64,000 nt of DNA from Hydrogenophilus thiooxidans (GTDB lineage: Bacteria > Pseudomonadota > Gammaproteobacteria > Burkholderiales > Rhodocyclaceae): the NCBI RefSeq assembly GCF_019049855.1, contig NZ_JAHLSY010000002.1, forward strand, positions 1-64,000, read 5' to 3'. The notes under the pieces are model-generated. The model worked only from the letters and a program-made list of their open reading frames with translations. It was not told where the DNA came from and did no database searches. Numbering within the stretch: position 1 is the stretch's first letter; every line of letters starts with the position of its first letter. This document shows positions 1-64,000 of the stretch, one piece after another. The position numbers and the translations under genes are program-made.

Positions 1-343
1 CAAGGCAAGCGTGCGCGCCAAGGTCGAGCACCCGTTTCACATCGTCAAGAACATCTTCGGCATGAAGAAGGTACGCTACAAGGGATTGGCGAAGAACACC
101 GCGCAGCTCTACACGCTCTTTGGGTTGGCGAATCTGCTGATCGCCAAGCGGCGATTGTTTGCACTCAACGCCCAAGGTGCGTCCTGAGAGGGGCGAAATG
201 AGGAAATACGCCGAGAAACGGGGCCGAAACCAGCCAAAAACGGCAGCGGAAAAGCCATTTCTTGCCCACCGAGGTGTCAATGTCGAAGGGATGCGGTCTG
301 TCTCGCTCATTTTCAATCAAATGCTGATTTGTTCAGCGCGTCC
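1..343 (+). mobile_element. Right end of an IS5-like insertion sequence
   Basis: The window opens inside an insertion sequence. It holds the 3' end of the transposase gene, then about 155 bases of non-coding tail. I place the outer edge at 343 because the next four bases are CTAG, a target type used by IS5-group elements, and because hsdR begins exactly there. The last bases (about 328-343, ending GCGCGTCC) should be the right terminal inverted repeat, but the left end is outside the window, so neither the repeat nor the target duplication can be confirmed. Confidence 0.6.
2..187 (+). CDS. IS5-family transposase, C-terminal fragment
   Basis: The frame is open from the window edge to a TGA at 185-187 and encodes the last 61 residues of a DDE transposase. 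The segment [19 protein letters not shown], followed by [10 protein letters not shown] and [14 protein letters not shown], is the characteristic C-terminal stretch of IS5-family enzymes. It includes the glutamate of the DDE triad (E in KVEHPF) and the downstream basic helix. The N-terminal part with both catalytic aspartates lies outside the window, so activity cannot be judged. It points towards the end of hsdR on the opposite strand. Confidence 0.85.
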
Positions 344-3535
<3,192 letters not shown>

Positions 3536-3547
3536 CGCTCACCCCTC

Positions 3548-4540
3548 CTATTGCGCGCTGGGCAGAGCCAGCATGTTTTCGATCAGCCGGATCATGACAT
3601 CCTTGTTCTTGGCGTCCGACTCCGCCACAAGCAAGGCGAGCGCGGCGAGCCCTACGTCGTTGATCACCGGCTCGCCTGCGCGGAAAAGCCGCCCATTGCG
3701 GGCGAGAAAATCGACGAACAGCATGGCCCCGCAGCGCTTGTTGCCATCCGAGAACGGATGGTTCTTGATGATGAAATAGAGCAGGTGCGCCGCCTTGGTC
3801 TCAATGGTGGGATAAGCTGGTTCACCAAACACCGTCTGTTCCAGGTTGCCGAGGATGGCGGCGAAGGCGTCCTCGCGCTCGCGCCCGAAGAGGTCGGAGG
3901 CCTCGCCGCGTGCCTGCAGATCGGCTTTGAGGCGCGCAATCGCGTCGCGTGCCTCGGCCAGCGTCGGCAAGACGCCGCCGGGGCTGCCCGCCGGGGTGGT
4001 GAGCAACCCCTCGTCGTAGCGTTGCAGCCACAGAAAGGTCTGGGTGTAGCGGGCGATCACATCCACCAGCCCGCGGCCTTGTTCGGCGGTGAGCGCTTCG
4101 CCCGCGGCGGCCTTCCTCACCAGCGCCAGCGCCGCTTCCAACTCGGCGGCGTTTTTCTCGAAGCGCTGGCGGTCGAGCGCATAGCCCTGGGTAAGGTACT
4201 CGCGCAGCACGCGCGTGGCCCATTGGCGGAAGCGCGTGGCACGGGTGGAATTGACGCGGTAGCCGACGGAGATGATGGCGTCGAGGTTGTAATACTCGAT
4301 CTCGCGCACCACTTCGCGCTCGCCCTCACGTTGAACTGTTGCAGTTTTTGCAACAGTTGCCTCACGCTCCAGCTCGCCGCTAGCAAAGATGTTGCGCAAG
4401 TGGCGCGAGATCACCGACTTGTCCCGGTCGAAGAGGTCGGCCAACTGCTGCAAGCTCAGCCATACGTTCTCTTGCTCTACGCGCACCTCGACGCGGACAT
4501 GGTCGCCTTCGTAGATGATGAAATCCGATTTAGGTTTCAT
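3548..4540 (-). CDS. RhuM-like N-terminus fused to a Fic/DOC domain
   Basis: The 330-residue protein joins two modules. Residues about 20-125 are a RhuM-type domain (LSLQQLADLFDRDKSVISRH, then YYNLDAIISVGYRVNS), a family found in virulence and restriction loci with no settled biochemical role. Residues about 150-330 are a Fic/DOC domain with HPFSDGNKR at 261-269, which supplies the catalytic histidine and the phosphate-binding loop for transfer of AMP or phosphate to a target. The lysine before the last arginine makes the loop more DOC-like than canonical Fic. The start overlaps the end of hsdS by four bases, so translation is probably coupled. A role as toxin or defence effector tied to restriction is inference. 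Confidence 0.85.
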   Translation of the reverse strand: MKPKSDFIIYEGDHVRVEVRVEQENVWLSLQQLADLFDRDKSVISRHLRNIFASGELEREATVAKTATVQREGEREVVREIEYYNLDAIISVGYRVNSTRATRFRQWATRVLREYLTQGYALDRQRFEKNAAELEAALALVRKAAAGEALTAEQGRGLVDVIARYTQTFLWLQRYDEGLLTTPAGSPGGVLPTLAEARDAIARLKADLQARGEASDLFGREREDAFAAILGNLEQTVFGEPAYPTIETKAAHLLYFIIKNHPFSDGNKRCGAMLFVDFLARNGRLFRAGEPVINDVGLAALALLVAESDAKNKDVMIRLIENMLALPSAQ

Positions 4541-5862
4541 AGTCCGCGCTCCTTGAGGAAGGCTTCGGCGTCCCGGATGCGCAGTTCGCCGGAGATCAGC
4601 TTGGGCAGGAGGGTGTCGCGGAGTTGGGCGAGGGTGCGGGATTCCCGTTCGTTTTGCACCAGTTGTTGATAGAGGGAGACAGCTGACCTTGTAAAACTTG
4701 TCAGCACCGGATCGGAAGGAACTACGACGCGAAGAGGCCGGAAGTTACCTTTGCTGATCTCTTGGAAAGTCGAACCGTTGGCGTTGCCGATGATGGCATC
4801 CATATTTTCCTTGCACCATAGCAGCATGAAAACGCTTGGCAGGGTGCCATTGCATTTCATCGCGATGAAACCCTGGTTGATCGCCGTCGGTACTTCGGCA
4901 ATCGCCAAATAGCCGATGGGCGCACGTGAAGAGAGTAACACCGTGCCGACTGGCAAGAGTCCCGAGCTGATCTTTGCAAGACCAGCGTCCGTAATCTTTC
5001 GCTCCGTATCGAGCAAGACTGGAAACTTTAGTGCGGACAGATCCTTGGGTGTTGCCCAGCAGTGTTTACCGCCCTCCCAGAATTCCGATTCCTTGGTGCT
5101 GGGTGTAGAGCCACCACAGACCGTGACCTCTTCGCCTATGGTTGATAGGCTCCACCCCTCCGGAATCTCGCCCAACTCCGAATCGACGAGGCGGTCGGGA
5201 AAGAGGTCGTAGAGGTGGGCGGGTAGCCCCGGTAGCGATTCGCCGCGGCGCCAGCGGCCTTCCAGCTTGGCGCGCACTGGCTCGAAGTCCACGAACCACG
5301 CGCGGAACAGGGCGCGTGCCATGGCCTCCAGCGTTTCGTTCTGGCGGCGCAGGTTCTCGATCTTGTCGTCCAGCGTGCCGAGGATGTGGGCGATGGCGCG
5401 CTGTTCAGAGAGAGGCGGGAGATTTACCTCGATAATCTTAAATGTATCTCGCGTTATCGTATCGAAGACACCTCCATGCGCAACCTGTTTCATACCCAAA
5501 ACGGCATGGCGTAATGCGTAGTAAATGAAATTTGTGTCCGCCAATCCTTTCCTGCCTCTGATTCCGTAGCAGGATTGGTTAAATGCCATTGGCTTTGCAA
5601 CCTGAGCTACAACGCCAACCGTTCCCCTGGCTGAAATAATGATGTCGCCTCTATTAAGAACTGTTGTTGCGCTTTCAAGGAGTCCGCGTTCTGTAATGGA
5701 TTTCTCTGCGGAATTTACCCATCGATAACCATTATTAAAGTCGGCTACGGAAAGCCACGGGATATCGCCATTCCAATATTCGGCAACGCTGGTCTTTGGT
5801 GTGCCACCACTGATTACATCAACCGCATCAGCAAGCGACAGTCGTTTCCACTCACCCGTCAT
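4537..5862 (-). CDS. hsdS: Type I restriction specificity subunit (HsdS)
   Basis: This 441-residue protein chooses the DNA sequence that the HsdM and HsdR subunits act on. It has the expected two half-sites: target recognition domain 1 (about residues 1-150), a conserved helical spacer (LSEQRAIAHILGTLDDKIE, then LEAMARALFRAWFVDFEP), target recognition domain 2 (about 235-395) and a second helical repeat (VQNERESRTLAQLRDTLLP). I use ATG at 5862, 6 bases after GGAG, rather than the TTG at 5868. The two recognition domains (about 5410-5860 and 4690-5130) are visibly poorer in GC than the spacer, which fits exchange between strains. Another hsdM tail overlaps its start. Confidence 0.93.
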   Translation of the reverse strand: MTGEWKRLSLADAVDVISGGTPKTSVAEYWNGDIPWLSVADFNNGYRWVNSAEKSITERGLLESATTVLNRGDIIISARGTVGVVAQVAKPMAFNQSCYGIRGRKGLADTNFIYYALRHAVLGMKQVAHGGVFDTITRDTFKIIEVNLPPLSEQRAIAHILGTLDDKIENLRRQNETLEAMARALFRAWFVDFEPVRAKLEGRWRRGESLPGLPAHLYDLFPDRLVDSELGEIPEGWSLSTIGEEVTVCGGSTPSTKESEFWEGGKHCWATPKDLSALKFPVLLDTERKITDAGLAKISSGLLPVGTVLLSSRAPIGYLAIAEVPTAINQGFIAMKCNGTLPSVFMLLWCKENMDAIIGNANGSTFQEISKGNFRPLRVVVPSDPVLTSFTRSAVSLYQQLVQNERESRTLAQLRDTLLPKLISGELRIRDAEAFLKERGL

Positions 5863-5899
5863 TCCCAATCTCCTTCAAGCTGGCTTCAATCGCCGCATC
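5852..5899 (-). pseudogene. Remnant of an hsdM 3' end overlapping the hsdS start
   Basis: On the minus strand this stretch reads DAAIEASLKEIGNDG followed by TGA. The intact hsdM of this operon ends [13 protein letters not shown]. The match is at the codon level with many synonymous differences, so it looks like the tail of a different hsdM allele, still in its natural position running into hsdS by about 10 bases. The frame is not connected to any upstream coding region of hsdM and enters the end of fic in another frame. I read it as a scar of the original hsdM-hsdS junction left after cargo genes were inserted. Confidence 0.6.
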
Positions 5900-5942
5900 C
5901 CCCACACCGCCTTCCCCTGCCGTCCCGCCAGTGCCGATTTTT

Positions 5943-7112
5943 TCATTCCTGCGTCTCCTCGAACAGCCGCAAGTAAGGCTCGAAGCGGAAGCGCCGGTTG
6001 CGCGCATAGCCCGTGATCTCGCGCAGCAGGCCGATGTCTTCCAGCCGCGCGACGATCTGGTTGGCGCCCGCGGGGGTGATGCCCAGCCATTCGCGCACGG
6101 TGGCGACGGTGACGATGGGGTGGTCGAACAGGCGGTCCATCACGCGTTGGCCGTTGGCGGCGGCGCGGCCCAGTTGCTCGGTGATCCTGGTGCGGTAGTC
6201 CTCACGCATGCGCAGGATGGCGGCGGCGGTGTGCGTGGCCTGCTGGCTGACCTCGGCCACACCGTCGAGGAAGAAGGCGAGCCAGCCTTCCCAGTCGCCG
6301 ACGTCGCGCACAGCCTGCAGGCGTTCGTAGTACTCAGCCCGGTGCTGTTTGAAGTGGTGCGACAGATAAAGTACGGGTTTGGCCAGCAGCCGCTTTTCGG
6401 TTAGCAGAAAAGCGATGAGTAGCCGCCCGATGCGGCCGTTGCCGTCCAGAAACGGGTGGATGGTCTCGAACTGGGCGTGCGCAAGGCCCACCTGCACCAG
6501 CGGGGGTAGGCCGCCGCCATCGTGCAGGAAGCGTTCCAGATCAGCGAGCGCCTGCGGGACTTCGTGGGGCGGCGGCGGCACAAAGGTGGCGGTGGCGAGG
6601 GTACATCCAGCCGGGCCGATCCAGTTCTGGCTGCTGCGCAGCTCACCCGGTTGCAAGCGGCTGCCGCGCACCCCTTGCATGAGCTCGGCGTGGATTTCGC
6701 GGATCAGCCGCACGGAGACGGGCAGCTCGGCCAGGCGCACCAGGCCGTGGTTCATGGCCCGGACGTAGTTGGCGACTTCGTTCACGTCCTTGGGCGTGTC
6801 GGGGTCGAAGAGTTGGGCTTCGGCGGCCAGGAGGTTTTGCAGGGACGACTGGGTGCCTTCGATCTGGCTGGAAAGCACCGCCTCCTTGCGCACGTACATG
6901 AAGACGAAGAGGTCCGGGTTGGGCAGCGTGAGCACCGCGCCGTCGAGCCGACCCAGCGCGTAGTCGGCAGCAGAGAGTTTCTCGCGCAGCACGCCCGTGA
7001 GATCGAGCGGCGGGTTGGGTGGCAGGGGCGACGGGATGAAGGCGCGGTAGCCGGTGGGTTGACGAAGGTAGCGTCCGGCGCGTCCAGCCTTATTTTCATC
7101 AGCGTTGCTCAT
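5943..7112 (-). CDS. Fic-family protein (class II, self-inhibited) with winged helix
   Basis: A 389-residue Fic protein, a family that mostly transfers AMP from ATP to hydroxyl groups of target proteins. The core motif HPFLDGNGRIGR at 219-230 is complete, with the catalytic H219. The N-terminal inhibition motif S-x3-E-G is present in SSQIEG at 81-86, so it belongs to the class whose own inhibitory helix blocks ATP. The C-terminal 70 residues (VATVREWLGITPAGANQIV) form a winged-helix DNA-binding domain, common in this family. It sits between the AlbA_2 gene and hsdS, 80 bases from hsdS. The ribosome site is weak. Whether it regulates the restriction enzyme or acts as a separate defence effector cannot be read from sequence. 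Confidence 0.9.
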   Translation of the reverse strand: MSNADENKAGRAGRYLRQPTGYRAFIPSPLPPNPPLDLTGVLREKLSAADYALGRLDGAVLTLPNPDLFVFMYVRKEAVLSSQIEGTQSSLQNLLAAEAQLFDPDTPKDVNEVANYVRAMNHGLVRLAELPVSVRLIREIHAELMQGVRGSRLQPGELRSSQNWIGPAGCTLATATFVPPPPHEVPQALADLERFLHDGGGLPPLVQVGLAHAQFETIHPFLDGNGRIGRLLIAFLLTEKRLLAKPVLYLSHHFKQHRAEYYERLQAVRDVGDWEGWLAFFLDGVAEVSQQATHTAAAILRMREDYRTRITEQLGRAAANGQRVMDRLFDHPIVTVATVREWLGITPAGANQIVARLEDIGLLREITGYARNRRFRFEPYLRLFEETQE

Positions 7113-7192
7113 GGCGGCGAAAGGCTTTCCTGATTAACGTAGCGTTTATTATGGAGGCGTTTTCGTGTCCTGGACAACACAGCGTTCAACAT
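7109..7192 (-). CDS. Possible 27-residue leader ORF before fic
   Basis: A short ORF encodes a basic peptide (MLNAVLSRTRKRLHNKRYV and a short tail). It has a plausible ribosome site (AGG five bases before ATG) directly after the hsdM remnant, and its TGA overlaps the fic ATG by four bases. That arrangement could couple fic translation to upstream reading. It has no recognisable family and could be chance; only conservation in relatives would settle it. Confidence 0.25.
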   Translation of the reverse strand: MLNAVLSRTRKRLHNKRYVNQESLSPP

Positions 7193-7200
7193 GACGTCCT

Positions 7201-7239
7201 TCAAAACCCCAACTCCCGCAAGTTCGCCCCGATCAAGGC
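7201..7239 (-). pseudogene. Remnant of an hsdM 3' end upstream of fic
   Basis: These 39 bases match the last 39 bases of the intact hsdM (9010-9048) at 35 positions, and the first 21 on the plus strand are identical. On the minus strand they read [10 protein letters not shown] followed by TGA, against [10 protein letters not shown] and TGA in hsdM. The rest of the hsdM coding region is absent upstream. The copy ends exactly at the stop codon, as expected if a cargo gene was inserted by recombination at the hsdM end. Confidence 0.8.
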
Positions 7240-7267
7240 ATTTGTTTACGCGACGTTGTTGTGGTGG

Positions 7268-7287
7268 GCGCTCAAATTTATGAGCGC
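7268..7287. repeat. Inverted repeat between the AlbA_2-type gene and the hsdM remnant
   Basis: The arms GCGCTCA and TGAGCGC pair perfectly around six A/T bases (AATTTA). Further copies of the TGAGCGC core lie just downstream on the plus strand, reaching into the 3' end of the AlbA_2-type gene. There is no T-run, so it is not an obvious terminator. It may be an operator or a recombination relic. Confidence 0.4.
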
Positions 7288-7310
7288 GACGGGTCGATTT
7301 ATGCGCGCGC

Positions 7311-9008
7311 TCATATTTTTGCGCCTCGCTCATACCAGGTGCCTTTGCGCTCGCCGTGGCGATTCAGTCGACCGGCTTCGACCAGCCGCGCCAGCAGGCG
7401 CGAGGCTTGATACGGGCCAATCCGACACAACTCCGCCGCTTCCCGGCGTGTGATGCGGCCGTGCTTTTCCACGTATTGCAGTACCATCTGTTCCTGCTGC
7501 AGGGGCTCGAAGCCGCGCTGGCGAACGTAGCCGGCCTTGTCGCCGAGCAGCCGGTAAATCGCCGCCGAGAGGTGCCAACTGCGCCCCTTCTTCTGGCCGC
7601 GTTCTTCGATGAGCCCTGCTTCGAGCAGGCGATGCAGCACGGCGCGCGCCTGGCTCTCGGGCTTTTGCGTCAGGCGCGACGCCTCATCGGTGGTCAGACT
7701 GCGCGTCTGCCACAGGACGTTGAGGATGAGCAGTTCATCCAGCCCCAGGTCACGTCCCTGCTGAGCCTCGGTCACGAGCAGGCGCACGAAGTCGAGATTG
7801 GCCGCGCCGCCTGGAATGACGACACTTACCGTCGCTTCGTTGCTTCGCACGTAGGAGGGGGCAGGTCGGCCATTGCGCAGTTGTTCGTAGAAGATGGTGT
7901 CGATGCCGCGCGCGGTGCGTTCGACGATGCCGGCCCGCTTGAACGCGTCGGCAAGCAGGGGGTTGCGCGGTCGGGGCGCAGTGACCAGCAGGTTATCGAG
8001 CCGCACCCCTTCGGGAAAACCGCCGGGGCTCATGATCTCGATCTGATCCCGCTGCCACTGAAAATGTACCGCCCCCAGGCGCTGGTAGTCGCGGTGGATC
8101 AGGGCATTGGCGAGTGCTTCCCGTAGCGCCCGCTCAGGATAGTCGGGCACGCCGACGCGCAAAAGACCCACCATCAGCTCTTCTTCTCGATTGCGGGCGC
8201 GGATGCGTGCTTCGATCTCCTCCATCACCCGCAACAGCGGCCAGCGGAAGAAGTCGTTTACCTCGACGTCTAGCCCCCGCAACACCTGAAAGGCGACCTC
8301 GTGGCTGGGAACGAAACGGCGCAGCGCTTCCTCTTGGCCAAAGAGCAATAAGGCGGCAAGCCGTACGCCGCGCACCGACCCATTGGCCTCCACGACTCCG
8401 AGCGCCTTGGCAAGCTCGAGATCCGACAGAGCAAGGAGCGCCTCGTCGCTGCGCCCACGCCGTTCGCGCACGCTGCGCCGAAAGCGCTCGAACTCCAGGG
8501 GGTCGAGATGTTCCCAAGCCGCGCCGGGCACGATCTGCGCCGAAGGATCAAGCAGCCCCCGGTCCGCCTGCAGGGACTGCACGGCAAAGCCATCCATCGG
8601 CACGCAGGCAGGTTTGCCATCACCGCCCAGGGTGCGGCGGAGAAAGACGCCCTCACTCGTCGCAACGGCTTGCCGCTGAGGGGGAATTTCGATGACGAGC
8701 ACAGGCTTTTCACCGATGGTGACCGTCTGGACGGTGACCGCGAGGTTTGGGCGAGTCCGGTTGGCGATCAGGGCGGCGAGTTTGTCCGTATCGGTGCCGT
8801 AGCCGTGCCTTGGGCGTGCGCCGGTGATGCAGCCATCATCTTCCACGCCGATCATCAAATAAGCGGGTTCGGTGCTGCTACGGTTGGCCAGACACACGAC
8901 CGCTTCGACGAGATCACGGTCGTTGAGTGGCACCCGCTCCTCGCCCTTGAATTCGACCGCGAGGGTTTCACCGGAGGCAATCATCGATAGGAGTTGCTCG
9001 GAAGTCAT
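7311..9008 (-). CDS. AlbA_2 (Schlafen-type) domain protein with winged-helix C-terminus
   Basis: A 565-residue protein whose N-terminal 150 residues are an AlbA_2/Schlafen-type nucleotide-binding domain (LAVEFKGEERVPLNDRDLVE, then YLMIGVEDDGCITG). A middle region has the HATPase-like signature of this family (REALANALIHRDYQ, then SPGGFPEGV). The last about 130 residues are two winged-helix repeats (LTTDEASRLTQKPESQARAV and ITRREAAELCRIGPYQASRL), so it probably binds DNA. An upstream extension to 9197 lies inside hsdM; the ATG at 9008 follows the hsdM stop after one base, so I start there. Such proteins recur in restriction and defence loci as transcription regulators or nucleases; which applies here is unknown. 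Confidence 0.85.
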   Translation of the reverse strand: MTSEQLLSMIASGETLAVEFKGEERVPLNDRDLVEAVVCLANRSSTEPAYLMIGVEDDGCITGARPRHGYGTDTDKLAALIANRTRPNLAVTVQTVTIGEKPVLVIEIPPQRQAVATSEGVFLRRTLGGDGKPACVPMDGFAVQSLQADRGLLDPSAQIVPGAAWEHLDPLEFERFRRSVRERRGRSDEALLALSDLELAKALGVVEANGSVRGVRLAALLLFGQEEALRRFVPSHEVAFQVLRGLDVEVNDFFRWPLLRVMEEIEARIRARNREEELMVGLLRVGVPDYPERALREALANALIHRDYQRLGAVHFQWQRDQIEIMSPGGFPEGVRLDNLLVTAPRPRNPLLADAFKRAGIVERTARGIDTIFYEQLRNGRPAPSYVRSNEATVSVVIPGGAANLDFVRLLVTEAQQGRDLGLDELLILNVLWQTRSLTTDEASRLTQKPESQARAVLHRLLEAGLIEERGQKKGRSWHLSAAIYRLLGDKAGYVRQRGFEPLQQEQMVLQYVEKHGRITRREAAELCRIGPYQASRLLARLVEAGRLNRHGERKGTWYERGAKI

Positions 9009-9009
9009 C

Positions 9010-10560
<1,551 letters not shown>

Positions 10561-10576
10561 CGCGCTACGACTCCGG

Positions 10577-11074
10577 TCACCCCCCATCGCCCCCGGCCAA
10601 CCGGTCAAACGCCGCAACAACCTCCGGCGGGGCTTGAACGAGCTCGATCAACACCCCTTCCCCGCTGATCGGCGCTTCGTCGCTGCCTTTCGGGTGGATA
10701 AAGCAGATGTCGAACCCGGCTGCCCCTTTGCGGATTCCGCCTGGCGCAAAGCGCACCCCTTTCGCGCTCAGCCAGGCAACCGCCGCGGGGAGGTCGTCGA
10801 CCCACAGACCGACATGGTTGAGCGGAGTCTGATGGACTGCCGGTTTTTTTTCGGGGTCGAGCGGCTGCATCAAATCGACCTCGACCTTGCACGGGCCGCT
10901 ACCCAGCGCAAGAATCGCCTCGTCGACGTTTTCCCGCTCGGAACGAAACGTTCCCGTGATCGGCAGCCCGAAACAGTCCACCCAAAGTCGCTCTAGCCGG
11001 GTGCGATCGAGCGCCCCCAGAGCGATCTGCTGCACACCAAGAATGCGAAAAGGTCGTTGCTCCGTTTGACTCAT
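10577..11074 (-). CDS. VOC-fold protein (glyoxalase / methylmalonyl-CoA epimerase-like)
   Basis: A 165-residue protein of the vicinal-oxygen-chelate superfamily made of two beta-alpha-beta3 modules (about 8-85 and 86-155). Likely metal ligands are Q16 in VQQIALG (glutamine where epimerases have histidine, as in some glyoxalase I enzymes), the histidine in [10 protein letters not shown] and the glutamate in VLIELVQ. The substrate is not evident: methylmalonyl-CoA epimerase and lactoylglutathione lyase are both possible. GGAG lies 7 bases before the start. It follows the response regulator by 24 bases and precedes hsdM by 16, so it may be the last core gene before the restriction island. Confidence 0.75.
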
Positions 11075-11098
11075 GAGAAGCTCCTAGCGAATGGGCCT

Positions 11099-11851
11099 TC
11101 AGGTGACTTGCCACGTGACGGGCAGCGCGAAGAGGTACCCCGCGCCATAAACCGTCTTGATCATCTTCGGTGCGTGAGGGTCATCCCCTAGTTTTTTGCG
11201 CAGGCGAGAAACCCGCACGTCGATACTGCGGTCGTACGCTTCGAGCGCGCGAACGCCGGCCAACTGCTCGCGCGACAGAATGCGGTTGGGTTGCCGCAGA
11301 AAACGGAGCAGAAGTTCCGCTTCGGCGGTGGAGAGGGTGAGCGGCTCACTGCCGTCACGGACCAACGCGAAGGTAGCGGCATCGAAACGCCACGGGCCGA
11401 AGTGCGCTACCTGCCGTTCGTCCGCGCCGTTCGTCGCTGCGTGCGCGCCAGACGGTGCTGTCCCCTTCTCGCCGCTGCCGGCAGCTTGGTAGCGCCGCAT
11501 CACCGTTTTGGCGCGCGCGGCAAGTTCGCGCGGGTCGAAGGGTTTGACCAGATAGTCGTCAGCCCCCAATTCGAGGCCGAGTACCCGGTCGGCCACTGCA
11601 GCACGGCCGGTGAGGATGATTACCGCGCAAGGGTGGCGGGTCTGCAGTTCCCGCAGCAGATCCAACCCGTCGCGGTCGGGCAGCCCGAGATCGATGATCG
11701 CTAACTCCGGTGGCGCACTTTCGCAATGGGCAAGCGCAGCGCTCGCGGTGCCAACCTGGGTCACCGCAAAGCCGAACGGTGCGAGGGCACGGGCGATCAA
11801 CTGCGCGATGTCGGGTTCGTCTTCGACGACCAGCGTGGGGATCGCACTCAC
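11099..11851 (-). CDS. OmpR-type response regulator
   Basis: A 250-residue two-component regulator. Receiver domain residues 5-120 have acidic residues E10/D11, the phosphate acceptor D54 in IIDLGLPDRDG and the lysine in DYLVKPFDP. A linker rich in Gly and Ala follows, then a winged-helix DNA-binding domain (LTLSTAEAELLLRFL, then YDRSIDVRVSRLRKKLGDD). Its start overlaps the end of the hybrid kinase by four bases, so the two are coupled and probably form one phosphorelay. Its target genes cannot be told from the sequence. Confidence 0.93.
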   Translation of the reverse strand: MSAIPTLVVEDEPDIAQLIARALAPFGFAVTQVGTASAALAHCESAPPELAIIDLGLPDRDGLDLLRELQTRHPCAVIILTGRAAVADRVLGLELGADDYLVKPFDPRELAARAKTVMRRYQAAGSGEKGTAPSGAHAATNGADERQVAHFGPWRFDAATFALVRDGSEPLTLSTAEAELLLRFLRQPNRILSREQLAGVRALEAYDRSIDVRVSRLRKKLGDDPHAPKMIKTVYGAGYLFALPVTWQVT

Positions 11852-13902
11852 CGCTCCTCCTTTTGCGTTGCCGGATGGGCCACGTTGCGGATGGTAACCG
11901 ATCGCAGCGCCTCCGCCAACGCCGCTTGGCTCACCGGTTTTGCCAACGCCGGGACGTCGGGTAACGTTGGCGCTTCGTGCCAGTAACCACTCACCAGCAC
12001 CGCAGGCAGCCCAGGACGCAGGGCCCGCGCTCGGGCGATCAGGGTGCCACCGTCGCAGCCGCCCGGCATCACCGCGTCGGTCACCACGACGTCGATTTCG
12101 GCCACGTGTTCGATGAGTTCCAACGCTTCGGCGCCGTTTTCGGCTTCGAGCACGCGGTGCCCGAGGCGCATCACCATCTGACGCAAGAGGTGACGGACCT
12201 CCGGTTCGTCTTCGACCAACAGAATCGTGAGGGAGCGGGGCACGGTTCCTGGTTGTGCGGCAGGTCCAGGGTCACTGGATGGCGCGGGCGGTTCGCACCG
12301 CGGCAGGACAAAGGTGACCGTCGTGCCGACCCCCGGTTCGCTACGGATGCGGATCGCGCCGCCCGACTGGCGAACGAAGCCATAGACCATCGCAAGCCCA
12401 AGACCGCTACCGCGACCGAAAGGTTTGGTGGTGAAGAACGGTTCGAACACGTGCGCCAGTACTTCCGGCGCCATCCCGCAGCCGGTGTCGATCACGTCGA
12501 ACTGCACGTAACGCCCAGGCGTCAGGCCGTAACGCTGCGCTAAATCGGCCAGGATTTCGCACGGCAATACGCGGATCGTCAGGGTTCCGCCCGCTGGCGA
12601 CATCGCGTCGCGCGCATTGAGCGCCAGGTTCAACAGGGCGTTTTCCAATTGGTGGCCGTCGGTGTGCGCGTAGAGCGGTGCTTCAGGCAAGCGCAGGTCG
12701 AGCGTGACCAGTTCGCCCAAGGTCCGCGCCAAGAGCACCCCAAGCCCACGCACCCGCTCGCCCACTTCTACGGGCGCCAGCGCCATCGGTTGCCGCCGGG
12801 AGAAGGTGAGCAAACGCTTGACCAGATCGACGCCGCGACGGGTTGCGCGAACGGCTGGTGCGATGTGCTCGCGCGCCAGCGACGCCAAGCTCCGCGCGGT
12901 CAGCGCTTCGTCGAGCGCTTCCAAATTGCCGAGAATGATCGTCAGCAAGTTGTTGAAATCGTGCGCGATACCGCCGGTGAGCTGCCCCACCGCCTCCATC
13001 TTCTGTGCCTGGATGAGCGCCTCTTGTTGCGCCCGCTGTTCCGAGATATCAAACGAGAGCACGAAGAAACCAACCACCTCATCGCCCCGCTTTTCCGGAA
13101 CGACGGTACTACGGGCAAAGACCCGTTTGCCATTGGCGCGGGTGCGGTGGTATTCGTAGGTGACCCGCTCCCCAGTCAGCGCCCGCTCGAGATGGGTTTC
13201 GATTTGTGCAAACACTTCTGCGCCAACCACCTCAGCGATCGTCTGCCCGACGATCGCCTCGGGCGTCGTCTCGAACCAGTCGGCATAGACGCGGTTTGCG
13301 TAGCGGTAGCGCTGCTCGCGATCGACGTAGGCGACCATCGCCGGGATCGAATCGAGGATCAAGCGCAACCGCGCTTCCGAATAGGCCAGCGCCTCAGCGG
13401 TGGCTTCGAGTTCACGCTGCGCTTCGCGCAACTCCTGATACGCCCGCGCGAGCTCCTGGGTCCGTTCGCGCACGCGCGCCTCGAGCTGCTGGTTCTGCTC
13501 TTCGATCAGCCGCTCGTTTTGCCGCAGTTCGGTGATGTCGGTCCAAAGGGAGACAAACCCAAGGTTGGGGATTGGGACCCCCCGCACCGCAAGAATCCGA
13601 CCGTTTGGGCGTTGCCGTTCGAAATAGTGAGGTTGAAAGGAGCGCGCCGCCGCCATTCGTTCTGCGACCAGCTTTTCGATCGCGCCGTCCCCATATTCCC
13701 CCCGCTCGGCGTTGAAGCGCACGAACGCCTCAAAGGGCGTCCCTTCGCGGACCAGCTCCGGCGGAAAATCGAGCAATCGGGAGAGCGCTTGGTTCCACGC
13801 CACCAGTTTCGGTTCGGCATCGAAGACCGCGATCGCCTGATCGAGGAGGTCGAGCCCCGCGAGCAACAGATCGTAGCGACGGCGATCCTGGGGCGAGGGC
13901 AT
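11848..13902 (-). CDS. Hybrid sensor histidine kinase with two PAS domains
   Basis: A 684-residue cytoplasmic sensor with no clear membrane segment. Order of domains: PAS at about 15-125, coiled coil 128-175, second PAS 178-292, dimerisation and phosphoacceptor helix with H314 in GGIAHDFNNLL, ATPase domain 415-535 with N-box NLALNARDAM, DTGCGM and GRGSGLGLAMVYGF, then a receiver domain 558-675 with D609. The signal is unknown; PAS domains suggest a redox, light or small-ligand input. It starts 6 bases after queC stops and overlaps the response regulator gene, so the kinase and regulator may be transcribed with the queuosine genes. Confidence 0.92.
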   Translation of the reverse strand: MPSPQDRRRYDLLLAGLDLLDQAIAVFDAEPKLVAWNQALSRLLDFPPELVREGTPFEAFVRFNAERGEYGDGAIEKLVAERMAAARSFQPHYFERQRPNGRILAVRGVPIPNLGFVSLWTDITELRQNERLIEEQNQQLEARVRERTQELARAYQELREAQRELEATAEALAYSEARLRLILDSIPAMVAYVDREQRYRYANRVYADWFETTPEAIVGQTIAEVVGAEVFAQIETHLERALTGERVTYEYHRTRANGKRVFARSTVVPEKRGDEVVGFFVLSFDISEQRAQQEALIQAQKMEAVGQLTGGIAHDFNNLLTIILGNLEALDEALTARSLASLAREHIAPAVRATRRGVDLVKRLLTFSRRQPMALAPVEVGERVRGLGVLLARTLGELVTLDLRLPEAPLYAHTDGHQLENALLNLALNARDAMSPAGGTLTIRVLPCEILADLAQRYGLTPGRYVQFDVIDTGCGMAPEVLAHVFEPFFTTKPFGRGSGLGLAMVYGFVRQSGGAIRIRSEPGVGTTVTFVLPRCEPPAPSSDPGPAAQPGTVPRSLTILLVEDEPEVRHLLRQMVMRLGHRVLEAENGAEALELIEHVAEIDVVVTDAVMPGGCDGGTLIARARALRPGLPAVLVSGYWHEAPTLPDVPALAKPVSQAALAEALRSVTIRNVAHPATQKEER

Positions 13903-13908
13903 CGGGCG

Positions 13909-14622
13909 TCACCCCGTCTGATAGCGAGTGGGATCGGGCAAACCAGCCGCAGCAAAGCCGGCGGCACGCAAACGGCAGGAATCGCAGCGGCCGCACGCGC
14001 GCCCCTCGGCGTCGGCCTGATAACAGCTCACAGTGAGCCCGTAGTCGACCCCAAGCGCCACGCCGCGACGGATGATCTCGGCCTTGGAGAGATAGAGCAA
14101 CGGCGCATGCACCCGATAACGCGCCCCCTCGACCCCCGCTTTCGTCGCAACGTTGGCCAAGTGCTCGAACGCCGCGAGGAATGGTGGGCGGCAATCGGGG
14201 TATCCTGAATAATCGACCGCGTTCGCGCCGATGAAGAGATCGGTTGCGCCCACCACTTCCGCCCACGCGAGCGCAAGCGCCAACAGCACGGTGTTGCGTG
14301 CCGGGACATAGGTGATGGGGATCGTCGAGCGTGCCGTTTCGCCTGCGGATCGCAGCGCCCCTTCGGGTACCGGCAGTGCCGGATCGGTGAGCGCCGAGCC
14401 GCCAAACGCATCGAGTGAGGCCTGCGCGATACGATGTTCGGCAACCGCAAACGCACGCGCGACCCGTTTCGCTGCGGCGATTTCGGCAGCGTGCCGTTGC
14501 CCATAGGCCACCGTGAGGGCGTAGAGCTCAAAACCACGCGCTGCGGCTTCGGCGAGCACCGTCGTCGAGTCCAACCCCCCGGATAGGAGCACCACCGCTT
14601 TGGGTTTCGCGTACGCGGTCAT
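13909..14622 (-). CDS. queC: 7-cyano-7-deazaguanine synthase
   Basis: The 237-residue enzyme makes preQ0 from 7-carboxy-7-deazaguanine and ammonia with ATP, a step towards queuosine in tRNA. The PP-loop SGGLDS is at 14-19. The C-terminal zinc site is complete: a cysteine in VSCYQAD and three in ACGRCDSC. Its ATG overlaps the queE stop by four bases. The order cpoB-queE-queC behind tol-pal is widespread in proteobacteria. Confidence 0.97.
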
Positions 14623-15266
14623 CGCCCACGCTCCTCACCCCACAGAACTTTGTGCAATTGCAGCTGAAACCGTACGGGGAGCCGGTCGGCAACGATCCAC
14701 TCGGCCAACAGGTGGGGAGGAAGGCTGTTGGCAACGGGCGACAGGAGCACGGCACACCGTTCCCTGAGCCGATGTTCGGTGAGTACCGTTTTCGCCCATT
14801 CGTAATCGGCGCGATCGGCGATCACGATCTTGATCTCATCGGTGGGTTTGAGCGCACCGAGGTTTTGCCAAAGGTTCTTCTCCTGCTCTCCGGAGCCGGG
14901 GGCTTTGAGGTCCATCACCACCGCAACGCGCGGGTCGACGTCAGCAATCGACAACGCCCCGCTCGTTTCCAACGAAACGTCGAACCCCGCGTCGGCAAGC
15001 GCACGCAGCAGCCGATGCACTGCCGGTTGCGCCAACGGTTCACCACCGGTGACACAGACGGTACGCACGCCGCGCGCCGCCACTTCGGCGACCACCTCGG
15101 CTACCGTCTGCCGCGTGCCGCCTTGAAACGCATAAGGGGTATCGCACCAGCGGCAGCGCAGCGGACAACCGGTCAGCCGAACGAAGGTCGTCGGCAATCC
15201 GACACGCGACGACTCCCCTTGAATCGACGTAAAAATTTCGCTGACGCGCAGGACCGCTTCACTCAT
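14619..15266 (-). CDS. queE: 7-carboxy-7-deazaguanine synthase (radical SAM)
   Basis: The 215-residue radical SAM enzyme rearranges 6-carboxytetrahydropterin to 7-carboxy-7-deazaguanine. The iron-sulfur cysteines are C34, C38 and C41 in [15 protein letters not shown], followed by the SAM-binding VCVTGGEPL. The spacing is the simple CX3CX2C form. It overlaps cpoB upstream and queC downstream by four bases each, so the three genes are translationally coupled. Confidence 0.97.
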
Positions 15267-16108
15267 CGCCCCAGCCGCTCGCGCGCGATCTTACCCGCTG
15301 GCGTGTTCGGATAGCGCTCCGTCAACCGACGCAACATATCGGTGGCCTCTTTGCGATCGCCCAGCCCTTGCAAGGCATTGGCCAATCCCAGCATCGCGTC
15401 GGGAACGAGCTCGTGCCCCGGATGGTCGAAGACCACCCGCGCAAAGTGTTGCCGCGCCTTTTCATACTGTTTGTGTTGCAACGCAGCCGTCCCGGCCCAG
15501 AAGTGCGCTTCGACCGCCTGCGGGTCCGACGGATACCGAGCCAGGAACGTCTCGAAATCCTTGAGCGCCGCGTCCGTTTTCTGCGCTTGCAGCTCGCGCA
15601 ACGCTTGCCCAAAGAGCGCTGCCGCCTCGGCGCGCCCCGACTGAGGCGCATTTGCAGTCGCAGAAGCTGCGGAAGTCGGGGATGCCGGAGCCGGAGATGC
15701 AGCGGCCGCAGTAGCCGCGGGCGCACCCGTGCTGCCACCGGCTGCCCCTCCCATTTCACTGCCGGGCGCCGCAGAAAGCGGCGGCGTACCCGCAGAGGCA
15801 GAACCAGCGGCACTGACTGCCCGCAGCCGCTGATCGAGATCGAGGTAGAAATCTTTCTGCCGCTTCTCGAGCTGTTCTAAGCGGTAGCGCAGCTCTTCGA
15901 TCGCTCCCTGCAGCCGGGCTAACTCCTGCTGCCGAGCGTTTTCGCGGTTTGCTGCATCGAGCGCGAGACGGTTGACCCGCTCCTCGAACGCCTGCACCTG
16001 CCCCTGTAGGGCTTCGAGCCGTTTGGCGTCGTCACCAAAGAGCGCCCACGCAGGCGACAGGTTCGCCAACGAGAGGGCGATGACCATTCCCCACCGTTTC
16101 GCGCTCAT
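15263..16108 (-). CDS. cpoB: Tol-Pal accessory protein CpoB (YbgF)
   Basis: A 281-residue periplasmic protein that links the Tol-Pal machine to peptidoglycan synthesis during division. The signal peptide is residues 1-22 (MSAKRWGMVIALSLANLSPA, cut near AWA). A trimerising coiled coil spans about 28-90 (RLEALQGQVQAFEERVNRLA), then an Ala/Ser/Pro linker (about 100-150) and TPR repeats at the end (AEAAALFGQALRELQAQKTD, then YPNTPAGKIARERL). The frame continues upstream to 16174, but the ATG at 16108 starts the signal peptide. It lies 19 bases after pal. Confidence 0.93.
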   Translation of the reverse strand: MSAKRWGMVIALSLANLSPAWALFGDDAKRLEALQGQVQAFEERVNRLALDAANRENARQQELARLQGAIEELRYRLEQLEKRQKDFYLDLDQRLRAVSAAGSASAGTPPLSAAPGSEMGGAAGGSTGAPAATAAAASPAPASPTSAASATANAPQSGRAEAAALFGQALRELQAQKTDAALKDFETFLARYPSDPQAVEAHFWAGTAALQHKQYEKARQHFARVVFDHPGHELVPDAMLGLANALQGLGDRKEATDMLRRLTERYPNTPAGKIARERLGR

Positions 16109-16127
16109 ACGCTTGACCCCTTTTGCT

Positions 16128-16652
16128 TCAAAACTCCCCTTCGTAGAGGATATCGGCACGCCGGTTCTGTGCATAGCACGATTCGTTCCGTTCGGTACAG
16201 ACCGGTTTCTCTTCGCCCAAGCTCACCGCTTCGATGCGCTCAGCCGCAACCCCGAGCGCCGCAAGCGCCTGCTTCACCGCTTCGGCACGTTTCTGCCCCA
16301 GCGCCAGGTTGTATTCGCGGCTTCCCCGTTCGTCGGCGTTGCCCTGAATCAGCACCTTGACCGTCGGGTATTTCTGCATCAGTTGCGCGTGCGCCACCAC
16401 GAGCGACTGGTACTCGGGCTTGATCTCGTAGCGGTCGAAATCGAAATAGATGCTCCGCTTATGGGCGGGATGGGCGGGATTCTTGATCTCGGCCAAGAGC
16501 GCCTCGGACGGAGAACCGCTTGCGACCGCAGACGTCGACACGTCTCGATCAGACACCCCAACATTACCCTCTTCGGTTGGTGTCGACGAACAGGCTGCCA
16601 GAACAGCTGGCGCGACCATCACCACCATCCACTGCTTCAGACGAAGACCCAT
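16128..16652 (-). CDS. pal: Peptidoglycan-associated lipoprotein Pal
   Basis: A 174-residue outer-membrane lipoprotein that binds peptidoglycan and, with TolB, drives outer-membrane constriction. The lipobox is LAAC at the end of a 20-residue signal. The OmpA-type peptidoglycan-binding domain holds IYFDFDRYEIKPEY, then IQGNADERGSREYNLALGQK and RRADILYEGEF at the end. I choose ATG at 16652, seven bases after GGAG, over the TTG one codon earlier. It follows tolB by 38 bases. Confidence 0.96.
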   Translation of the reverse strand: MGLRLKQWMVVMVAPAVLAACSSTPTEEGNVGVSDRDVSTSAVASGSPSEALLAEIKNPAHPAHKRSIYFDFDRYEIKPEYQSLVVAHAQLMQKYPTVKVLIQGNADERGSREYNLALGQKRAEAVKQALAALGVAAERIEAVSLGEEKPVCTERNESCYAQNRRADILYEGEF

Positions 16653-16690
16653 CAATCAGCTCCTTTCGTAGCACAAGTTGAACACTCTGT

Positions 16691-17968
16691 TCATCGCGGC
16701 AAACGCCCCCAGGCAGGTTCGCGCACGTCGGCGCCGGAAGCGCTCAGACGCAAACGCACCCGCCCATCGGTCGAAACCGCAGCCAGAACCCCTCTGCCAC
16801 CGACCTCGGTGGCATAGACGATCATATGACCCGTCGGCGCGAACGCAGGCGATTCGTCCCGCTCCGAATCGGTCAGGATTTGACGATAGCCGGTGGTCAA
16901 ATCGTGGTGAACGACCCGAAACCGCCCATCGATGCGGGTGATATAGGTGAGCGCTCGACCATCAGACGAGACATCTGGGCTCACATTGTAGCTGCCTTCG
17001 AAGGTGATGCGCTGCGCGTCGCCCCCGGTTGCCGGCATGCGGTAGATCTGGGGTGACCCGCCGCGATCCGAGGTGAAATAGAGCCATTGCCCATCCGGAG
17101 AAAAGACCGGTTCGGTGTCGATCGAACCGGAACGCGAAACGCGAAACGCCCGGTTGAGCGTAAGATCGAGCACATAGATCTGCGAAATCCCATCCTGGGT
17201 GAGCGTCACCGCCAATTTGCGCCCATCGGGCGACCAGGCCGGCGCCGAATTCGATCCGCGGAAATTGGCCGCGACCCGCCGCTTGCCAGTTGCCACCTCA
17301 TGGATATAGACCACCGGCTTTTTGTTTTCGAACGAAACGTACGCAAGCTGATGCCCATCGGGCGACCAGGCCGGCGAGATGATCGGCTCAGGGGAGACGA
17401 GCGCGGTGGCCGCATGGCTGCCGTCATACTCCCCAACCTTGAGCTCGTAGCGGTTGCCGCTTTTTACGACATAGGCCAGACGGGTCGCAAAATACCCTGG
17501 CACCCCGGCAAGCGCTTCATAGACCAGATCGGCGATGCGATGTGCCGTCACGCGCACCTGCGCTGCATTGAATTGGATCGCGCGGCTTGTCAATTCGCTA
17601 CGCCGCACCGTATCGAACAGACGCACCCGCACCTCCCAAAGGCCAGGGGCAATGGCGTGCACCGAACCGGCAAGCACCGCTTCGGCACCCCGCTGCGTGA
17701 GCGCCGCATAGTCGGGAATCAGGTCTTCCGGTACCCGCATCCAGCCGACATCGATCAAGCGAAAAAGGGCGCTCCGCTCAAGGTCGGCACGGACGACCTC
17801 AGTCACAGATTGCGGCAGCGCCTCCTCATTCACCAGATAGGGGACGGCCACCGCGATCTGCCGGCCGCTCGCCCCCGTGATTTCGATCGCGAGCTGGGCC
17901 GCAGCAACCTGAATCCCCAACCACCAAAGCAACACCCAACAGGTCAAAGTGCGCGTCATGCCGACCAT
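16691..17968 (-). CDS. tolB: Tol-Pal system protein TolB
   Basis: A 425-residue periplasmic protein. After a signal peptide (about 26 residues, ending VAAAQ) it has the N-terminal TolB domain (about 28-165) that binds TolA, and then a six-bladed propeller with repeated blades such as ISPAWSPDGHQLAYVSFE, SAPAWSPDGRKLAVT and TEPVFSPDGQWLYFTSDRGG that binds Pal. The start at 17968 has GAGG five bases upstream; the open frame extends to 18007 but lacks a ribosome site there. A perfect TATAAT sits in the tolA-tolB gap, so tolB may also be transcribed separately. Confidence 0.96.
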   Translation of the reverse strand: MVGMTRTLTCWVLLWWLGIQVAAAQLAIEITGASGRQIAVAVPYLVNEEALPQSVTEVVRADLERSALFRLIDVGWMRVPEDLIPDYAALTQRGAEAVLAGSVHAIAPGLWEVRVRLFDTVRRSELTSRAIQFNAAQVRVTAHRIADLVYEALAGVPGYFATRLAYVVKSGNRYELKVGEYDGSHAATALVSPEPIISPAWSPDGHQLAYVSFENKKPVVYIHEVATGKRRVAANFRGSNSAPAWSPDGRKLAVTLTQDGISQIYVLDLTLNRAFRVSRSGSIDTEPVFSPDGQWLYFTSDRGGSPQIYRMPATGGDAQRITFEGSYNVSPDVSSDGRALTYITRIDGRFRVVHHDLTTGYRQILTDSERDESPAFAPTGHMIVYATEVGGRGVLAAVSTDGRVRLRLSASGADVREPAWGRLPR

Positions 17969-18005
17969 TGGTACCTCACCGGTATCCTTCGAATCGAAGG
18001 GGGAC

Positions 18006-18011
18006 ATTATA
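18006..18011 (-). promoter_or_regulatory. -10 box for tolB-pal
   Basis: A perfect TATAAT on the minus strand lies between tolA and tolB, about 40 bases before the tolB ATG. No good -35 hexamer is seen at 16-18 bases, so strength is uncertain. A promoter before tolB inside the tol cluster is known in other proteobacteria. Confidence 0.5.
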
Positions 18012-18028
18012 GCGAACTAAATATGATA

Positions 18029-18844
18029 TCACTGAGCCAGGGGCCGCAGAATCAAACGCAATTCCCGCTCGAAAAGACGCCGGTCTGGCGGCGTTGGCAA
18101 GGGGCTCGCGGCCCGAATCGCTCGCTCGAGCGCCGCATCGAGCGACGCAAACCCCGACGAGCGCACCAGACGCACCTCAACGACCGTGCCATCGGGCAGT
18201 TGCACCACGTCGAAAACCGCTTCCGGGTTACCGACCACGCCGGGCGGCACCACGACGTGTTGGCGCACCTTGGCGCGAATCGCGTCGATGTAGCTGGCCC
18301 GCGCCACCTCACTGATCCCTGAAGGCGCCCCACTGCGACCCTGCGCAAGCGCCATCAAACGCTCCTGAACCGGGTCGGAACGCGGTGGTTCTGGCTGCGG
18401 CGGCTTCTGTTCCGCGGTCAGACGCCGCTGCACCAGCTGCTGAAAATCGTCGATCGGCTCGGGTTTCGGCTGAGGTTTGGGTTCTGGCTTCGGTTTGGGT
18501 TCCGGTTTCGGCTCCGGCTTGGGCTCAGCTTTCGGCTGCGGCTCAGGCTTGGGTTCCGCCTTCGGTTCAGGCTTCGGTTCTGGTTTTGGCTCAGGCTTCG
18601 GCTCTGGCTTGGGTTCCGGCTTCGGGGTAGCACGCGCCGCAGCGCCCTCTCCAGGCGTCGCGGTTCGTGCCCGTTCCGTGGTCGCAGCGATCGGCGCCAC
18701 CAGATCAACCACCACCGGTGCAGGCGGCGCGTTTTGCCAGTCGAGCGAAACCAGCAAAAGCGCCGCGAAAAAAAGATGGACCGCCAGCGCCAGCGTCCAC
18801 GCCAGCGCGCGACGAAACCCCTCAGAACGGCGCGGTGCGTTCAT
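18029..18844 (-). CDS. tolA: TolA envelope-spanning protein
   Basis: A 271-residue TolA. A single N-terminal membrane helix (about 12-33, [20 protein letters not shown]) anchors it to TolQ and TolR; the middle domain crosses the periplasm; the C-terminal domain (about 185-271, [15 protein letters not shown], then [16 protein letters not shown]) contacts TolB and Pal. The middle is unusual: instead of the common Ala/Lys-rich helix it is an extended Pro-Glu-Pro-Lys repeat. I use ATG at 18844, which lies after the tolR stop; an upstream ATG at 18889 inside tolR would add 15 residues. Confidence 0.92.
18455..18629 (-). repeat. Pro-Glu-Pro-Lys coding repeat in tolA
   Basis: About 175 bases code for tandem KPEP/PEPK dipeptide-like units with a few Ala and Gln changes. 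On DNA the unit is a 12-base period (such as ccggaacccaag variants). Such rods form stiff extended chains like those of TonB, and the tract is prone to length change by slippage. Confidence 0.85.
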
Positions 18845-18854
18845 CGTTTGCCAG

Positions 18855-19319
18855 TCACGACGCGGGCCGCGGCGCTTTGTCCCGACCATCGCCGGTACTT
18901 GTCTGTAGCCCCACCCGCGTAAAACCCGCCCCGCGCAGGCGATCGAGCATCCCCATCACGGTTTCGTAGGTCACCCGCCGATCTGCAGCAATCACCACCG
19001 CCAATTCGGGATGCTCGGCCTGCATCGCCCGCAAGGCGCGCAACAGCGCGAGCGGCTCCATCGCCACTTCTGGGGCCGTCGCGCTCTTTTTCAAGCCGAT
19101 CGAACCGTCGGCGTGGATCACCACCACTGCGGCTTCCGAGCTCGGCGCAGGAAGTTGCGCGACGCTTGGAAGCTGAACCTCGCCAAGTTGCATCATCGGC
19201 GCGGTGACCATGAAGATCACGAGCAGCACCAGCATCACGTCGATGTAGGGCACGACGTTCATCTGACTCATCAACGCCCGCCGACGCGCCATCGCTTCGT
19301 CCCCTTGCCTCTCCGTCAA
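18855..19319 (-). CDS. tolR: Tol-Pal proton-channel protein TolR
   Basis: A 154-residue ExbD/TolR-family protein. The membrane helix at about 23-43 holds the proton-carrying aspartate in [19 protein letters not shown]. The periplasmic domain (about 55-140) follows, with GSIGLKKS and [20 protein letters not shown]. The start overlaps the tolQ stop by four bases. The ATG at 19292 ([10 protein letters not shown]) is an alternative start and would remove nine residues. Confidence 0.95.
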
Positions 19320-19981
19320 CGCCCGATCTGGCGCTGCAACAAATTGGTCATCTCGTCGATGAAGGTTTCGATTTTCACCGAGAGCCGCTCGATATCGTGG
19401 GTAAAGCGGTTATAGGCGATCACCGCGGGAATCGCGGCAAAGAGGCCGATCGCGGTCGCGATGAGGGCTTCGGCAATGCCTGGCGCCACATGAGCAAGCG
19501 TAGCGGAGGCCATATTCGCCAACCCGCGAAACGCGTTCATAATGCCCCAGACCGTTCCAAATAGCCCAATATACGGCGACACCGACCCGACTGAAGCCAA
19601 AAACGCCAGATGCGCTTCGAGCGCGTCCAACTCGCGCTGATACGCCACCAGCATCGCCCGTCGGATGCTGTCGATCGCACCGCCCCGCTCCCTTTGTCGC
19701 AGCCATTCGCGATACCCCGCCAGAAAAACCAGCTCCATCGGCCCGGCGTGATCGAGCCGCGCCTCCACCCGTTCCGCCAACTGATCCAAGCGGGCTGCGT
19801 TCCAAAATTGCGTTTCAAAGCGCTGCGTCGCACGGCGCGCAGCCCGAATCTGCATCGTTTTGAGAAAGATCCAGTACCACGAAAACAAGGACAGGGCAAC
19901 CAGCAGCGCCATCACCAGCTGTACCGGCAGGCTTGCCTGTAAGATAAGGTGGGTAAGCGAAAGATCGGCTGTCTGCGTCAT
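19316..19981 (-). CDS. tolQ: Tol-Pal proton-channel protein TolQ
   Basis: A 221-residue MotA/TolQ/ExbB protein with three membrane helices: about 18-40 (VMALLVALSLFSWYWIFLK), then the paired helices around 125-150 (VGSVSPYIGLFGTVWGIMNA) and 160-190 (APGIAEALIATAIGLFAAIP). It forms the channel with TolR that powers TolA. The first codon of the longest frame is a TTG; the ATG at 19981 gives the usual length. ybgC, often first in this cluster, is absent here. Confidence 0.96.
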   Translation of the reverse strand: MTQTADLSLTHLILQASLPVQLVMALLVALSLFSWYWIFLKTMQIRAARRATQRFETQFWNAARLDQLAERVEARLDHAGPMELVFLAGYREWLRQRERGGAIDSIRRAMLVAYQRELDALEAHLAFLASVGSVSPYIGLFGTVWGIMNAFRGLANMASATLAHVAPGIAEALIATAIGLFAAIPAVIAYNRFTHDIERLSVKIETFIDEMTNLLQRQIGR

Positions 19982-20014
19982 CGTAACCAGCAAGGGGAAG
20001 GCAAAGAGTGCGTA

Positions 20015-20020
20015 ATTATA
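20015..20020 (-). promoter_or_regulatory. -10 box for the tol operon
   Basis: A perfect TATAAT on the minus strand is 33 bases before the tolQ ATG, in the divergent gap to the STAS-like gene. The region at -35 is A-rich without a clear TTGACA match. Confidence 0.55.
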
Positions 20021-20085
20021 GCGAAAAAGGCTCCATTTTTTGGCCTACTGGCGCTTGTGCCTTTCCTCGTGCTAGGATTGTGCGC

Positions 20086-21183
20086 ATGGACGGGTTTGCC
20101 ACGATCGGAGGGGCGCTCGGCGCACCGCCCCCCTACCTCACCGCGCTTGCGGAAGGGGTCGAAGCGATCGTTCGTCTTTCCGCCACGGAAACCGAAGCGA
20201 TCGCCCTTGACATCGCCAATGGCGATACCGCCAGTGCGTGGGCGCTGCTCAAGCCCCGCATCAGCGCAAAAACCGAGAACCACGCATTGTGGCAACTGGC
20301 CTATGAACTGCTGACGCTCGACGGATCTGCCGAAGCGCTGGAGCAACTTTCGGAACAATACGCCGCCATTTTCGGCAAACTGGCCCCTTTCGCGCTTACT
20401 CAGAGCGATAAGGCACAGCCGCACGGCGAGCGACGACGCTGGATCCGGTGGCCGTCAGAACTGACCGCACAAAACGCGCGCGATTTCGTCACCCACTGGC
20501 CCAACAACCCCTCGCTTCACTTCGACCTTGCGGACGTGCGCGCCATCGCCCCGGAAGCCGCAGCGGAACTAACCCGGGCGCTCGCCGAAAAGCTGCGCGC
20601 CGGGGGGCACCTGCGCTGGCGCGGCCTCGAGAACGGCATCTTGGTGTTGCACGCCCCGAACACCCTTTTGTCTTCTGCTGAAGAGATCCAATTGCTGCTC
20701 CTCTGGCTCAGCGCTGCGAAGCGGGAAGAGGAAGCCGAAGCGCTCGCGCTCGAATACGCGCTGCGCTTTGATAGCACCCCACCTGACTGGTGCTTCAACC
20801 ACGACGCCAACCAAAGCGCCGAAGAGCCGGGAACAACGAAGCTGGCACCGGAACGAGACGCCGCCGCTGACAACCTGTTGGTCTTACCGGCACAGATGAC
20901 GGAGCACCACGCCATCGCAATCCTCAAACGAATCCAGAGCGCCGCTTCCACCGGCACGCTGCCGATCCCCTGTGAGGCGCGGCGGCTCCAGAGGTGGCCG
21001 TTTCGTAGCCTTGTGCGCTTGGGCCACTTCATCCGCCGCCAAGCCACCTCGCCGCTTCAGCCCACCGCACAATCCGTTCTGCTGCAACTGCACCATGCGC
21101 CGCTCTGGTTCCAATTGGTCGTGCCACTAGCTGGCCTTGCGCCATTCCTGCAATTCGCCGACAATAACGCTTCCTCTCAGTGA
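20086..21183 (+). CDS. STAS-like protein of unknown function upstream of hslV
   Basis: A 365-residue soluble protein that I do not recognise with certainty. Residues about 120-200 resemble a STAS fold ([20 protein letters not shown], then [13 protein letters not shown]). The N-terminal part ([10 protein letters not shown], then [13 protein letters not shown]) and the following stretch ([20 protein letters not shown]) are helical. I start at ATG 20086 because the longer frame from 20008 covers the tolQ promoter region. No signal peptide or membrane helix is seen. It is 19 bases from hslV, so the two may be transcribed together, but a role in proteolysis would be a guess. Confidence 0.6.
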
Positions 21184-21202
21184 ACCCAGATCCGCTTTTC
21201 TC

Positions 21203-21742
21203 ATGACCCCGATCCTTCACGGCACCACGATCGTCGGCGTGCGCCGCAACGGCCAAGTCGCACTGGGCGGCGACGGACAAGTGACACTGGGCGCAATCGT
21301 CGTCAAAGGAACCGCCCGCAAAGTCCGCACCCTCTACCACGGCAAAGTGCTCGCCGGCTTTGCGGGTGCCACGGCCGATGCCTTCACCCTCTTTGAGCGC
21401 TTCGAAGCGCAACTCGAAAAACACCAAGGGCATCTCCTGCGCGCTGCGGTGGCGCTTTCCAAGGATTGGCGCACCGACCGCGTCCTTCGGCGGCTCGAGG
21501 CGATGCTTGCGGTAGCAGATCGCGAACACCTCCTCATCCTCACCGGCACGGGCGACGTGCTCGAACCCGAAGACGACGTGGTCGCGATCGGCTCGGGCGG
21601 CGCCTACGCGCTTGCCGCAGCAAAGGCGCTTCTGCGCCACAGCGAACTTTCGGCCCGAGCGATCGTCGCTGAAGCGCTCAAAGTCGCAGGAGAGATCTGC
21701 ATCTACACCAACGAAAACCACGTAATCGAGGTGCTGGAATGA
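21203..21742 (+). CDS. hslV: ATP-dependent protease subunit HslV
   Basis: A 179-residue N-terminal-threonine protease that forms the core of HslUV. The catalytic threonine is T8 in [12 protein letters not shown], preceded by a seven-residue propeptide (MTPILHG) that must be cut off; E. coli HslV loses only the initiator Met. Family features follow: [26 protein letters not shown] and IGSGGAYA near the end. The longer frame from 21137 overlaps the previous gene and is not needed. The stop overlaps the hslU start by four bases. Confidence 0.97.
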
Positions 21743-23121
21743 GTGACCAGACCCCCACCTGTCGTGCGATCGTCGCCGAACTGGACAAATACATCGTCGG
21801 GCAACACGCCGCCAAACGCGCGGTGGCGCTTGCCCTGCGGAGTCGCTGGCGGCGCGCCCGGGTTCCGGAGCCCCTCCGCCACGAGATCACGCCGAAGAAC
21901 ATCCTGATGATCGGCCCGACCGGTGTCGGAAAAACCGAGATCGCCCGACGCCTTGCGCGGCTGGTTCAAGCGCCTTTTATCAAGGTAGAAGCGACCAAAT
22001 TCACCGAAGTCGGTTACGTTGGCAAAGACGTCGATACCATCATCCGCGATCTTGTTGAAGTCGCCGTCAAAGAAGAGCGCGAGCGCGCAATCGCCGCGGT
22101 CCGTGAAAAAGCACAGGCCGCGGCAATCGAGCGGATTCTCGATATTCTCCTTCCGCCCCCCCGCAAAGAACCCGAAGCAACCGGACTGGCCGCCCTCTTT
22201 GCCAATCTAGCCGACGAAACCCCTGCCCCCCCTCCACGGGAAGAGAGCGCCACCCGCGCCAAATTTCGCGAAAAGCTCCTCCAGGGCGCGCTCGACGACA
22301 AGGAGATCGAGGTCGAAGTGCGTGAAGCGGCACTTGCAGCGCACGTGATGGGACCACCGGGCATGGAAGAGATCACCGAACAGCTCCAAGGACTCTTCCA
22401 AGCGATCGGCGGCAAGAAAAAACGGCGCAAAATGACGATCGCCCAAGCCAAAGCGGTGCTCACCGAAGAGGAGGCCGCAAAACTCCTCGACGAAGAAGAG
22501 ATCAAGCGCCGCGCGATCGCGAACGCGGAACAAAATGGCATCGTCTTTCTCGACGAGATCGACAAAGTGGCAGGCTCCGACGGCGGACGCGGCCCCGACG
22601 TCTCGCGCCAAGGGGTGCAGCGTGACCTCCTGCCGCTCGTCGAAGGGACCAGCGTCACCACCAAATACGGTACGGTGCGCACCGACCACATCCTCTTCAT
22701 CGCCTCGGGAGCGTTTCACCTCAGCAAACCGAGCGACCTCATCCCGGAACTGCAAGGACGGTTCCCGATACGCGTCGAACTCGAGCCGCTCACCGTCGAC
22801 GACTTCGTCCATATCCTGACCCGAACCGAGGCGAACCTCATTACCCAATACCAGGCGCTGCTCGCCACCGAAGGCGTTATCCTCACCATTACCGAGGAGG
22901 CGGTGCGCCGCTTGGCCGAAATCGCCTGGCTGGTGAACGAGCGCGTCGAAAACATCGGCGCTCGTCGCCTCTATACCGTAATGGAAAAACTTCTCGAAGA
23001 GATTGCGTTCCTTGCGGGCACCCCGGAATGTCCCAGTGAGGTGACGATCGATGCATCGGACGTCGACCAACGCCTGAGCGATCTCGCGCAGAGCGAAGAT
23101 CTCGCGCGTTACGTCCTGTGA
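21739..23121 (+). CDS. hslU: HslU, ATPase subunit of HslUV protease
   Basis: A 460-residue AAA+ unfoldase that feeds substrates to HslV. It has Walker A GPTGVGKT at 59-66, the [10 protein letters not shown] pore motif, an I domain (about 110-245) with [13 protein letters not shown], Walker B VFLDEIDK, the arginine finger region and the C-terminal tail ending ARYVL that inserts into HslV. Length and motifs are normal. Its ATG overlaps the hslV stop. Confidence 0.98.
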
Positions 23122-23168
23122 CGCCCCGCCCTACGGTTTTGCCACTGCGTTCGTGACAGCAGACGGCG

Positions 23169-24068
23169 ATGGAACTTGCGCAGCGGATCGTCGCCATTCT
23201 TTTTCCCCTTTTTGCGATCGTCGCTCTGGGGATTTGGGTAGGGGTCCGACAACGTCCGGAGATGGGCGTAACAAACCGCCTCAACATGGATGTTTTCGTT
23301 CCGGCGCTCGTTTTTCACGCGCTTGCAAGCAAACCGCTCGACTGGTCGCAGTTTGGTCCGTTGGCGCTTGCAGCCCTTGTGCTGGTGATCGGCTCGGGCG
23401 CCGCCGGTTGGCTCCTGGCGAAAGCGATGCAGCGCCCCGCCAAGACCGTCGTACCACCCATGATGTTCAACAACTGTGGCAACCTGGGCATTCCGCTTGC
23501 ACTCCTCGCGTTTGGAGAAAGGGCCGTACCCGCTGCCGTCACGCTCTTTTTGGTCAGCAACCTGCTCCACTTCTCGTACGGCGTTTGGCTGCTCGACCAC
23601 CGCTTCCGCTGGTGGCAGGTTTGGCGGGTTCCGGTGGTGCTCGCCTCGTTCGCCGGCGTTGCGGTGGGTATGAGCGGCGTGACGCTTTGGCCACCGCTCA
23701 ACACCGCGATCGAGATGGTGGGTCAGATCGCGATCCCCTTGATGCTCTTTGCGTTGGGGGTTCGCCTTGCCACCGCGCAGATCACGGCGTTCCTCGACGG
23801 TTTGATCGTCGCGATCGCGCGTCCCCTTTCGGGAATGGCACTGGCGATCGGCGTCTTGTTCGCAGCAGACGCATTGGGGCACCCCTTCTCGCCACGGGAC
23901 GCCGCACAAATCCTCCTCTTTGGCGCGCTCCCTCCCGCGGTCCTCAATTACCTGTTCGCGGAACGCTATCACCAAGAGCCGGAAATCGTCGCTTCGATGG
24001 TGCTCGTCGGCAACGCCGCGGCGCTGGTCGTGCTCCCCATGGCGCTGGCGCTCGTTCTTGCCTATTGA
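23169..24068 (+). CDS. AEC-family permease (auxin efflux carrier type)
   Basis: A 299-residue inner-membrane transporter of about ten helices in two inverted halves, such as VAILFPLFAIVALGIWVGV at the start and LLFGALPPAVLNYLFAERY in the second half. The signature N-C-G-N-L-G-I-P at about 100 in the fourth helix is typical of the family, which includes bacterial malate, malonate or amino-acid carriers. The substrate is unknown. It lies 47 bases after hslU. Confidence 0.88.
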   Translation: MELAQRIVAILFPLFAIVALGIWVGVRQRPEMGVTNRLNMDVFVPALVFHALASKPLDWSQFGPLALAALVLVIGSGAAGWLLAKAMQRPAKTVVPPMMFNNCGNLGIPLALLAFGERAVPAAVTLFLVSNLLHFSYGVWLLDHRFRWWQVWRVPVVLASFAGVAVGMSGVTLWPPLNTAIEMVGQIAIPLMLFALGVRLATAQITAFLDGLIVAIARPLSGMALAIGVLFAADALGHPFSPRDAAQILLFGALPPAVLNYLFAERYHQEPEIVASMVLVGNAAALVVLPMALALVLAY

Positions 24069-24078
24069 GTCATCGAAC

Positions 24079-24107
24079 TTGCCTTTCTTGGCGTTCACTC
24101 CTATACT
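24079..24107 (+). promoter_or_regulatory. Sigma-70-type promoter of the 124-residue protein gene
   Basis: TTGCCT at 24079-24084 and TATACT at 24102-24107 are separated by 17 bases. They lie 31 bases before the ATG at 24138, which has a good ribosome site (GAGTGAGGAG). Confidence 0.6.
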
Positions 24108-24137
24108 ACAGAGCAACCAGAGAGTGAGGAGCGAAAT

Positions 24138-24512
24138 ATGTCCATTGCTGGCTTCGGCATCATCGGCCCTACGGGTGAGCGGCTCAACACCTCGGCGGCG
24201 TCACCGGCCGAGGTGCAGCGGCTCACGCAGCCGCAACCGGTCCGTTCCAACCCGGCGGCGGGTCAACCCTCGTCTGTAAACCAACCGAGTCAACCCTCTA
24301 CTGGGGTGCGGGTCACCCTCTCAACGTCCGCACAGCAAGCAAGTAGCGGCACACCCACCCCGCCACCGCCCAACACCGCATCGAGTGCGCGCCCGGAAGC
24401 AACCCAGATGTCGTTTGCGGTTCAGCGAGCGCAGAATCTCTATGCGCTCAACGCCAACGGGCCAGTCAGCATGAATGACACCACCCAAAATGGCGCGAAG
24501 ACACTGCGCTGA
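24138..24512 (+). CDS. Small low-complexity protein of unknown function
   Basis: A 124-residue protein that I do not recognise. It starts MSIAGFGIIGPTGERL, has a long Pro/Ser/Thr/Gln-rich middle with little predicted structure (about 25-90), and ends with a helix (MSFAVQRAQNLYALNA). No signal peptide or membrane helix is seen. A strong ribosome site and its own promoter speak for a real gene. The pattern resembles the N-terminal parts of small proteins in flagellar or cell-surface loci, but no function can be given. Confidence 0.6.
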   Translation: MSIAGFGIIGPTGERLNTSAASPAEVQRLTQPQPVRSNPAAGQPSSVNQPSQPSTGVRVTLSTSAQQASSGTPTPPPPNTASSARPEATQMSFAVQRAQNLYALNANGPVSMNDTTQNGAKTLR

Positions 24513-24561
24513 CGCGCGGCGCCACCCCAGTAGCTGACGAAAGCAAACCGCACGCTTGCGC

Positions 24562-25326
24562 ATGCCTTTTTCGCTCCTGGCACTTCCCCCCCTTGCAAAA
24601 GCGCTCATCGCGCAACTGGGGGGGTGGCTCTTTGCCTACGTCTCAGCGCGGCTGGGTACGCTCGGCGAAAGTGGCCTCTCCTCGGCTGGAATCATCACCA
24701 TCCAAGCCGTTTGCGCTGCGGCCCTTGCCTGGTGGCTTGCGAGCGACCGCTGGTGGATCCCGATCCATCTGGCCTTCACGCCCGCGATCATCGCCGCGCA
24801 ACAGCTCGCGATCGCCCCGTACTGGTACCTCGTGGCATTCGTTGCGTCGTGGCTCATCTTTCGCAACACCATCCGGACGCGCGTTCCGCTCTACCTCTCC
24901 AACGCGCAAGCGGTCGAGGCGATCGCAGAGCAGCTCCCCTCCGATCGCCCTTTTCGCTTTCTCGATCTGGGGAGCGGCACCGGTGCGCTCCTTCTGCCGC
25001 TTGCGCGCCGCTTTCCCAACGGCACCTTCGTCGGCATCGAAAGCGCACCCTTGCCGCTTTGGTTGGCGCGCTGGCAAGCGCAGGGACAATCCAATCTCGT
25101 TTATCTGAGCGGTGATATCTTTTCCGAATCGTGGCGGGGGTACGATTTCGTCTATGCGTTCCTTTCGCCCGCGCCGATGGCACGGGTGGCGCGTAAAGCG
25201 CGCAACGAACTCGCGCCTGGCGCGGTGCTGATCAGCAACTCCTTCCCCTTACCCGACCAGGAACCCAGCCGGGTTCAGCCACTCGACGCAGCCGGACGAC
25301 GCACTCTCTATTGGTACCCATTCTGA
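24562..25326 (+). CDS. Class I SAM-dependent methyltransferase with membrane anchor
   Basis: A 254-residue protein with about four hydrophobic segments in the first 115 residues (ALIAQLGGWLFAYV, IITIQAVCAAALAWWLA and FVASWLIF among them), then a Rossmann methyltransferase domain. SAM motif I is FLDLGSGTGALLLPLA, with the acidic end of strand 2 in VGIESAPLP. The C-terminal half (GAVLISNSFPLPD) is compatible with small-molecule methyltransferases. The substrate is unknown; the membrane part suggests a lipid or quinone. The frame begins two codons earlier with TTG; I use the ATG. Confidence 0.75.
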   Translation: MPFSLLALPPLAKALIAQLGGWLFAYVSARLGTLGESGLSSAGIITIQAVCAAALAWWLASDRWWIPIHLAFTPAIIAAQQLAIAPYWYLVAFVASWLIFRNTIRTRVPLYLSNAQAVEAIAEQLPSDRPFRFLDLGSGTGALLLPLARRFPNGTFVGIESAPLPLWLARWQAQGQSNLVYLSGDIFSESWRGYDFVYAFLSPAPMARVARKARNELAPGAVLISNSFPLPDQEPSRVQPLDAAGRRTLYWYPF

Positions 25327-25372
25327 TTTGCCCCGCTTTTCCCCCACTTTTTCGCTCAAGAACCGCCTGCAG

Positions 25373-25403
25373 TTGCCGATAGTCTACTCGGAAGCGTAGA
25401 CTA
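25373..25403 (+). promoter_or_regulatory. Promoter with overlapping perfect palindrome before the ParA gene
   Basis: An inverted repeat has 8-base arms, TAGTCTAC at 25380-25387 and GTAGACTA at 25396-25403, around an 8-base spacer. It covers the spacer and the -10 region of a likely promoter (TTGCCG at 25373-25378, TAGACT at 25397-25402, 18 bases apart). The ParA ATG is at 25426. The layout is that of an operator for a dimeric repressor, possibly autoregulatory. Confidence 0.6.
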
Positions 25404-25425
25404 CGGATGAAGAGGAGCCGCGGCC

Positions 25426-26115
25426 ATGGCCATTTTGATCGCGATCATCGGCAACAAAGGGGGAACCGGCAAAACCACCCTCTCTCATCTGCTCTGCCAC
25501 GGTCTGGGGTTGCTCGGATACAAATCGGCCTGTATCCTCACCGACACGGCGCGTGAGCCATTGAGCCCCGAAGGGCGCCGCTACGTCATCGCCGACGCCC
25601 GTTCCGCGGCAACGCTCGAGCGCATCGTCACCAAGCTGCGCACGCTCGACGACTGGGTGGGCGTGCTCGATGGCGGCGGCAACCGCCCCGAGGTCGACAA
25701 ACGGCTCTATGGTATCGCCGACTTGGCGCTTCTGCCCTTTCGCGAATCGGCCGAGGATATCCGCACGGTGATCCGCGACCTCGAACAGTACCCCCGCGCG
25801 TACGCCGTGCCGTCGCAATGGCCCGTCAGCAACCGTTGGCAGCAGCAGGCCGCAGACAAACTGGTTGCGCAGATGATGGGCCCCTATCGCCACCGGATCT
25901 TACGGCCTGTTCCGGCGCTTTCAGCGACCAAATTGCTGTTGCTGAAGCAGATCCCGGCACACCTGCCGACCCCACTCAACAATGCCGCGCGGCAATTCGC
26001 ACGCCAAATGGTCGAACTGCTTGCGCTCACGGAGGAAACGCCCGAAACCGCCGAACCCGACGCGCACGAATACCGCATTCCAGAGGAAGAGATGCCAATG
26101 CGTTACCGCCGCTGA
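25426..26115 (+). CDS. Orphan ParA-family ATPase
   Basis: A 229-residue P-loop ATPase with deviant Walker A KGGTGKTT at 11-18 and a switch-like LDGGGN. It belongs to the ParA/MinD group that positions plasmids, chromosomes or protein complexes. It has no N-terminal DNA-binding helix-turn-helix. The tail (HEYRIPEEEMPMRYRR) is charged and may contact a partner. No parB or minC-like gene lies next to it, so its cargo is unknown. The palindrome upstream suggests tight control. Confidence 0.85.
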   Translation: MAILIAIIGNKGGTGKTTLSHLLCHGLGLLGYKSACILTDTAREPLSPEGRRYVIADARSAATLERIVTKLRTLDDWVGVLDGGGNRPEVDKRLYGIADLALLPFRESAEDIRTVIRDLEQYPRAYAVPSQWPVSNRWQQQAADKLVAQMMGPYRHRILRPVPALSATKLLLLKQIPAHLPTPLNNAARQFARQMVELLALTEETPETAEPDAHEYRIPEEEMPMRYRR

Positions 26116-26135
26116 CCGGTACTCGCGGCCTGCTC

Positions 26136-26165
26136 TTGCCGAAAGCCCCCCTTTCGCAGTACGAT
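26136..26165 (+). promoter_or_regulatory. Possible promoter of the lipoprotein-flgO operon
   Basis: TTGCCG at 26136-26141 and TACGAT at 26160-26165 are 18 bases apart and 30 bases before the ATG at 26195. GAGGAGAG gives a good ribosome site. The hexamers are only partial matches. Confidence 0.4.
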
Positions 26166-26194
26166 AGCAGTACAGAAACGAGGAGAGCGAATCG

Positions 26195-26929
26195 ATGAAC
26201 CGCCCAATCGTCGCGCGTGCGCTGCTCGTTGGCGCGATCGCCTTTGGCGTAGCTGCTTGTACGACGCCCTTTAGCGAAGTGCCCGTCGCCACCAATTTTC
26301 CGACCACCACCCAAGAAAAACTGCAATCGGCACACCACTGGCAGGTAATCGCCGAAGGGATCGCGGCGCAAATCACCCAGGCGCTGCAACAAGAGCAAGG
26401 GTGCCGCAGTGCGCCGCTTGCGTGCCCGACGCTTGCGTTCGCTTCGCCGGATCGCCCTTCACCGTTTGAGCGCGCGCTGATTGCGGCGATCACCACCGAA
26501 TTGGTGCGCCAGGGCTGGAAAGTACGAACCGAACTGCCCGCCGAGATCACGCTGCGCTTGGAGGTGCAGGCAAACCGCTTTCGCAACCGCCCTGCCGACG
26601 GCAGATTCACCAGCGCCGCTGTTTTGGGGGCGGGTCTTTGGGTGTTGAGCGACGACAAAAACATCGGCGTATGGGAACACGTCTCTCCCGGCGCTTCTGC
26701 GCTCATCGGCCTTGCCGCAGCAGACCTGTGGCGCTGGCAGACGAGTCAGTTCGCGCAAGGGCCGACACCAGAAGTCGAACTGATGGTCCATGTCTCCGCC
26801 GTTCGGGAGGGGGTCTATCTGGCGCGCACCTCTGAGGTCTTCTATATCGCCGACAGCGATCTGGCGCTCTACACCCCGCCGCCTGCGCCGCTCCCTGCCC
26901 CAACGGTATTGCCGGTACGTGGGAGCTGA
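26195..26929 (+). CDS. Predicted outer-membrane lipoprotein paired with FlgO
   Basis: A 244-residue lipoprotein with lipobox VAAC at C22. I do not recognise the family. The body has a repeated beta/alpha look (FERALIAAITTELVRQGWKV, ITLRLEVQANRF, VELMVHVSAVREG) similar in outline to FlgO-type domains, including a region that builds a pair of helices and strands. It ends three bases before the flgO-like gene, so the two are probably one unit, perhaps subunits of one surface assembly. Confidence 0.6.
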   Translation: MNRPIVARALLVGAIAFGVAACTTPFSEVPVATNFPTTTQEKLQSAHHWQVIAEGIAAQITQALQQEQGCRSAPLACPTLAFASPDRPSPFERALIAAITTELVRQGWKVRTELPAEITLRLEVQANRFRNRPADGRFTSAAVLGAGLWVLSDDKNIGVWEHVSPGASALIGLAAADLWRWQTSQFAQGPTPEVELMVHVSAVREGVYLARTSEVFYIADSDLALYTPPPAPLPAPTVLPVRGS

Positions 26930-26932
26930 GCC

Positions 26933-27481
26933 ATGAGCCAGAACCGCCGCAATCGAACCGCTGCTTTCCTTTTGATGGGTGCTGCCCTTTTGAGCGGCTG
27001 TCTCACCACGCAGCCTGAGCCGCTGCGCGCCCCTGAGGAAAACCCGAGCGCCGTGCTCGACACCACCTATGGGCTGATCGACGCAATCGCGCAACAGGCG
27101 CCCGCCTGGGTCAAAAGCGGCCCGGTGCTGGTCGCGACCTTCGTCGATGTCGACCAGTTGGAGCACTCTTCGACCTTGGGCCGCGCGATCACCGAACAGG
27201 CGAGCACCCGTTTGGTGCAACTGGGCTTTCCCGTGGTGGAGGTCAAACTGCGCGCAAGCCTCTTCGTCAAGCAGGATACGGGCGAATTGCTCCTCAGCCG
27301 CGAAATCGGCCAGATCGCTCGTGAACAAGCGGCACGAGCCGTTTTGGTCGGCACCTACGCGGTTGGGAAACGGGCAGTCCATATCAACGCCAAACTGGTC
27401 GACCCCACCCAGGGCACGATTCTGGCGGCGCAAGACAGTGTGCTCGCGCTCGACAACCACGTCAAGAGCTTGTTGCGATGA
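26933..27481 (+). CDS. FlgO-family outer-membrane lipoprotein
   Basis: A 182-residue lipoprotein with signal and lipobox LSGC at C23, then a FlgO domain (VLVATFVDVDQLEHSSTLGR, AITEQASTRLVQLGFPVVEV, VGTYAVGKRAVHINAKLVD). FlgO in Vibrio is an outer-membrane protein tied to the flagellar base, but many relatives have unknown roles. No flagellar gene lies in this window. The stop overlaps the start of the MBL gene by four bases. Confidence 0.8.
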   Translation: MSQNRRNRTAAFLLMGAALLSGCLTTQPEPLRAPEENPSAVLDTTYGLIDAIAQQAPAWVKSGPVLVATFVDVDQLEHSSTLGRAITEQASTRLVQLGFPVVEVKLRASLFVKQDTGELLLSREIGQIAREQAARAVLVGTYAVGKRAVHINAKLVDPTQGTILAAQDSVLALDNHVKSLLR

Positions 27482-28152
27482 GTCGTCGATTCGCCCAAAG
27501 CCAAGAAAAGAGCCGTCTGGGGACGATCGTCATTCCCGTCACGCCGTTTGCGCAGAATTGCACGCTGCTGTGGGATCGCGAAACCCATGAAGGGGTAGCG
27601 GTCGACCCGGGCGGAGAGATCCCCAAGATCTTGGACGCCGCGCAATCGCATGCGATCACGCTGCGCGCCATATGGCTGACGCACGGCCATATCGACCATG
27701 CCGCAGGCGCGCCTCAGCTTGCCAAAGCCTTAGGCGGTGTTCCCATTCTGGGCCCCCACTCAGCAGACCACTACTGGCTGCAAGGCTTGCCGCAACAAGC
27801 CACCTATTTTGGCTTCCCCCCCACGGTGGCGTTCACACCCGACGAATGGCTCGACGAAAACCAAGAGGTGATGGTGGGAGCGATTCCGTTTCAGGTGCTC
27901 CACCTCCCGGGTCATACCCCTGGCCACGTGGTTTTCTTCCAACCGGACTATCGGCTAGCGTTGGTGGGGGATGTACTCTTTGCCGGTTCGATCGGCCGCA
28001 CCGACTTTCCGGGCAGCGACCACCAGGCGCTCATCGACGGCATCCAGAAAAAGCTCTTTGCGCTTGGCGATGACATCGTTTTCATTCCGGGGCATGGCCC
28101 CCAGAGCACTTTTGGCGAAGAGCGCGCCCACAACCCTTTCGTCCGTGTATAA
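27478..28152 (+). CDS. MBL-fold metallo-hydrolase, glyoxalase II-like
   Basis: A 224-residue metallo-beta-lactamase-fold enzyme. The zinc site is HGHIDHAAG (H69, H71, D73, H74), with further ligands in LPGHTPGHVVF, VGDVLFAGSIGRTD and IPGHGP. This short single-domain form (no C-terminal glutathione-binding helices of true glyoxalase II) is common in proteobacteria; substrates reported for relatives include hydroxyacylglutathione and other thioesters. Specificity cannot be read here. Confidence 0.9.
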   Translation: MSRRFAQSQEKSRLGTIVIPVTPFAQNCTLLWDRETHEGVAVDPGGEIPKILDAAQSHAITLRAIWLTHGHIDHAAGAPQLAKALGGVPILGPHSADHYWLQGLPQQATYFGFPPTVAFTPDEWLDENQEVMVGAIPFQVLHLPGHTPGHVVFFQPDYRLALVGDVLFAGSIGRTDFPGSDHQALIDGIQKKLFALGDDIVFIPGHGPQSTFGEERAHNPFVRV

Positions 28153-28190
28153 ACGCGCCCCCAAGCACAATCCCCTGGCACGCGGCGCCG

Positions 28191-29072
28191 TTAGTTACGC
28201 TCCACGTAGCGTGCGGGTTGCCGGGCCCAAGCGTCGTCGAGCCCCCACTGTGCGGGGTCGGCTTCGACGGACTCCAACCGCGCCGCTTCACTTTCGGGAA
28301 GCGCGGGGAAAAAATCCAAGCCGGTGAGCGCCTCGACTCTGTCGATCGCGACGATGAAGTCGCGTAAGTCGCTGTCAGCAGGAGCATCCTGCGGCACGAG
28401 AAACGCGATCGCATGTCGCGAACCGTCCGTTTCTTCGCGCATCAAGATGCGGTAAAAGGCCTCTGGAACCGCCACCCACTCCGAAGAAAAGCGCGAGGGG
28501 TGCTTCCCCCACACCGGGCCGACGATCACCCAAAGTTTGCTGGCACCGGGCGCAAAGCGGTTTGCTTCGAGCCGCTCGAGCCGCTCCCAACTGCCGCGGT
28601 TGTGCTCCGGTTTTTGCGGCGCGATGTTGCTCATGAGAAAGGTCGCATGCTGGGCGTCACGCCCGTAACGGGTCCCGATCATGAAGTTGGGCGCCATGTG
28701 GCCGCGATCGAACCCGGAGCGGCTATAACTTTCGTGCGTCACGCACCCCAGATGGAGTCGGCAGCGCCAGGTGCGCGCATCAGGAACAAACCGATCGGGA
28801 CGCGGCGCCAAACGATAGCGGGGCGGGGGATCGGCACGGTACGCCACCCACTCGGGCGCGCCGTGCCATTCGCTGTAGCGTACGACGAAACCGGGGTTCA
28901 CCAGGGTCGTAGCGAACCGGCTCCCACCGCGCGGCCAACCGTAGGGGTCGTCGTTGGGTAGCGGCGCGCTGGGCACAAACCAAGCGGCAAGCGCCAATAG
29001 GCCTGCGGCGATCAGCGCCACCAAGCGGCGTGGCCATCGAACCGTTTGCGTCGTCGTCTTGCCTCTGCGCAT
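28191..29072 (-). CDS. Secreted DNA/RNA non-specific endonuclease
   Basis: A 293-residue nuclease of the NucA/Serratia type. A signal or anchor helix spans about 15-32 (RLVALIAAGLLALAAWFV). The ββα-metal site shows DRGHMAPNF with the general-base histidine, and the magnesium-binding asparagine in SNIAPQKPEHN, followed by SWERLE. It would act in the periplasm or outside, cutting DNA and RNA without sequence preference. The gene points away from dsbB, with which it has a 68-base divergent gap, and its exported cysteines could use DsbB. Confidence 0.9.
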   Translation of the reverse strand: MRRGKTTTQTVRWPRRLVALIAAGLLALAAWFVPSAPLPNDDPYGWPRGGSRFATTLVNPGFVVRYSEWHGAPEWVAYRADPPPRYRLAPRPDRFVPDARTWRCRLHLGCVTHESYSRSGFDRGHMAPNFMIGTRYGRDAQHATFLMSNIAPQKPEHNRGSWERLERLEANRFAPGASKLWVIVGPVWGKHPSRFSSEWVAVPEAFYRILMREETDGSRHAIAFLVPQDAPADSDLRDFIVAIDRVEALTGLDFFPALPESEAARLESVEADPAQWGLDDAWARQPARYVERN

Positions 29073-29140
29073 CCGCGCATCCTTGTCTGCGTCAAAACGC
29101 GCTATTATCCCGAAACTCCGAGTACAGCGGACAGAAACTC

Positions 29141-29680
29141 ATGGCGCGATGGCGCTCATTTTTCGGCACCCTGCTTTGCTGCAACCCTGCCCCACTGTGG
29201 TGGGGGATCGCTGCGCTCGCGTGCGCCCTGGCCCTTGCCAGCCTCGTGCTCACCCATCTTTTGCGTTTGGCGCCGTGCCATTTGTGTATCCTGCAACGGT
29301 TTCTGTTCCTGGTACTCGCCGTTTTCGCAAGCACCGCGGCGTTGAGCAGCGCACGGCCCCGCTTGCTCTATCGCTTCACCGCGGTCGGCACCATTCTCAC
29401 CGCCCTCTTTGGCCTGGGCGTTGCAGGGTATCAATCGCTCTTACAGTGGCGACCCGAATCGTTCACGTGTGGAGGCGCGGAATTGTCGCCCCTGGAACGA
29501 TTCGTGGAGTGGCTTGCGTCGCTTTCGGAGACGCTTTTTCTCCCCACCGGTTTTTGCAGCGACCCCGGTTTGGTGCTTTTTGGGCTTACGCTTGCAAATT
29601 GGGCGTTTTTGGCGTACGCGGGGATTGCAGCGGTGGGCTTTTGGGCGTTTGTGCGCATTCAGGCGCCATTGACGCGGTAG
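29141..29680 (+). CDS. dsbB: Disulfide bond formation protein DsbB
   Basis: A 179-residue inner-membrane protein with four helices that reoxidises DsbA and passes electrons to quinone. The first pair is CHLC at 46-49 (in APCHLCILQR); the second pair is C110 and C139 in the second periplasmic loop. The frame opens at 29030 but the ATG at 29141 gives the standard N-terminus. A TATTAT at 29103-29108 could be the -10. Its 3' end overlaps the convergent SprA-like gene by 22 bases. Confidence 0.95.
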   Translation: MARWRSFFGTLLCCNPAPLWWGIAALACALALASLVLTHLLRLAPCHLCILQRFLFLVLAVFASTAALSSARPRLLYRFTAVGTILTALFGLGVAGYQSLLQWRPESFTCGGAELSPLERFVEWLASLSETLFLPTGFCSDPGLVLFGLTLANWAFLAYAGIAAVGFWAFVRIQAPLTR

Positions 29681-30201
29681 CGGGCGAGCGCGCGTTGCGC
29701 TTGAAAACGGGTCGGGTCCGAAGGCTCGGTGGCATCTTGCGCGCGCTTTGCCTCTTGCTGCTGCGCTTTGGCCAATTCGATCCGCGCCGCTGCGGCCATT
29801 TGCGCGGCCTTCGCGGCCACCATGCGGTCCTGCGGAGAGGGATCGGGTGGCGCCAGCGCCGCAGCACGAATCCGCTCCGCTTTCTGAAGGGTCTCTTCCG
29901 GCGTCTTGCCTGGCGAAACGTCGATGCGCACGTCGCCAGCAACGGCATATTGCTGGCCATCGGGACCGCGCACCGTAGTGAACTGCGCCCCCCGCGTCAC
30001 CAGTCCACCGCCCGCAGCAACATGCGCCGCTTCGTGCGCGCGCACTTTGCGGTCGATTTCGCGCAACCGGGCCACCTTTTGCGCCGTTTCGTCCTCTTGC
30101 CGCACCGGCGTGCGCGCCCTTGGCGCATCGGCAGCACCGTATTGCACCGAACCGACGCCGGGTGGCAGCGAAGCGATAGCGGAAACTGCCGAGATCGCCA
30201 T
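29659..30201 (-). CDS. SprA-related putative zinc metalloprotease
   Basis: A 180-residue protein of the SprA-related family. It carries the zincin motif HEAAH at 56-60 (in VRAHEAAHVAAGGGLV), and the conserved TVRGPDGQQYAVAGDVRID with a helical C-terminus rich in Ala and Lys. The role is unknown; members are thought to be zinc peptidases or structural relatives. ATG 30201 has GGAG six bases upstream and its own promoter. Confidence 0.85.
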   Translation of the reverse strand: MAISAVSAIASLPPGVGSVQYGAADAPRARTPVRQEDETAQKVARLREIDRKVRAHEAAHVAAGGGLVTRGAQFTTVRGPDGQQYAVAGDVRIDVSPGKTPEETLQKAERIRAAALAPPDPSPQDRMVAAKAAQMAAAARIELAKAQQQEAKRAQDATEPSDPTRFQAQRALARYRVNGA

Positions 30202-30220
30202 GACGCACTCCTTCGCGAAT

Positions 30221-30249
30221 ATCATAGCCCGGGAAACCCCTGATGACAA
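30221..30249 (-). promoter_or_regulatory. Sigma-70-type promoter of the SprA-like gene
   Basis: On the minus strand TTGTCA (30249-30244) and TATGAT (30226-30221) are separated by exactly 17 bases, about 20 bases before the ATG at 30201. Confidence 0.65.
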
Positions 30250-30273
30250 GTCGCGCCCAAGAATCGGTACAAT
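30243..30273 (+). promoter_or_regulatory. Possible promoter of the purine permease gene
   Basis: ATGACA at 30243-30248 and TACAAT at 30268-30273 are 19 bases apart, 38 bases before the ATG at 30311. The -35 overlaps the -35 of the divergent SprA-like promoter, so the two may compete. The spacing is long for sigma-70. Confidence 0.35.
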
Positions 30274-30310
30274 TCACTCCGCGATCAACTCCTTGCGTGA
30301 GCAAACGACC

Positions 30311-31609
30311 ATGCCGACTTTCCTGGAACGGCAGTTCGCGCTCGCCGCGCACCAAACGACGCTGCGCACCGAACTCCTTGCGGGTGTGACCACGTTTTTG
30401 ACGATGGCGTATATCCTCTTCGTCAACCCGGAAATCCTTTCGACCACCGGAATGCCAAAAAGCGCCGTTTTCGTCGCCACCTGTCTCGCCGCCGCGATCG
30501 GCTCCTTCATCATGGGATGGTGGGCCAACCTGCCGATTGCGCTCGCCCCAGGGATGGGGCTCAACGCCTATTTTGCGTTCGTGGTGGTAGGAACGCTCGG
30601 TTTCACGTGGCAGCAAGCGTTGGGTGCCGTGTTCCTCTCGGGGGTCCTCTTCATTCTGGTTTCGCTCTTTCGGATCCGTGAATGGGTGATCAACGCGATT
30701 CCCAAAAGCCTCAAATACGCGATTTCCGCAGGTATCGGCCTTTTCCTTGCGATCATCGGGTTGAAGAACGCTGGGGTCGTCGTCGACCATCCCGCAACCC
30801 TCGTCACCTTGGGCGACCTGCATCAAACCCCGGTGTTGTTGGCTTGCCTTGGTTTCGTGCTCATTTTGGCGCTGGAGGCGCGCCGCGTCAAAGGGGCGAT
30901 CTTGATCGGGATCCTGGCGATCACCTTCCTTTCCGTTGGACTGGGGTTGACCCCGTTCCAGGGCGTGATCGCCGCGCCGCCGTCGCTCACGCCAACGTTC
31001 CTGGCGATGGATATTGCCGCAGCCCTGCATGTCGGCCTGGTTTCCGTCGTGATGACATTCTTCTTGGTCGAGCTCTTCGACGCTTCGGGAACGCTCATCG
31101 GGGTGGCACACCGCGCGGGACTCCTCGACGCCGAAGGGAAGCTCCCCCGGATGGGGCGAGCGCTCCTTGCCGATTCGTCCGCGATCGTGGTCGGGGCAAC
31201 GCTCGGTACTTCGTCGACCACCGCGTACATCGAATCGGCTGCGGGCACCGCGGTGGGAGGGCGAACGGGGCTCACCGCCGTGGTGGTCGCGGTGCTGTTT
31301 CTCTTGGCGCTCTTTTTCTCGCCGCTTGCGGCGATGGTTCCGGCGTACGCGACGGCGCCAGCGCTCCTCTACGTGGCGATCTTGATGGCGCGTGGTCTTG
31401 CCGAAGTCGATTGGCACGATCTCACCGAAGCCGCCCCTGCGGCGGTCACCGCGATCACGATGCCCTTCACCTTCTCCATCGCGCACGGGATCGCGTTCGG
31501 CTTCATCACCTACGCGACGCTCAAGATTTTGAGCGGCCGCATCCAAGAGCTGCCGATCGCGGTTGCGGTGATCGCAGCGCTTTTCCTCGTCAAATTCGCG
31601 CTGTGGTAA
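30311..31609 (+). CDS. NCS2-family (AzgA-type) purine permease
   Basis: A 432-residue inner-membrane transporter with about 13 helices. The segment TTFLTMAYILFVNPEIL and the later VELFDASGTLIGVA and GTSSTTAYIESAAGTAVGGR are signatures of the AzgA/PbuG group that imports guanine, hypoxanthine or adenine with protons. Length is normal. The adjacent adenine phosphoribosyltransferase remnant (12 bases downstream) fits a former uptake-and-salvage unit. Confidence 0.92.
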   Translation: MPTFLERQFALAAHQTTLRTELLAGVTTFLTMAYILFVNPEILSTTGMPKSAVFVATCLAAAIGSFIMGWWANLPIALAPGMGLNAYFAFVVVGTLGFTWQQALGAVFLSGVLFILVSLFRIREWVINAIPKSLKYAISAGIGLFLAIIGLKNAGVVVDHPATLVTLGDLHQTPVLLACLGFVLILALEARRVKGAILIGILAITFLSVGLGLTPFQGVIAAPPSLTPTFLAMDIAAALHVGLVSVVMTFFLVELFDASGTLIGVAHRAGLLDAEGKLPRMGRALLADSSAIVVGATLGTSSTTAYIESAAGTAVGGRTGLTAVVVAVLFLLALFFSPLAAMVPAYATAPALLYVAILMARGLAEVDWHDLTEAAPAAVTAITMPFTFSIAHGIAFGFITYATLKILSGRIQELPIAVAVIAALFLVKFALW

Positions 31610-31621
31610 GGAGACCCGCCC

Positions 31622-31940
31622 ATGAGTGCGCTGCCGCCCCCATTACCCGATCCAGCGCCGCTCGTTGCGCGCATCCGGACGATTCCCGATTGGCCCAAAC
31701 CCGGAATATGGCGAAGCCGAAGTCGAAATCCATACCGATGCGATCGAGCCGGGCGCGCGCGCTTTGCCGATCGACGACCTGATCGCAACCGGCGGTACGA
31801 TGCTCGCCGCTGCCCATCTGCGCACCCGTCTGGGCGCGACCGTGGTCGAGACCGCGGCGATCATCGACCTGCCGGCGTTGGGCGGCAGCGCTCGATTGCG
31901 GGCAGCGGGTTTTTCCGTGTTCACCTTGTACGCGTTCTGA
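31622..31940 (+). pseudogene. apt: Adenine phosphoribosyltransferase with internal deletion
   Basis: The reading starts at ATG 31622 as a normal Apt N-terminus ([16 protein letters not shown]). At about 31702 it jumps, in a different frame, into the Apt C-terminal part: [20 protein letters not shown], then the PRPP loop [10 protein letters not shown] and a normal end at TGA 31940. About 75 residues that build the central sheet and the adenine site are missing, and the two halves are out of frame. A short shared GAAT at the joint suggests deletion between small repeats. No functional enzyme can be made from it. A sequencing error is unlikely given the size, but an assembly collapse is possible. 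Confidence 0.85.
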
Positions 31941-31950
31941 GGAGGCCGAG

Positions 31951-33426
31951 ATGCTCCTAGCGTTCGTCATTCTCTACCTTTTGGTTTCGGTTGCGATCGG
32001 TCTCTGGGCCGCAACCAAGGTGCATAACGCCCGCGACTACATCGTCGCGGGGCGCAATCTCCCCTTCATCGTCGTGCTGGCGATGGTTTTCGCCACTTGG
32101 TTCGGTTCGGAAACGGTGCTGGGTATCAGCGCGACCTTTTTGAAGGAAGGGTTGGTGGGACTTGCCTCTGACCCGTTGGGTGCATCGCTCTGTCTCGTGC
32201 TCTTCGGTCTGATCTTTGCGCGGCCGCTCTACCGCATGAACCTCCTGACGTTGGGCGACTTTTTTCGTCGCCGCTTCAGCCCCACCATCGAGATCGTCCT
32301 CTCCTTTTGCATCGTGATCTCCTATTTGGGATGGGTCGGCGCACAATTCGCCGCACTGGGGGTCGTTTTCAACGTGCTTTCCGACGGCGCGATTTCGCAA
32401 AATGCGGGCATACTCATCGGCGGCGCAGTGGTGCTCGTCTATACGGTCTTCGGTGGCATGTGGTCGGTGGCGTGGACTACCTTCATCCAGATGATTCTAA
32501 TCGTCGTCGGGTTGCTGCTCGTCGCCTATTTTGCTGGGGAAAAGGCTGGCGGCGTCGCCGCAGTGCTCGACCACGCCAAAGCGGCAGGCAAGCTCGAAGG
32601 GTTCCCCTCCCTTGCCGATCCGCAAGCGGTAGTCACTTGGTTTGCGGCGCTCGTCACGATGGCGCTCGGTTCGATCCCGCAGCAGGACGTCTTTCAACGG
32701 GTAAACAGTTCGAAGAATGAATTCGTCGCGGTTTGGGGAACGACACTCGGAGGCGTTGCCTATTTCCTCTTTGCCGCGGTGCCCCTTTTCATCGCCTACA
32801 GCGCAACGGTGATCGACCCGGAGACTACGGCGAAATTGCTTCAAGAAGACCCGCAGTTGATTCTGCCGACGCTCGTGACCGTGGAGATGCCGCTGTGGTT
32901 GCAGATCGTCTTCTTCGGCGCGCTTCTTTCGGTGATCATGAGTACCGCAAGCGGCACCCTGCTGGCGCCGTCGGTGACCTTCACCGAAAACGTCGTCAAA
33001 AGCGTCTGGCCCGGGATGAGCGACCAAAAACTGCTGCGCACCACCCGCTGGACGGTCGTCGCGTTTGCAGCGCTCGTCACCGCGTACGCGCTTTCCACCA
33101 ACGACTCGATCCACAAAATGGTGGAGAATGCCTATCGCGTCACGTTGGCGGGCGCGTTCGTGCCCTTGGCGTTCGGGATCTTCTGGCGGCGCGCAACCAA
33201 CTTCGGCGCAACGATGGCGGTGGTCACGGGGCTGGGCGTCTGGCTCTTCGGCGAATTTTATCTCCCCGAGATGGCGATCGAGCCGCAAGTGATCGGAATG
33301 CTTGCCGCAGCGGTAGCGATGGTCGTAGGAAGCCTCTTCGGGCCGAAAGCGCCCACGCCACCGGATGAAGTGCCGCGCCACCGCACCCATCACGCCGCGG
33401 CCGCAACCCACCACGTCCCGTACTGA
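31951..33426 (+). CDS. Sodium/solute symporter family protein
   Basis: A 491-residue SSS-family transporter with about 13 membrane helices. It has ARDYIVAGRNLPFIV near the start, FATWFGSETVLGIS, VYTVFGGMWSVAWTTFIQM and a long C-terminal cytoplasmic His/Pro-rich tail (TPPDEVPRHRTHHAAAATHH). The substrate is not evident; relatives carry proline, pantothenate or organic acids. It starts 10 bases after the apt remnant. Confidence 0.9.
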   Translation: MLLAFVILYLLVSVAIGLWAATKVHNARDYIVAGRNLPFIVVLAMVFATWFGSETVLGISATFLKEGLVGLASDPLGASLCLVLFGLIFARPLYRMNLLTLGDFFRRRFSPTIEIVLSFCIVISYLGWVGAQFAALGVVFNVLSDGAISQNAGILIGGAVVLVYTVFGGMWSVAWTTFIQMILIVVGLLLVAYFAGEKAGGVAAVLDHAKAAGKLEGFPSLADPQAVVTWFAALVTMALGSIPQQDVFQRVNSSKNEFVAVWGTTLGGVAYFLFAAVPLFIAYSATVIDPETTAKLLQEDPQLILPTLVTVEMPLWLQIVFFGALLSVIMSTASGTLLAPSVTFTENVVKSVWPGMSDQKLLRTTRWTVVAFAALVTAYALSTNDSIHKMVENAYRVTLAGAFVPLAFGIFWRRATNFGATMAVVTGLGVWLFGEFYLPEMAIEPQVIGMLAAAVAMVVGSLFGPKAPTPPDEVPRHRTHHAAAATHHVPY

Positions 33427-33442
33427 CGCGACGGATCGAACC

Positions 33443-38129
<4,687 letters not shown>

Positions 38130-38143
38130 GCCCAGTGTGCGGA

Positions 38144-38185
38144 CCCAAAGGGGTGCATACCCGCCACCTTCACCCGCGCTTTGGG
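38144..38185. terminator. Possible hairpin between convergent recQ and adhesin-like gene
   Basis: CCCAAAG at 38144-38150 pairs with CTTTGGG at 38179-38185, with a small GGGT/ACCC stem inside the loop. There is no T-run and the loop is long, so a role as a bidirectional terminator is only suggested by its place in the 97-base convergent gap. Confidence 0.25.
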
Positions 38186-38226
38186 CCTGCGCGTTCCCCC
38201 CGTGCGCGGTCACCGTGTCGCCTCAG

Positions 38227-39882
38227 TCACCGGGTCGCCTCAAGGAGCAGGCGTTCCTTGGCGGGTTGCGGCGGGCGGCTGGTTCGCGGTCCGGCCAAGA
38301 GTGGCGCAATCACCGCCCCCTCCGCTTCCGTTCCGCTCTGATAGACCAGCCACACCACCCCTTCGCGACACGGCGGCCACGGCTCAGACCCTTCGTAGAG
38401 ATAAAAGGTATCGAAAACCGGCAACAGCGAACGCCAATCCCACCGCAACCGCGATGCGTTACGCCCACCCTGCGCCCACTTCGCCAACGCTTCCAACTCT
38501 GGCGCGGTGCGGGTGCTCTGCGCCACGGGGATCTCGACGAAGAGGCGCGCCCCATTCGCCGCGAACTGTAACACCCACGACCCCAGCCAAGGCCCACCGC
38601 TGCGCCCCGGATGGAGCACGGGATGGTGCCACGAAGCGCGCTGCAACTGCCAAACGACGCCGCGCCAACGCAGGCTCTGAGGCGCTTCGGGCACCAGTAC
38701 GATCTCCCCTTGCGGCGTACGCGACGCGGTGTGCCAAGAGGGGGTGACGAACCATTCCGGCGGAGAGACCGATGAGGGAAGCGCCCCTTCGAGCGTGATC
38801 GGCGATTGCCGCAGCCCCGTACGACAGAGGCGCCACGCGGGATCTATCCGATCCCACACCGCCGGCCCCCCCGCCCCTTCATACCGCCACCCCTGCGGCG
38901 GGGGGAGTTTGGCGCGAGAAAGCGGGAGTTCGGAGGATCGGCGCAGAGGCTCCGTTCGCTGCTCCGTGCGGGTTCGGGGGTTGGTCGCACGTGCGGGGGG
39001 TTGCGGCAACGCCGGGGACGCACCCTTTGGTTGCGGCGCGGCTTCCGGTTTTTTTGCGTTGAGGGATGTCGAGCCACTAGCTTGTTGCTTCGTCTCGGCG
39101 CGACGCTCGGGAACCGGCGCCGTTTTTTGGGGTGGCGGCAAAGGGGGGTTCTCCTTAGGCACCGGCACCGCAGCGGCAAGCTGCGGTTTTTTCGGCAGCA
39201 GATTGGGCACTGGCGCTTGCGCGATTTCGGGGGGTAATTGACTGGGATCGGCCAAGTCGACACCGAGGGGGATGGCCCCCCTGCTCTTTTCATCGGTTTC
39301 TTCGGTTCCTTTTACAGCCTTCAGCTCAGGTGCCGTCTGCGCAGCGGTTGGCGTTGTGTGGGGATTAGGGGGGGACTTGCGCAAAGCCTCCTGGGGCGTC
39401 GTTGGGTCCCCTGGTTCCATCGCGCTTTTTGCCGAAGCGAGCGCCTGCGCTGCCACCTGTTGCAACGCTTGCGGCGACATCGGCTCACAGACCGCCCGCC
39501 ACAACCGCTCATCGACGCTCCCTTTGACCACAGGCACCGCCTGTTCCTGAACGACGGCTTCGTCCCGAATCGGTAACCCTTCGGCATCGAGATAGACCCG
39601 TTTGACGGTGGTAAACGTCCGGCGCTGACAATCGAAACGGTTGAGCGCCCGAATCATCGCAAACCCCAGACGCTCTGCTTCACTTGGCGCAAGGAGCACC
39701 CGCCCCCACGCCACCTTGACGCCGGCCTCCGCAGGCAAAATCGTTTCGGTGTCGACCTGCACTTCGCGCTCGCGGTCTTTGGCCACCGTCACCCACGCTG
39801 CCCACGTGCCCCTTCCCCAACTCAACAAAGCAACCATCACAGCGAGCGACACCCACCCTTTCCCCACGGTCGTTTCCCCCAT
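38227..39882 (-). CDS. Secreted protein: adhesin-E-like domain plus inactive carbonic-anhydrase-like domain
   Basis: A 551-residue exported protein. A signal peptide spans about 1-28 (KGWVSLAVMVALLSWGRGTW). Residues about 29-150 resemble surface-adhesin-E domains (VTVAKDREREVQVDTETI, then FDCQRRTFTTVKRVY). A Pro/Lys-rich linker covers 165-325. Residues about 331-550 fit alpha-carbonic anhydrase: WRYEGAGGPAVWDRI, CRTGLRQSPITLEG and YLYEGSEPWPPCREGVVWLV. The zinc histidines are gone: the FHFH-type segment reads LQRASWHH and the third position ARLFVE. The protein is therefore probably a binding or structural protein. GAGG lies 8 bases before the ATG. Confidence 0.7.
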   Translation of the reverse strand: MGETTVGKGWVSLAVMVALLSWGRGTWAAWVTVAKDREREVQVDTETILPAEAGVKVAWGRVLLAPSEAERLGFAMIRALNRFDCQRRTFTTVKRVYLDAEGLPIRDEAVVQEQAVPVVKGSVDERLWRAVCEPMSPQALQQVAAQALASAKSAMEPGDPTTPQEALRKSPPNPHTTPTAAQTAPELKAVKGTEETDEKSRGAIPLGVDLADPSQLPPEIAQAPVPNLLPKKPQLAAAVPVPKENPPLPPPQKTAPVPERRAETKQQASGSTSLNAKKPEAAPQPKGASPALPQPPARATNPRTRTEQRTEPLRRSSELPLSRAKLPPPQGWRYEGAGGPAVWDRIDPAWRLCRTGLRQSPITLEGALPSSVSPPEWFVTPSWHTASRTPQGEIVLVPEAPQSLRWRGVVWQLQRASWHHPVLHPGRSGGPWLGSWVLQFAANGARLFVEIPVAQSTRTAPELEALAKWAQGGRNASRLRWDWRSLLPVFDTFYLYEGSEPWPPCREGVVWLVYQSGTEAEGAVIAPLLAGPRTSRPPQPAKERLLLEATR

Positions 39883-39964
39883 CGTGCGCACCTCGAGCAA
39901 CGGAGTGCACATTGTGCCCAGTGACGCTATTATCGGCACTTGGAGAAAAAACTTGAGCAGTGCG

Positions 39965-40486
39965 ATGAAACTTGCCGCAATCGGCTATCGCAAAGGGGAG
40001 CACGCCGACACGCTGCTTGCAGAGGTCGTTGCCGAATTACGGCGGCAGAACGTCTCCGTCTATGGCACCTTGCAACACTGGCTCTGCATTCCGGACGATC
40101 CCTGCGCGATGGCGCTCGAGGTACTCCCCACCGGCGAGCGTTTTTCGCTTTCGCAAGATTTGGGGCGCCATGCCCAATCGTGCCGCCTCGATCCGGCCGC
40201 GCTCGCGCGCGCATCGGCGCGTGTGCGCACGATCTTGTCGGAGCTTCCCCCTCCCGACCTCGTCGTCTTCAGCAAATTCGGCGAAAGCGAGGCACAAGGC
40301 GAGGGCTTCTGTGACGAAATCGTCTATGCGCTCGACTTGGGCCTACCGGTTCTGACCGCGGTTTCCGACGTCTGGTTGCCGGCCTGGCAGCAATTCACTG
40401 GGGGCTTCGCCGAAACCCTTCCCTTTGCGTTCGACGCAGTGCTCGATTGGTGCCGCCGCGCGGGCGTCTGCGCGCAAGTACGGTAA
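39965..40486 (+). CDS. DUF2478-family NTPase-like protein
   Basis: A 173-residue cytoplasmic protein of the DUF2478 family. It starts MKLAAIGYRKGEHADTLLAE and has the conserved QDLGRHAQSCRLDPAALAR, then PDLVVFSKFGESEAQGEGF and LPVLTAVSDVWLPAW. Relatives often lie near molybdenum or formate-related genes and are predicted to bind nucleotides, but this protein lacks a clear Walker A loop (GYRKGEHAD replaces it). The function is unknown. ATG 39965 is used; the longer frame overlaps the adhesin-like gene on the other strand. Confidence 0.7.
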   Translation: MKLAAIGYRKGEHADTLLAEVVAELRRQNVSVYGTLQHWLCIPDDPCAMALEVLPTGERFSLSQDLGRHAQSCRLDPAALARASARVRTILSELPPPDLVVFSKFGESEAQGEGFCDEIVYALDLGLPVLTAVSDVWLPAWQQFTGGFAETLPFAFDAVLDWCRRAGVCAQVR

Positions 40487-40519
40487 ACTCTCCCTTTCTT
40501 CGGCGAACGACAAGGCGCT

Positions 40520-42382
40520 ATGTATCTCCTTTTCGAAGAAGCGGGTGCGTTCAAAACCGGAATCGAACTGACCGCAACGGATGCCTCGGTCCAGGTCGAA
40601 CTCCCAAGCGGCCGCCGCGTCAAAATCAAACCAACCAACGTGTTGCTGCGCTTTCGCGAACCCAATCCCGCGCAACTCCTGACCCAAGCCGAAGCGCTTG
40701 CCGAAACCCTCGATATCGATTTTCTCTGGGAAGTGAGCCCCGACGAGACGATCTCGTTCGAGACCCTTGCTGCGGAGTATTTCGGCAGTTCCCCATCGGC
40801 GGTCGAACGGGCTGCGATGTTGCTCAAGCTCCACAGCGCCCCGATCTACTTCCACCGCAAAGGCAAGGGGCTTTTTCGCAAAGCGCCAGCGGAGATCCTG
40901 CAAGCGGCACTGGCTGGACTCGAAAAAAAACGCAAGCGCCAAGCACAGATCGATGCGTGGCGCGCCGAACTGCTTGCGGGGAAGATCCCCCCCGAATGGG
41001 CGCCGCTTCTGCCTCAGATCCTCTACGCGCCCGACCGCAACCAGAGCGAAACCCAAGCGCTCGAAGCGGCCGCGAACGAACGAAACACTACCCCGACGCG
41101 GCTGTTGATCGAGCTGGGTGCCGTTGCCTCAACCCACGAGTACCACTTCGGGCGTTTTGCGCGGGAACTCCTCCCCGAAGACGCCGCCCCCCCACACTGG
41201 GACGAGGCGCTTGCCGCCGCTTGGTCGTCGTTGCCGCAAGCCGATGCGCCCGCCTTTTCGATCGACGACCACACGACCACTGAAATCGACGACGTGTTCT
41301 CGGTACGCCGCCGTGCCGACGGCGGTTGGCGCGTGGGGGTCCACATCGCCGCCCCTGCGCTCTCGATCGCCGACGGCACCGAACTCGACCGCTGGGCGCG
41401 CGAGCGACTCTCGACCATCTATATGCCGGGGCGCAAAATCACGATGCTCCCCGCCAGCGCGATTGCCCCCCATACCCTCGCCGAAAACCAATGGGTTCCG
41501 GCGCTCTCGCTCTATTTCGACCTTGCGCCGTCGCTTGCGCTCGAACGCACCGAAACCCGACTCGAACGGGTCTTCATCGCCGCCAATCTGCGTCTCAACT
41601 CGCTGGAGCCCCACTTCAACGAAGAGACCCTGAGCAACGGGCTCCCGGAACCTTTTCCCTGGCGCGACGAACTGAAACTCCTTTGGGACGTCGCCACCGT
41701 CTTCGAAGCGGGACGGGGCAAACCCTCGGTATCCAACGGCATCGTCGACTTTCTCTTTTACGTCGATTGGGCGGTCACCACCGAAGACGGCCCGGGGTTC
41801 GTCACGCTGGTACCTCGCCCCCGCGGCGCGCCGCTCGACAAACTGGTCAGCGAATGGGCGATCGCCACCAACGTCCGCTGGGGCGAATGGCTGCGTGCGC
41901 ACGACGTCGCGGGGATCTACCGCGGCCAGCCGCCCGGCGAGAAGGTCCGGATGTCGATCTTCGCCGAACCGCATGAAGGGCTGGGCGTTCCGTGCTACTT
42001 GTGGGCGACCTCGCCACTACGCCGTTACGTCGATCTTGCCAACCAGCGGCAGTTGCTCGCCACCCTGGGGCACGGCGAACCGCTTGCCGCGGAGCGGCTT
42101 GCCGAGATCATCCCGACGTTTGAAACCCGCTACGCGCAGTACCAAGAGTGGCAACGCCACATGGAGCGCTACTGGGCGTTGCGTTGGCTGCGGCAAGAGC
42201 GCGTTGAAACCACCACCGCACTTGTGCAGCGCGAAAACTGGGTCCGGCTCGAAAACGCGCCGCTTGCGGTGAAAGCACCCTCGCTCCCCCCCCTTGCGTC
42301 CGGCACACGGGTCCGCGTTGCGATCGAAACGGTCGATCTCGTCGACCTCGACCTCAAAGTTCGGTACGTCACCACCGTATGA
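40520..42382 (+). CDS. RNase II-like exoribonuclease (RNB domain)
   Basis: A 620-residue 3'-5' exoribonuclease of the RNB family. The N-terminal about 230 residues bind RNA. The RNB active site is at about 247-260 in SIDDHTTTEIDDVFSV; of the four acidic residues of E. coli RNase II (D201, D207, D209, D210) the second is glutamate here, as far as I can align, which seems common in this subfamily. Later parts include HIAAPALSIADGTELDRWAR, YMPGRKITMLP and YLWATSPLRRYVDLANQRQL. A short C-terminal OB-like strand end follows. The stop overlaps the TonB-like gene by four bases. Confidence 0.85.
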   Translation: MYLLFEEAGAFKTGIELTATDASVQVELPSGRRVKIKPTNVLLRFREPNPAQLLTQAEALAETLDIDFLWEVSPDETISFETLAAEYFGSSPSAVERAAMLLKLHSAPIYFHRKGKGLFRKAPAEILQAALAGLEKKRKRQAQIDAWRAELLAGKIPPEWAPLLPQILYAPDRNQSETQALEAAANERNTTPTRLLIELGAVASTHEYHFGRFARELLPEDAAPPHWDEALAAAWSSLPQADAPAFSIDDHTTTEIDDVFSVRRRADGGWRVGVHIAAPALSIADGTELDRWARERLSTIYMPGRKITMLPASAIAPHTLAENQWVPALSLYFDLAPSLALERTETRLERVFIAANLRLNSLEPHFNEETLSNGLPEPFPWRDELKLLWDVATVFEAGRGKPSVSNGIVDFLFYVDWAVTTEDGPGFVTLVPRPRGAPLDKLVSEWAIATNVRWGEWLRAHDVAGIYRGQPPGEKVRMSIFAEPHEGLGVPCYLWATSPLRRYVDLANQRQLLATLGHGEPLAAERLAEIIPTFETRYAQYQEWQRHMERYWALRWLRQERVETTTALVQRENWVRLENAPLAVKAPSLPPLASGTRVRVAIETVDLVDLDLKVRYVTTV

Positions 42383-43308
42383 GCGGCGCGCGCCCCCCCA
42401 CCCTGGTTCGCTTCTTGCTGGTTTCCACTGCGGCGCACGCGCTTCTCTTCTCCCTTACCTTCGTTGCGCCACCGCCACAACCGGCAGTGCGCCGCGACGA
42501 CTCGTTACAGGTCGTTCTGGTCAATGCCCGCACCCAGCACGCACCCGAAACGGCAAAACGGTTTGCCCAGGCCGACCTCGACGGCGGGGGCGACTCGCCC
42601 ACCCCAGCAACCCCGACCGCGCCGCTGCCGCCGCTACCCGACGCGCACGCGGAAACGACCCTCGTCGAACAACGGGCCGCCCCGGAAGCCGCAGAACCCA
42701 CCGAAGTCGATCTCGCACCGCACTCGGCATCGTCGCCAACCGCCCCGCTTTCCCGCCCCGCACCGCAACCACAACCGAAACCGACACCTCCAAAGCCCTC
42801 GAAGCGAACCGATCCCGCGCCAGCCCGAACAGAAACCGGCCGCGCGCCGCACCCCCCCGAGCCGCTGCGCGGCATCGACCTTCTCAACGCCGCGCAGACG
42901 ATCGCACAATTGCAGGCACAGATCGATCGGGAAACCCGCGCGATCGCGGAACGCCCTCGGGTACGCCACATCGGCGCTTCGACGCAATCGCACCTCTATG
43001 CGCTCTACCTCGAAGCGTGGCGGCAAAAAGTGGAGCGGATCGGAACGCTCAACTATCCAAGTGAAGCAAAAGGCAGAATCTACGGTTCGCTCATTCTGCA
43101 AGTGGCGATCGATCGCGACGGGACGCTGCGCGACGCGAAGGTCGTTCAAAGCTCCGGACATAAGGTGCTGGACGAAGCGGCGCTCAAAATCGTCCGTCTT
43201 GCCGCACCGTTTGCCCGTTTTCCGCCCGAAATCGCCCAAGAAACCGATATCCTCGTGATCACCCGCCGCTGGACCTTCACCCGCAACGCCCGTTTCGCGA
43301 CGCAATAG
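42379..43308 (+). CDS. TonB-family energy transducer
   Basis: A 309-residue inner-membrane protein. One helix at about 10-30 (RFLLVSTAAHALLFSLTFVA), then a Pro-rich periplasmic region (about 75-160, PQPQPKPTPPKPSKR) and a C-terminal TonB domain (about 215-305: LNYPSEAKGRIYGSLILQVA, then DAKVVQSSGHKVLDEAALKI). It would pass proton-motive energy from ExbBD or TolQR to outer-membrane receptors. No exbB or exbD lies near. It overlaps the RNB gene upstream, and aroE follows 23 bases on. Confidence 0.85.
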   Translation: MSGARPPTLVRFLLVSTAAHALLFSLTFVAPPPQPAVRRDDSLQVVLVNARTQHAPETAKRFAQADLDGGGDSPTPATPTAPLPPLPDAHAETTLVEQRAAPEAAEPTEVDLAPHSASSPTAPLSRPAPQPQPKPTPPKPSKRTDPAPARTETGRAPHPPEPLRGIDLLNAAQTIAQLQAQIDRETRAIAERPRVRHIGASTQSHLYALYLEAWRQKVERIGTLNYPSEAKGRIYGSLILQVAIDRDGTLRDAKVVQSSGHKVLDEAALKIVRLAAPFARFPPEIAQETDILVITRRWTFTRNARFATQ

Positions 43309-43331
43309 CGACGATTTTGGGAGTACGACCG

Positions 43332-44198
43332 ATGCCTGACCGTTACGCCGTCTTTGGCCACCCCATCCACCACAGCAAATCCCCGTTCATCCACCGTGCG
43401 TTTGCCGCGCAGACGGGGCAGGATCTGGAGTACACCGCAATCGACGCCTCACCGGAACACTTTGCCGCAACGGTTCGGACCTTTTTCACCGAAGGGGGCA
43501 AAGGGGCGAACGTTACCGTTCCGCACAAAGAGGCGGCGCTGGCGCTCGCCGCCGACGCAACGCCGCGCGCGCAAGAAGCCGGCGCCGCCAATACGCTTTT
43601 CCTCACCGCAGACGGAGCCATTTGCGCCGACAACACCGACGGCGTTGGCCTCATTCGTGACCTCACGAACCGCTGGGGCCTAGCGCTCGAAGGGAAAAGG
43701 ATCCTGCTCCTTGGCGCAGGTGGCGCTGCCAAAGGGATCCTCGCCCCGCTCATCGCTGCGCGACCGTGCGCGATCATGCTCGCCAACCGCACCGCAGCGC
43801 GCGCCGAAGCGCTTGTTGCGGCGTTTGCACCGCGCGCCGCGCAACTTGGCGTTAGCCTCACCACGCTCCCGTGGGCGCAGCTTGCGCACCCCGCAGCAAC
43901 GCCACCCTTTGACCTGGTGCTCAACGCCACGAGCGCGAGCCTCACAGGCAGTGCGCCGCCACTTTCCCCCACCCTCTGGGCACCGGATGCGACCGCATAC
44001 GACCTGATGTACGGCGCCACCCCCACGCCTTTTCTCGTTGCCGCACAGCACCAGGGGGCCGCGCGGACGATCGACGGCCTTGGGATGCTCGTCGAACAGG
44101 CGGCCGAAAGCTTCTGGTTATGGCGCGGCGTGCGCCCTGAGACCGAACCGGTGTACCAGGCGCTCCGGGCGCAATTGGGCGCTTTAGCCGCGCGCTAG
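43332..44198 (+). CDS. aroE: Shikimate dehydrogenase
   Basis: A 288-residue NADP-dependent enzyme of the shikimate pathway. The catalytic lysine is K66 in NVTVPHKEA and the aspartate D103 in DNTDGVGL. The NADP loop is [12 protein letters not shown] with [11 protein letters not shown]. The ATG at 43332 follows GGAG by eight bases; five upstream codons in the same frame are unlikely. The 3' end overlaps hemL, on the other strand, by 15 bases. Confidence 0.95.
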
Positions 44199-45470
44199 TT
44201 CGGCAAAGACCGCTTCGGCTGCCGCGATCGTCGCCGCGATCTCCGCGTCACCGTGCGCTGCGGAGACAAATCCCGCTTCGAACGCCGACGGGGCAAAATA
44301 GTGCCCCCGCGCCAACATCCCGTGAAAGAACCGCTTGAAGCGTTCGCCATCACACGCGGTGACCTCGGCGTAGCGGATCGGCACCTTCGCAGCGAAGTAG
44401 ATCCCAAACATCCCCCCGACGCTGTCGGCAGCAAACGGCACGCCGGCGGCCGTGGCCGCTTGCGTCAGACCAGCAACCAGTTTCGCTGCGTTGGCCGCTA
44501 ACGCATCATAAAAACCGGGCTGCGTGATCAGATCGATCGCCGCAAGTCCCGCTGCGACCGCAACGGGGGAGCCCGACAGCGTTCCGGCTTGATAAACGGG
44601 CCCAAGCGGCGCCAGATGCTCCATCAACGCCCGTTTGCCGCCAAACGCGGCCAGCGGCATCCCGCCGCCAACCACCTTGCCCAACGTCGTGAGGTCGGGC
44701 GTCACCCCGGTAAGTCCCTGCGCCCCGGTGAGCCCCACGCGAAAACCGGTCATCACCTCGTCGAAAATCAATACCGCCCCGGCGCGATCGCACAGCCGAC
44801 GCAGCGTCTCCAAAAAACCCGGAACCGGCCGCACCAGATTCATGTTGCCCGCGATCGGTTCGACGATCACCGCGGCGATCGCGTCACCGCGCTCGGCAAA
44901 GAGCGCTTCGGCGGCTGCCGCGTCGTTGTAGGGCAGCACCACGGTCTGCTGCGCGATCGCCTCCGGCACGCCCGCAGAGCTGGGATGACCGAAAGTGAGC
45001 GCCCCGGAGCCCGCCTTCACCAACAAACTGTCGGCGTGGCCGTGGTAACACCCTTCGAACTTCACCAAGAGCGGTCGCCCCGTCACGCCGCGCGCCAGAC
45101 GAATTGCACTCATCGTCGCTTCGGTGCCGGAACTCACCAGCCGAACCATCTCGAGCGACGGCATGAGGGCACACAACCGCTCGGCAAATTCCACTTCGCG
45201 CACCGTCGGCGCTCCGAACGACAACCCGTCGCACGCAGCCTTCTGAACCGCTTCGACGATCTTCGGGTGCGCATGGCCAGCAATCGCTGGCCCCCAAGAA
45301 CCCACGTAGTCGATGTAGCGCACGCCCGCTTCGTCCCAGACGAACGGTCCCTCCCCCCGGCGCAAGAATCGCGGCGTCCCCCCCACGGAGCGAAACGCCC
45401 GCACCGGCGAATTGACCCCGCCGGGAATCACCCGCTGCGCTCGGGCAAACCACACCTCATTGCGATCCAT
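44184..45470 (-). CDS. hemL: Glutamate-1-semialdehyde 2,1-aminomutase
   Basis: A 428-residue class III aminotransferase that makes 5-aminolevulinate from glutamate semialdehyde in the C5 heme pathway. The PLP lysine is K265 in [12 protein letters not shown], preceded by [10 protein letters not shown]. Starting segment [13 protein letters not shown] is typical. It lies three bases after thiE on the same strand, so the two are probably co-transcribed. Confidence 0.97.
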
Positions 45471-45473
45471 GCT

Positions 45474-46151
45474 TTAGCTCCTCGTTACGGTTCGATCCGC
45501 TGCGAAGCCGCGTTGCCACCGGTCGAACGCTTCCCGCCACGCGGCAGCGCGTGCGGCAACCGCCGCAAGCGACCGCGGCGCGAAAAGGTCCCCGATCACC
45601 GCAACGCCGTCCACACCCGCCGCGAGCAACTCCGGCACTCGCGCCAGCGTCACCCCACCGATCGCCACCCGCGGCACACCCAACCCCTTTGAAGCGGCAA
45701 AGAGGGCGAGCGGCGCCGCTACCGCATCGGGTTTCGTCTGGGAGGGAAAAACCGCCCCAAACGCGACGTAACTCGCCCCTTCGGCAACCGCCGCTTCGGC
45801 GCGCTCACGCGACGCATAGCAGCTTGCTCCGATCACCGCCGCCGGCCCCAACCGCTCGCGGGCCGCACGCAGCGAACCATCGTCCCGCCCCAAATGCAGA
45901 CCCACCCCCAGCGCCTGCGCCAGAGACCCATCGTCGTTGATCACCACCACCGCCACCCCTACCGCTGCGGCACGGGCACAGAGCCATTCCGCCTCTTTGC
46001 GGCGCACCAGTGGCGCCGCTGCTTTGTTGCGGTATTGCACCCAATCGGGACGCGCTTCGAGCGCCGCAGCAACCCGCGCCCGCCACTGCGCCGTGTCGGG
46101 GTCGTCTGGGGTTATCAGGTACCAAAACGGGCACGTGACGGTAGCGCGCAT
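45474..46151 (-). CDS. thiE: Thiamine-phosphate synthase
   Basis: A 225-residue enzyme that joins hydroxymethylpyrimidine diphosphate and thiazole phosphate. It has VQYRNKAA (the Q-x-R-x-K substrate motif), VINDDGSLA, VGLHLGRDD, GASCYASRERA in place of the usual GVSTH, FGAVFPSQTKP and the phosphate loop AIGGVTLARV. ATG 46151 is used; an upstream ATG at 46163 is possible. With thiC 9 kb away, it gives two thiamine genes in this window. Confidence 0.93.
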   Translation of the reverse strand: MRATVTCPFWYLITPDDPDTAQWRARVAAALEARPDWVQYRNKAAAPLVRRKEAEWLCARAAAVGVAVVVINDDGSLAQALGVGLHLGRDDGSLRAARERLGPAAVIGASCYASRERAEAAVAEGASYVAFGAVFPSQTKPDAVAAPLALFAASKGLGVPRVAIGGVTLARVPELLAAGVDGVAVIGDLFAPRSLAAVAARAAAWREAFDRWQRGFAADRTVTRS

Positions 46152-46168
46152 GAATGACGTCATCGATC

Positions 46169-46197
46169 TTGGCAAAGCGCCGATTATTTCTTATTAT
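46169..46197 (+). promoter_or_regulatory. Sigma-70-type promoter of the pil-chp operon
   Basis: TTGGCA at 46169-46174 and TATTAT at 46192-46197 are exactly 17 bases apart and start 36 bases before the pilG codon at 46233. On the other strand a perfect TATAAT (46198-46193) overlaps this -10 and could serve thiE-hemL, so the two directions may compete. Confidence 0.7.
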
Positions 46198-46232
46198 ACC
46201 GGATCCCCTCCCCCCACTGCCTGGAGGACGCG

Positions 46233-46595
46233 TTGGCCACCGTGCTCGTCATCGATGACAGCAACACCATCCGCCGCAGCGCCGAACTCTTCCTGACCTC
46301 GGCGGGGCACCAGGTCATCCTCGCAACGGATGGCTTCGACGCGCTCACCAAAATCGTCGGCAATCCTCCCGATGTGATCTTCATCGATGTGATGATGCCA
46401 CGGCTTGACGGCTACCAAACCTGCGCCCTCCTCAAAAAGAACGACCGTTTCCGGCACATTCCCGTGATCATGCTCACCTCGAAAGACGGTGTTTTCGATC
46501 GCGCCCGCGGCGCGTTGGTCGGTTGTGACGAATACCTCACGAAACCATTTACCAAAAGTGAATTGTTGGCGGCGGTCGCCCGCCACACCACGTAA
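46233..46595 (+). CDS. pilG: Twitching motility response regulator PilG
   Basis: A 120-residue single receiver domain. Acidic residues D8/D9 and phosphoacceptor D52 in IFIDVMMPRLDG, lysine in EYLTKPFTK. In the Pil-Chp system PilG transmits the signal that stimulates pilus extension. The start is TTG at 46233 with GGAGG five bases upstream; there is no in-frame ATG nearby. First gene of the cluster. Confidence 0.93.
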   Translation: MATVLVIDDSNTIRRSAELFLTSAGHQVILATDGFDALTKIVGNPPDVIFIDVMMPRLDGYQTCALLKKNDRFRHIPVIMLTSKDGVFDRARGALVGCDEYLTKPFTKSELLAAVARHTT

Positions 46596-46609
46596 GGAGT
46601 CAATCCGCT

Positions 46610-46975
46610 ATGGCCATCAAACGTATCCTCATTGTCGACGATTCCCCCACGGAACGCGCTGCGTTCCAGGAGATCCTGAGCGAAGCGGGGTATGAAACGC
46701 TCCTTGCCGCCTCGGGCGAAGAGGGGATTGCGCTTGCAAAGAGCGAAAAACCCGATGCGATCATCATGGACGTCGTGATGCCGGGCCTCAACGGCTTTCA
46801 AGCAACGCGGCAACTTGCGCGCGACGAAGCCACCCGCGCGATCCCGGTCATCATGTGCACCACCAAAGGCCAAGAGACGGACAAGATCTGGGGCTTGCGC
46901 CAAGGAGCGATCGCCTACCTCGTCAAACCGGTCGATCGCGCAACGCTTTTGGACGCGCTCAAGCAACTCGGTTGA
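46610..46975 (+). CDS. pilH: Twitching motility response regulator PilH
   Basis: A 121-residue single receiver domain with D10/D11, phosphoacceptor D54 in IIMDVVMPGLNG and the lysine in YLVKPVDR. PilH opposes or tunes PilG output in Pil-Chp signalling. It follows pilG by 14 bases and has AAGGAG before the start. Confidence 0.93.
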   Translation: MAIKRILIVDDSPTERAAFQEILSEAGYETLLAASGEEGIALAKSEKPDAIIMDVVMPGLNGFQATRQLARDEATRAIPVIMCTTKGQETDKIWGLRQGAIAYLVKPVDRATLLDALKQLG

Positions 46976-46979
46976 TCCC

Positions 46980-47516
46980 ATGGCCAAACGGACCGACATC
47001 CGCCGCTTTCAGGAAGCGCTCGCGCAAAAGCTCGCAGCGGCGCAGCAAAGAAGCGAAGGGATCGCCGCGCGCTGGCTCGGCGTGATGATCGGATCCCAAC
47101 CGGTACTGCTCCCGCTTGCGGCCACTGCTGGGGTGATCCAAGAATTCACACTGACGTCCGTGCCTTTTGCTCCAGCTCATTTCGCCGGTGTCACCAATGT
47201 CCGGGGGGAGCTCCACGACGTGATCGACCTTGCGCCGCTCCTTACCGAAGCCGCATCCGCGCCCAGCTCCTCGGCCCGGCTCGTGGTGCTGCAACCGGCA
47301 CGCACACCGCGCACTGCGCTCTTGGTTGCCCGGGTCGTAGGGCTGCGCCGCGAGGAATCGCTCGCCCACCGCTTGGCGGCTCCAGAAGCAAGTGGAATCA
47401 TTGCCCGCTGGCGTGAAGCAGGACCCAATCCCATCGAATGGCTGGAAATCGACCTCGCCTTCTGGCTGAAAAGAGCCGCGCTCCTTTTCCAACCTGCAGC
47501 GGAGCTACAACCATGA
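46980..47516 (+). CDS. pilI: CheW-like coupling protein PilI
   Basis: A 178-residue CheW-domain protein that connects the receptor PilJ to the kinase ChpA. The CheW fold covers about 30-165 (GVMIGSQPVLLPLAATAGVI, FAGVTNVRGELHDVIDLAPL, LEIDLAFWLKRA). It starts four bases after the pilH stop and its own stop overlaps the rhodanese gene start. Confidence 0.9.
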   Translation: MAKRTDIRRFQEALAQKLAAAQQRSEGIAARWLGVMIGSQPVLLPLAATAGVIQEFTLTSVPFAPAHFAGVTNVRGELHDVIDLAPLLTEAASAPSSSARLVVLQPARTPRTALLVARVVGLRREESLAHRLAAPEASGIIARWREAGPNPIEWLEIDLAFWLKRAALLFQPAAELQP

Positions 47517-48031
47517 ATGGGCTTTTTCGACTGGTGTTCACATGGGTCACCGCGGTGCTCGCAACACTCCCCATCATCGCAGCAGCTGCTGAGAACCCTG
47601 CCGACTATTTCGTCGACCATACCCCCCACTCCATTCCGGGGGGCACCCTCGTCGATGCCAGTAGCGCCCGACAACTCCAGATAGAAGGTGCCCTCTTCAT
47701 CGATACCCGCAGCGCCAGCGAATATCAGGCGGAGACCCTCCCGGGCGCGCGCCACGTTCCCTATCACGAGCAGTTCCCGCGCACCCGTCTCGTCGGACCA
47801 GAAGATCGCTTCGACGTTGCGCAACTTCCCGCAAACAAAGCCACACCGCTGACCTTCTTCTGCAACGGATCACCCTGTTGGAAAGGATATAAAGCAGCGC
47901 AACGGGCAATCGAAGCGGGCTACACCGCCGTTTATTGGTTCCGCGACGGTCTCCCGTCGTGGCAACGCGCTGGCTACCCCACCCAAAAGGGCGCCTCCTC
48001 GATGGAGACCCCCTCGTCGCCAAAAAATTGA
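47513..48031 (+). CDS. Exported rhodanese-like protein inside the pil-chp operon
   Basis: A 172-residue protein with a signal peptide (about 1-25, LFRLVFTWVTAVLATLPII then AAAA) and one rhodanese domain. LFIDTRSASEYQAETLPGAR gives the substrate-binding face; the active-site loop is FCNGSPCWKGYKAAQ, with a candidate catalytic cysteine at the first C of this loop and a second cysteine four residues later. PAD-type periplasmic rhodaneses of this form take part in sulfur or redox chemistry. It overlaps pilI by four bases and precedes pilJ by 27. I know no such gene as a standard part of the Pil-Chp cluster. Confidence 0.85.
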   Translation: MNGLFRLVFTWVTAVLATLPIIAAAAENPADYFVDHTPHSIPGGTLVDASSARQLQIEGALFIDTRSASEYQAETLPGARHVPYHEQFPRTRLVGPEDRFDVAQLPANKATPLTFFCNGSPCWKGYKAAQRAIEAGYTAVYWFRDGLPSWQRAGYPTQKGASSMETPSSPKN

Positions 48032-48058
48032 CGATTTGGACGAAAGGAACCATCGGCC

Positions 48059-50128
48059 ATGCTGACCTCGCTGTTACGTAAAACCTCCAAGACCACAAGC
48101 ACCCCCCGCGCGGCTCCGGCGTGGTGGCGTACCTTCCGCGGCCCGATCCTCGCAACCGTTCTCACCGTTCTGCTTGCGATGTTCGGTTTTCTCCTCATCG
48201 CGACACCGTTGCGTCTTGCTGAAGAGCAGGATACGTTGTTGCGCAACTTTGAAAACGCCCTCTTACCGCTCCAAGCGGCGGTTACTCAGATGGCTGCCGG
48301 AACGGACGCCCGCGCGGAATTACGCGCGATTGCCCAGGAACAGCGGGCGCGGATCGAGCGCTTGCACCAGTCGGCCCAAGCGCTGCGTGAGTCGCTCGGC
48401 TTTGCTTTTTGGACTGCGTTTGAAGAGGGGCGACAACAGGAGGTCGAAGGGCTTTTGGAACAGCTCGCGCAACTGTGGCGCCAAACGGAGGGAAGCCTCA
48501 GCGAAGCGATGAATAGCGAACGGCCCGTGGACGCCTTTCGCCAGACACTCGTGGAAATCGAGCAAACTGCGCAAGCGATCGCCGCGCTCGCTACGTCCCT
48601 TTCCGCTCAAGTAGCCGACCCGCGCCGCGCGCAACGGCCGCTCTTCGTCGCGCTTTTGGCGGAACGGATCGCGCAGCGTGTAAACCGCTTGCTTACCGTG
48701 CCCCCCACCGAGCGGGGAGCGCTACTCGAGGCGTTGGCAAGCGACCGCGACGCGCTCGGAGAACTGGCCCCCGCCATCGACGTCGCAGGGGAAGCGCCCA
48801 CCGTTGCGGCACGACTGCGCGAACTGGTCGACGCGACCCGTCTCCTGCAAGAGCGCGTCTCAGAGCTCATCCACGATACCCCTCGTTACTTTGCCCAGAC
48901 CGATAACCTGATCGTCGTGCAAAAGCGCCTCCCGCAGCTGCAAAAGGGCGCTGGGGCGCTCTACAAAGCGGTCGAAAAAGAGCTCGAAACCGCCCGCTCA
49001 GCGGTCAACCTCATCCTGATGCTGGTTGGGGTCGCGTTCGTTGGAATCGTCGTGCAACTCATCAAAAACTACCTTGACCTTCAGGCGTCGCAGCGCGCCC
49101 TCGAGCAGGCCGAACGGGCCAAAGCCGAAGCGGAAAACCGGCGGACGCAAGAGGCGATTTTGCGCCTCCTCAACGAAATGGCCGACCTTGCCGAAGGGGA
49201 CCTCACCATTCGCGCAACCGTGACCGAGGACGTAACGGGCGCAATCGCCGACTCGGTGAACTTCGCGATCGAAGAGCTCGGCAACCTCGTGCGCCGAATC
49301 AATGAAACCGCCGAACAGGTCGCGCAAGCAACGACACAGACGCAAGAGCGCTCGACGAATCTCTTGGCCACCGCCCAGCAACAATCGGAAGAGATCGAAG
49401 AGGCGGACGCAATCACCCAAGAGGTGGCGCAAGCGCTTTCCCGCGCGGCAGAGAGCGCCAACCAAGCGGCGCAGGCCGCACGCCGCTCGCTCGAAGCCTC
49501 GCAAAAAGGGACGCTTGCGGTGAACCAGTCGGTGGAAGGGATGGACCGGATCCGTGAGCAGATCCAAGAGACGGCGAAACGGATCAAACGGTTGGGCGAA
49601 TCGTCGCAGGAGATCGGTGAGATCGTCGAACTCATCTCCGACATTACCGAGCAGACCAACGTGCTGGCGCTGAACGCTGCGATTCAGGCCGCCGCTGCCG
49701 GGGAAGCGGGACGGGGCTTCTCGGTGGTTGCCGAAGAGGTGCAACGCCTTGCCGAACGCTCGGCGGAAGCGACGAAACAGATCGCTGCGATCGTGCGCAC
49801 CATTCAGACCGACACCCACGAAACCATCGCCGCGATGGAAGCGACGACGCAAGAGGTGGTGCAAGGGGCAGCGCTTTCGGAAGAGGCCCGCCGCGCGCTC
49901 GACGAGATCGCGAAAACCTCGCGCGAAACGGCCGCGCAGATCGCGCGGGTGACGCAAGAGATCCAAACCCAAGCGCAGCGCGGCGAAACCATTTCGCGCC
50001 TGATGCGCGACGTCTTGACACTGACCCAGACCACCCGCGCCGGTACCGAACAAACCGCCGAAGAGATCGCGCGGCTTGCTGACCTTGCCGCGGAATTGCG
50101 CGGCTCGGTTGCCGGGTTCCGGGTCTAA
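48059..50128 (+). CDS. pilJ: Methyl-accepting chemotaxis receptor PilJ
   Basis: A 689-residue receptor of the twitching system. Membrane helix 1 is at about 28-55 ([19 protein letters not shown]), a helical periplasmic sensor domain covers 56-310, and helix 2 is at about 314-338 ([19 protein letters not shown]). A HAMP-like segment follows, then the signalling helix bundle with its tip [20 protein letters not shown] and [16 protein letters not shown]. It signals to ChpA through PilI. Confidence 0.95.
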
Positions 50129-50146
50129 CCGAGGGAGTGTTGCGAC

Positions 50147-53100
50147 GTGGCTCGCCTCGACTTCGACGCGCTCTCCTGGATCGCTGACGAAATTTCCCGC
50201 GCGTTGCAAACGGCGCGCACCCTCGTTGCGGCATGCGCCACCCACTTCGACCCTGCGAATCTGCGCGAAGCGCAAACCCACCTCTTCGCCGCAAAAAGCG
50301 TCCTCGAAGTCGCCGAAATCCACCCCCTGCCGCGTTACCTGGCCCTGCTGGAAAAAGCGATCGATACCCTGGTCGACGCGCCAAATCTCTCGTCGGCAAC
50401 CCTCGCAACGCTCCAGCGCGCACTTGTGGCGATCGAGAACCTCTGGTATGAACTGACCCACCACCACCGTTGGCAGCCGTTACGGCTCCGAGATCCCTAC
50501 CTGGCACTTGCGCCACTTGCGAAAGCGACCCACGCGCACCCAACCGACCTTTGGCTCTTTCCGCTTCCCGAACCGGGGGGTACGCCGCAGATCCGCCCAC
50601 CCGAAGTGGAACAGACAGCCCGCACGAAACTGCGGCACCGCTTCACCCAGGGCCTTGCGCGTTGGCTCAAAACCGGCGACCCAGTCGCGCTCTTACCCGT
50701 GCGCGAAGCGCTGGTTGGTCGCCTCATGCTCGAGGCGGGACGGGATGACGAACCCCTCTGGATTGCCGCGACCGCATTCGTCGAAGCGCTCATCCGCAAG
50801 CAGCTTCACCGAGACAACGAATCACAACGCCTTCTGCGCCTTCTGCAGCGGGCGCAAAAAGAACTCCTCACCGCAGAATCCCGTCTGGCGCTTTTTCGCC
50901 AATTGCTTTTGCCGCTCGCGGCAGTTGCGCCGCAAACGCGCCTGCAGCGCCTCATCCACCAATATTGGCGTCCGCGCGATTGGCTCCAGGACGCCGCTCT
51001 TCCCCTTCCCGAGCAGCCGTTGATCGAGCTTGACCAGGCATTGGTCGCGGCAGCGCAACACGCCCAAACGCTCTGGGAAGAGGAAGCTGCCTGGCCGGAG
51101 CGGATCGAAGCGCTCTTTGCGGTAGCCCGCGCACTCTACGACCGCCCAGACCCCGAGATCCAAGCGCTGGCAGCCGCGTTGGAGGCCTTTGCTCAGCAGT
51201 TACCCGACGCTGCGGCGACCGACCCAGCGCGCGCGCTTCTGCTTGCAACCACGCTGCTTGCGCTCAAACAAGACGCCCAAGCAGGCACACTCACCGCAGC
51301 GCGATGCCGCCCGCTCGTCGATGAATGGCACGCAGCGCTTTCCGGGCAGCAACCCCACACGGGCGCCCCCGCTTGGGTCGAATCGGACGAATCGCTCACG
51401 CAGACCCTCACCGCCGAAGTGACGCAGCTCTGCGGCGAGATCGAGCACGCGCTCGACACCTTTTGGCGCACCCCAGAGGCGACCCTGCCCCTTGACGCGA
51501 TCAAGAAAGCGCTCGACCAGTTGGCCGCCATCTGTGTCGTCACCGACCACACCGCGCTCCTTTCCGAAATCGACGCGGTTCGTACCTGGTTGCAAACCGT
51601 CGCAGCGGGCAAACAGCGCTTCGACCCGCAAAACCCGCTGATCGCCCAAATCGCTACCTGGGGGCAACGGATCAGCCAACCTGCCCCCCCAAGCGAAAGC
51701 GAACCGCATCCCACCCCCATTCCGTGGGATCGCCTCTTTCCCCAGCACCTGGCATCTCTCCTGGCGACAGACGCCACCGCCACCGACGCGGTCCAGCCCA
51801 CGCTCGAACCGGCGCCACCGCACGAACCGCGCTCCGAAGCAGACGAAACCACCCGCGACGCGCCCCAACCGGAACCCTCTGCCACCCCCGTAGCCACAGC
51901 GGACGACACGAGGGCTAGCGAGACGGATAGCGACGAAACGGCCGAGCTGCGCGCGATCTTTCTCGCCGAATGCGACGAAATCCTTGCGGCGATGCATGAG
52001 GCCCGTGCGCAGCTCGAGCGGCAACCGACCCATCGTGACGCGCTTACCCAGTGGCGGAGGCAAGTCCATACCCTCAAAGGCAGCAGCCGCATCGTCGGCT
52101 TGACCCAACTCGGGGAAACGGCGTGGGAGGTCGAACAGACCCTCAACCACTGCCTGCGCCACCCCGACTTCGTCCCCTCGGCCGACTTTCTTGCGTTTCT
52201 GGCTGGTGCGGAAAACGCGTTCGCGCAAGCCGCCACAACGATCGCCCAAAGTGGCGAAGACCTTCCCGCCCCCATCGCGGAACTGGTCGAAGCGGCACAG
52301 CGCTGGCGCGCAACGCCACGATCAGAAAGCGAAGGCGCTCCCCCCCAACCCACCCCCCCGCACGCCGCAAGCGGCGCAGCGCCTCGCGAAGCGCCCACAC
52401 CCGAACGCGTGGCACCGCAATCGCAGGAACCCTCCACCCCTGCCGAAGCAGCGTTCGGTCAACATCCCGATTGGCACGCCATCGATTTCGAACCGGAGGC
52501 TGCCGCAGCGCCACAACCCGTTCCAAGCCAACCTGCGCCCCCCCAACCCGACCGCTACTTCACCTTTGGCGACCGCAAAGTCTCGCGCACCATCTTCGAG
52601 ATTTTCCGCACCGAAGCGCGCGAACATCTGGCCTCGCTCGCGCGCTTCCTGCACGACCCGGAAACCCCTTCGGATGCCGTCGTTCGCGCAGCCCATACGC
52701 TTGCCAGCATTTGCGGTACCGCGCAGATCCCCGAAATGCACGACCTCGCGCGGGCGTGGGAATTGCGGCTCCTTGCGATGCAACGCGCAGGCGAAGCCCC
52801 GAACGATCAAGACCTCACCCTTTTCCACGCGGTGCATACGGCGCTGCACACCGACCTCGTCACTGTCGAAGACGGGAAAATCCCGCCACGGCGCGACGAT
52901 TTGATCGCCACGCTCGAAACGCCACCCGCCGCTGCGCCAGAACCGTCTGCTGCGGCCACCTCCGCAGTCCCATCAGAAGCGCCCATTGTCGCCACCTTCG
53001 CAGTCCCAGCAGAAGCGCCCGCTGCAGCTTCCTCCGAGGGCACGCCAGAAACGCCGTCAGCAGCTCTTCCCTCTGCTGTTTCCCTCGAACCCCATCAGGA

Positions 53101-55411
53101 ACCCAGCCGACAACCGGAAACCGAACCCAGTGGCGAAACGGAGGATCACCTCGACACCGCGCTTCTGCCGATCTTCGCCGAAGAGGGGCGCGATCTCTTC
53201 GCGCAACTCGAAGCGGCGCTCGCGCAGCTCCCGGAACCGGCTGCGGCGCGCCCCGAAACCTTCGAACCGATCCTGCGGCTCTTGCATACCCTCAAAGGGA
53301 GCGCCCGAATGGCGGGGGCGCTCGCGCTGGGCGACCGCATCCACCAGATCGAACAGCACCTGAAAGAGGCGCCGCTTACCACCGCGCAGCACGCGCTCCC
53401 CGACCTCATTGCCGCTGCGCGCGCCCATTTCCTCCAACTTCTCACCCAACCGACCGAACCCCCTGCCGCGGCACACCCCGAAACCCAACCCCTTACGCCA
53501 CCCACCGACGAGCCCAAGACCGAAGCGCCGCTTGCCGCTTCTGCGGTGCTGCCGATGACCCTCCGCATTCCCGCGCCAACGATCGACCGCTGGGTCAATG
53601 AACTCAGCGAGATCGCGATCCAACGGGCGCGAGCCGAAAGCGAACTCGTCACCCTGCGCCAGGCCGCCAACGACCTCACCGAAAACGTCCAACGGCTGCG
53701 CCACCACCTGCGCGAACTCGAAATCCAAGCCGAAGCGCAACTCCAAGCGCGGATCCAAGTCGCGGAAACGCACCACACCGAATTCGACCCGCTCGAAATG
53801 GACCGCTACACGCGGCTTCAGGAGCTCACCCGGATCCTCGCCGAAGGGATCGCCGACGTTGGCACGTTGCAACAATCGATCGTGCGCACCGTCGATGCCG
53901 CGGAGGTGAGCCTCCATCGGCAATCGCGGCAAACGCGCGACCTGCAAGCAGAGATCACCGCACTGCGCGCAGTGCCCGTCGCGACGCTCTACGAGCGCTT
54001 CACGCGCCTCGTTGCACAAACCGCAGAAACCCTTGGCAAACGGGTCGAATTCGCGCTCTTCGGGGGCGAAACTCGCGTTGACCGCGCAGCGCTCGAACGG
54101 CTCACCCCGGCGCTCGAACACCTCTTGCGCAATGCCGTCGCCCACGGGATCGAAACCCCCGCCGAACGGCAAGCGCTCGGCAAATCCCCCACCGGACGCA
54201 TCACCCTCACCGTTTACGCCACCCAAGGGGAGACGCAGTGGACGCTCGCCGACGACGGTCGCGGCCTCGACGCCGAGCGGATCGCCGCCAAAGCGCGGGA
54301 AAAAGGGTGGCTGGCCCCCAATGAGTCGCCGACCGAAAGCGAGCTCTTGCGATTCATCTTCCGTTCGGGCTTCTCCACCGCCGACACGGTCTCCCAGATC
54401 GCAGGGCGTGGGGTCGGGCTCGACGTCGTGCAGGCCGAAATCGCCGCGTTGGGCGGGCGCATCGATGTCGCCAGCGAACCCGGCCGCGGCGTCCGTTTCC
54501 AGATTCGGATTCCCACGGAACTGGCGCTCACGCAACTGCTCCTGGTCACGGGTCACGGGCGCCGTTGGGGGATCCCCACCGAATGGATCGTCCATACGCA
54601 ACAATTCAAAGCCGAAGCGCTCGAATCCCTTTGGGCGGCCGGAACGATCGAACATCGGGGCGAAACCTACCCGCTCGTTGGGCTCCACACCCTGATTGCC
54701 GCACCGGAACCGGCGCGCGAAGGGCGCCATTGGGTGATTCTCACGCGGATCGGCGACGAACGGATCGCAATGTGGGTCGAAGCGATCGCCGGTCGCCAAG
54801 AGCTCGCCGCGAAGCCGACCGGGCCGTTCCTGCGCCGTGTCGGCGGGATTCTCGGCGCCGTGCTGCTCCCCGACGGGGAGATCACCTTGATCCTCCACCC
54901 CACCCAGCTCTTCCAAACGGCGCGTCAGACGACCGCGCAGCAGCCCAGAGCAGCGCACGCTTCCGCTCGCAGGGCTGCCACACCCTCTGGGGCCCAGAGC
55001 GACACCACCCCCGAAACCCAACGCGCTGCGCCCCTCATTCTGGTCGTCGACGACTCCCTCACCGTCCGGCGCCTTACGCAGCGGTTGCTCGAACGCCAAG
55101 GCTATCGCGTCCTGACTGCGAAAGATGGCCAAGAGGCGCTCGAAAAACTCCAAGACGCCGCACCGGCTGCGATTCTATCGGACATCGAAATGCCCCGCAT
55201 GGATGGATTCGAGCTCCTGCGCCACCTCCGGGCACACCCGACCACCCGAAATACCCCGGTGATCATGATCACCTCGCGCCTTGCCGAAAAACACCGCACC
55301 CACGCGTTCGAGCTGGGCGCCACCGACTATTTGGGCAAACCCTATCAAGAAGAGACGCTCTTGGCGCTGCTTGCTCGGCATGCGCCCCTGAGCGCACCCG
55401 CTGCCGGTTGA
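50147..55411 (+). CDS. chpA: ChpA/PilL-type hybrid chemosensory histidine kinase
   Basis: A 1754-residue kinase with the architecture of ChpA/PilL. Residues 1-110 look like a dead Hpt (HLFAAKSVLEVAE lacks the usual histidine site). Hpt with HTLKGSSR at about 641, a second with HTLASICG at about 848 (histidine kept, Lys-Gly lost), a third with HTLKGSAR at about 1046. Then the CheA dimerisation and ATPase region (LRNAVAHGIETP, DDGRGLDAE, GRGVGLDVV about 1320-1430), CheW-like domain (about 1465-1600) and receiver (about 1630-1750; aspartate in LSDIEMPRMDG). It is shorter than the Pseudomonas ChpA of about 2500 residues, which has more Hpt-like domains. Confidence 0.95.
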   Translation: MARLDFDALSWIADEISRALQTARTLVAACATHFDPANLREAQTHLFAAKSVLEVAEIHPLPRYLALLEKAIDTLVDAPNLSSATLATLQRALVAIENLWYELTHHHRWQPLRLRDPYLALAPLAKATHAHPTDLWLFPLPEPGGTPQIRPPEVEQTARTKLRHRFTQGLARWLKTGDPVALLPVREALVGRLMLEAGRDDEPLWIAATAFVEALIRKQLHRDNESQRLLRLLQRAQKELLTAESRLALFRQLLLPLAAVAPQTRLQRLIHQYWRPRDWLQDAALPLPEQPLIELDQALVAAAQHAQTLWEEEAAWPERIEALFAVARALYDRPDPEIQALAAALEAFAQQLPDAAATDPARALLLATTLLALKQDAQAGTLTAARCRPLVDEWHAALSGQQPHTGAPAWVESDESLTQTLTAEVTQLCGEIEHALDTFWRTPEATLPLDAIKKALDQLAAICVVTDHTALLSEIDAVRTWLQTVAAGKQRFDPQNPLIAQIATWGQRISQPAPPSESEPHPTPIPWDRLFPQHLASLLATDATATDAVQPTLEPAPPHEPRSEADETTRDAPQPEPSATPVATADDTRASETDSDETAELRAIFLAECDEILAAMHEARAQLERQPTHRDALTQWRRQVHTLKGSSRIVGLTQLGETAWEVEQTLNHCLRHPDFVPSADFLAFLAGAENAFAQAATTIAQSGEDLPAPIAELVEAAQRWRATPRSESEGAPPQPTPPHAASGAAPREAPTPERVAPQSQEPSTPAEAAFGQHPDWHAIDFEPEAAAAPQPVPSQPAPPQPDRYFTFGDRKVSRTIFEIFRTEAREHLASLARFLHDPETPSDAVVRAAHTLASICGTAQIPEMHDLARAWELRLLAMQRAGEAPNDQDLTLFHAVHTALHTDLVTVEDGKIPPRRDDLIATLETPPAAAPEPSAAATSAVPSEAPIVATFAVPAEAPAAASSEGTPETPSAALPSAVSLEPHQEPSRQPETEPSGETEDHLDTALLPIFAEEGRDLFAQLEAALAQLPEPAAARPETFEPILRLLHTLKGSARMAGALALGDRIHQIEQHLKEAPLTTAQHALPDLIAAARAHFLQLLTQPTEPPAAAHPETQPLTPPTDEPKTEAPLAASAVLPMTLRIPAPTIDRWVNELSEIAIQRARAESELVTLRQAANDLTENVQRLRHHLRELEIQAEAQLQARIQVAETHHTEFDPLEMDRYTRLQELTRILAEGIADVGTLQQSIVRTVDAAEVSLHRQSRQTRDLQAEITALRAVPVATLYERFTRLVAQTAETLGKRVEFALFGGETRVDRAALERLTPALEHLLRNAVAHGIETPAERQALGKSPTGRITLTVYATQGETQWTLADDGRGLDAERIAAKAREKGWLAPNESPTESELLRFIFRSGFSTADTVSQIAGRGVGLDVVQAEIAALGGRIDVASEPGRGVRFQIRIPTELALTQLLLVTGHGRRWGIPTEWIVHTQQFKAEALESLWAAGTIEHRGETYPLVGLHTLIAAPEPAREGRHWVILTRIGDERIAMWVEAIAGRQELAAKPTGPFLRRVGGILGAVLLPDGEITLILHPTQLFQTARQTTAQQPRAAHASARRAATPSGAQSDTTPETQRAAPLILVVDDSLTVRRLTQRLLERQGYRVLTAKDGQEALEKLQDAAPAAILSDIEMPRMDGFELLRHLRAHPTTRNTPVIMITSRLAEKHRTHAFELGATDYLGKPYQEETLLALLARHAPLSAPAAG

Positions 55412-55412
55412 G

Positions 55413-57251
55413 ATGCATTCCGCGTTGCCCCCGCCAGCCGCGACCCAAGCCACCGCCCCGTGGCAAGCAGTCAAGCAACTGCTCAAACACCTCTGGCGGT
55501 ATCGGGCGCGCGTCCTCTTGGGCTTCGTCGCGCTCATTGCCGCGAAAGTGGCGCTCGTTGCGAACCCCGTGCTCATCAAAGGGATCGTCGATGCGCTCGC
55601 GCCGGCACCGCCGCAACCGGCGTTTTGGGCCGCGCCTGCGGCGCTCGTCATCGCGTATGGGATTGCGCGCGCCGGGGTCTCGCTCTTCACCGAACTGCGC
55701 GAAATCCTCTTTGCGCGCGTGATCCAGCGCATCAGCCGTCAGCTGTCGCTCGCGGTCTTCAACCATTTGCACGCGTTGTCGCTGCGCTTTCATCTCGAAC
55801 GGCAAACGGGCGCGATCACCCGCGACATCGAACGGGGCACGCGCGCGATCGGCACCCTCATCAACTTCACCATCTACTCGATCGCGCCGACGCTCGTCGA
55901 GATCGCGCTGGTCCTCACCCTCCTCTTCAGCCAATACGACGCCCGCTTCGGGACGATCGTCGCGGCAACCCTCGCACTCTATATCCTCTTTACCGTGATC
56001 GTCACCAACTGGCGCACCGTCTTGCGACGCCACCTCAACCGGCTCGACGCGCAGACCCATACCCGCGCGGTCGATGCGCTCCTCAACTACGAGACGGTGA
56101 AATACTTCAACAACGAAGCGTGGGAGGCGGCGCGCTACGACCGGGATCTCGCGCAATGGCAAGAAGTCGCGATCAAGAACCAATATTCGCTCTCCGCGCT
56201 CAACCTCGGCCAGGCGCTGATCATCGCCACCGGCGTCACCCTGCTGTTGCTGCAAGCAGTCACGCGCGTCGAAGCGGGCACGATGACGGTGGGCGACCTC
56301 GTCCTCATCAACGGCCTGATGCTGCAACTCTACCTGCCGCTCAACTTCCTCGGCGTGGTCTATCGCGAAATCCGGCAAAGTCTTGTCGATCTCGAACGCC
56401 TTTTTGCCCTCTTTACCATCCCACCCGAAGTGCGCGACCCCGACCACCCTGTGCCGTTGCCCGAAGGGCCCCTTACGGTCACCTTCGACGCCGTCTCGTT
56501 CGCCTACGACCCCCGCCGCCCGATCCTCCACGACGTCACCTTCACGATTCCGGCGGGGAAAACCGTCGCGGTCGTAGGCAGTTCCGGGAGCGGCAAATCG
56601 ACCCTGGTGCGACTCCTCTTTCGCTTCTACGACGTGCAGGCGGGTGCTGTGCGCGTCGGCGGCGTCGACGTGCGCCACCTCGCGCAAGCGGAGTTGCGAC
56701 GCGCGATCGGGATCGTCCCGCAAGATACCGTGCTCTTTAACGACACGCTCGAATACAACATCCGCTACGGCAACCCAGAGGCTTCGGACGAAGCGCTCTG
56801 GGCAGCGATCCGCGCTGCCCGCCTCGACGCTTTGGTAGCGCGTCTCCCGGACGGGTTGCAGACCGTGGTCGGCGAACGGGGGCTCAAACTCTCCGGCGGC
56901 GAAAAGCAACGGGTGGCAATCGCCCGCGTCCTCCTCAAAAATCCGCGCATTCTGGTGCTCGACGAAGCGACCTCGGCGCTTGACAGCCAAACCGAACGCG
57001 AGATCCAAGCCGAACTTGCCGCCGCGCGAGCTGGACGCACCACCTTGATGATCGCCCACCGGCTCTCTACCGTACGCGACGCCGACGAAATCCTGGTCTT
57101 GGAAGAGGGGCGCATCGTCGAACGGGGCACCCACGACACGCTCTTGGCGCACAATGGCCGTTACGCCGCCCTGTGGCAGCAGCAAAGCCGGAGCGAAGCA
57201 AGCCCCAACGCATCCGCACCTTCCTCAGACGACGAGGAAGTGCAGCGATGA
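55413..57251 (+). CDS. ABC exporter of the ATM1/heavy-metal type
   Basis: A 612-residue half transporter. Six membrane helices (about 30-310) carry the segments HLERQTGAITRDIERG and LLNYETVKYFNNE typical of ATM1-like proteins. The ATPase domain is complete: Walker A VGSSGSGKST, signature LSGGEKQRV, Walker B ILVLDEATSALD and the H-loop in LMIAHRLSTV. Relatives export glutathione-linked metal or sulfur compounds. It starts one base after chpA and overlaps the next ABC gene by four bases. Confidence 0.93.
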   Translation: MHSALPPPAATQATAPWQAVKQLLKHLWRYRARVLLGFVALIAAKVALVANPVLIKGIVDALAPAPPQPAFWAAPAALVIAYGIARAGVSLFTELREILFARVIQRISRQLSLAVFNHLHALSLRFHLERQTGAITRDIERGTRAIGTLINFTIYSIAPTLVEIALVLTLLFSQYDARFGTIVAATLALYILFTVIVTNWRTVLRRHLNRLDAQTHTRAVDALLNYETVKYFNNEAWEAARYDRDLAQWQEVAIKNQYSLSALNLGQALIIATGVTLLLLQAVTRVEAGTMTVGDLVLINGLMLQLYLPLNFLGVVYREIRQSLVDLERLFALFTIPPEVRDPDHPVPLPEGPLTVTFDAVSFAYDPRRPILHDVTFTIPAGKTVAVVGSSGSGKSTLVRLLFRFYDVQAGAVRVGGVDVRHLAQAELRRAIGIVPQDTVLFNDTLEYNIRYGNPEASDEALWAAIRAARLDALVARLPDGLQTVVGERGLKLSGGEKQRVAIARVLLKNPRILVLDEATSALDSQTEREIQAELAAARAGRTTLMIAHRLSTVRDADEILVLEEGRIVERGTHDTLLAHNGRYAALWQQQSRSEASPNASAPSSDDEEVQR

Positions 57252-58975
57252 GCTCAGCAGGGGTGGGTTCCCAGTGGCGGATCTTGCTGGCGCTCTTTTT
57301 TGCCTTCTATCGCGGTCCGACGGCATGGCGCGCGTGGAGCGTTACCGCCGGGCTCACTCTGCTCACCGTCCTGCAGGTGCTTCTTGCTGTTGCGATCAAC
57401 CGATTCTTGCGCACGCTCTTCGATGCGTTCGAAGCGCGCGCGCTCGAGCAGCTCCCACAACTGACCGGGCACTTCGCTTTGCTTCTGACCGCCGTTGTTG
57501 CCGTCACCGGCGCCCACCTCTGGGTCAAACGGGTTTGGCAACTTGCTTGGCGTCAGTTCCTCACCGAACGGTTCCTCGCCCATTGGCTAGAGAAGGGGCA
57601 CTACCACCGGCTTCGCCATCTGACAAACGCCGCGGATAACCCCGACGCACGCATCGCCGAAGATGCTCGGATCGCCACCGAAGTGGCGATCGAACTTTTT
57701 CACTCGCTGCTCTACTCAATGCTTTCGATCGCCCTCTTTGCCGAGATTTTGTGGCGCATTACCCTGGACCTCGACTATGGCCCCCCCGGGCTGATGATTC
57801 TCCTGGCGCTCCTCTACGCCGGCATTGGGAGCCTCATCGGCTGGTACCTCGGTCTGCCGCTTAGCCGCGCTACCCATCGGCTGCAAACGGCGGAAGCCGA
57901 TTTTCGCTTCGCGCTGGCGCACGTTCGCGAAAAATCGGAAGCGATCGCGATCGCGCAGGGGGAGCGCCACGAACGGAACCTGGTCGCCCGCCTCTTTGCG
58001 TCGCTTGCGCAAGCGTGGCGGGCGCAGACCCGCGGCTACTTCGGAATCGTCGCCTTCTCGACCGCCTACGGAACACTCCTTCCGGTCTTTCCCCTTCTGG
58101 TGCTCGCTTCCCCCTATATCACGGGGGCGATCACGCTTGGGCTTTTGATGCAGGCAGCGCAGGCGTTTGAGCGCCTCACCAACGCTTTGTCGTGGCCGAT
58201 CAACAACCAAGGGGAGATCGCTCGCTGCCGCGCCTCAATCGAGCGACTCACCCAGCTCTGGGAAAACCTGGAGCAGCTCGACGCCCAGGATCAACTCTGC
58301 CCCCTCGACGCGCCGTGCGTCAGCGCTACGACCGTCACCGCGCTCACGGTCGAACACCTGACGCTCACAACCCTCAATGGCCAGAATCTTCTTGCCGATT
58401 TTTCCGCGACCGCCCCGCCACATGCGCTTACCATCTGGGCGCTCCCCGAAGAGGGAAAGCTGCCGCTCCTGAAATCGCTCGCTGGCCTCTGGTCATGGGG
58501 AAGCGGTCGCATCCTCTACCCCGAAGGAGCTACGATCGCAATCGTGCCGCTTCGCCCGTACCTGCCAGAAGGGACGCTTCTTGCCGCGCTCACTTACCCG
58601 AACGATCCCACCCCACGCGCGCGCGAAGCGCTCGAAGCAGCGCTTGTGGACCTCCACCTCGAACCGTTCCGCTCGCGACTCGACCAGCGCGAAGATTGGA
58701 ACCGCACCTTACCGCCGCTCAAACAGCGGCAGCTTGCCCTTGTTCGCCTCGTGCTCAGCGACGCAACCTGGTGGGTGATCGAGTGCGACCACTGGCCAGA
58801 CCCCCTGGTCCTTGAGGCGATCGCCTACGCGTGTCGCACCCGCGCCCAACCCCCAAGCGTGGTGATCGTCACTGCGCACGATACCACAAGCAGCCCCCAC
58901 AGCAGCGCAACCGCGCCACAACCGACTAACCACGCCGACCAGCCCCGGAGTCACGCTCAATCAAGCGACGGATAG
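57248..58975 (+). CDS. SbmA/BacA-type ABC protein with degenerate ATPase domain
   Basis: A 575-residue protein of the YddA/BclA-like group: an SbmA/BacA-type membrane domain (about 20-340, with HLWVKRVWQLAWRQFLTERF, NPDARIAEDARIATE and PLLVLASPYITGAITLGLLM) fused to an ABC ATPase. The ATPase part has lost its chemistry. Walker A reads ALPEEGKLPL instead of GPSGSGKST, the signature LPPLKQRQLALVR, and Walker B WWVIECDHW. The scaffold (RPYLPEGTL, LAGLWSWGSGRI) is still clear. It may be a pump driven by the proton gradient, as SbmA is, or a partner of the ATM1-like protein next to it. The 3' end overlaps the GH5 gene on the other strand by 19 bases. Confidence 0.85.
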   Translation: MSSAGVGSQWRILLALFFAFYRGPTAWRAWSVTAGLTLLTVLQVLLAVAINRFLRTLFDAFEARALEQLPQLTGHFALLLTAVVAVTGAHLWVKRVWQLAWRQFLTERFLAHWLEKGHYHRLRHLTNAADNPDARIAEDARIATEVAIELFHSLLYSMLSIALFAEILWRITLDLDYGPPGLMILLALLYAGIGSLIGWYLGLPLSRATHRLQTAEADFRFALAHVREKSEAIAIAQGERHERNLVARLFASLAQAWRAQTRGYFGIVAFSTAYGTLLPVFPLLVLASPYITGAITLGLLMQAAQAFERLTNALSWPINNQGEIARCRASIERLTQLWENLEQLDAQDQLCPLDAPCVSATTVTALTVEHLTLTTLNGQNLLADFSATAPPHALTIWALPEEGKLPLLKSLAGLWSWGSGRILYPEGATIAIVPLRPYLPEGTLLAALTYPNDPTPRAREALEAALVDLHLEPFRSRLDQREDWNRTLPPLKQRQLALVRLVLSDATWWVIECDHWPDPLVLEAIAYACRTRAQPPSVVIVTAHDTTSSPHSSATAPQPTNHADQPRSHAQSSDG

Positions 58976-60075
58976 GCGTTTTCCGCAAACGACGGCGGCA
59001 GCCACCCACGCTCCACCGCAGCGCGCAACGACCAGGCAGGCGTCGTCTCGGTCTTGTAGTTCCAAAAACACCAACCGTCGTAGCGCTCAAACGCCAGGAG
59101 CTGGGTCGCAGCAAACGCCCGCATCGCCACCTCTTGCTGGAAAGGATCGAGCCGTTCGAGCGGATGGTTGAACGGCCCCTCAGCCCAGAGCGACACCACC
59201 TCGAGATCAAGCCCCAAGCTCCACTCGCCGCAGATCGTCGGCAACTGCAAAGTTTCCCGGATCGCATCGGCCTCTTGGCGCAAATCGACCGCCGTCTTAC
59301 GGAGGTGCTCAAAGATATCGGCGTCGAGATCTTCGCGGGTAAAGCACTGGTAGCGGTGCACATCAAACCAAAGGTTCCGGTATTCGCCGGGCGGAAACGC
59401 CCCCAGATATTCGCGCCAATCGCGAAAACCGTCGTGAAACATTACCGCGGCCCGTTCTGCCGGCAGGTGGCGGCGCACCGCGTGATAGGCGCGGCGGTAA
59501 TAGTCGAGCAAAATCGCCGTGGGGACATCCCAGCGCGGTTCGTTCAAAAGCTCAATCCCCCAAAGCGCCCGGCTTGCCCGGTAGCGCTCGGCAATCCGGT
59601 CCAAAAGATCGACCGAAAAATCGATGTATTCCGCTTGGGTGTGCCATTCACAGACATTGAGCATCCCGCCGTTATCGAACCCGTTTTGGCACCCCGGAGC
59701 GGCGTGCAGATCCAAAAGTACCTTGAGCCCATAGGCTTCGGCCCACTCGAGCGCCCGGTCGATCACCTCGATTCCGCCCGGAACGAACGGGTAAGGATTC
59801 TCCCCATATTTCGGGTGGTATGGGTAGGGCGGCCCCATCACCCAATGGCCGAATGGGATCCGTACCAGATCGATCCCCCGCTCAGCAAGCCAAGCAAAAT
59901 CGTCGCGCGTAATCCAGCGTGCCCAGTGGGCCCGGAGCCGCTCGTGGGCAGCAGACCCCAGCTCCACACACCACGTGGTTTCATCCGTTGCCGCAAGCCC
60001 CTCGAAGAGACTTGGCACCATCCACTTTTCGAGCACCAGCCAGGACCCGAGATTGACCCCACGGAGCGCCCCCAT
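58957..60075 (-). CDS. Glycoside hydrolase family 5 enzyme (exo-beta-glucanase-like)
   Basis: A 372-residue (beta/alpha)8-barrel enzyme without a signal peptide, so it should act in the cytoplasm. The acid/base is E179 in ELLNEPRWD and the nucleophile E284 in TICGEWSLG; IDLVRIPFGHW is another GH5 landmark. The start MGALRGVNLGSWLVLEKWM resembles the fungal exo-1,3-beta-glucanase group of GH5. I use ATG 60075, five bases after GGAGG; a GTG one codon earlier is too close to it. The gene diverges from the GH13 gene. Confidence 0.88.
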   Translation of the reverse strand: MGALRGVNLGSWLVLEKWMVPSLFEGLAATDETTWCVELGSAAHERLRAHWARWITRDDFAWLAERGIDLVRIPFGHWVMGPPYPYHPKYGENPYPFVPGGIEVIDRALEWAEAYGLKVLLDLHAAPGCQNGFDNGGMLNVCEWHTQAEYIDFSVDLLDRIAERYRASRALWGIELLNEPRWDVPTAILLDYYRRAYHAVRRHLPAERAAVMFHDGFRDWREYLGAFPPGEYRNLWFDVHRYQCFTREDLDADIFEHLRKTAVDLRQEADAIRETLQLPTICGEWSLGLDLEVVSLWAEGPFNHPLERLDPFQQEVAMRAFAATQLLAFERYDGWCFWNYKTETTPAWSLRAAVERGWLPPSFAENAYPSLD

Positions 60076-60140
60076 CACCGCCTCCTTTCTTTTGGTTACC
60101 TACGCTATCATTGTAGCCTCTTCCCAAGCCAGTTGCCCAC

Positions 60141-61697
60141 ATGGCTGCTTTGCCCACCCCCGCTGCTCCTCCTTACCGCCCCCGCTGGTGGCACGACGCG
60201 GTGATTTACACGGTCTGGGTGCGGAGTTTTGCCGACGGTAACGGCGACGGCATCGGCGATCTACTTGGCCTTCTCTCCCGCCTCGACGCCCTTGCGTGGC
60301 TGGGCGTCGACACGCTCTGGCTCACACCGATCCACCCCTCCCCGAACGCCGATTTCGGCTACGACGTCACCGACTACTGCGCGATCCATCCCGATTTCGG
60401 CACACTCGCCGACTTCGACGCGCTCGTTGCTGAACTGCACCGCCGCGGCATGCGGCTGGTGCTCGATCTGGTGATCAACCACTCGAGCTGCGACCACCCC
60501 TGGTTTCGCGCTGCCGAACGGGGCAAAGCCTCTTACCGGGCGTGGTACTACTGGCGCGACGCACCGAACGACTGGGAAGCGATCTTTGGCGGCTCTGCGT
60601 GGTCGTGGAGCGAAACCGCGCAACAGTACTACCTCCACCTCTTCCTCCCCCAACAGCCGGATCTCAATTGGGAAAACCCCGACGTGCGCGCCGCGCTTGC
60701 CGAAGTCGCCCGCTTCTGGCTCGACCGCGGCGTCGACGGCTTTCGTTTCGATGCGCTCACCGTCCTCAAGAAAGCGCCGGGGTTGCCGTCCGTCGCCCCA
60801 ACAAGGAGGGAGGCACTCCGCATGGCCACCCCTGAGGCCGAGGCACCTGCCGACACCGCCGTACCCCCCGACACCGCCGTACCCCCATCCCCAAATAGCC
60901 CGCTCCTGCCGCAGCCTGCCTGGAGCCATTTCCTGGCCCAACCCGGTCTTGAGGCGCTCTTCGCCGACTTCGTCCGCCGAGCCGGACTCACTCGGGACCA
61001 CCTGACGCTCGGGGAAGCAAACGGTCTGCCCGTCGAGCGCGCTGCGCCGTGGATCGCCGAGCCCGACGGGCTTCTGTCGCTACTCTTGCACTTCGAACTG
61101 TGGCACATCGACCGCCCCACGGCGCAAGGGGGCGCGACGCTCGACACCGTCGCCTTTTCCGAAAGCTGCGTGCGCTGGTGGCAAACCGCACGGGCGCTGG
61201 GAACACGCCCCGCCCTCTACCTCGAAAACCATGACCTGCCGCGCGTCGTTTCGCGCTGGGCGGACGATCGTGATCCCGACGCCACGCGACGCGCCGCGAA
61301 AGCCTTCGCGGCGGCGCAACTGCTCCAACCGGCGGTGCCGATCCTCTACCAGGGACAAGAGTTGGGTCTGCCGAACGCACGGCTCACCCACTGGGCGCAA
61401 ATCCACGACCGTGCCGCAGAGCCGACGATCGCCGCGTTGCGCGCCAAAGGGGAGACAGACAGTACGATTCTCGCCGCGCTGAGCCGCACCGGCCGCGACG
61501 CGGTGCGCACACCGTACCCGTGGGACGCCACCCAACCTTTCGGCGGTTTCTCCGCAGCCCCACCATGGACGCCGCTTCCCCCGGAGCACCTGCCGCTTGC
61601 CTGGCAACAGCAGTACGAAGACCCCCATTCCACGCTTCACTGGTACCGACACCTGATTCATCGGCGGCGACAACGAAACCAAGGAGTAACGCCGTGA
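60141..61697 (+). CDS. GH13 alpha-glucosidase/amylase-family enzyme lacking domain C
   Basis: A 518-residue GH13 enzyme. The catalytic triad is complete: nucleophile D204 in GFRFDAL, acid/base E292 in TLGEANG and the transition-state aspartate near 365 in LENHDLPR. Region I is DLVINHSS. It resembles oligo-1,6-glucosidase or trehalose synthase-type enzymes (DAVIYTVWVRSFADGNGDGIG). Residues about 221-260 hold a Pro/Ala-rich insert with a tandem DTAVPP. The protein stops just after the barrel (YRHLIHRRRQRN), so the C-terminal beta-sandwich is missing. Its TGA overlaps the GTG of the asparaginase gene. Confidence 0.85.
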   Translation: MAALPTPAAPPYRPRWWHDAVIYTVWVRSFADGNGDGIGDLLGLLSRLDALAWLGVDTLWLTPIHPSPNADFGYDVTDYCAIHPDFGTLADFDALVAELHRRGMRLVLDLVINHSSCDHPWFRAAERGKASYRAWYYWRDAPNDWEAIFGGSAWSWSETAQQYYLHLFLPQQPDLNWENPDVRAALAEVARFWLDRGVDGFRFDALTVLKKAPGLPSVAPTRREALRMATPEAEAPADTAVPPDTAVPPSPNSPLLPQPAWSHFLAQPGLEALFADFVRRAGLTRDHLTLGEANGLPVERAAPWIAEPDGLLSLLLHFELWHIDRPTAQGGATLDTVAFSESCVRWWQTARALGTRPALYLENHDLPRVVSRWADDRDPDATRRAAKAFAAAQLLQPAVPILYQGQELGLPNARLTHWAQIHDRAAEPTIAALRAKGETDSTILAALSRTGRDAVRTPYPWDATQPFGGFSAAPPWTPLPPEHLPLAWQQQYEDPHSTLHWYRHLIHRRRQRNQGVTP

Positions 61698-62764
61698 GTT
61701 CCGCACCCGATCGCCTCACCCACGCGCCACCCGACGCCACGCCCCATCTGGTCTGGATCGCCACCGGCGGCACCATCGCCGGAGCGGGCGTAGGCCACAC
61801 CTATACCGCTGGCGCGATCGCTGCCGAAACGCTCGCCGCCCGGTGGCGGGTTACCTCGTCCCTTCCCGTGCGCGTACGCACCCCTTACCAAATCGATTCG
61901 AAAGAGGCTACCCCCGAAACGTGGCAACAGTTGCACAAGGCCGTCACTGCGGCACTCGCCACCCCTGGCTGTTGCGGCATCCTCATCACCCATGGCACCG
62001 ACACACTCGAAGAGAGCGCGGCGCTGTTGGCGCTCACCCTCGCCCCGTCAATCCCGGTCGTTCTCACCGGTGCGATGCGTCCCGCCGACGATCCGGAGTC
62101 CGATGGTGAAGCCAATTTCCGCGCTGCGCTCGCAATCGCTGCCGATCGGGCAACCCCACCCGGCGTCTGGGTTGCGTTCGCGGGCAAAATTTTCCCTGCG
62201 CTCGGCGTGCGCAAAACGCACACCTGCGCGCGCGATGCCTTCGCTGCAGTCGAACCGCTTGAAACCGCCACCACCGAACCCGCGCACACGCCAGCCCCCG
62301 CATCGGCCCGCAGCGCCCACCGCATCCCTCCAGATTCCTTGCCGCTACCGCTTCCCGCCGATTGGCCCGCTGTGCCGCTGCTCTCCTGCACCGCATGGGA
62401 CGACGCCGTGCTTCTCAACGCGGCCGTGCCGGCGGCGGCTGCGTTCGTCCTGCTCTGCCCGGGTCATGGAAGCGTCCCCACGCGTTGGTACGAATCGATC
62501 CGCGCCGCGACCGCCTCCGGTACGCCCATCATCCGCGCGAGCCGCTGCAGTTTCGGCCCCGTGCTTCCCCACCCGATCGACGCCGAACTGGGCACCTGGC
62601 CTGCTGGGATCCTCAGCGCCGCACAGGCGCGCGTCGCCGCCGCGTTGGTCACGAACGCAACCCCGCTACCTGAAGCACGCGACGCGCTTTGGCGTGCGAT
62701 TGCCGCCGGAACCGTTCCGTACGCGTCCTGCCCTGCGCCTCATCACGCGGCGAACCCACCATGA
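61694..62764 (+). CDS. L-asparaginase
   Basis: A 356-residue asparaginase/glutaminase-family protein that hydrolyses asparagine. Both threonine motifs are present: ATGGTIAG at about 23-30 and HGTDTLEE near 103, with VLTGAMRPADDPESDGEANF. There is no signal peptide, so a cytoplasmic place is likely. It starts with GTG at 61694, eight bases after GGAG, overlapping the GH13 stop, and its own stop overlaps the glucokinase start. A Thr/Pro/Ala-rich insert (about 192-215) lies between the two domains. Confidence 0.88.
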   Translation: MSSAPDRLTHAPPDATPHLVWIATGGTIAGAGVGHTYTAGAIAAETLAARWRVTSSLPVRVRTPYQIDSKEATPETWQQLHKAVTAALATPGCCGILITHGTDTLEESAALLALTLAPSIPVVLTGAMRPADDPESDGEANFRAALAIAADRATPPGVWVAFAGKIFPALGVRKTHTCARDAFAAVEPLETATTEPAHTPAPASARSAHRIPPDSLPLPLPADWPAVPLLSCTAWDDAVLLNAAVPAAAAFVLLCPGHGSVPTRWYESIRAATASGTPIIRASRCSFGPVLPHPIDAELGTWPAGILSAAQARVAAALVTNATPLPEARDALWRAIAAGTVPYASCPAPHHAANPP

Positions 62765-63834
62765 GCGAAAACGAAGCGCAAAAAACGCCGCAAGCGACGT
62801 TTCTCGTCGCCGACATCGGCGGCACCCACAACCGGTGGCAACGGCTTCGTCTCGACGGCGCACACCTGCACGTAGACACGACCTGGATCGGACGCAACGA
62901 CGATGCCGCGACCTTTCACGAAGCGTGGCAACGGGCGCTGACAGCACTCCCCGTCACCGAACCCCTTTCCCAGGTCGTGATCGCAGCCGCGGGGCCCGTA
63001 CACGACGCAACGATCACACTCACGAACCGTCCCACCTGGCGCATCGACGCGGCAACGCTCAGCCGCGTGCTCGGCGCACCCGTTACCCTGCTCAACGACT
63101 TCGCCGCGCAAGCCTACGGGCTGCTCACGGTCACCGATGCCGAATGCGAACGGCTCGGCAACCCGTCTGAGCTTGCAGCAACGGCACCGATCGCACCGGA
63201 AACCAGCGCTGCGTCCGCGCCACGCTCGCCTCAAGCGACGGTTCCCCAACCCGGTGAACGGCCGCTCGCAGTGATCGGCCCGGGAACCGGGCTCGGGATC
63301 GCGTTCTTGTGGCAACCGGCGCGTACACCGGCACCCCTCGTCCTTTCGACAGAAGCGGGCAATCTGCGCCTACCGCTTCTGCCCGAACTGGCGACTCACT
63401 GGCCAGCGATCGCGGCAGACGCGCCGGCGCAACAACCCTATTGGGAATGGCTCCTTTCCGGCCCGGGACTCATGCGACTCCATCAGTTCCTCAACGGCGC
63501 GACGCTCGCGCCCGAAGCGATCGTCGCCGCCGCGCACGAGGACCCGGAAAGTGCCGCCGCCCACACCGTTACCCTCTTTTCCCGCTTACTGGCCCATTTC
63601 GCCGCCGAAGCCACGCTGATGGCGTGGGCGACTCAGGGCGTCGTGCTGGTCGGTAGCCTCGCGAACGCGATCGCGCCGTGGCTGCGGCGGCGAGAATGGC
63701 ATGACGCGTTCCTGAGCGGTCCACGCTACCGCGACGCGCTCGCCGCAACCCCGCTTTGGCTCGTGCATGCGAGCGACTTGGGGCTACGCGGTGCGGCATA
63801 TGTTGCGTTTCGCCAGGCACGCGCGGCGCGCTGA
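62761..63834 (+). CDS. glk: Glucokinase
   Basis: A 357-residue ATP-dependent glucokinase of the proteobacterial Glk type. It has the phosphate loop VADIGGTHNRW, the catalytic aspartate in LLNDFAAQAYGL and VIGPGTGLGIAFLW, then VLSTEAGNLRL (in place of the usual E-G-G-H segment the histidine is Asn). An Ala/Pro-rich insert sits at about 138-160. It should phosphorylate glucose released by the neighbouring glycosidases. ATG overlaps the asparaginase stop. Confidence 0.88.
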   Translation: MSENEAQKTPQATFLVADIGGTHNRWQRLRLDGAHLHVDTTWIGRNDDAATFHEAWQRALTALPVTEPLSQVVIAAAGPVHDATITLTNRPTWRIDAATLSRVLGAPVTLLNDFAAQAYGLLTVTDAECERLGNPSELAATAPIAPETSAASAPRSPQATVPQPGERPLAVIGPGTGLGIAFLWQPARTPAPLVLSTEAGNLRLPLLPELATHWPAIAADAPAQQPYWEWLLSGPGLMRLHQFLNGATLAPEAIVAAAHEDPESAAAHTVTLFSRLLAHFAAEATLMAWATQGVVLVGSLANAIAPWLRRREWHDAFLSGPRYRDALAATPLWLVHASDLGLRGAAYVAFRQARAAR

Positions 63835-63848
63835 CCACCAACCGAGCG

Positions 63849-64000
63849 CTACGCCTCGATCAACGCGCGAATGTGCGCCCCGGCCGAACGGGCGAGCGAA
63901 CTCATCACGTACCCCCCTTCGAGCATCGAGACGATCGGCGCGGCCCCTCCGGTGATCTCGCGCAGCAAGCGCACCAACTCATGGGTGGCCCACGCGTAAT
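63849..64000 (-). CDS. Histone-deacetylase-like protein, C-terminal end
   Basis: The last 49 residues of a gene that continues beyond the window. They read THELVRLLREITGGAAPI, then SMLEGGYVMSSLARSAGAHI and end at TAG. The LEGGY followed by LARS and AHI is the C-terminal pattern of class II histone deacetylase/acetylpolyamine amidohydrolase proteins, with the transition-state tyrosine of the GGY motif. The catalytic metal site is outside the window. Confidence 0.75.
   Translation of the reverse strand, partial: YAWATHELVRLLREITGGAAPIVSMLEGGYVMSSLARSAGAHIRALIEA

Follow-up and report, generated by a model that had tools for sequence, protein, structure and literature searches.

Among described sensors of sulfur compounds, the thiosulfate sensor kinase related to TtrS is ThsS. 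TtrS likely binds tetrathionate via a PhnD-like domain, and a search with PF12974 led to thiosulfate sensor kinases (PMC5408782). For pilus-driven movement, a 2025 review of the Pil-Chp system holds that the receptor PilJ could take up its ligands either directly or with a solute-binding protein as intermediary, and a word search of its main text gave no occurrence of rhodanese, thiosulfate or sulfur (PMC12632253).

Here we consider a Pil-Chp operon of Hydrogenophilus thiooxidans with a rhodanese gene in its midst, located in a stretch of 64,000 nucleotides (the window) to which all coordinates refer. The most likely function of the encoded protein, to which we give about an even chance, is that of a periplasmic co-sensor with a rhodanese fold, signalling sulfur status to PilJ. 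The features of the locus, with identities to the congeneric genome G002 where these apply, are:

46233-46595, forward strand: pilG-like response regulator with a TTG start (PF00072, E=1.6e-26; 96.7% identity in G002)
46610-46975, forward strand: pilH-like response regulator (PF00072, E=1.4e-28; 92.6% identity in G002)
46980-47516, forward strand: pilI, CheW-like coupling protein (PF01584, E=6e-13)
approx. 47250-49100, forward strand: block sharply divergent from G002, from 100-bp windows; the rhodanese is absent in G002
47513-48031, forward strand: rhodanese, 172 aa, probably exported (open reading frame, Pfam and structure alignment)
47513-47590, forward strand: putative Sec signal peptide, residues 1-26, judged by eye
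47861-47881, forward strand: loop C117-N-G-S-P-C122-W123 (13-row alignment)
48059-50128, forward strand: pilJ, methyl-accepting receptor (MCPsignal PF00015, E=2.8e-35)
about 48059-49144, forward strand: sensory half of pilJ
about 49145-50125, forward strand: signalling half of pilJ
50147-55411, forward strand: chpA-like hybrid kinase with Hpt (three stretches), HATPase, CheW and response regulator domains (Pfam)

The names pilG, pilH, pilI, pilJ and chpA were assigned from gene order and domains, and the order pilG-pilH-pilI-rho-pilJ-chpA, with the rhodanese (rho) between coupling protein and receptor, is that of a Pil-Chp operon. The original prediction had the rhodanese translationally coupled to pilI and just before pilJ, and the locus bears this out: the pilI stop, ending at 47516, overlaps the rhodanese start as ATGA, a GGAG lies inside pilI eight bases 5' of the rhodanese start codon, and pilJ starts at 48059, 27 bp past the rhodanese stop. 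Thiosulfate oxidation is plausible in this organism because its genome encodes SoxB (897.6 bits, cut-off 550), as does that of G002; SoxB was considered as a discriminator between the two species and set aside, being above the cut-off in both (G000, the window genome, and G002).

The protein matches the Pfam Rhodanese family PF00581 with E=6e-12 (46.3 bits, gathering cut-off 22.2). Its AlphaFold model (mean pLDDT 78.6) aligns with solved rhodaneses, with Z 10.7 for 3tp9 and Z 9.8 for GlpE (1gmx; rmsd 3.2, 101 residues aligned) and Foldseek E-values of only about 1e-3 (best 1.4e-3), and from this alignment a rhodanese fold is predicted. By eye, the N-terminus has a basic residue, a hydrophobic stretch and an Ala-rich end, and the N-termini of 12 relatives are comparable; together these suggest that the protein is probably exported to the periplasm, in agreement with the exported rhodanese originally proposed. 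We take the open reading frame to be coding because 11 of the 12 loci found in a genome scan match it at 43-57% identity (the twelfth matches in part), and because C117, N118, G119, C122 and W123 are invariant in all 13 aligned rows, leaving C-x4-C-W intact in the window protein. Among 60 family-conserved columns, meaning those where conservation extends to 11 or more of the 12 remaining alignment rows, the protein retains 43, the cysteine loop included, and has altered 17. A foreign base composition was also considered, and the GC content of the gene (60.3%, against 63.8% for the window) is uninformative.

The nearest relatives of this rhodanese are found beside chemoreceptors. The scan with the window rhodanese gave 12 loci, to which a search of 61 relatives added L002, and at all 13 a same-strand chemoreceptor (MCP) lies 23-247 bp downstream; the tblastn test alone scored 12 of 13, since the L040 contig ends inside the MCP. 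By tblastn with the PilJ signalling half, no MCP was found in flanks of up to 1.5 kb at 22 control loci with other rhodaneses (L009-L030), and this difference argues for a co-sensor. The same query found no MCP at six loci with intermediate matches (L003-L008), one of which, L006, has an adjoining histidine kinase. The 13 loci are not all independent, because 6 of the 12 scan loci belong, by their identical rhodanese domains, to one genus, g129, which tells against a co-sensor; the others come, by title, from Accumulibacter, Geothrix, Competibacteraceae, Terriglobia, Holophagaceae and Parasulfuritortus. The original prediction is supported in that relatives repeatedly adjoin receptors, and in g129, as set out below, a fusion form adjoins Pil genes.

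The 13 paired receptors carry MCPsignal in every case, HAMP in 12 and 4HB_MCP_1 in 10 (Pfam). A model of their shared sensory module (mean pLDDT 85.8) has helices at residues 5-70, 76-103, 108-136 and 140-228, and many invariant residues, Arg among those of the module, are located near two interhelix turns distant from the membrane. In seven diverse members (21 pairs), mean pairwise identity is 59.2% at this tip, taken as membrane-distal from the helix boundaries of the model, against 26-33% in other periplasmic parts; the whole signalling part of the same receptors averages 37.1% and the signalling hairpin tip 80.7%. The tip bears the motifs E-x-R-x-R, P-x-V-G-S-x-N and L-E-D-[ED]-W-P, and a conserved-tip receptor with an exported rhodanese is encoded at L033-L044, L002, L048-L050, L052-L054, L056 and L126-L135. 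Among the matches listed, drawn from few subscription journals and taken by title and start of abstract, we found no paper on a rhodanese-chemoreceptor pair, nor did we find one on this conserved-tip receptor family paired with an exported rhodanese.

A soluble protein partner could dock at the conserved tip, and its conservation is one of our reasons for proposing a co-sensor; equally, a small ligand could bind there directly, which would count against one. Alternatively, the rhodanese may be an enzyme that makes or removes the PilJ ligand without touching PilJ, for example by converting thiosulfate to sulfite or cyanide to thiocyanate, an explanation that we regard as unlikely but the best placed of the alternatives. 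The module bears a weak likeness to NarQ, a nitrate sensor (Foldseek E=3e-3, probability 1.00), its nearest solved folds being NarQ and Tar/Tsr-like bundles, all weak with E above 1e-3, and its invariant Arg residues would be suited to binding a small oxyanion directly. An enzyme would also fit with the retention of C-x4-C-W by the window protein and by 78 of the 86 rows of a wider family alignment, in which W is replaced by F in two rows and by M in one. Against it, in five rows (L006, L118, L120, L121 and L122) both cysteines are replaced, giving S-D-G-P-x-G-W, and members without either cysteine still have receptors as neighbours: L118, L121 and L122 adjoin an MCP and L006 adjoins a HAMP-HisKA-HATPase kinase, while downstream of L120 come two ORFs, of which the second is truncated where the contig ends and matches nothing in Pfam. 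Because cysteine-free members persist beside receptors (three beside MCPs and one beside a kinase, of five), some family members may play a binding role, which favours a co-sensor in the window as well.

The PhnD-like domain found in g129 also tells against an enzyme, and the genus provides a second arrangement with Pil genes. Its name is unsure (G544 matches a Thiobacillus denitrificans record and G545 a Hydrogenophilus sp. record), and L042, titled Hydrogenophilus sp., groups with it, since its rhodanese domain and the one in G545 are identical, and its title may therefore be outdated. All 23 g129 genomes have a family member; the rhodanese-receptor pair is present in 12, confirmed at 12 of 12 loci, and six of these genomes are those already in the 12-locus scan. 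In 21 of the 23 the rhodanese is part of a fusion-length open frame of 396-526 aa, which at all 19 loci examined (of the 21) directly precedes, without a change of strand, a pair of response regulators and a PilI-like protein; pilJ and chpA then follow in the four longer regions, with chpA incomplete in L090. Loci with this arrangement include L086:1258-2577, L088:1410-2600 and L136-L150. A PF12974 (PhnD-like) domain was found in four of four g129 fusions tested and two of two from other genera, so that all six long proteins tested join the rhodanese to a binding-type domain. Both the recurrent position upstream of pilG-pilH-pilI and the fusion partner, the domain type with which TtrS likely binds tetrathionate and with which thiosulfate sensors were sought (PMC5408782), argue for a co-sensor.

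The wider family sets bounds on this picture. Among 399 genomes of the order, 45, counting the window's, had a match at E<=1e-15. In the standalone set of 23 members above 100 bits, from which the window's was left out, an MCP lies directly downstream on the same strand in 11 (two of these MCPs, L118 and L122, are split over two ORFs, and L118 contains runs of N); of the other 12, whose want of an adjoining same-strand MCP tells against a co-sensor, a convergent MCP is present in one and a hybrid histidine kinase in another, seven precede a PF03601-like gene and three have none of these. The same is true of the 22 fusion-length members, of which four adjoin Pil genes, all in g129, and 18 do not, and of a survey of 398 genomes of the phylum, in which seven had a match at E<=1e-25 (the window's included) and an MCP was nearby at only one of six new loci; at three of the four phylum-survey loci with listed ORFs the rhodanese precedes a MIYT[KH]KSP-type protein. 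Pairing with receptors is thus strong within one clade; elsewhere it is common without being universal.

Another subclade of the rhodaneses precedes a membrane-type protein, as at L107:5162-6916, with the same arrangement at L108, L111, L112, L114, L116, L119, L151, L152 and L154. PF03601 (Cons_hypoth698), which we take to be the YeiH family, was identified in L107, the one locus compared with Pfam, and the other six of the seven PF03601-like genes above look alike by gene start; the rhodanese and the PF03601-type protein are perhaps a sulfur-transport unit. Rhodaneses beside the PF03601-like gene also average 13% Lys. We had considered loss of Lys in the window protein as a sign of a changed partner (by eye, 8 of the 11 conserved Lys columns are altered, and 9 of the 49 remaining conserved columns; Fisher p=0.0009), and dropped the argument because Lys richness is not particular to the receptor-linked members.

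In a tree of the 86 rows, the window protein falls in a 19-row clade with 18 receptor-linked rhodaneses, with support of 100/100, which argues for a co-sensor; an inner group of six rows has support of 92/97, and five further receptor-linked rows fall outside the clade. The window branch is 1.42 long against a median of 0.15, and the tree program flags such rows as unsure. Its position is consequently unsure, and the long branch, which also fits relaxed constraint, weighs against a co-sensor together with the 17 altered columns. By tree grouping, then, the window protein belongs with the receptor-linked members, subject to that flag, and by its neighbour it does not, since the neighbour is PilJ and not a receptor with the shared sensory module. 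A relationship between the PilJ sensor and that module was considered and rejected, there being no profile similarity, so that docking on the window PilJ would need a new partner, a further point against; among the six candidates scored, of 14 picked out at first look in the window genome, none was a shared-module receptor at E<=1e-10.

DNA identity to G002 (locus L032) is about 40-70% per 100-bp window between late pilI and the point where the PilJ sensory half ends, with edges that are approximate because they are taken from those windows, and mostly 82-98% outside this block, in pilG, pilH, early pilI and the PilJ signalling half; in early chpA it drops as low as 74%. PilI is 84.4% identical over its first 90 residues and 50.6% over the remainder, and PilJ is 44.9% identical in its sensory half against 97.6% in its last 327 residues, the signalling half. 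For G345/G235, the nearest control pair, the corresponding PilJ values are 82.7% and 93.6%, and for five more distant pairs they are 57.7-61.7% and 77.1-83.8%. Fast evolution of sensory domains alone explains the PilJ contrast poorly, and for this reason we infer the replacement of a block that takes in the late part of pilI together with the rhodanese and the sensory half of PilJ; the PilJ contrast is a point in favour of a co-sensor. Among 150 genomes of the taxonomic family, the only strong homologue of the PilJ sensor besides the window's own is that of G002, and three more matches are weak (E from 3e-7 to 7e-4). G001, a third genome from the genus and 76% complete, yielded neither a PilJ-sensor nor a pilG match at the thresholds used.

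The block could have carried the rhodanese in as a passenger with no role in PilJ signalling, the protein being a general periplasmic sulfurtransferase or in decay, which we consider improbable. Conservation of the pilI-rhodanese-pilJ order, the proposed check on the original prediction, was not borne out: the order is known from the window genome only, among the genomes examined, and its uniqueness is one half of the outcome that was to count against that prediction. A pilG search of 61 genomes matched 43, and 30 loci were taken, the window's included; at none of the remaining 29 was a rhodanese (E up to 1e-3) found within ~1.5 kb either side of pilG, and pilJ follows pilI by 2-207 bp in 24 (in five it was not located by the search). 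In G002, about 27 bp separate pilI from the adjacent pilJ, with no rhodanese between them, and the genome has a single weak match to the window rhodanese (36% identity, E=2.6e-7). Occurrence in one genome, absence from the congener, the long branch and the 17 changed columns are all as expected of a passenger, and the first of these is a point against a co-sensor. They must be set against an intact open reading frame that has kept its cysteine loop and its overlap with pilI, the grouping of the protein with receptor-linked members, and, in another genus, a relative that is linked separately to Pil genes. A thiol or redox helper that maintains the proper state of cysteines in PilJ or in components of the pilus would account for two cysteines five residues apart, and is very improbable given that family and fold are those of a rhodanese and that cysteine-free members persist beside receptors.

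If the protein is instead a co-sensor for PilJ, C117 would bind a periplasmic sulfur species, such as sulfane sulfur from thiosulfate, polysulfide or persulfide, possibly forming C117-SSH or a C117-C122 disulfide; the ligand would probably be sulfane sulfur or thiosulfate. In its loaded or its empty form the rhodanese would dock on PilJ's periplasmic domain, in the way that certain chemoreceptors are engaged by solute-binding proteins, and PilJ would pass the signal via PilI and ChpA to PilG and PilH, biasing pilus-driven movement. The gene would descend from a rhodanese-plus-chemoreceptor pair, its partner having changed on entry into the Pil operon. In this context, the sulfur-sensing role first suggested for the gene survives in part, since it fits the PhnD-like fusion partner, SoxB and the conserved cysteine loop, and suffers from an order that is not conserved. 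More tentatively, and with somewhat less than an even chance, we suggest that these rhodaneses form a family of rhodanese-fold periplasmic co-receptors reporting sulfur status to membrane sensors, namely chemoreceptors, histidine kinases and Pil-Chp systems (in two different arrangements), in which some members would have lost the loop cysteines and kept binding alone, and the window member would have switched to PilJ, whose sensory half changed alongside, so that surface movement by pili would be sulfur-guided.

To our knowledge, it is an open question how lithotrophs locate sulfur compounds at surfaces, and likewise what PilJ detects in organisms other than the models. A rhodanese acting as a soluble receptor partner, if confirmed, would extend binding-protein-assisted sensing to an enzyme fold; the idea could be tested in culturable sulfur oxidisers.

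Of the closest known systems, the Pil-Chp system has the gene order of the window operon except for the rhodanese between pilI and pilJ; the PilJ domain PF13675 is below its cut-off in the window receptor (E=0.46, 11 bits against 26.6), and reaches E=8.8e-20 in the g129 PilJ of L088. PQQ_CXXCW (NCBIfam TIGR03865) is the best-scoring named family for the rhodanese, and the matched stretch spans the active-site region, but the score of 62.8 bits is half the cut-off of 128.05 and the context in the window is chemosensory. TtrS and the thiosulfate sensor kinase (PMC5408782) share with the g129 rhodanese fusion upstream of pilG the PF12974 domain type, which in those sensors is part of the kinase, whereas the window gene is without such a domain. 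Finally, in PstS-CtpL of Pseudomonas aeruginosa, as cited in PMC12632253, a soluble periplasmic protein would likewise present its ligand to a receptor; the window candidate has a predicted rhodanese fold instead, and would dock on PilJ in the corresponding way.
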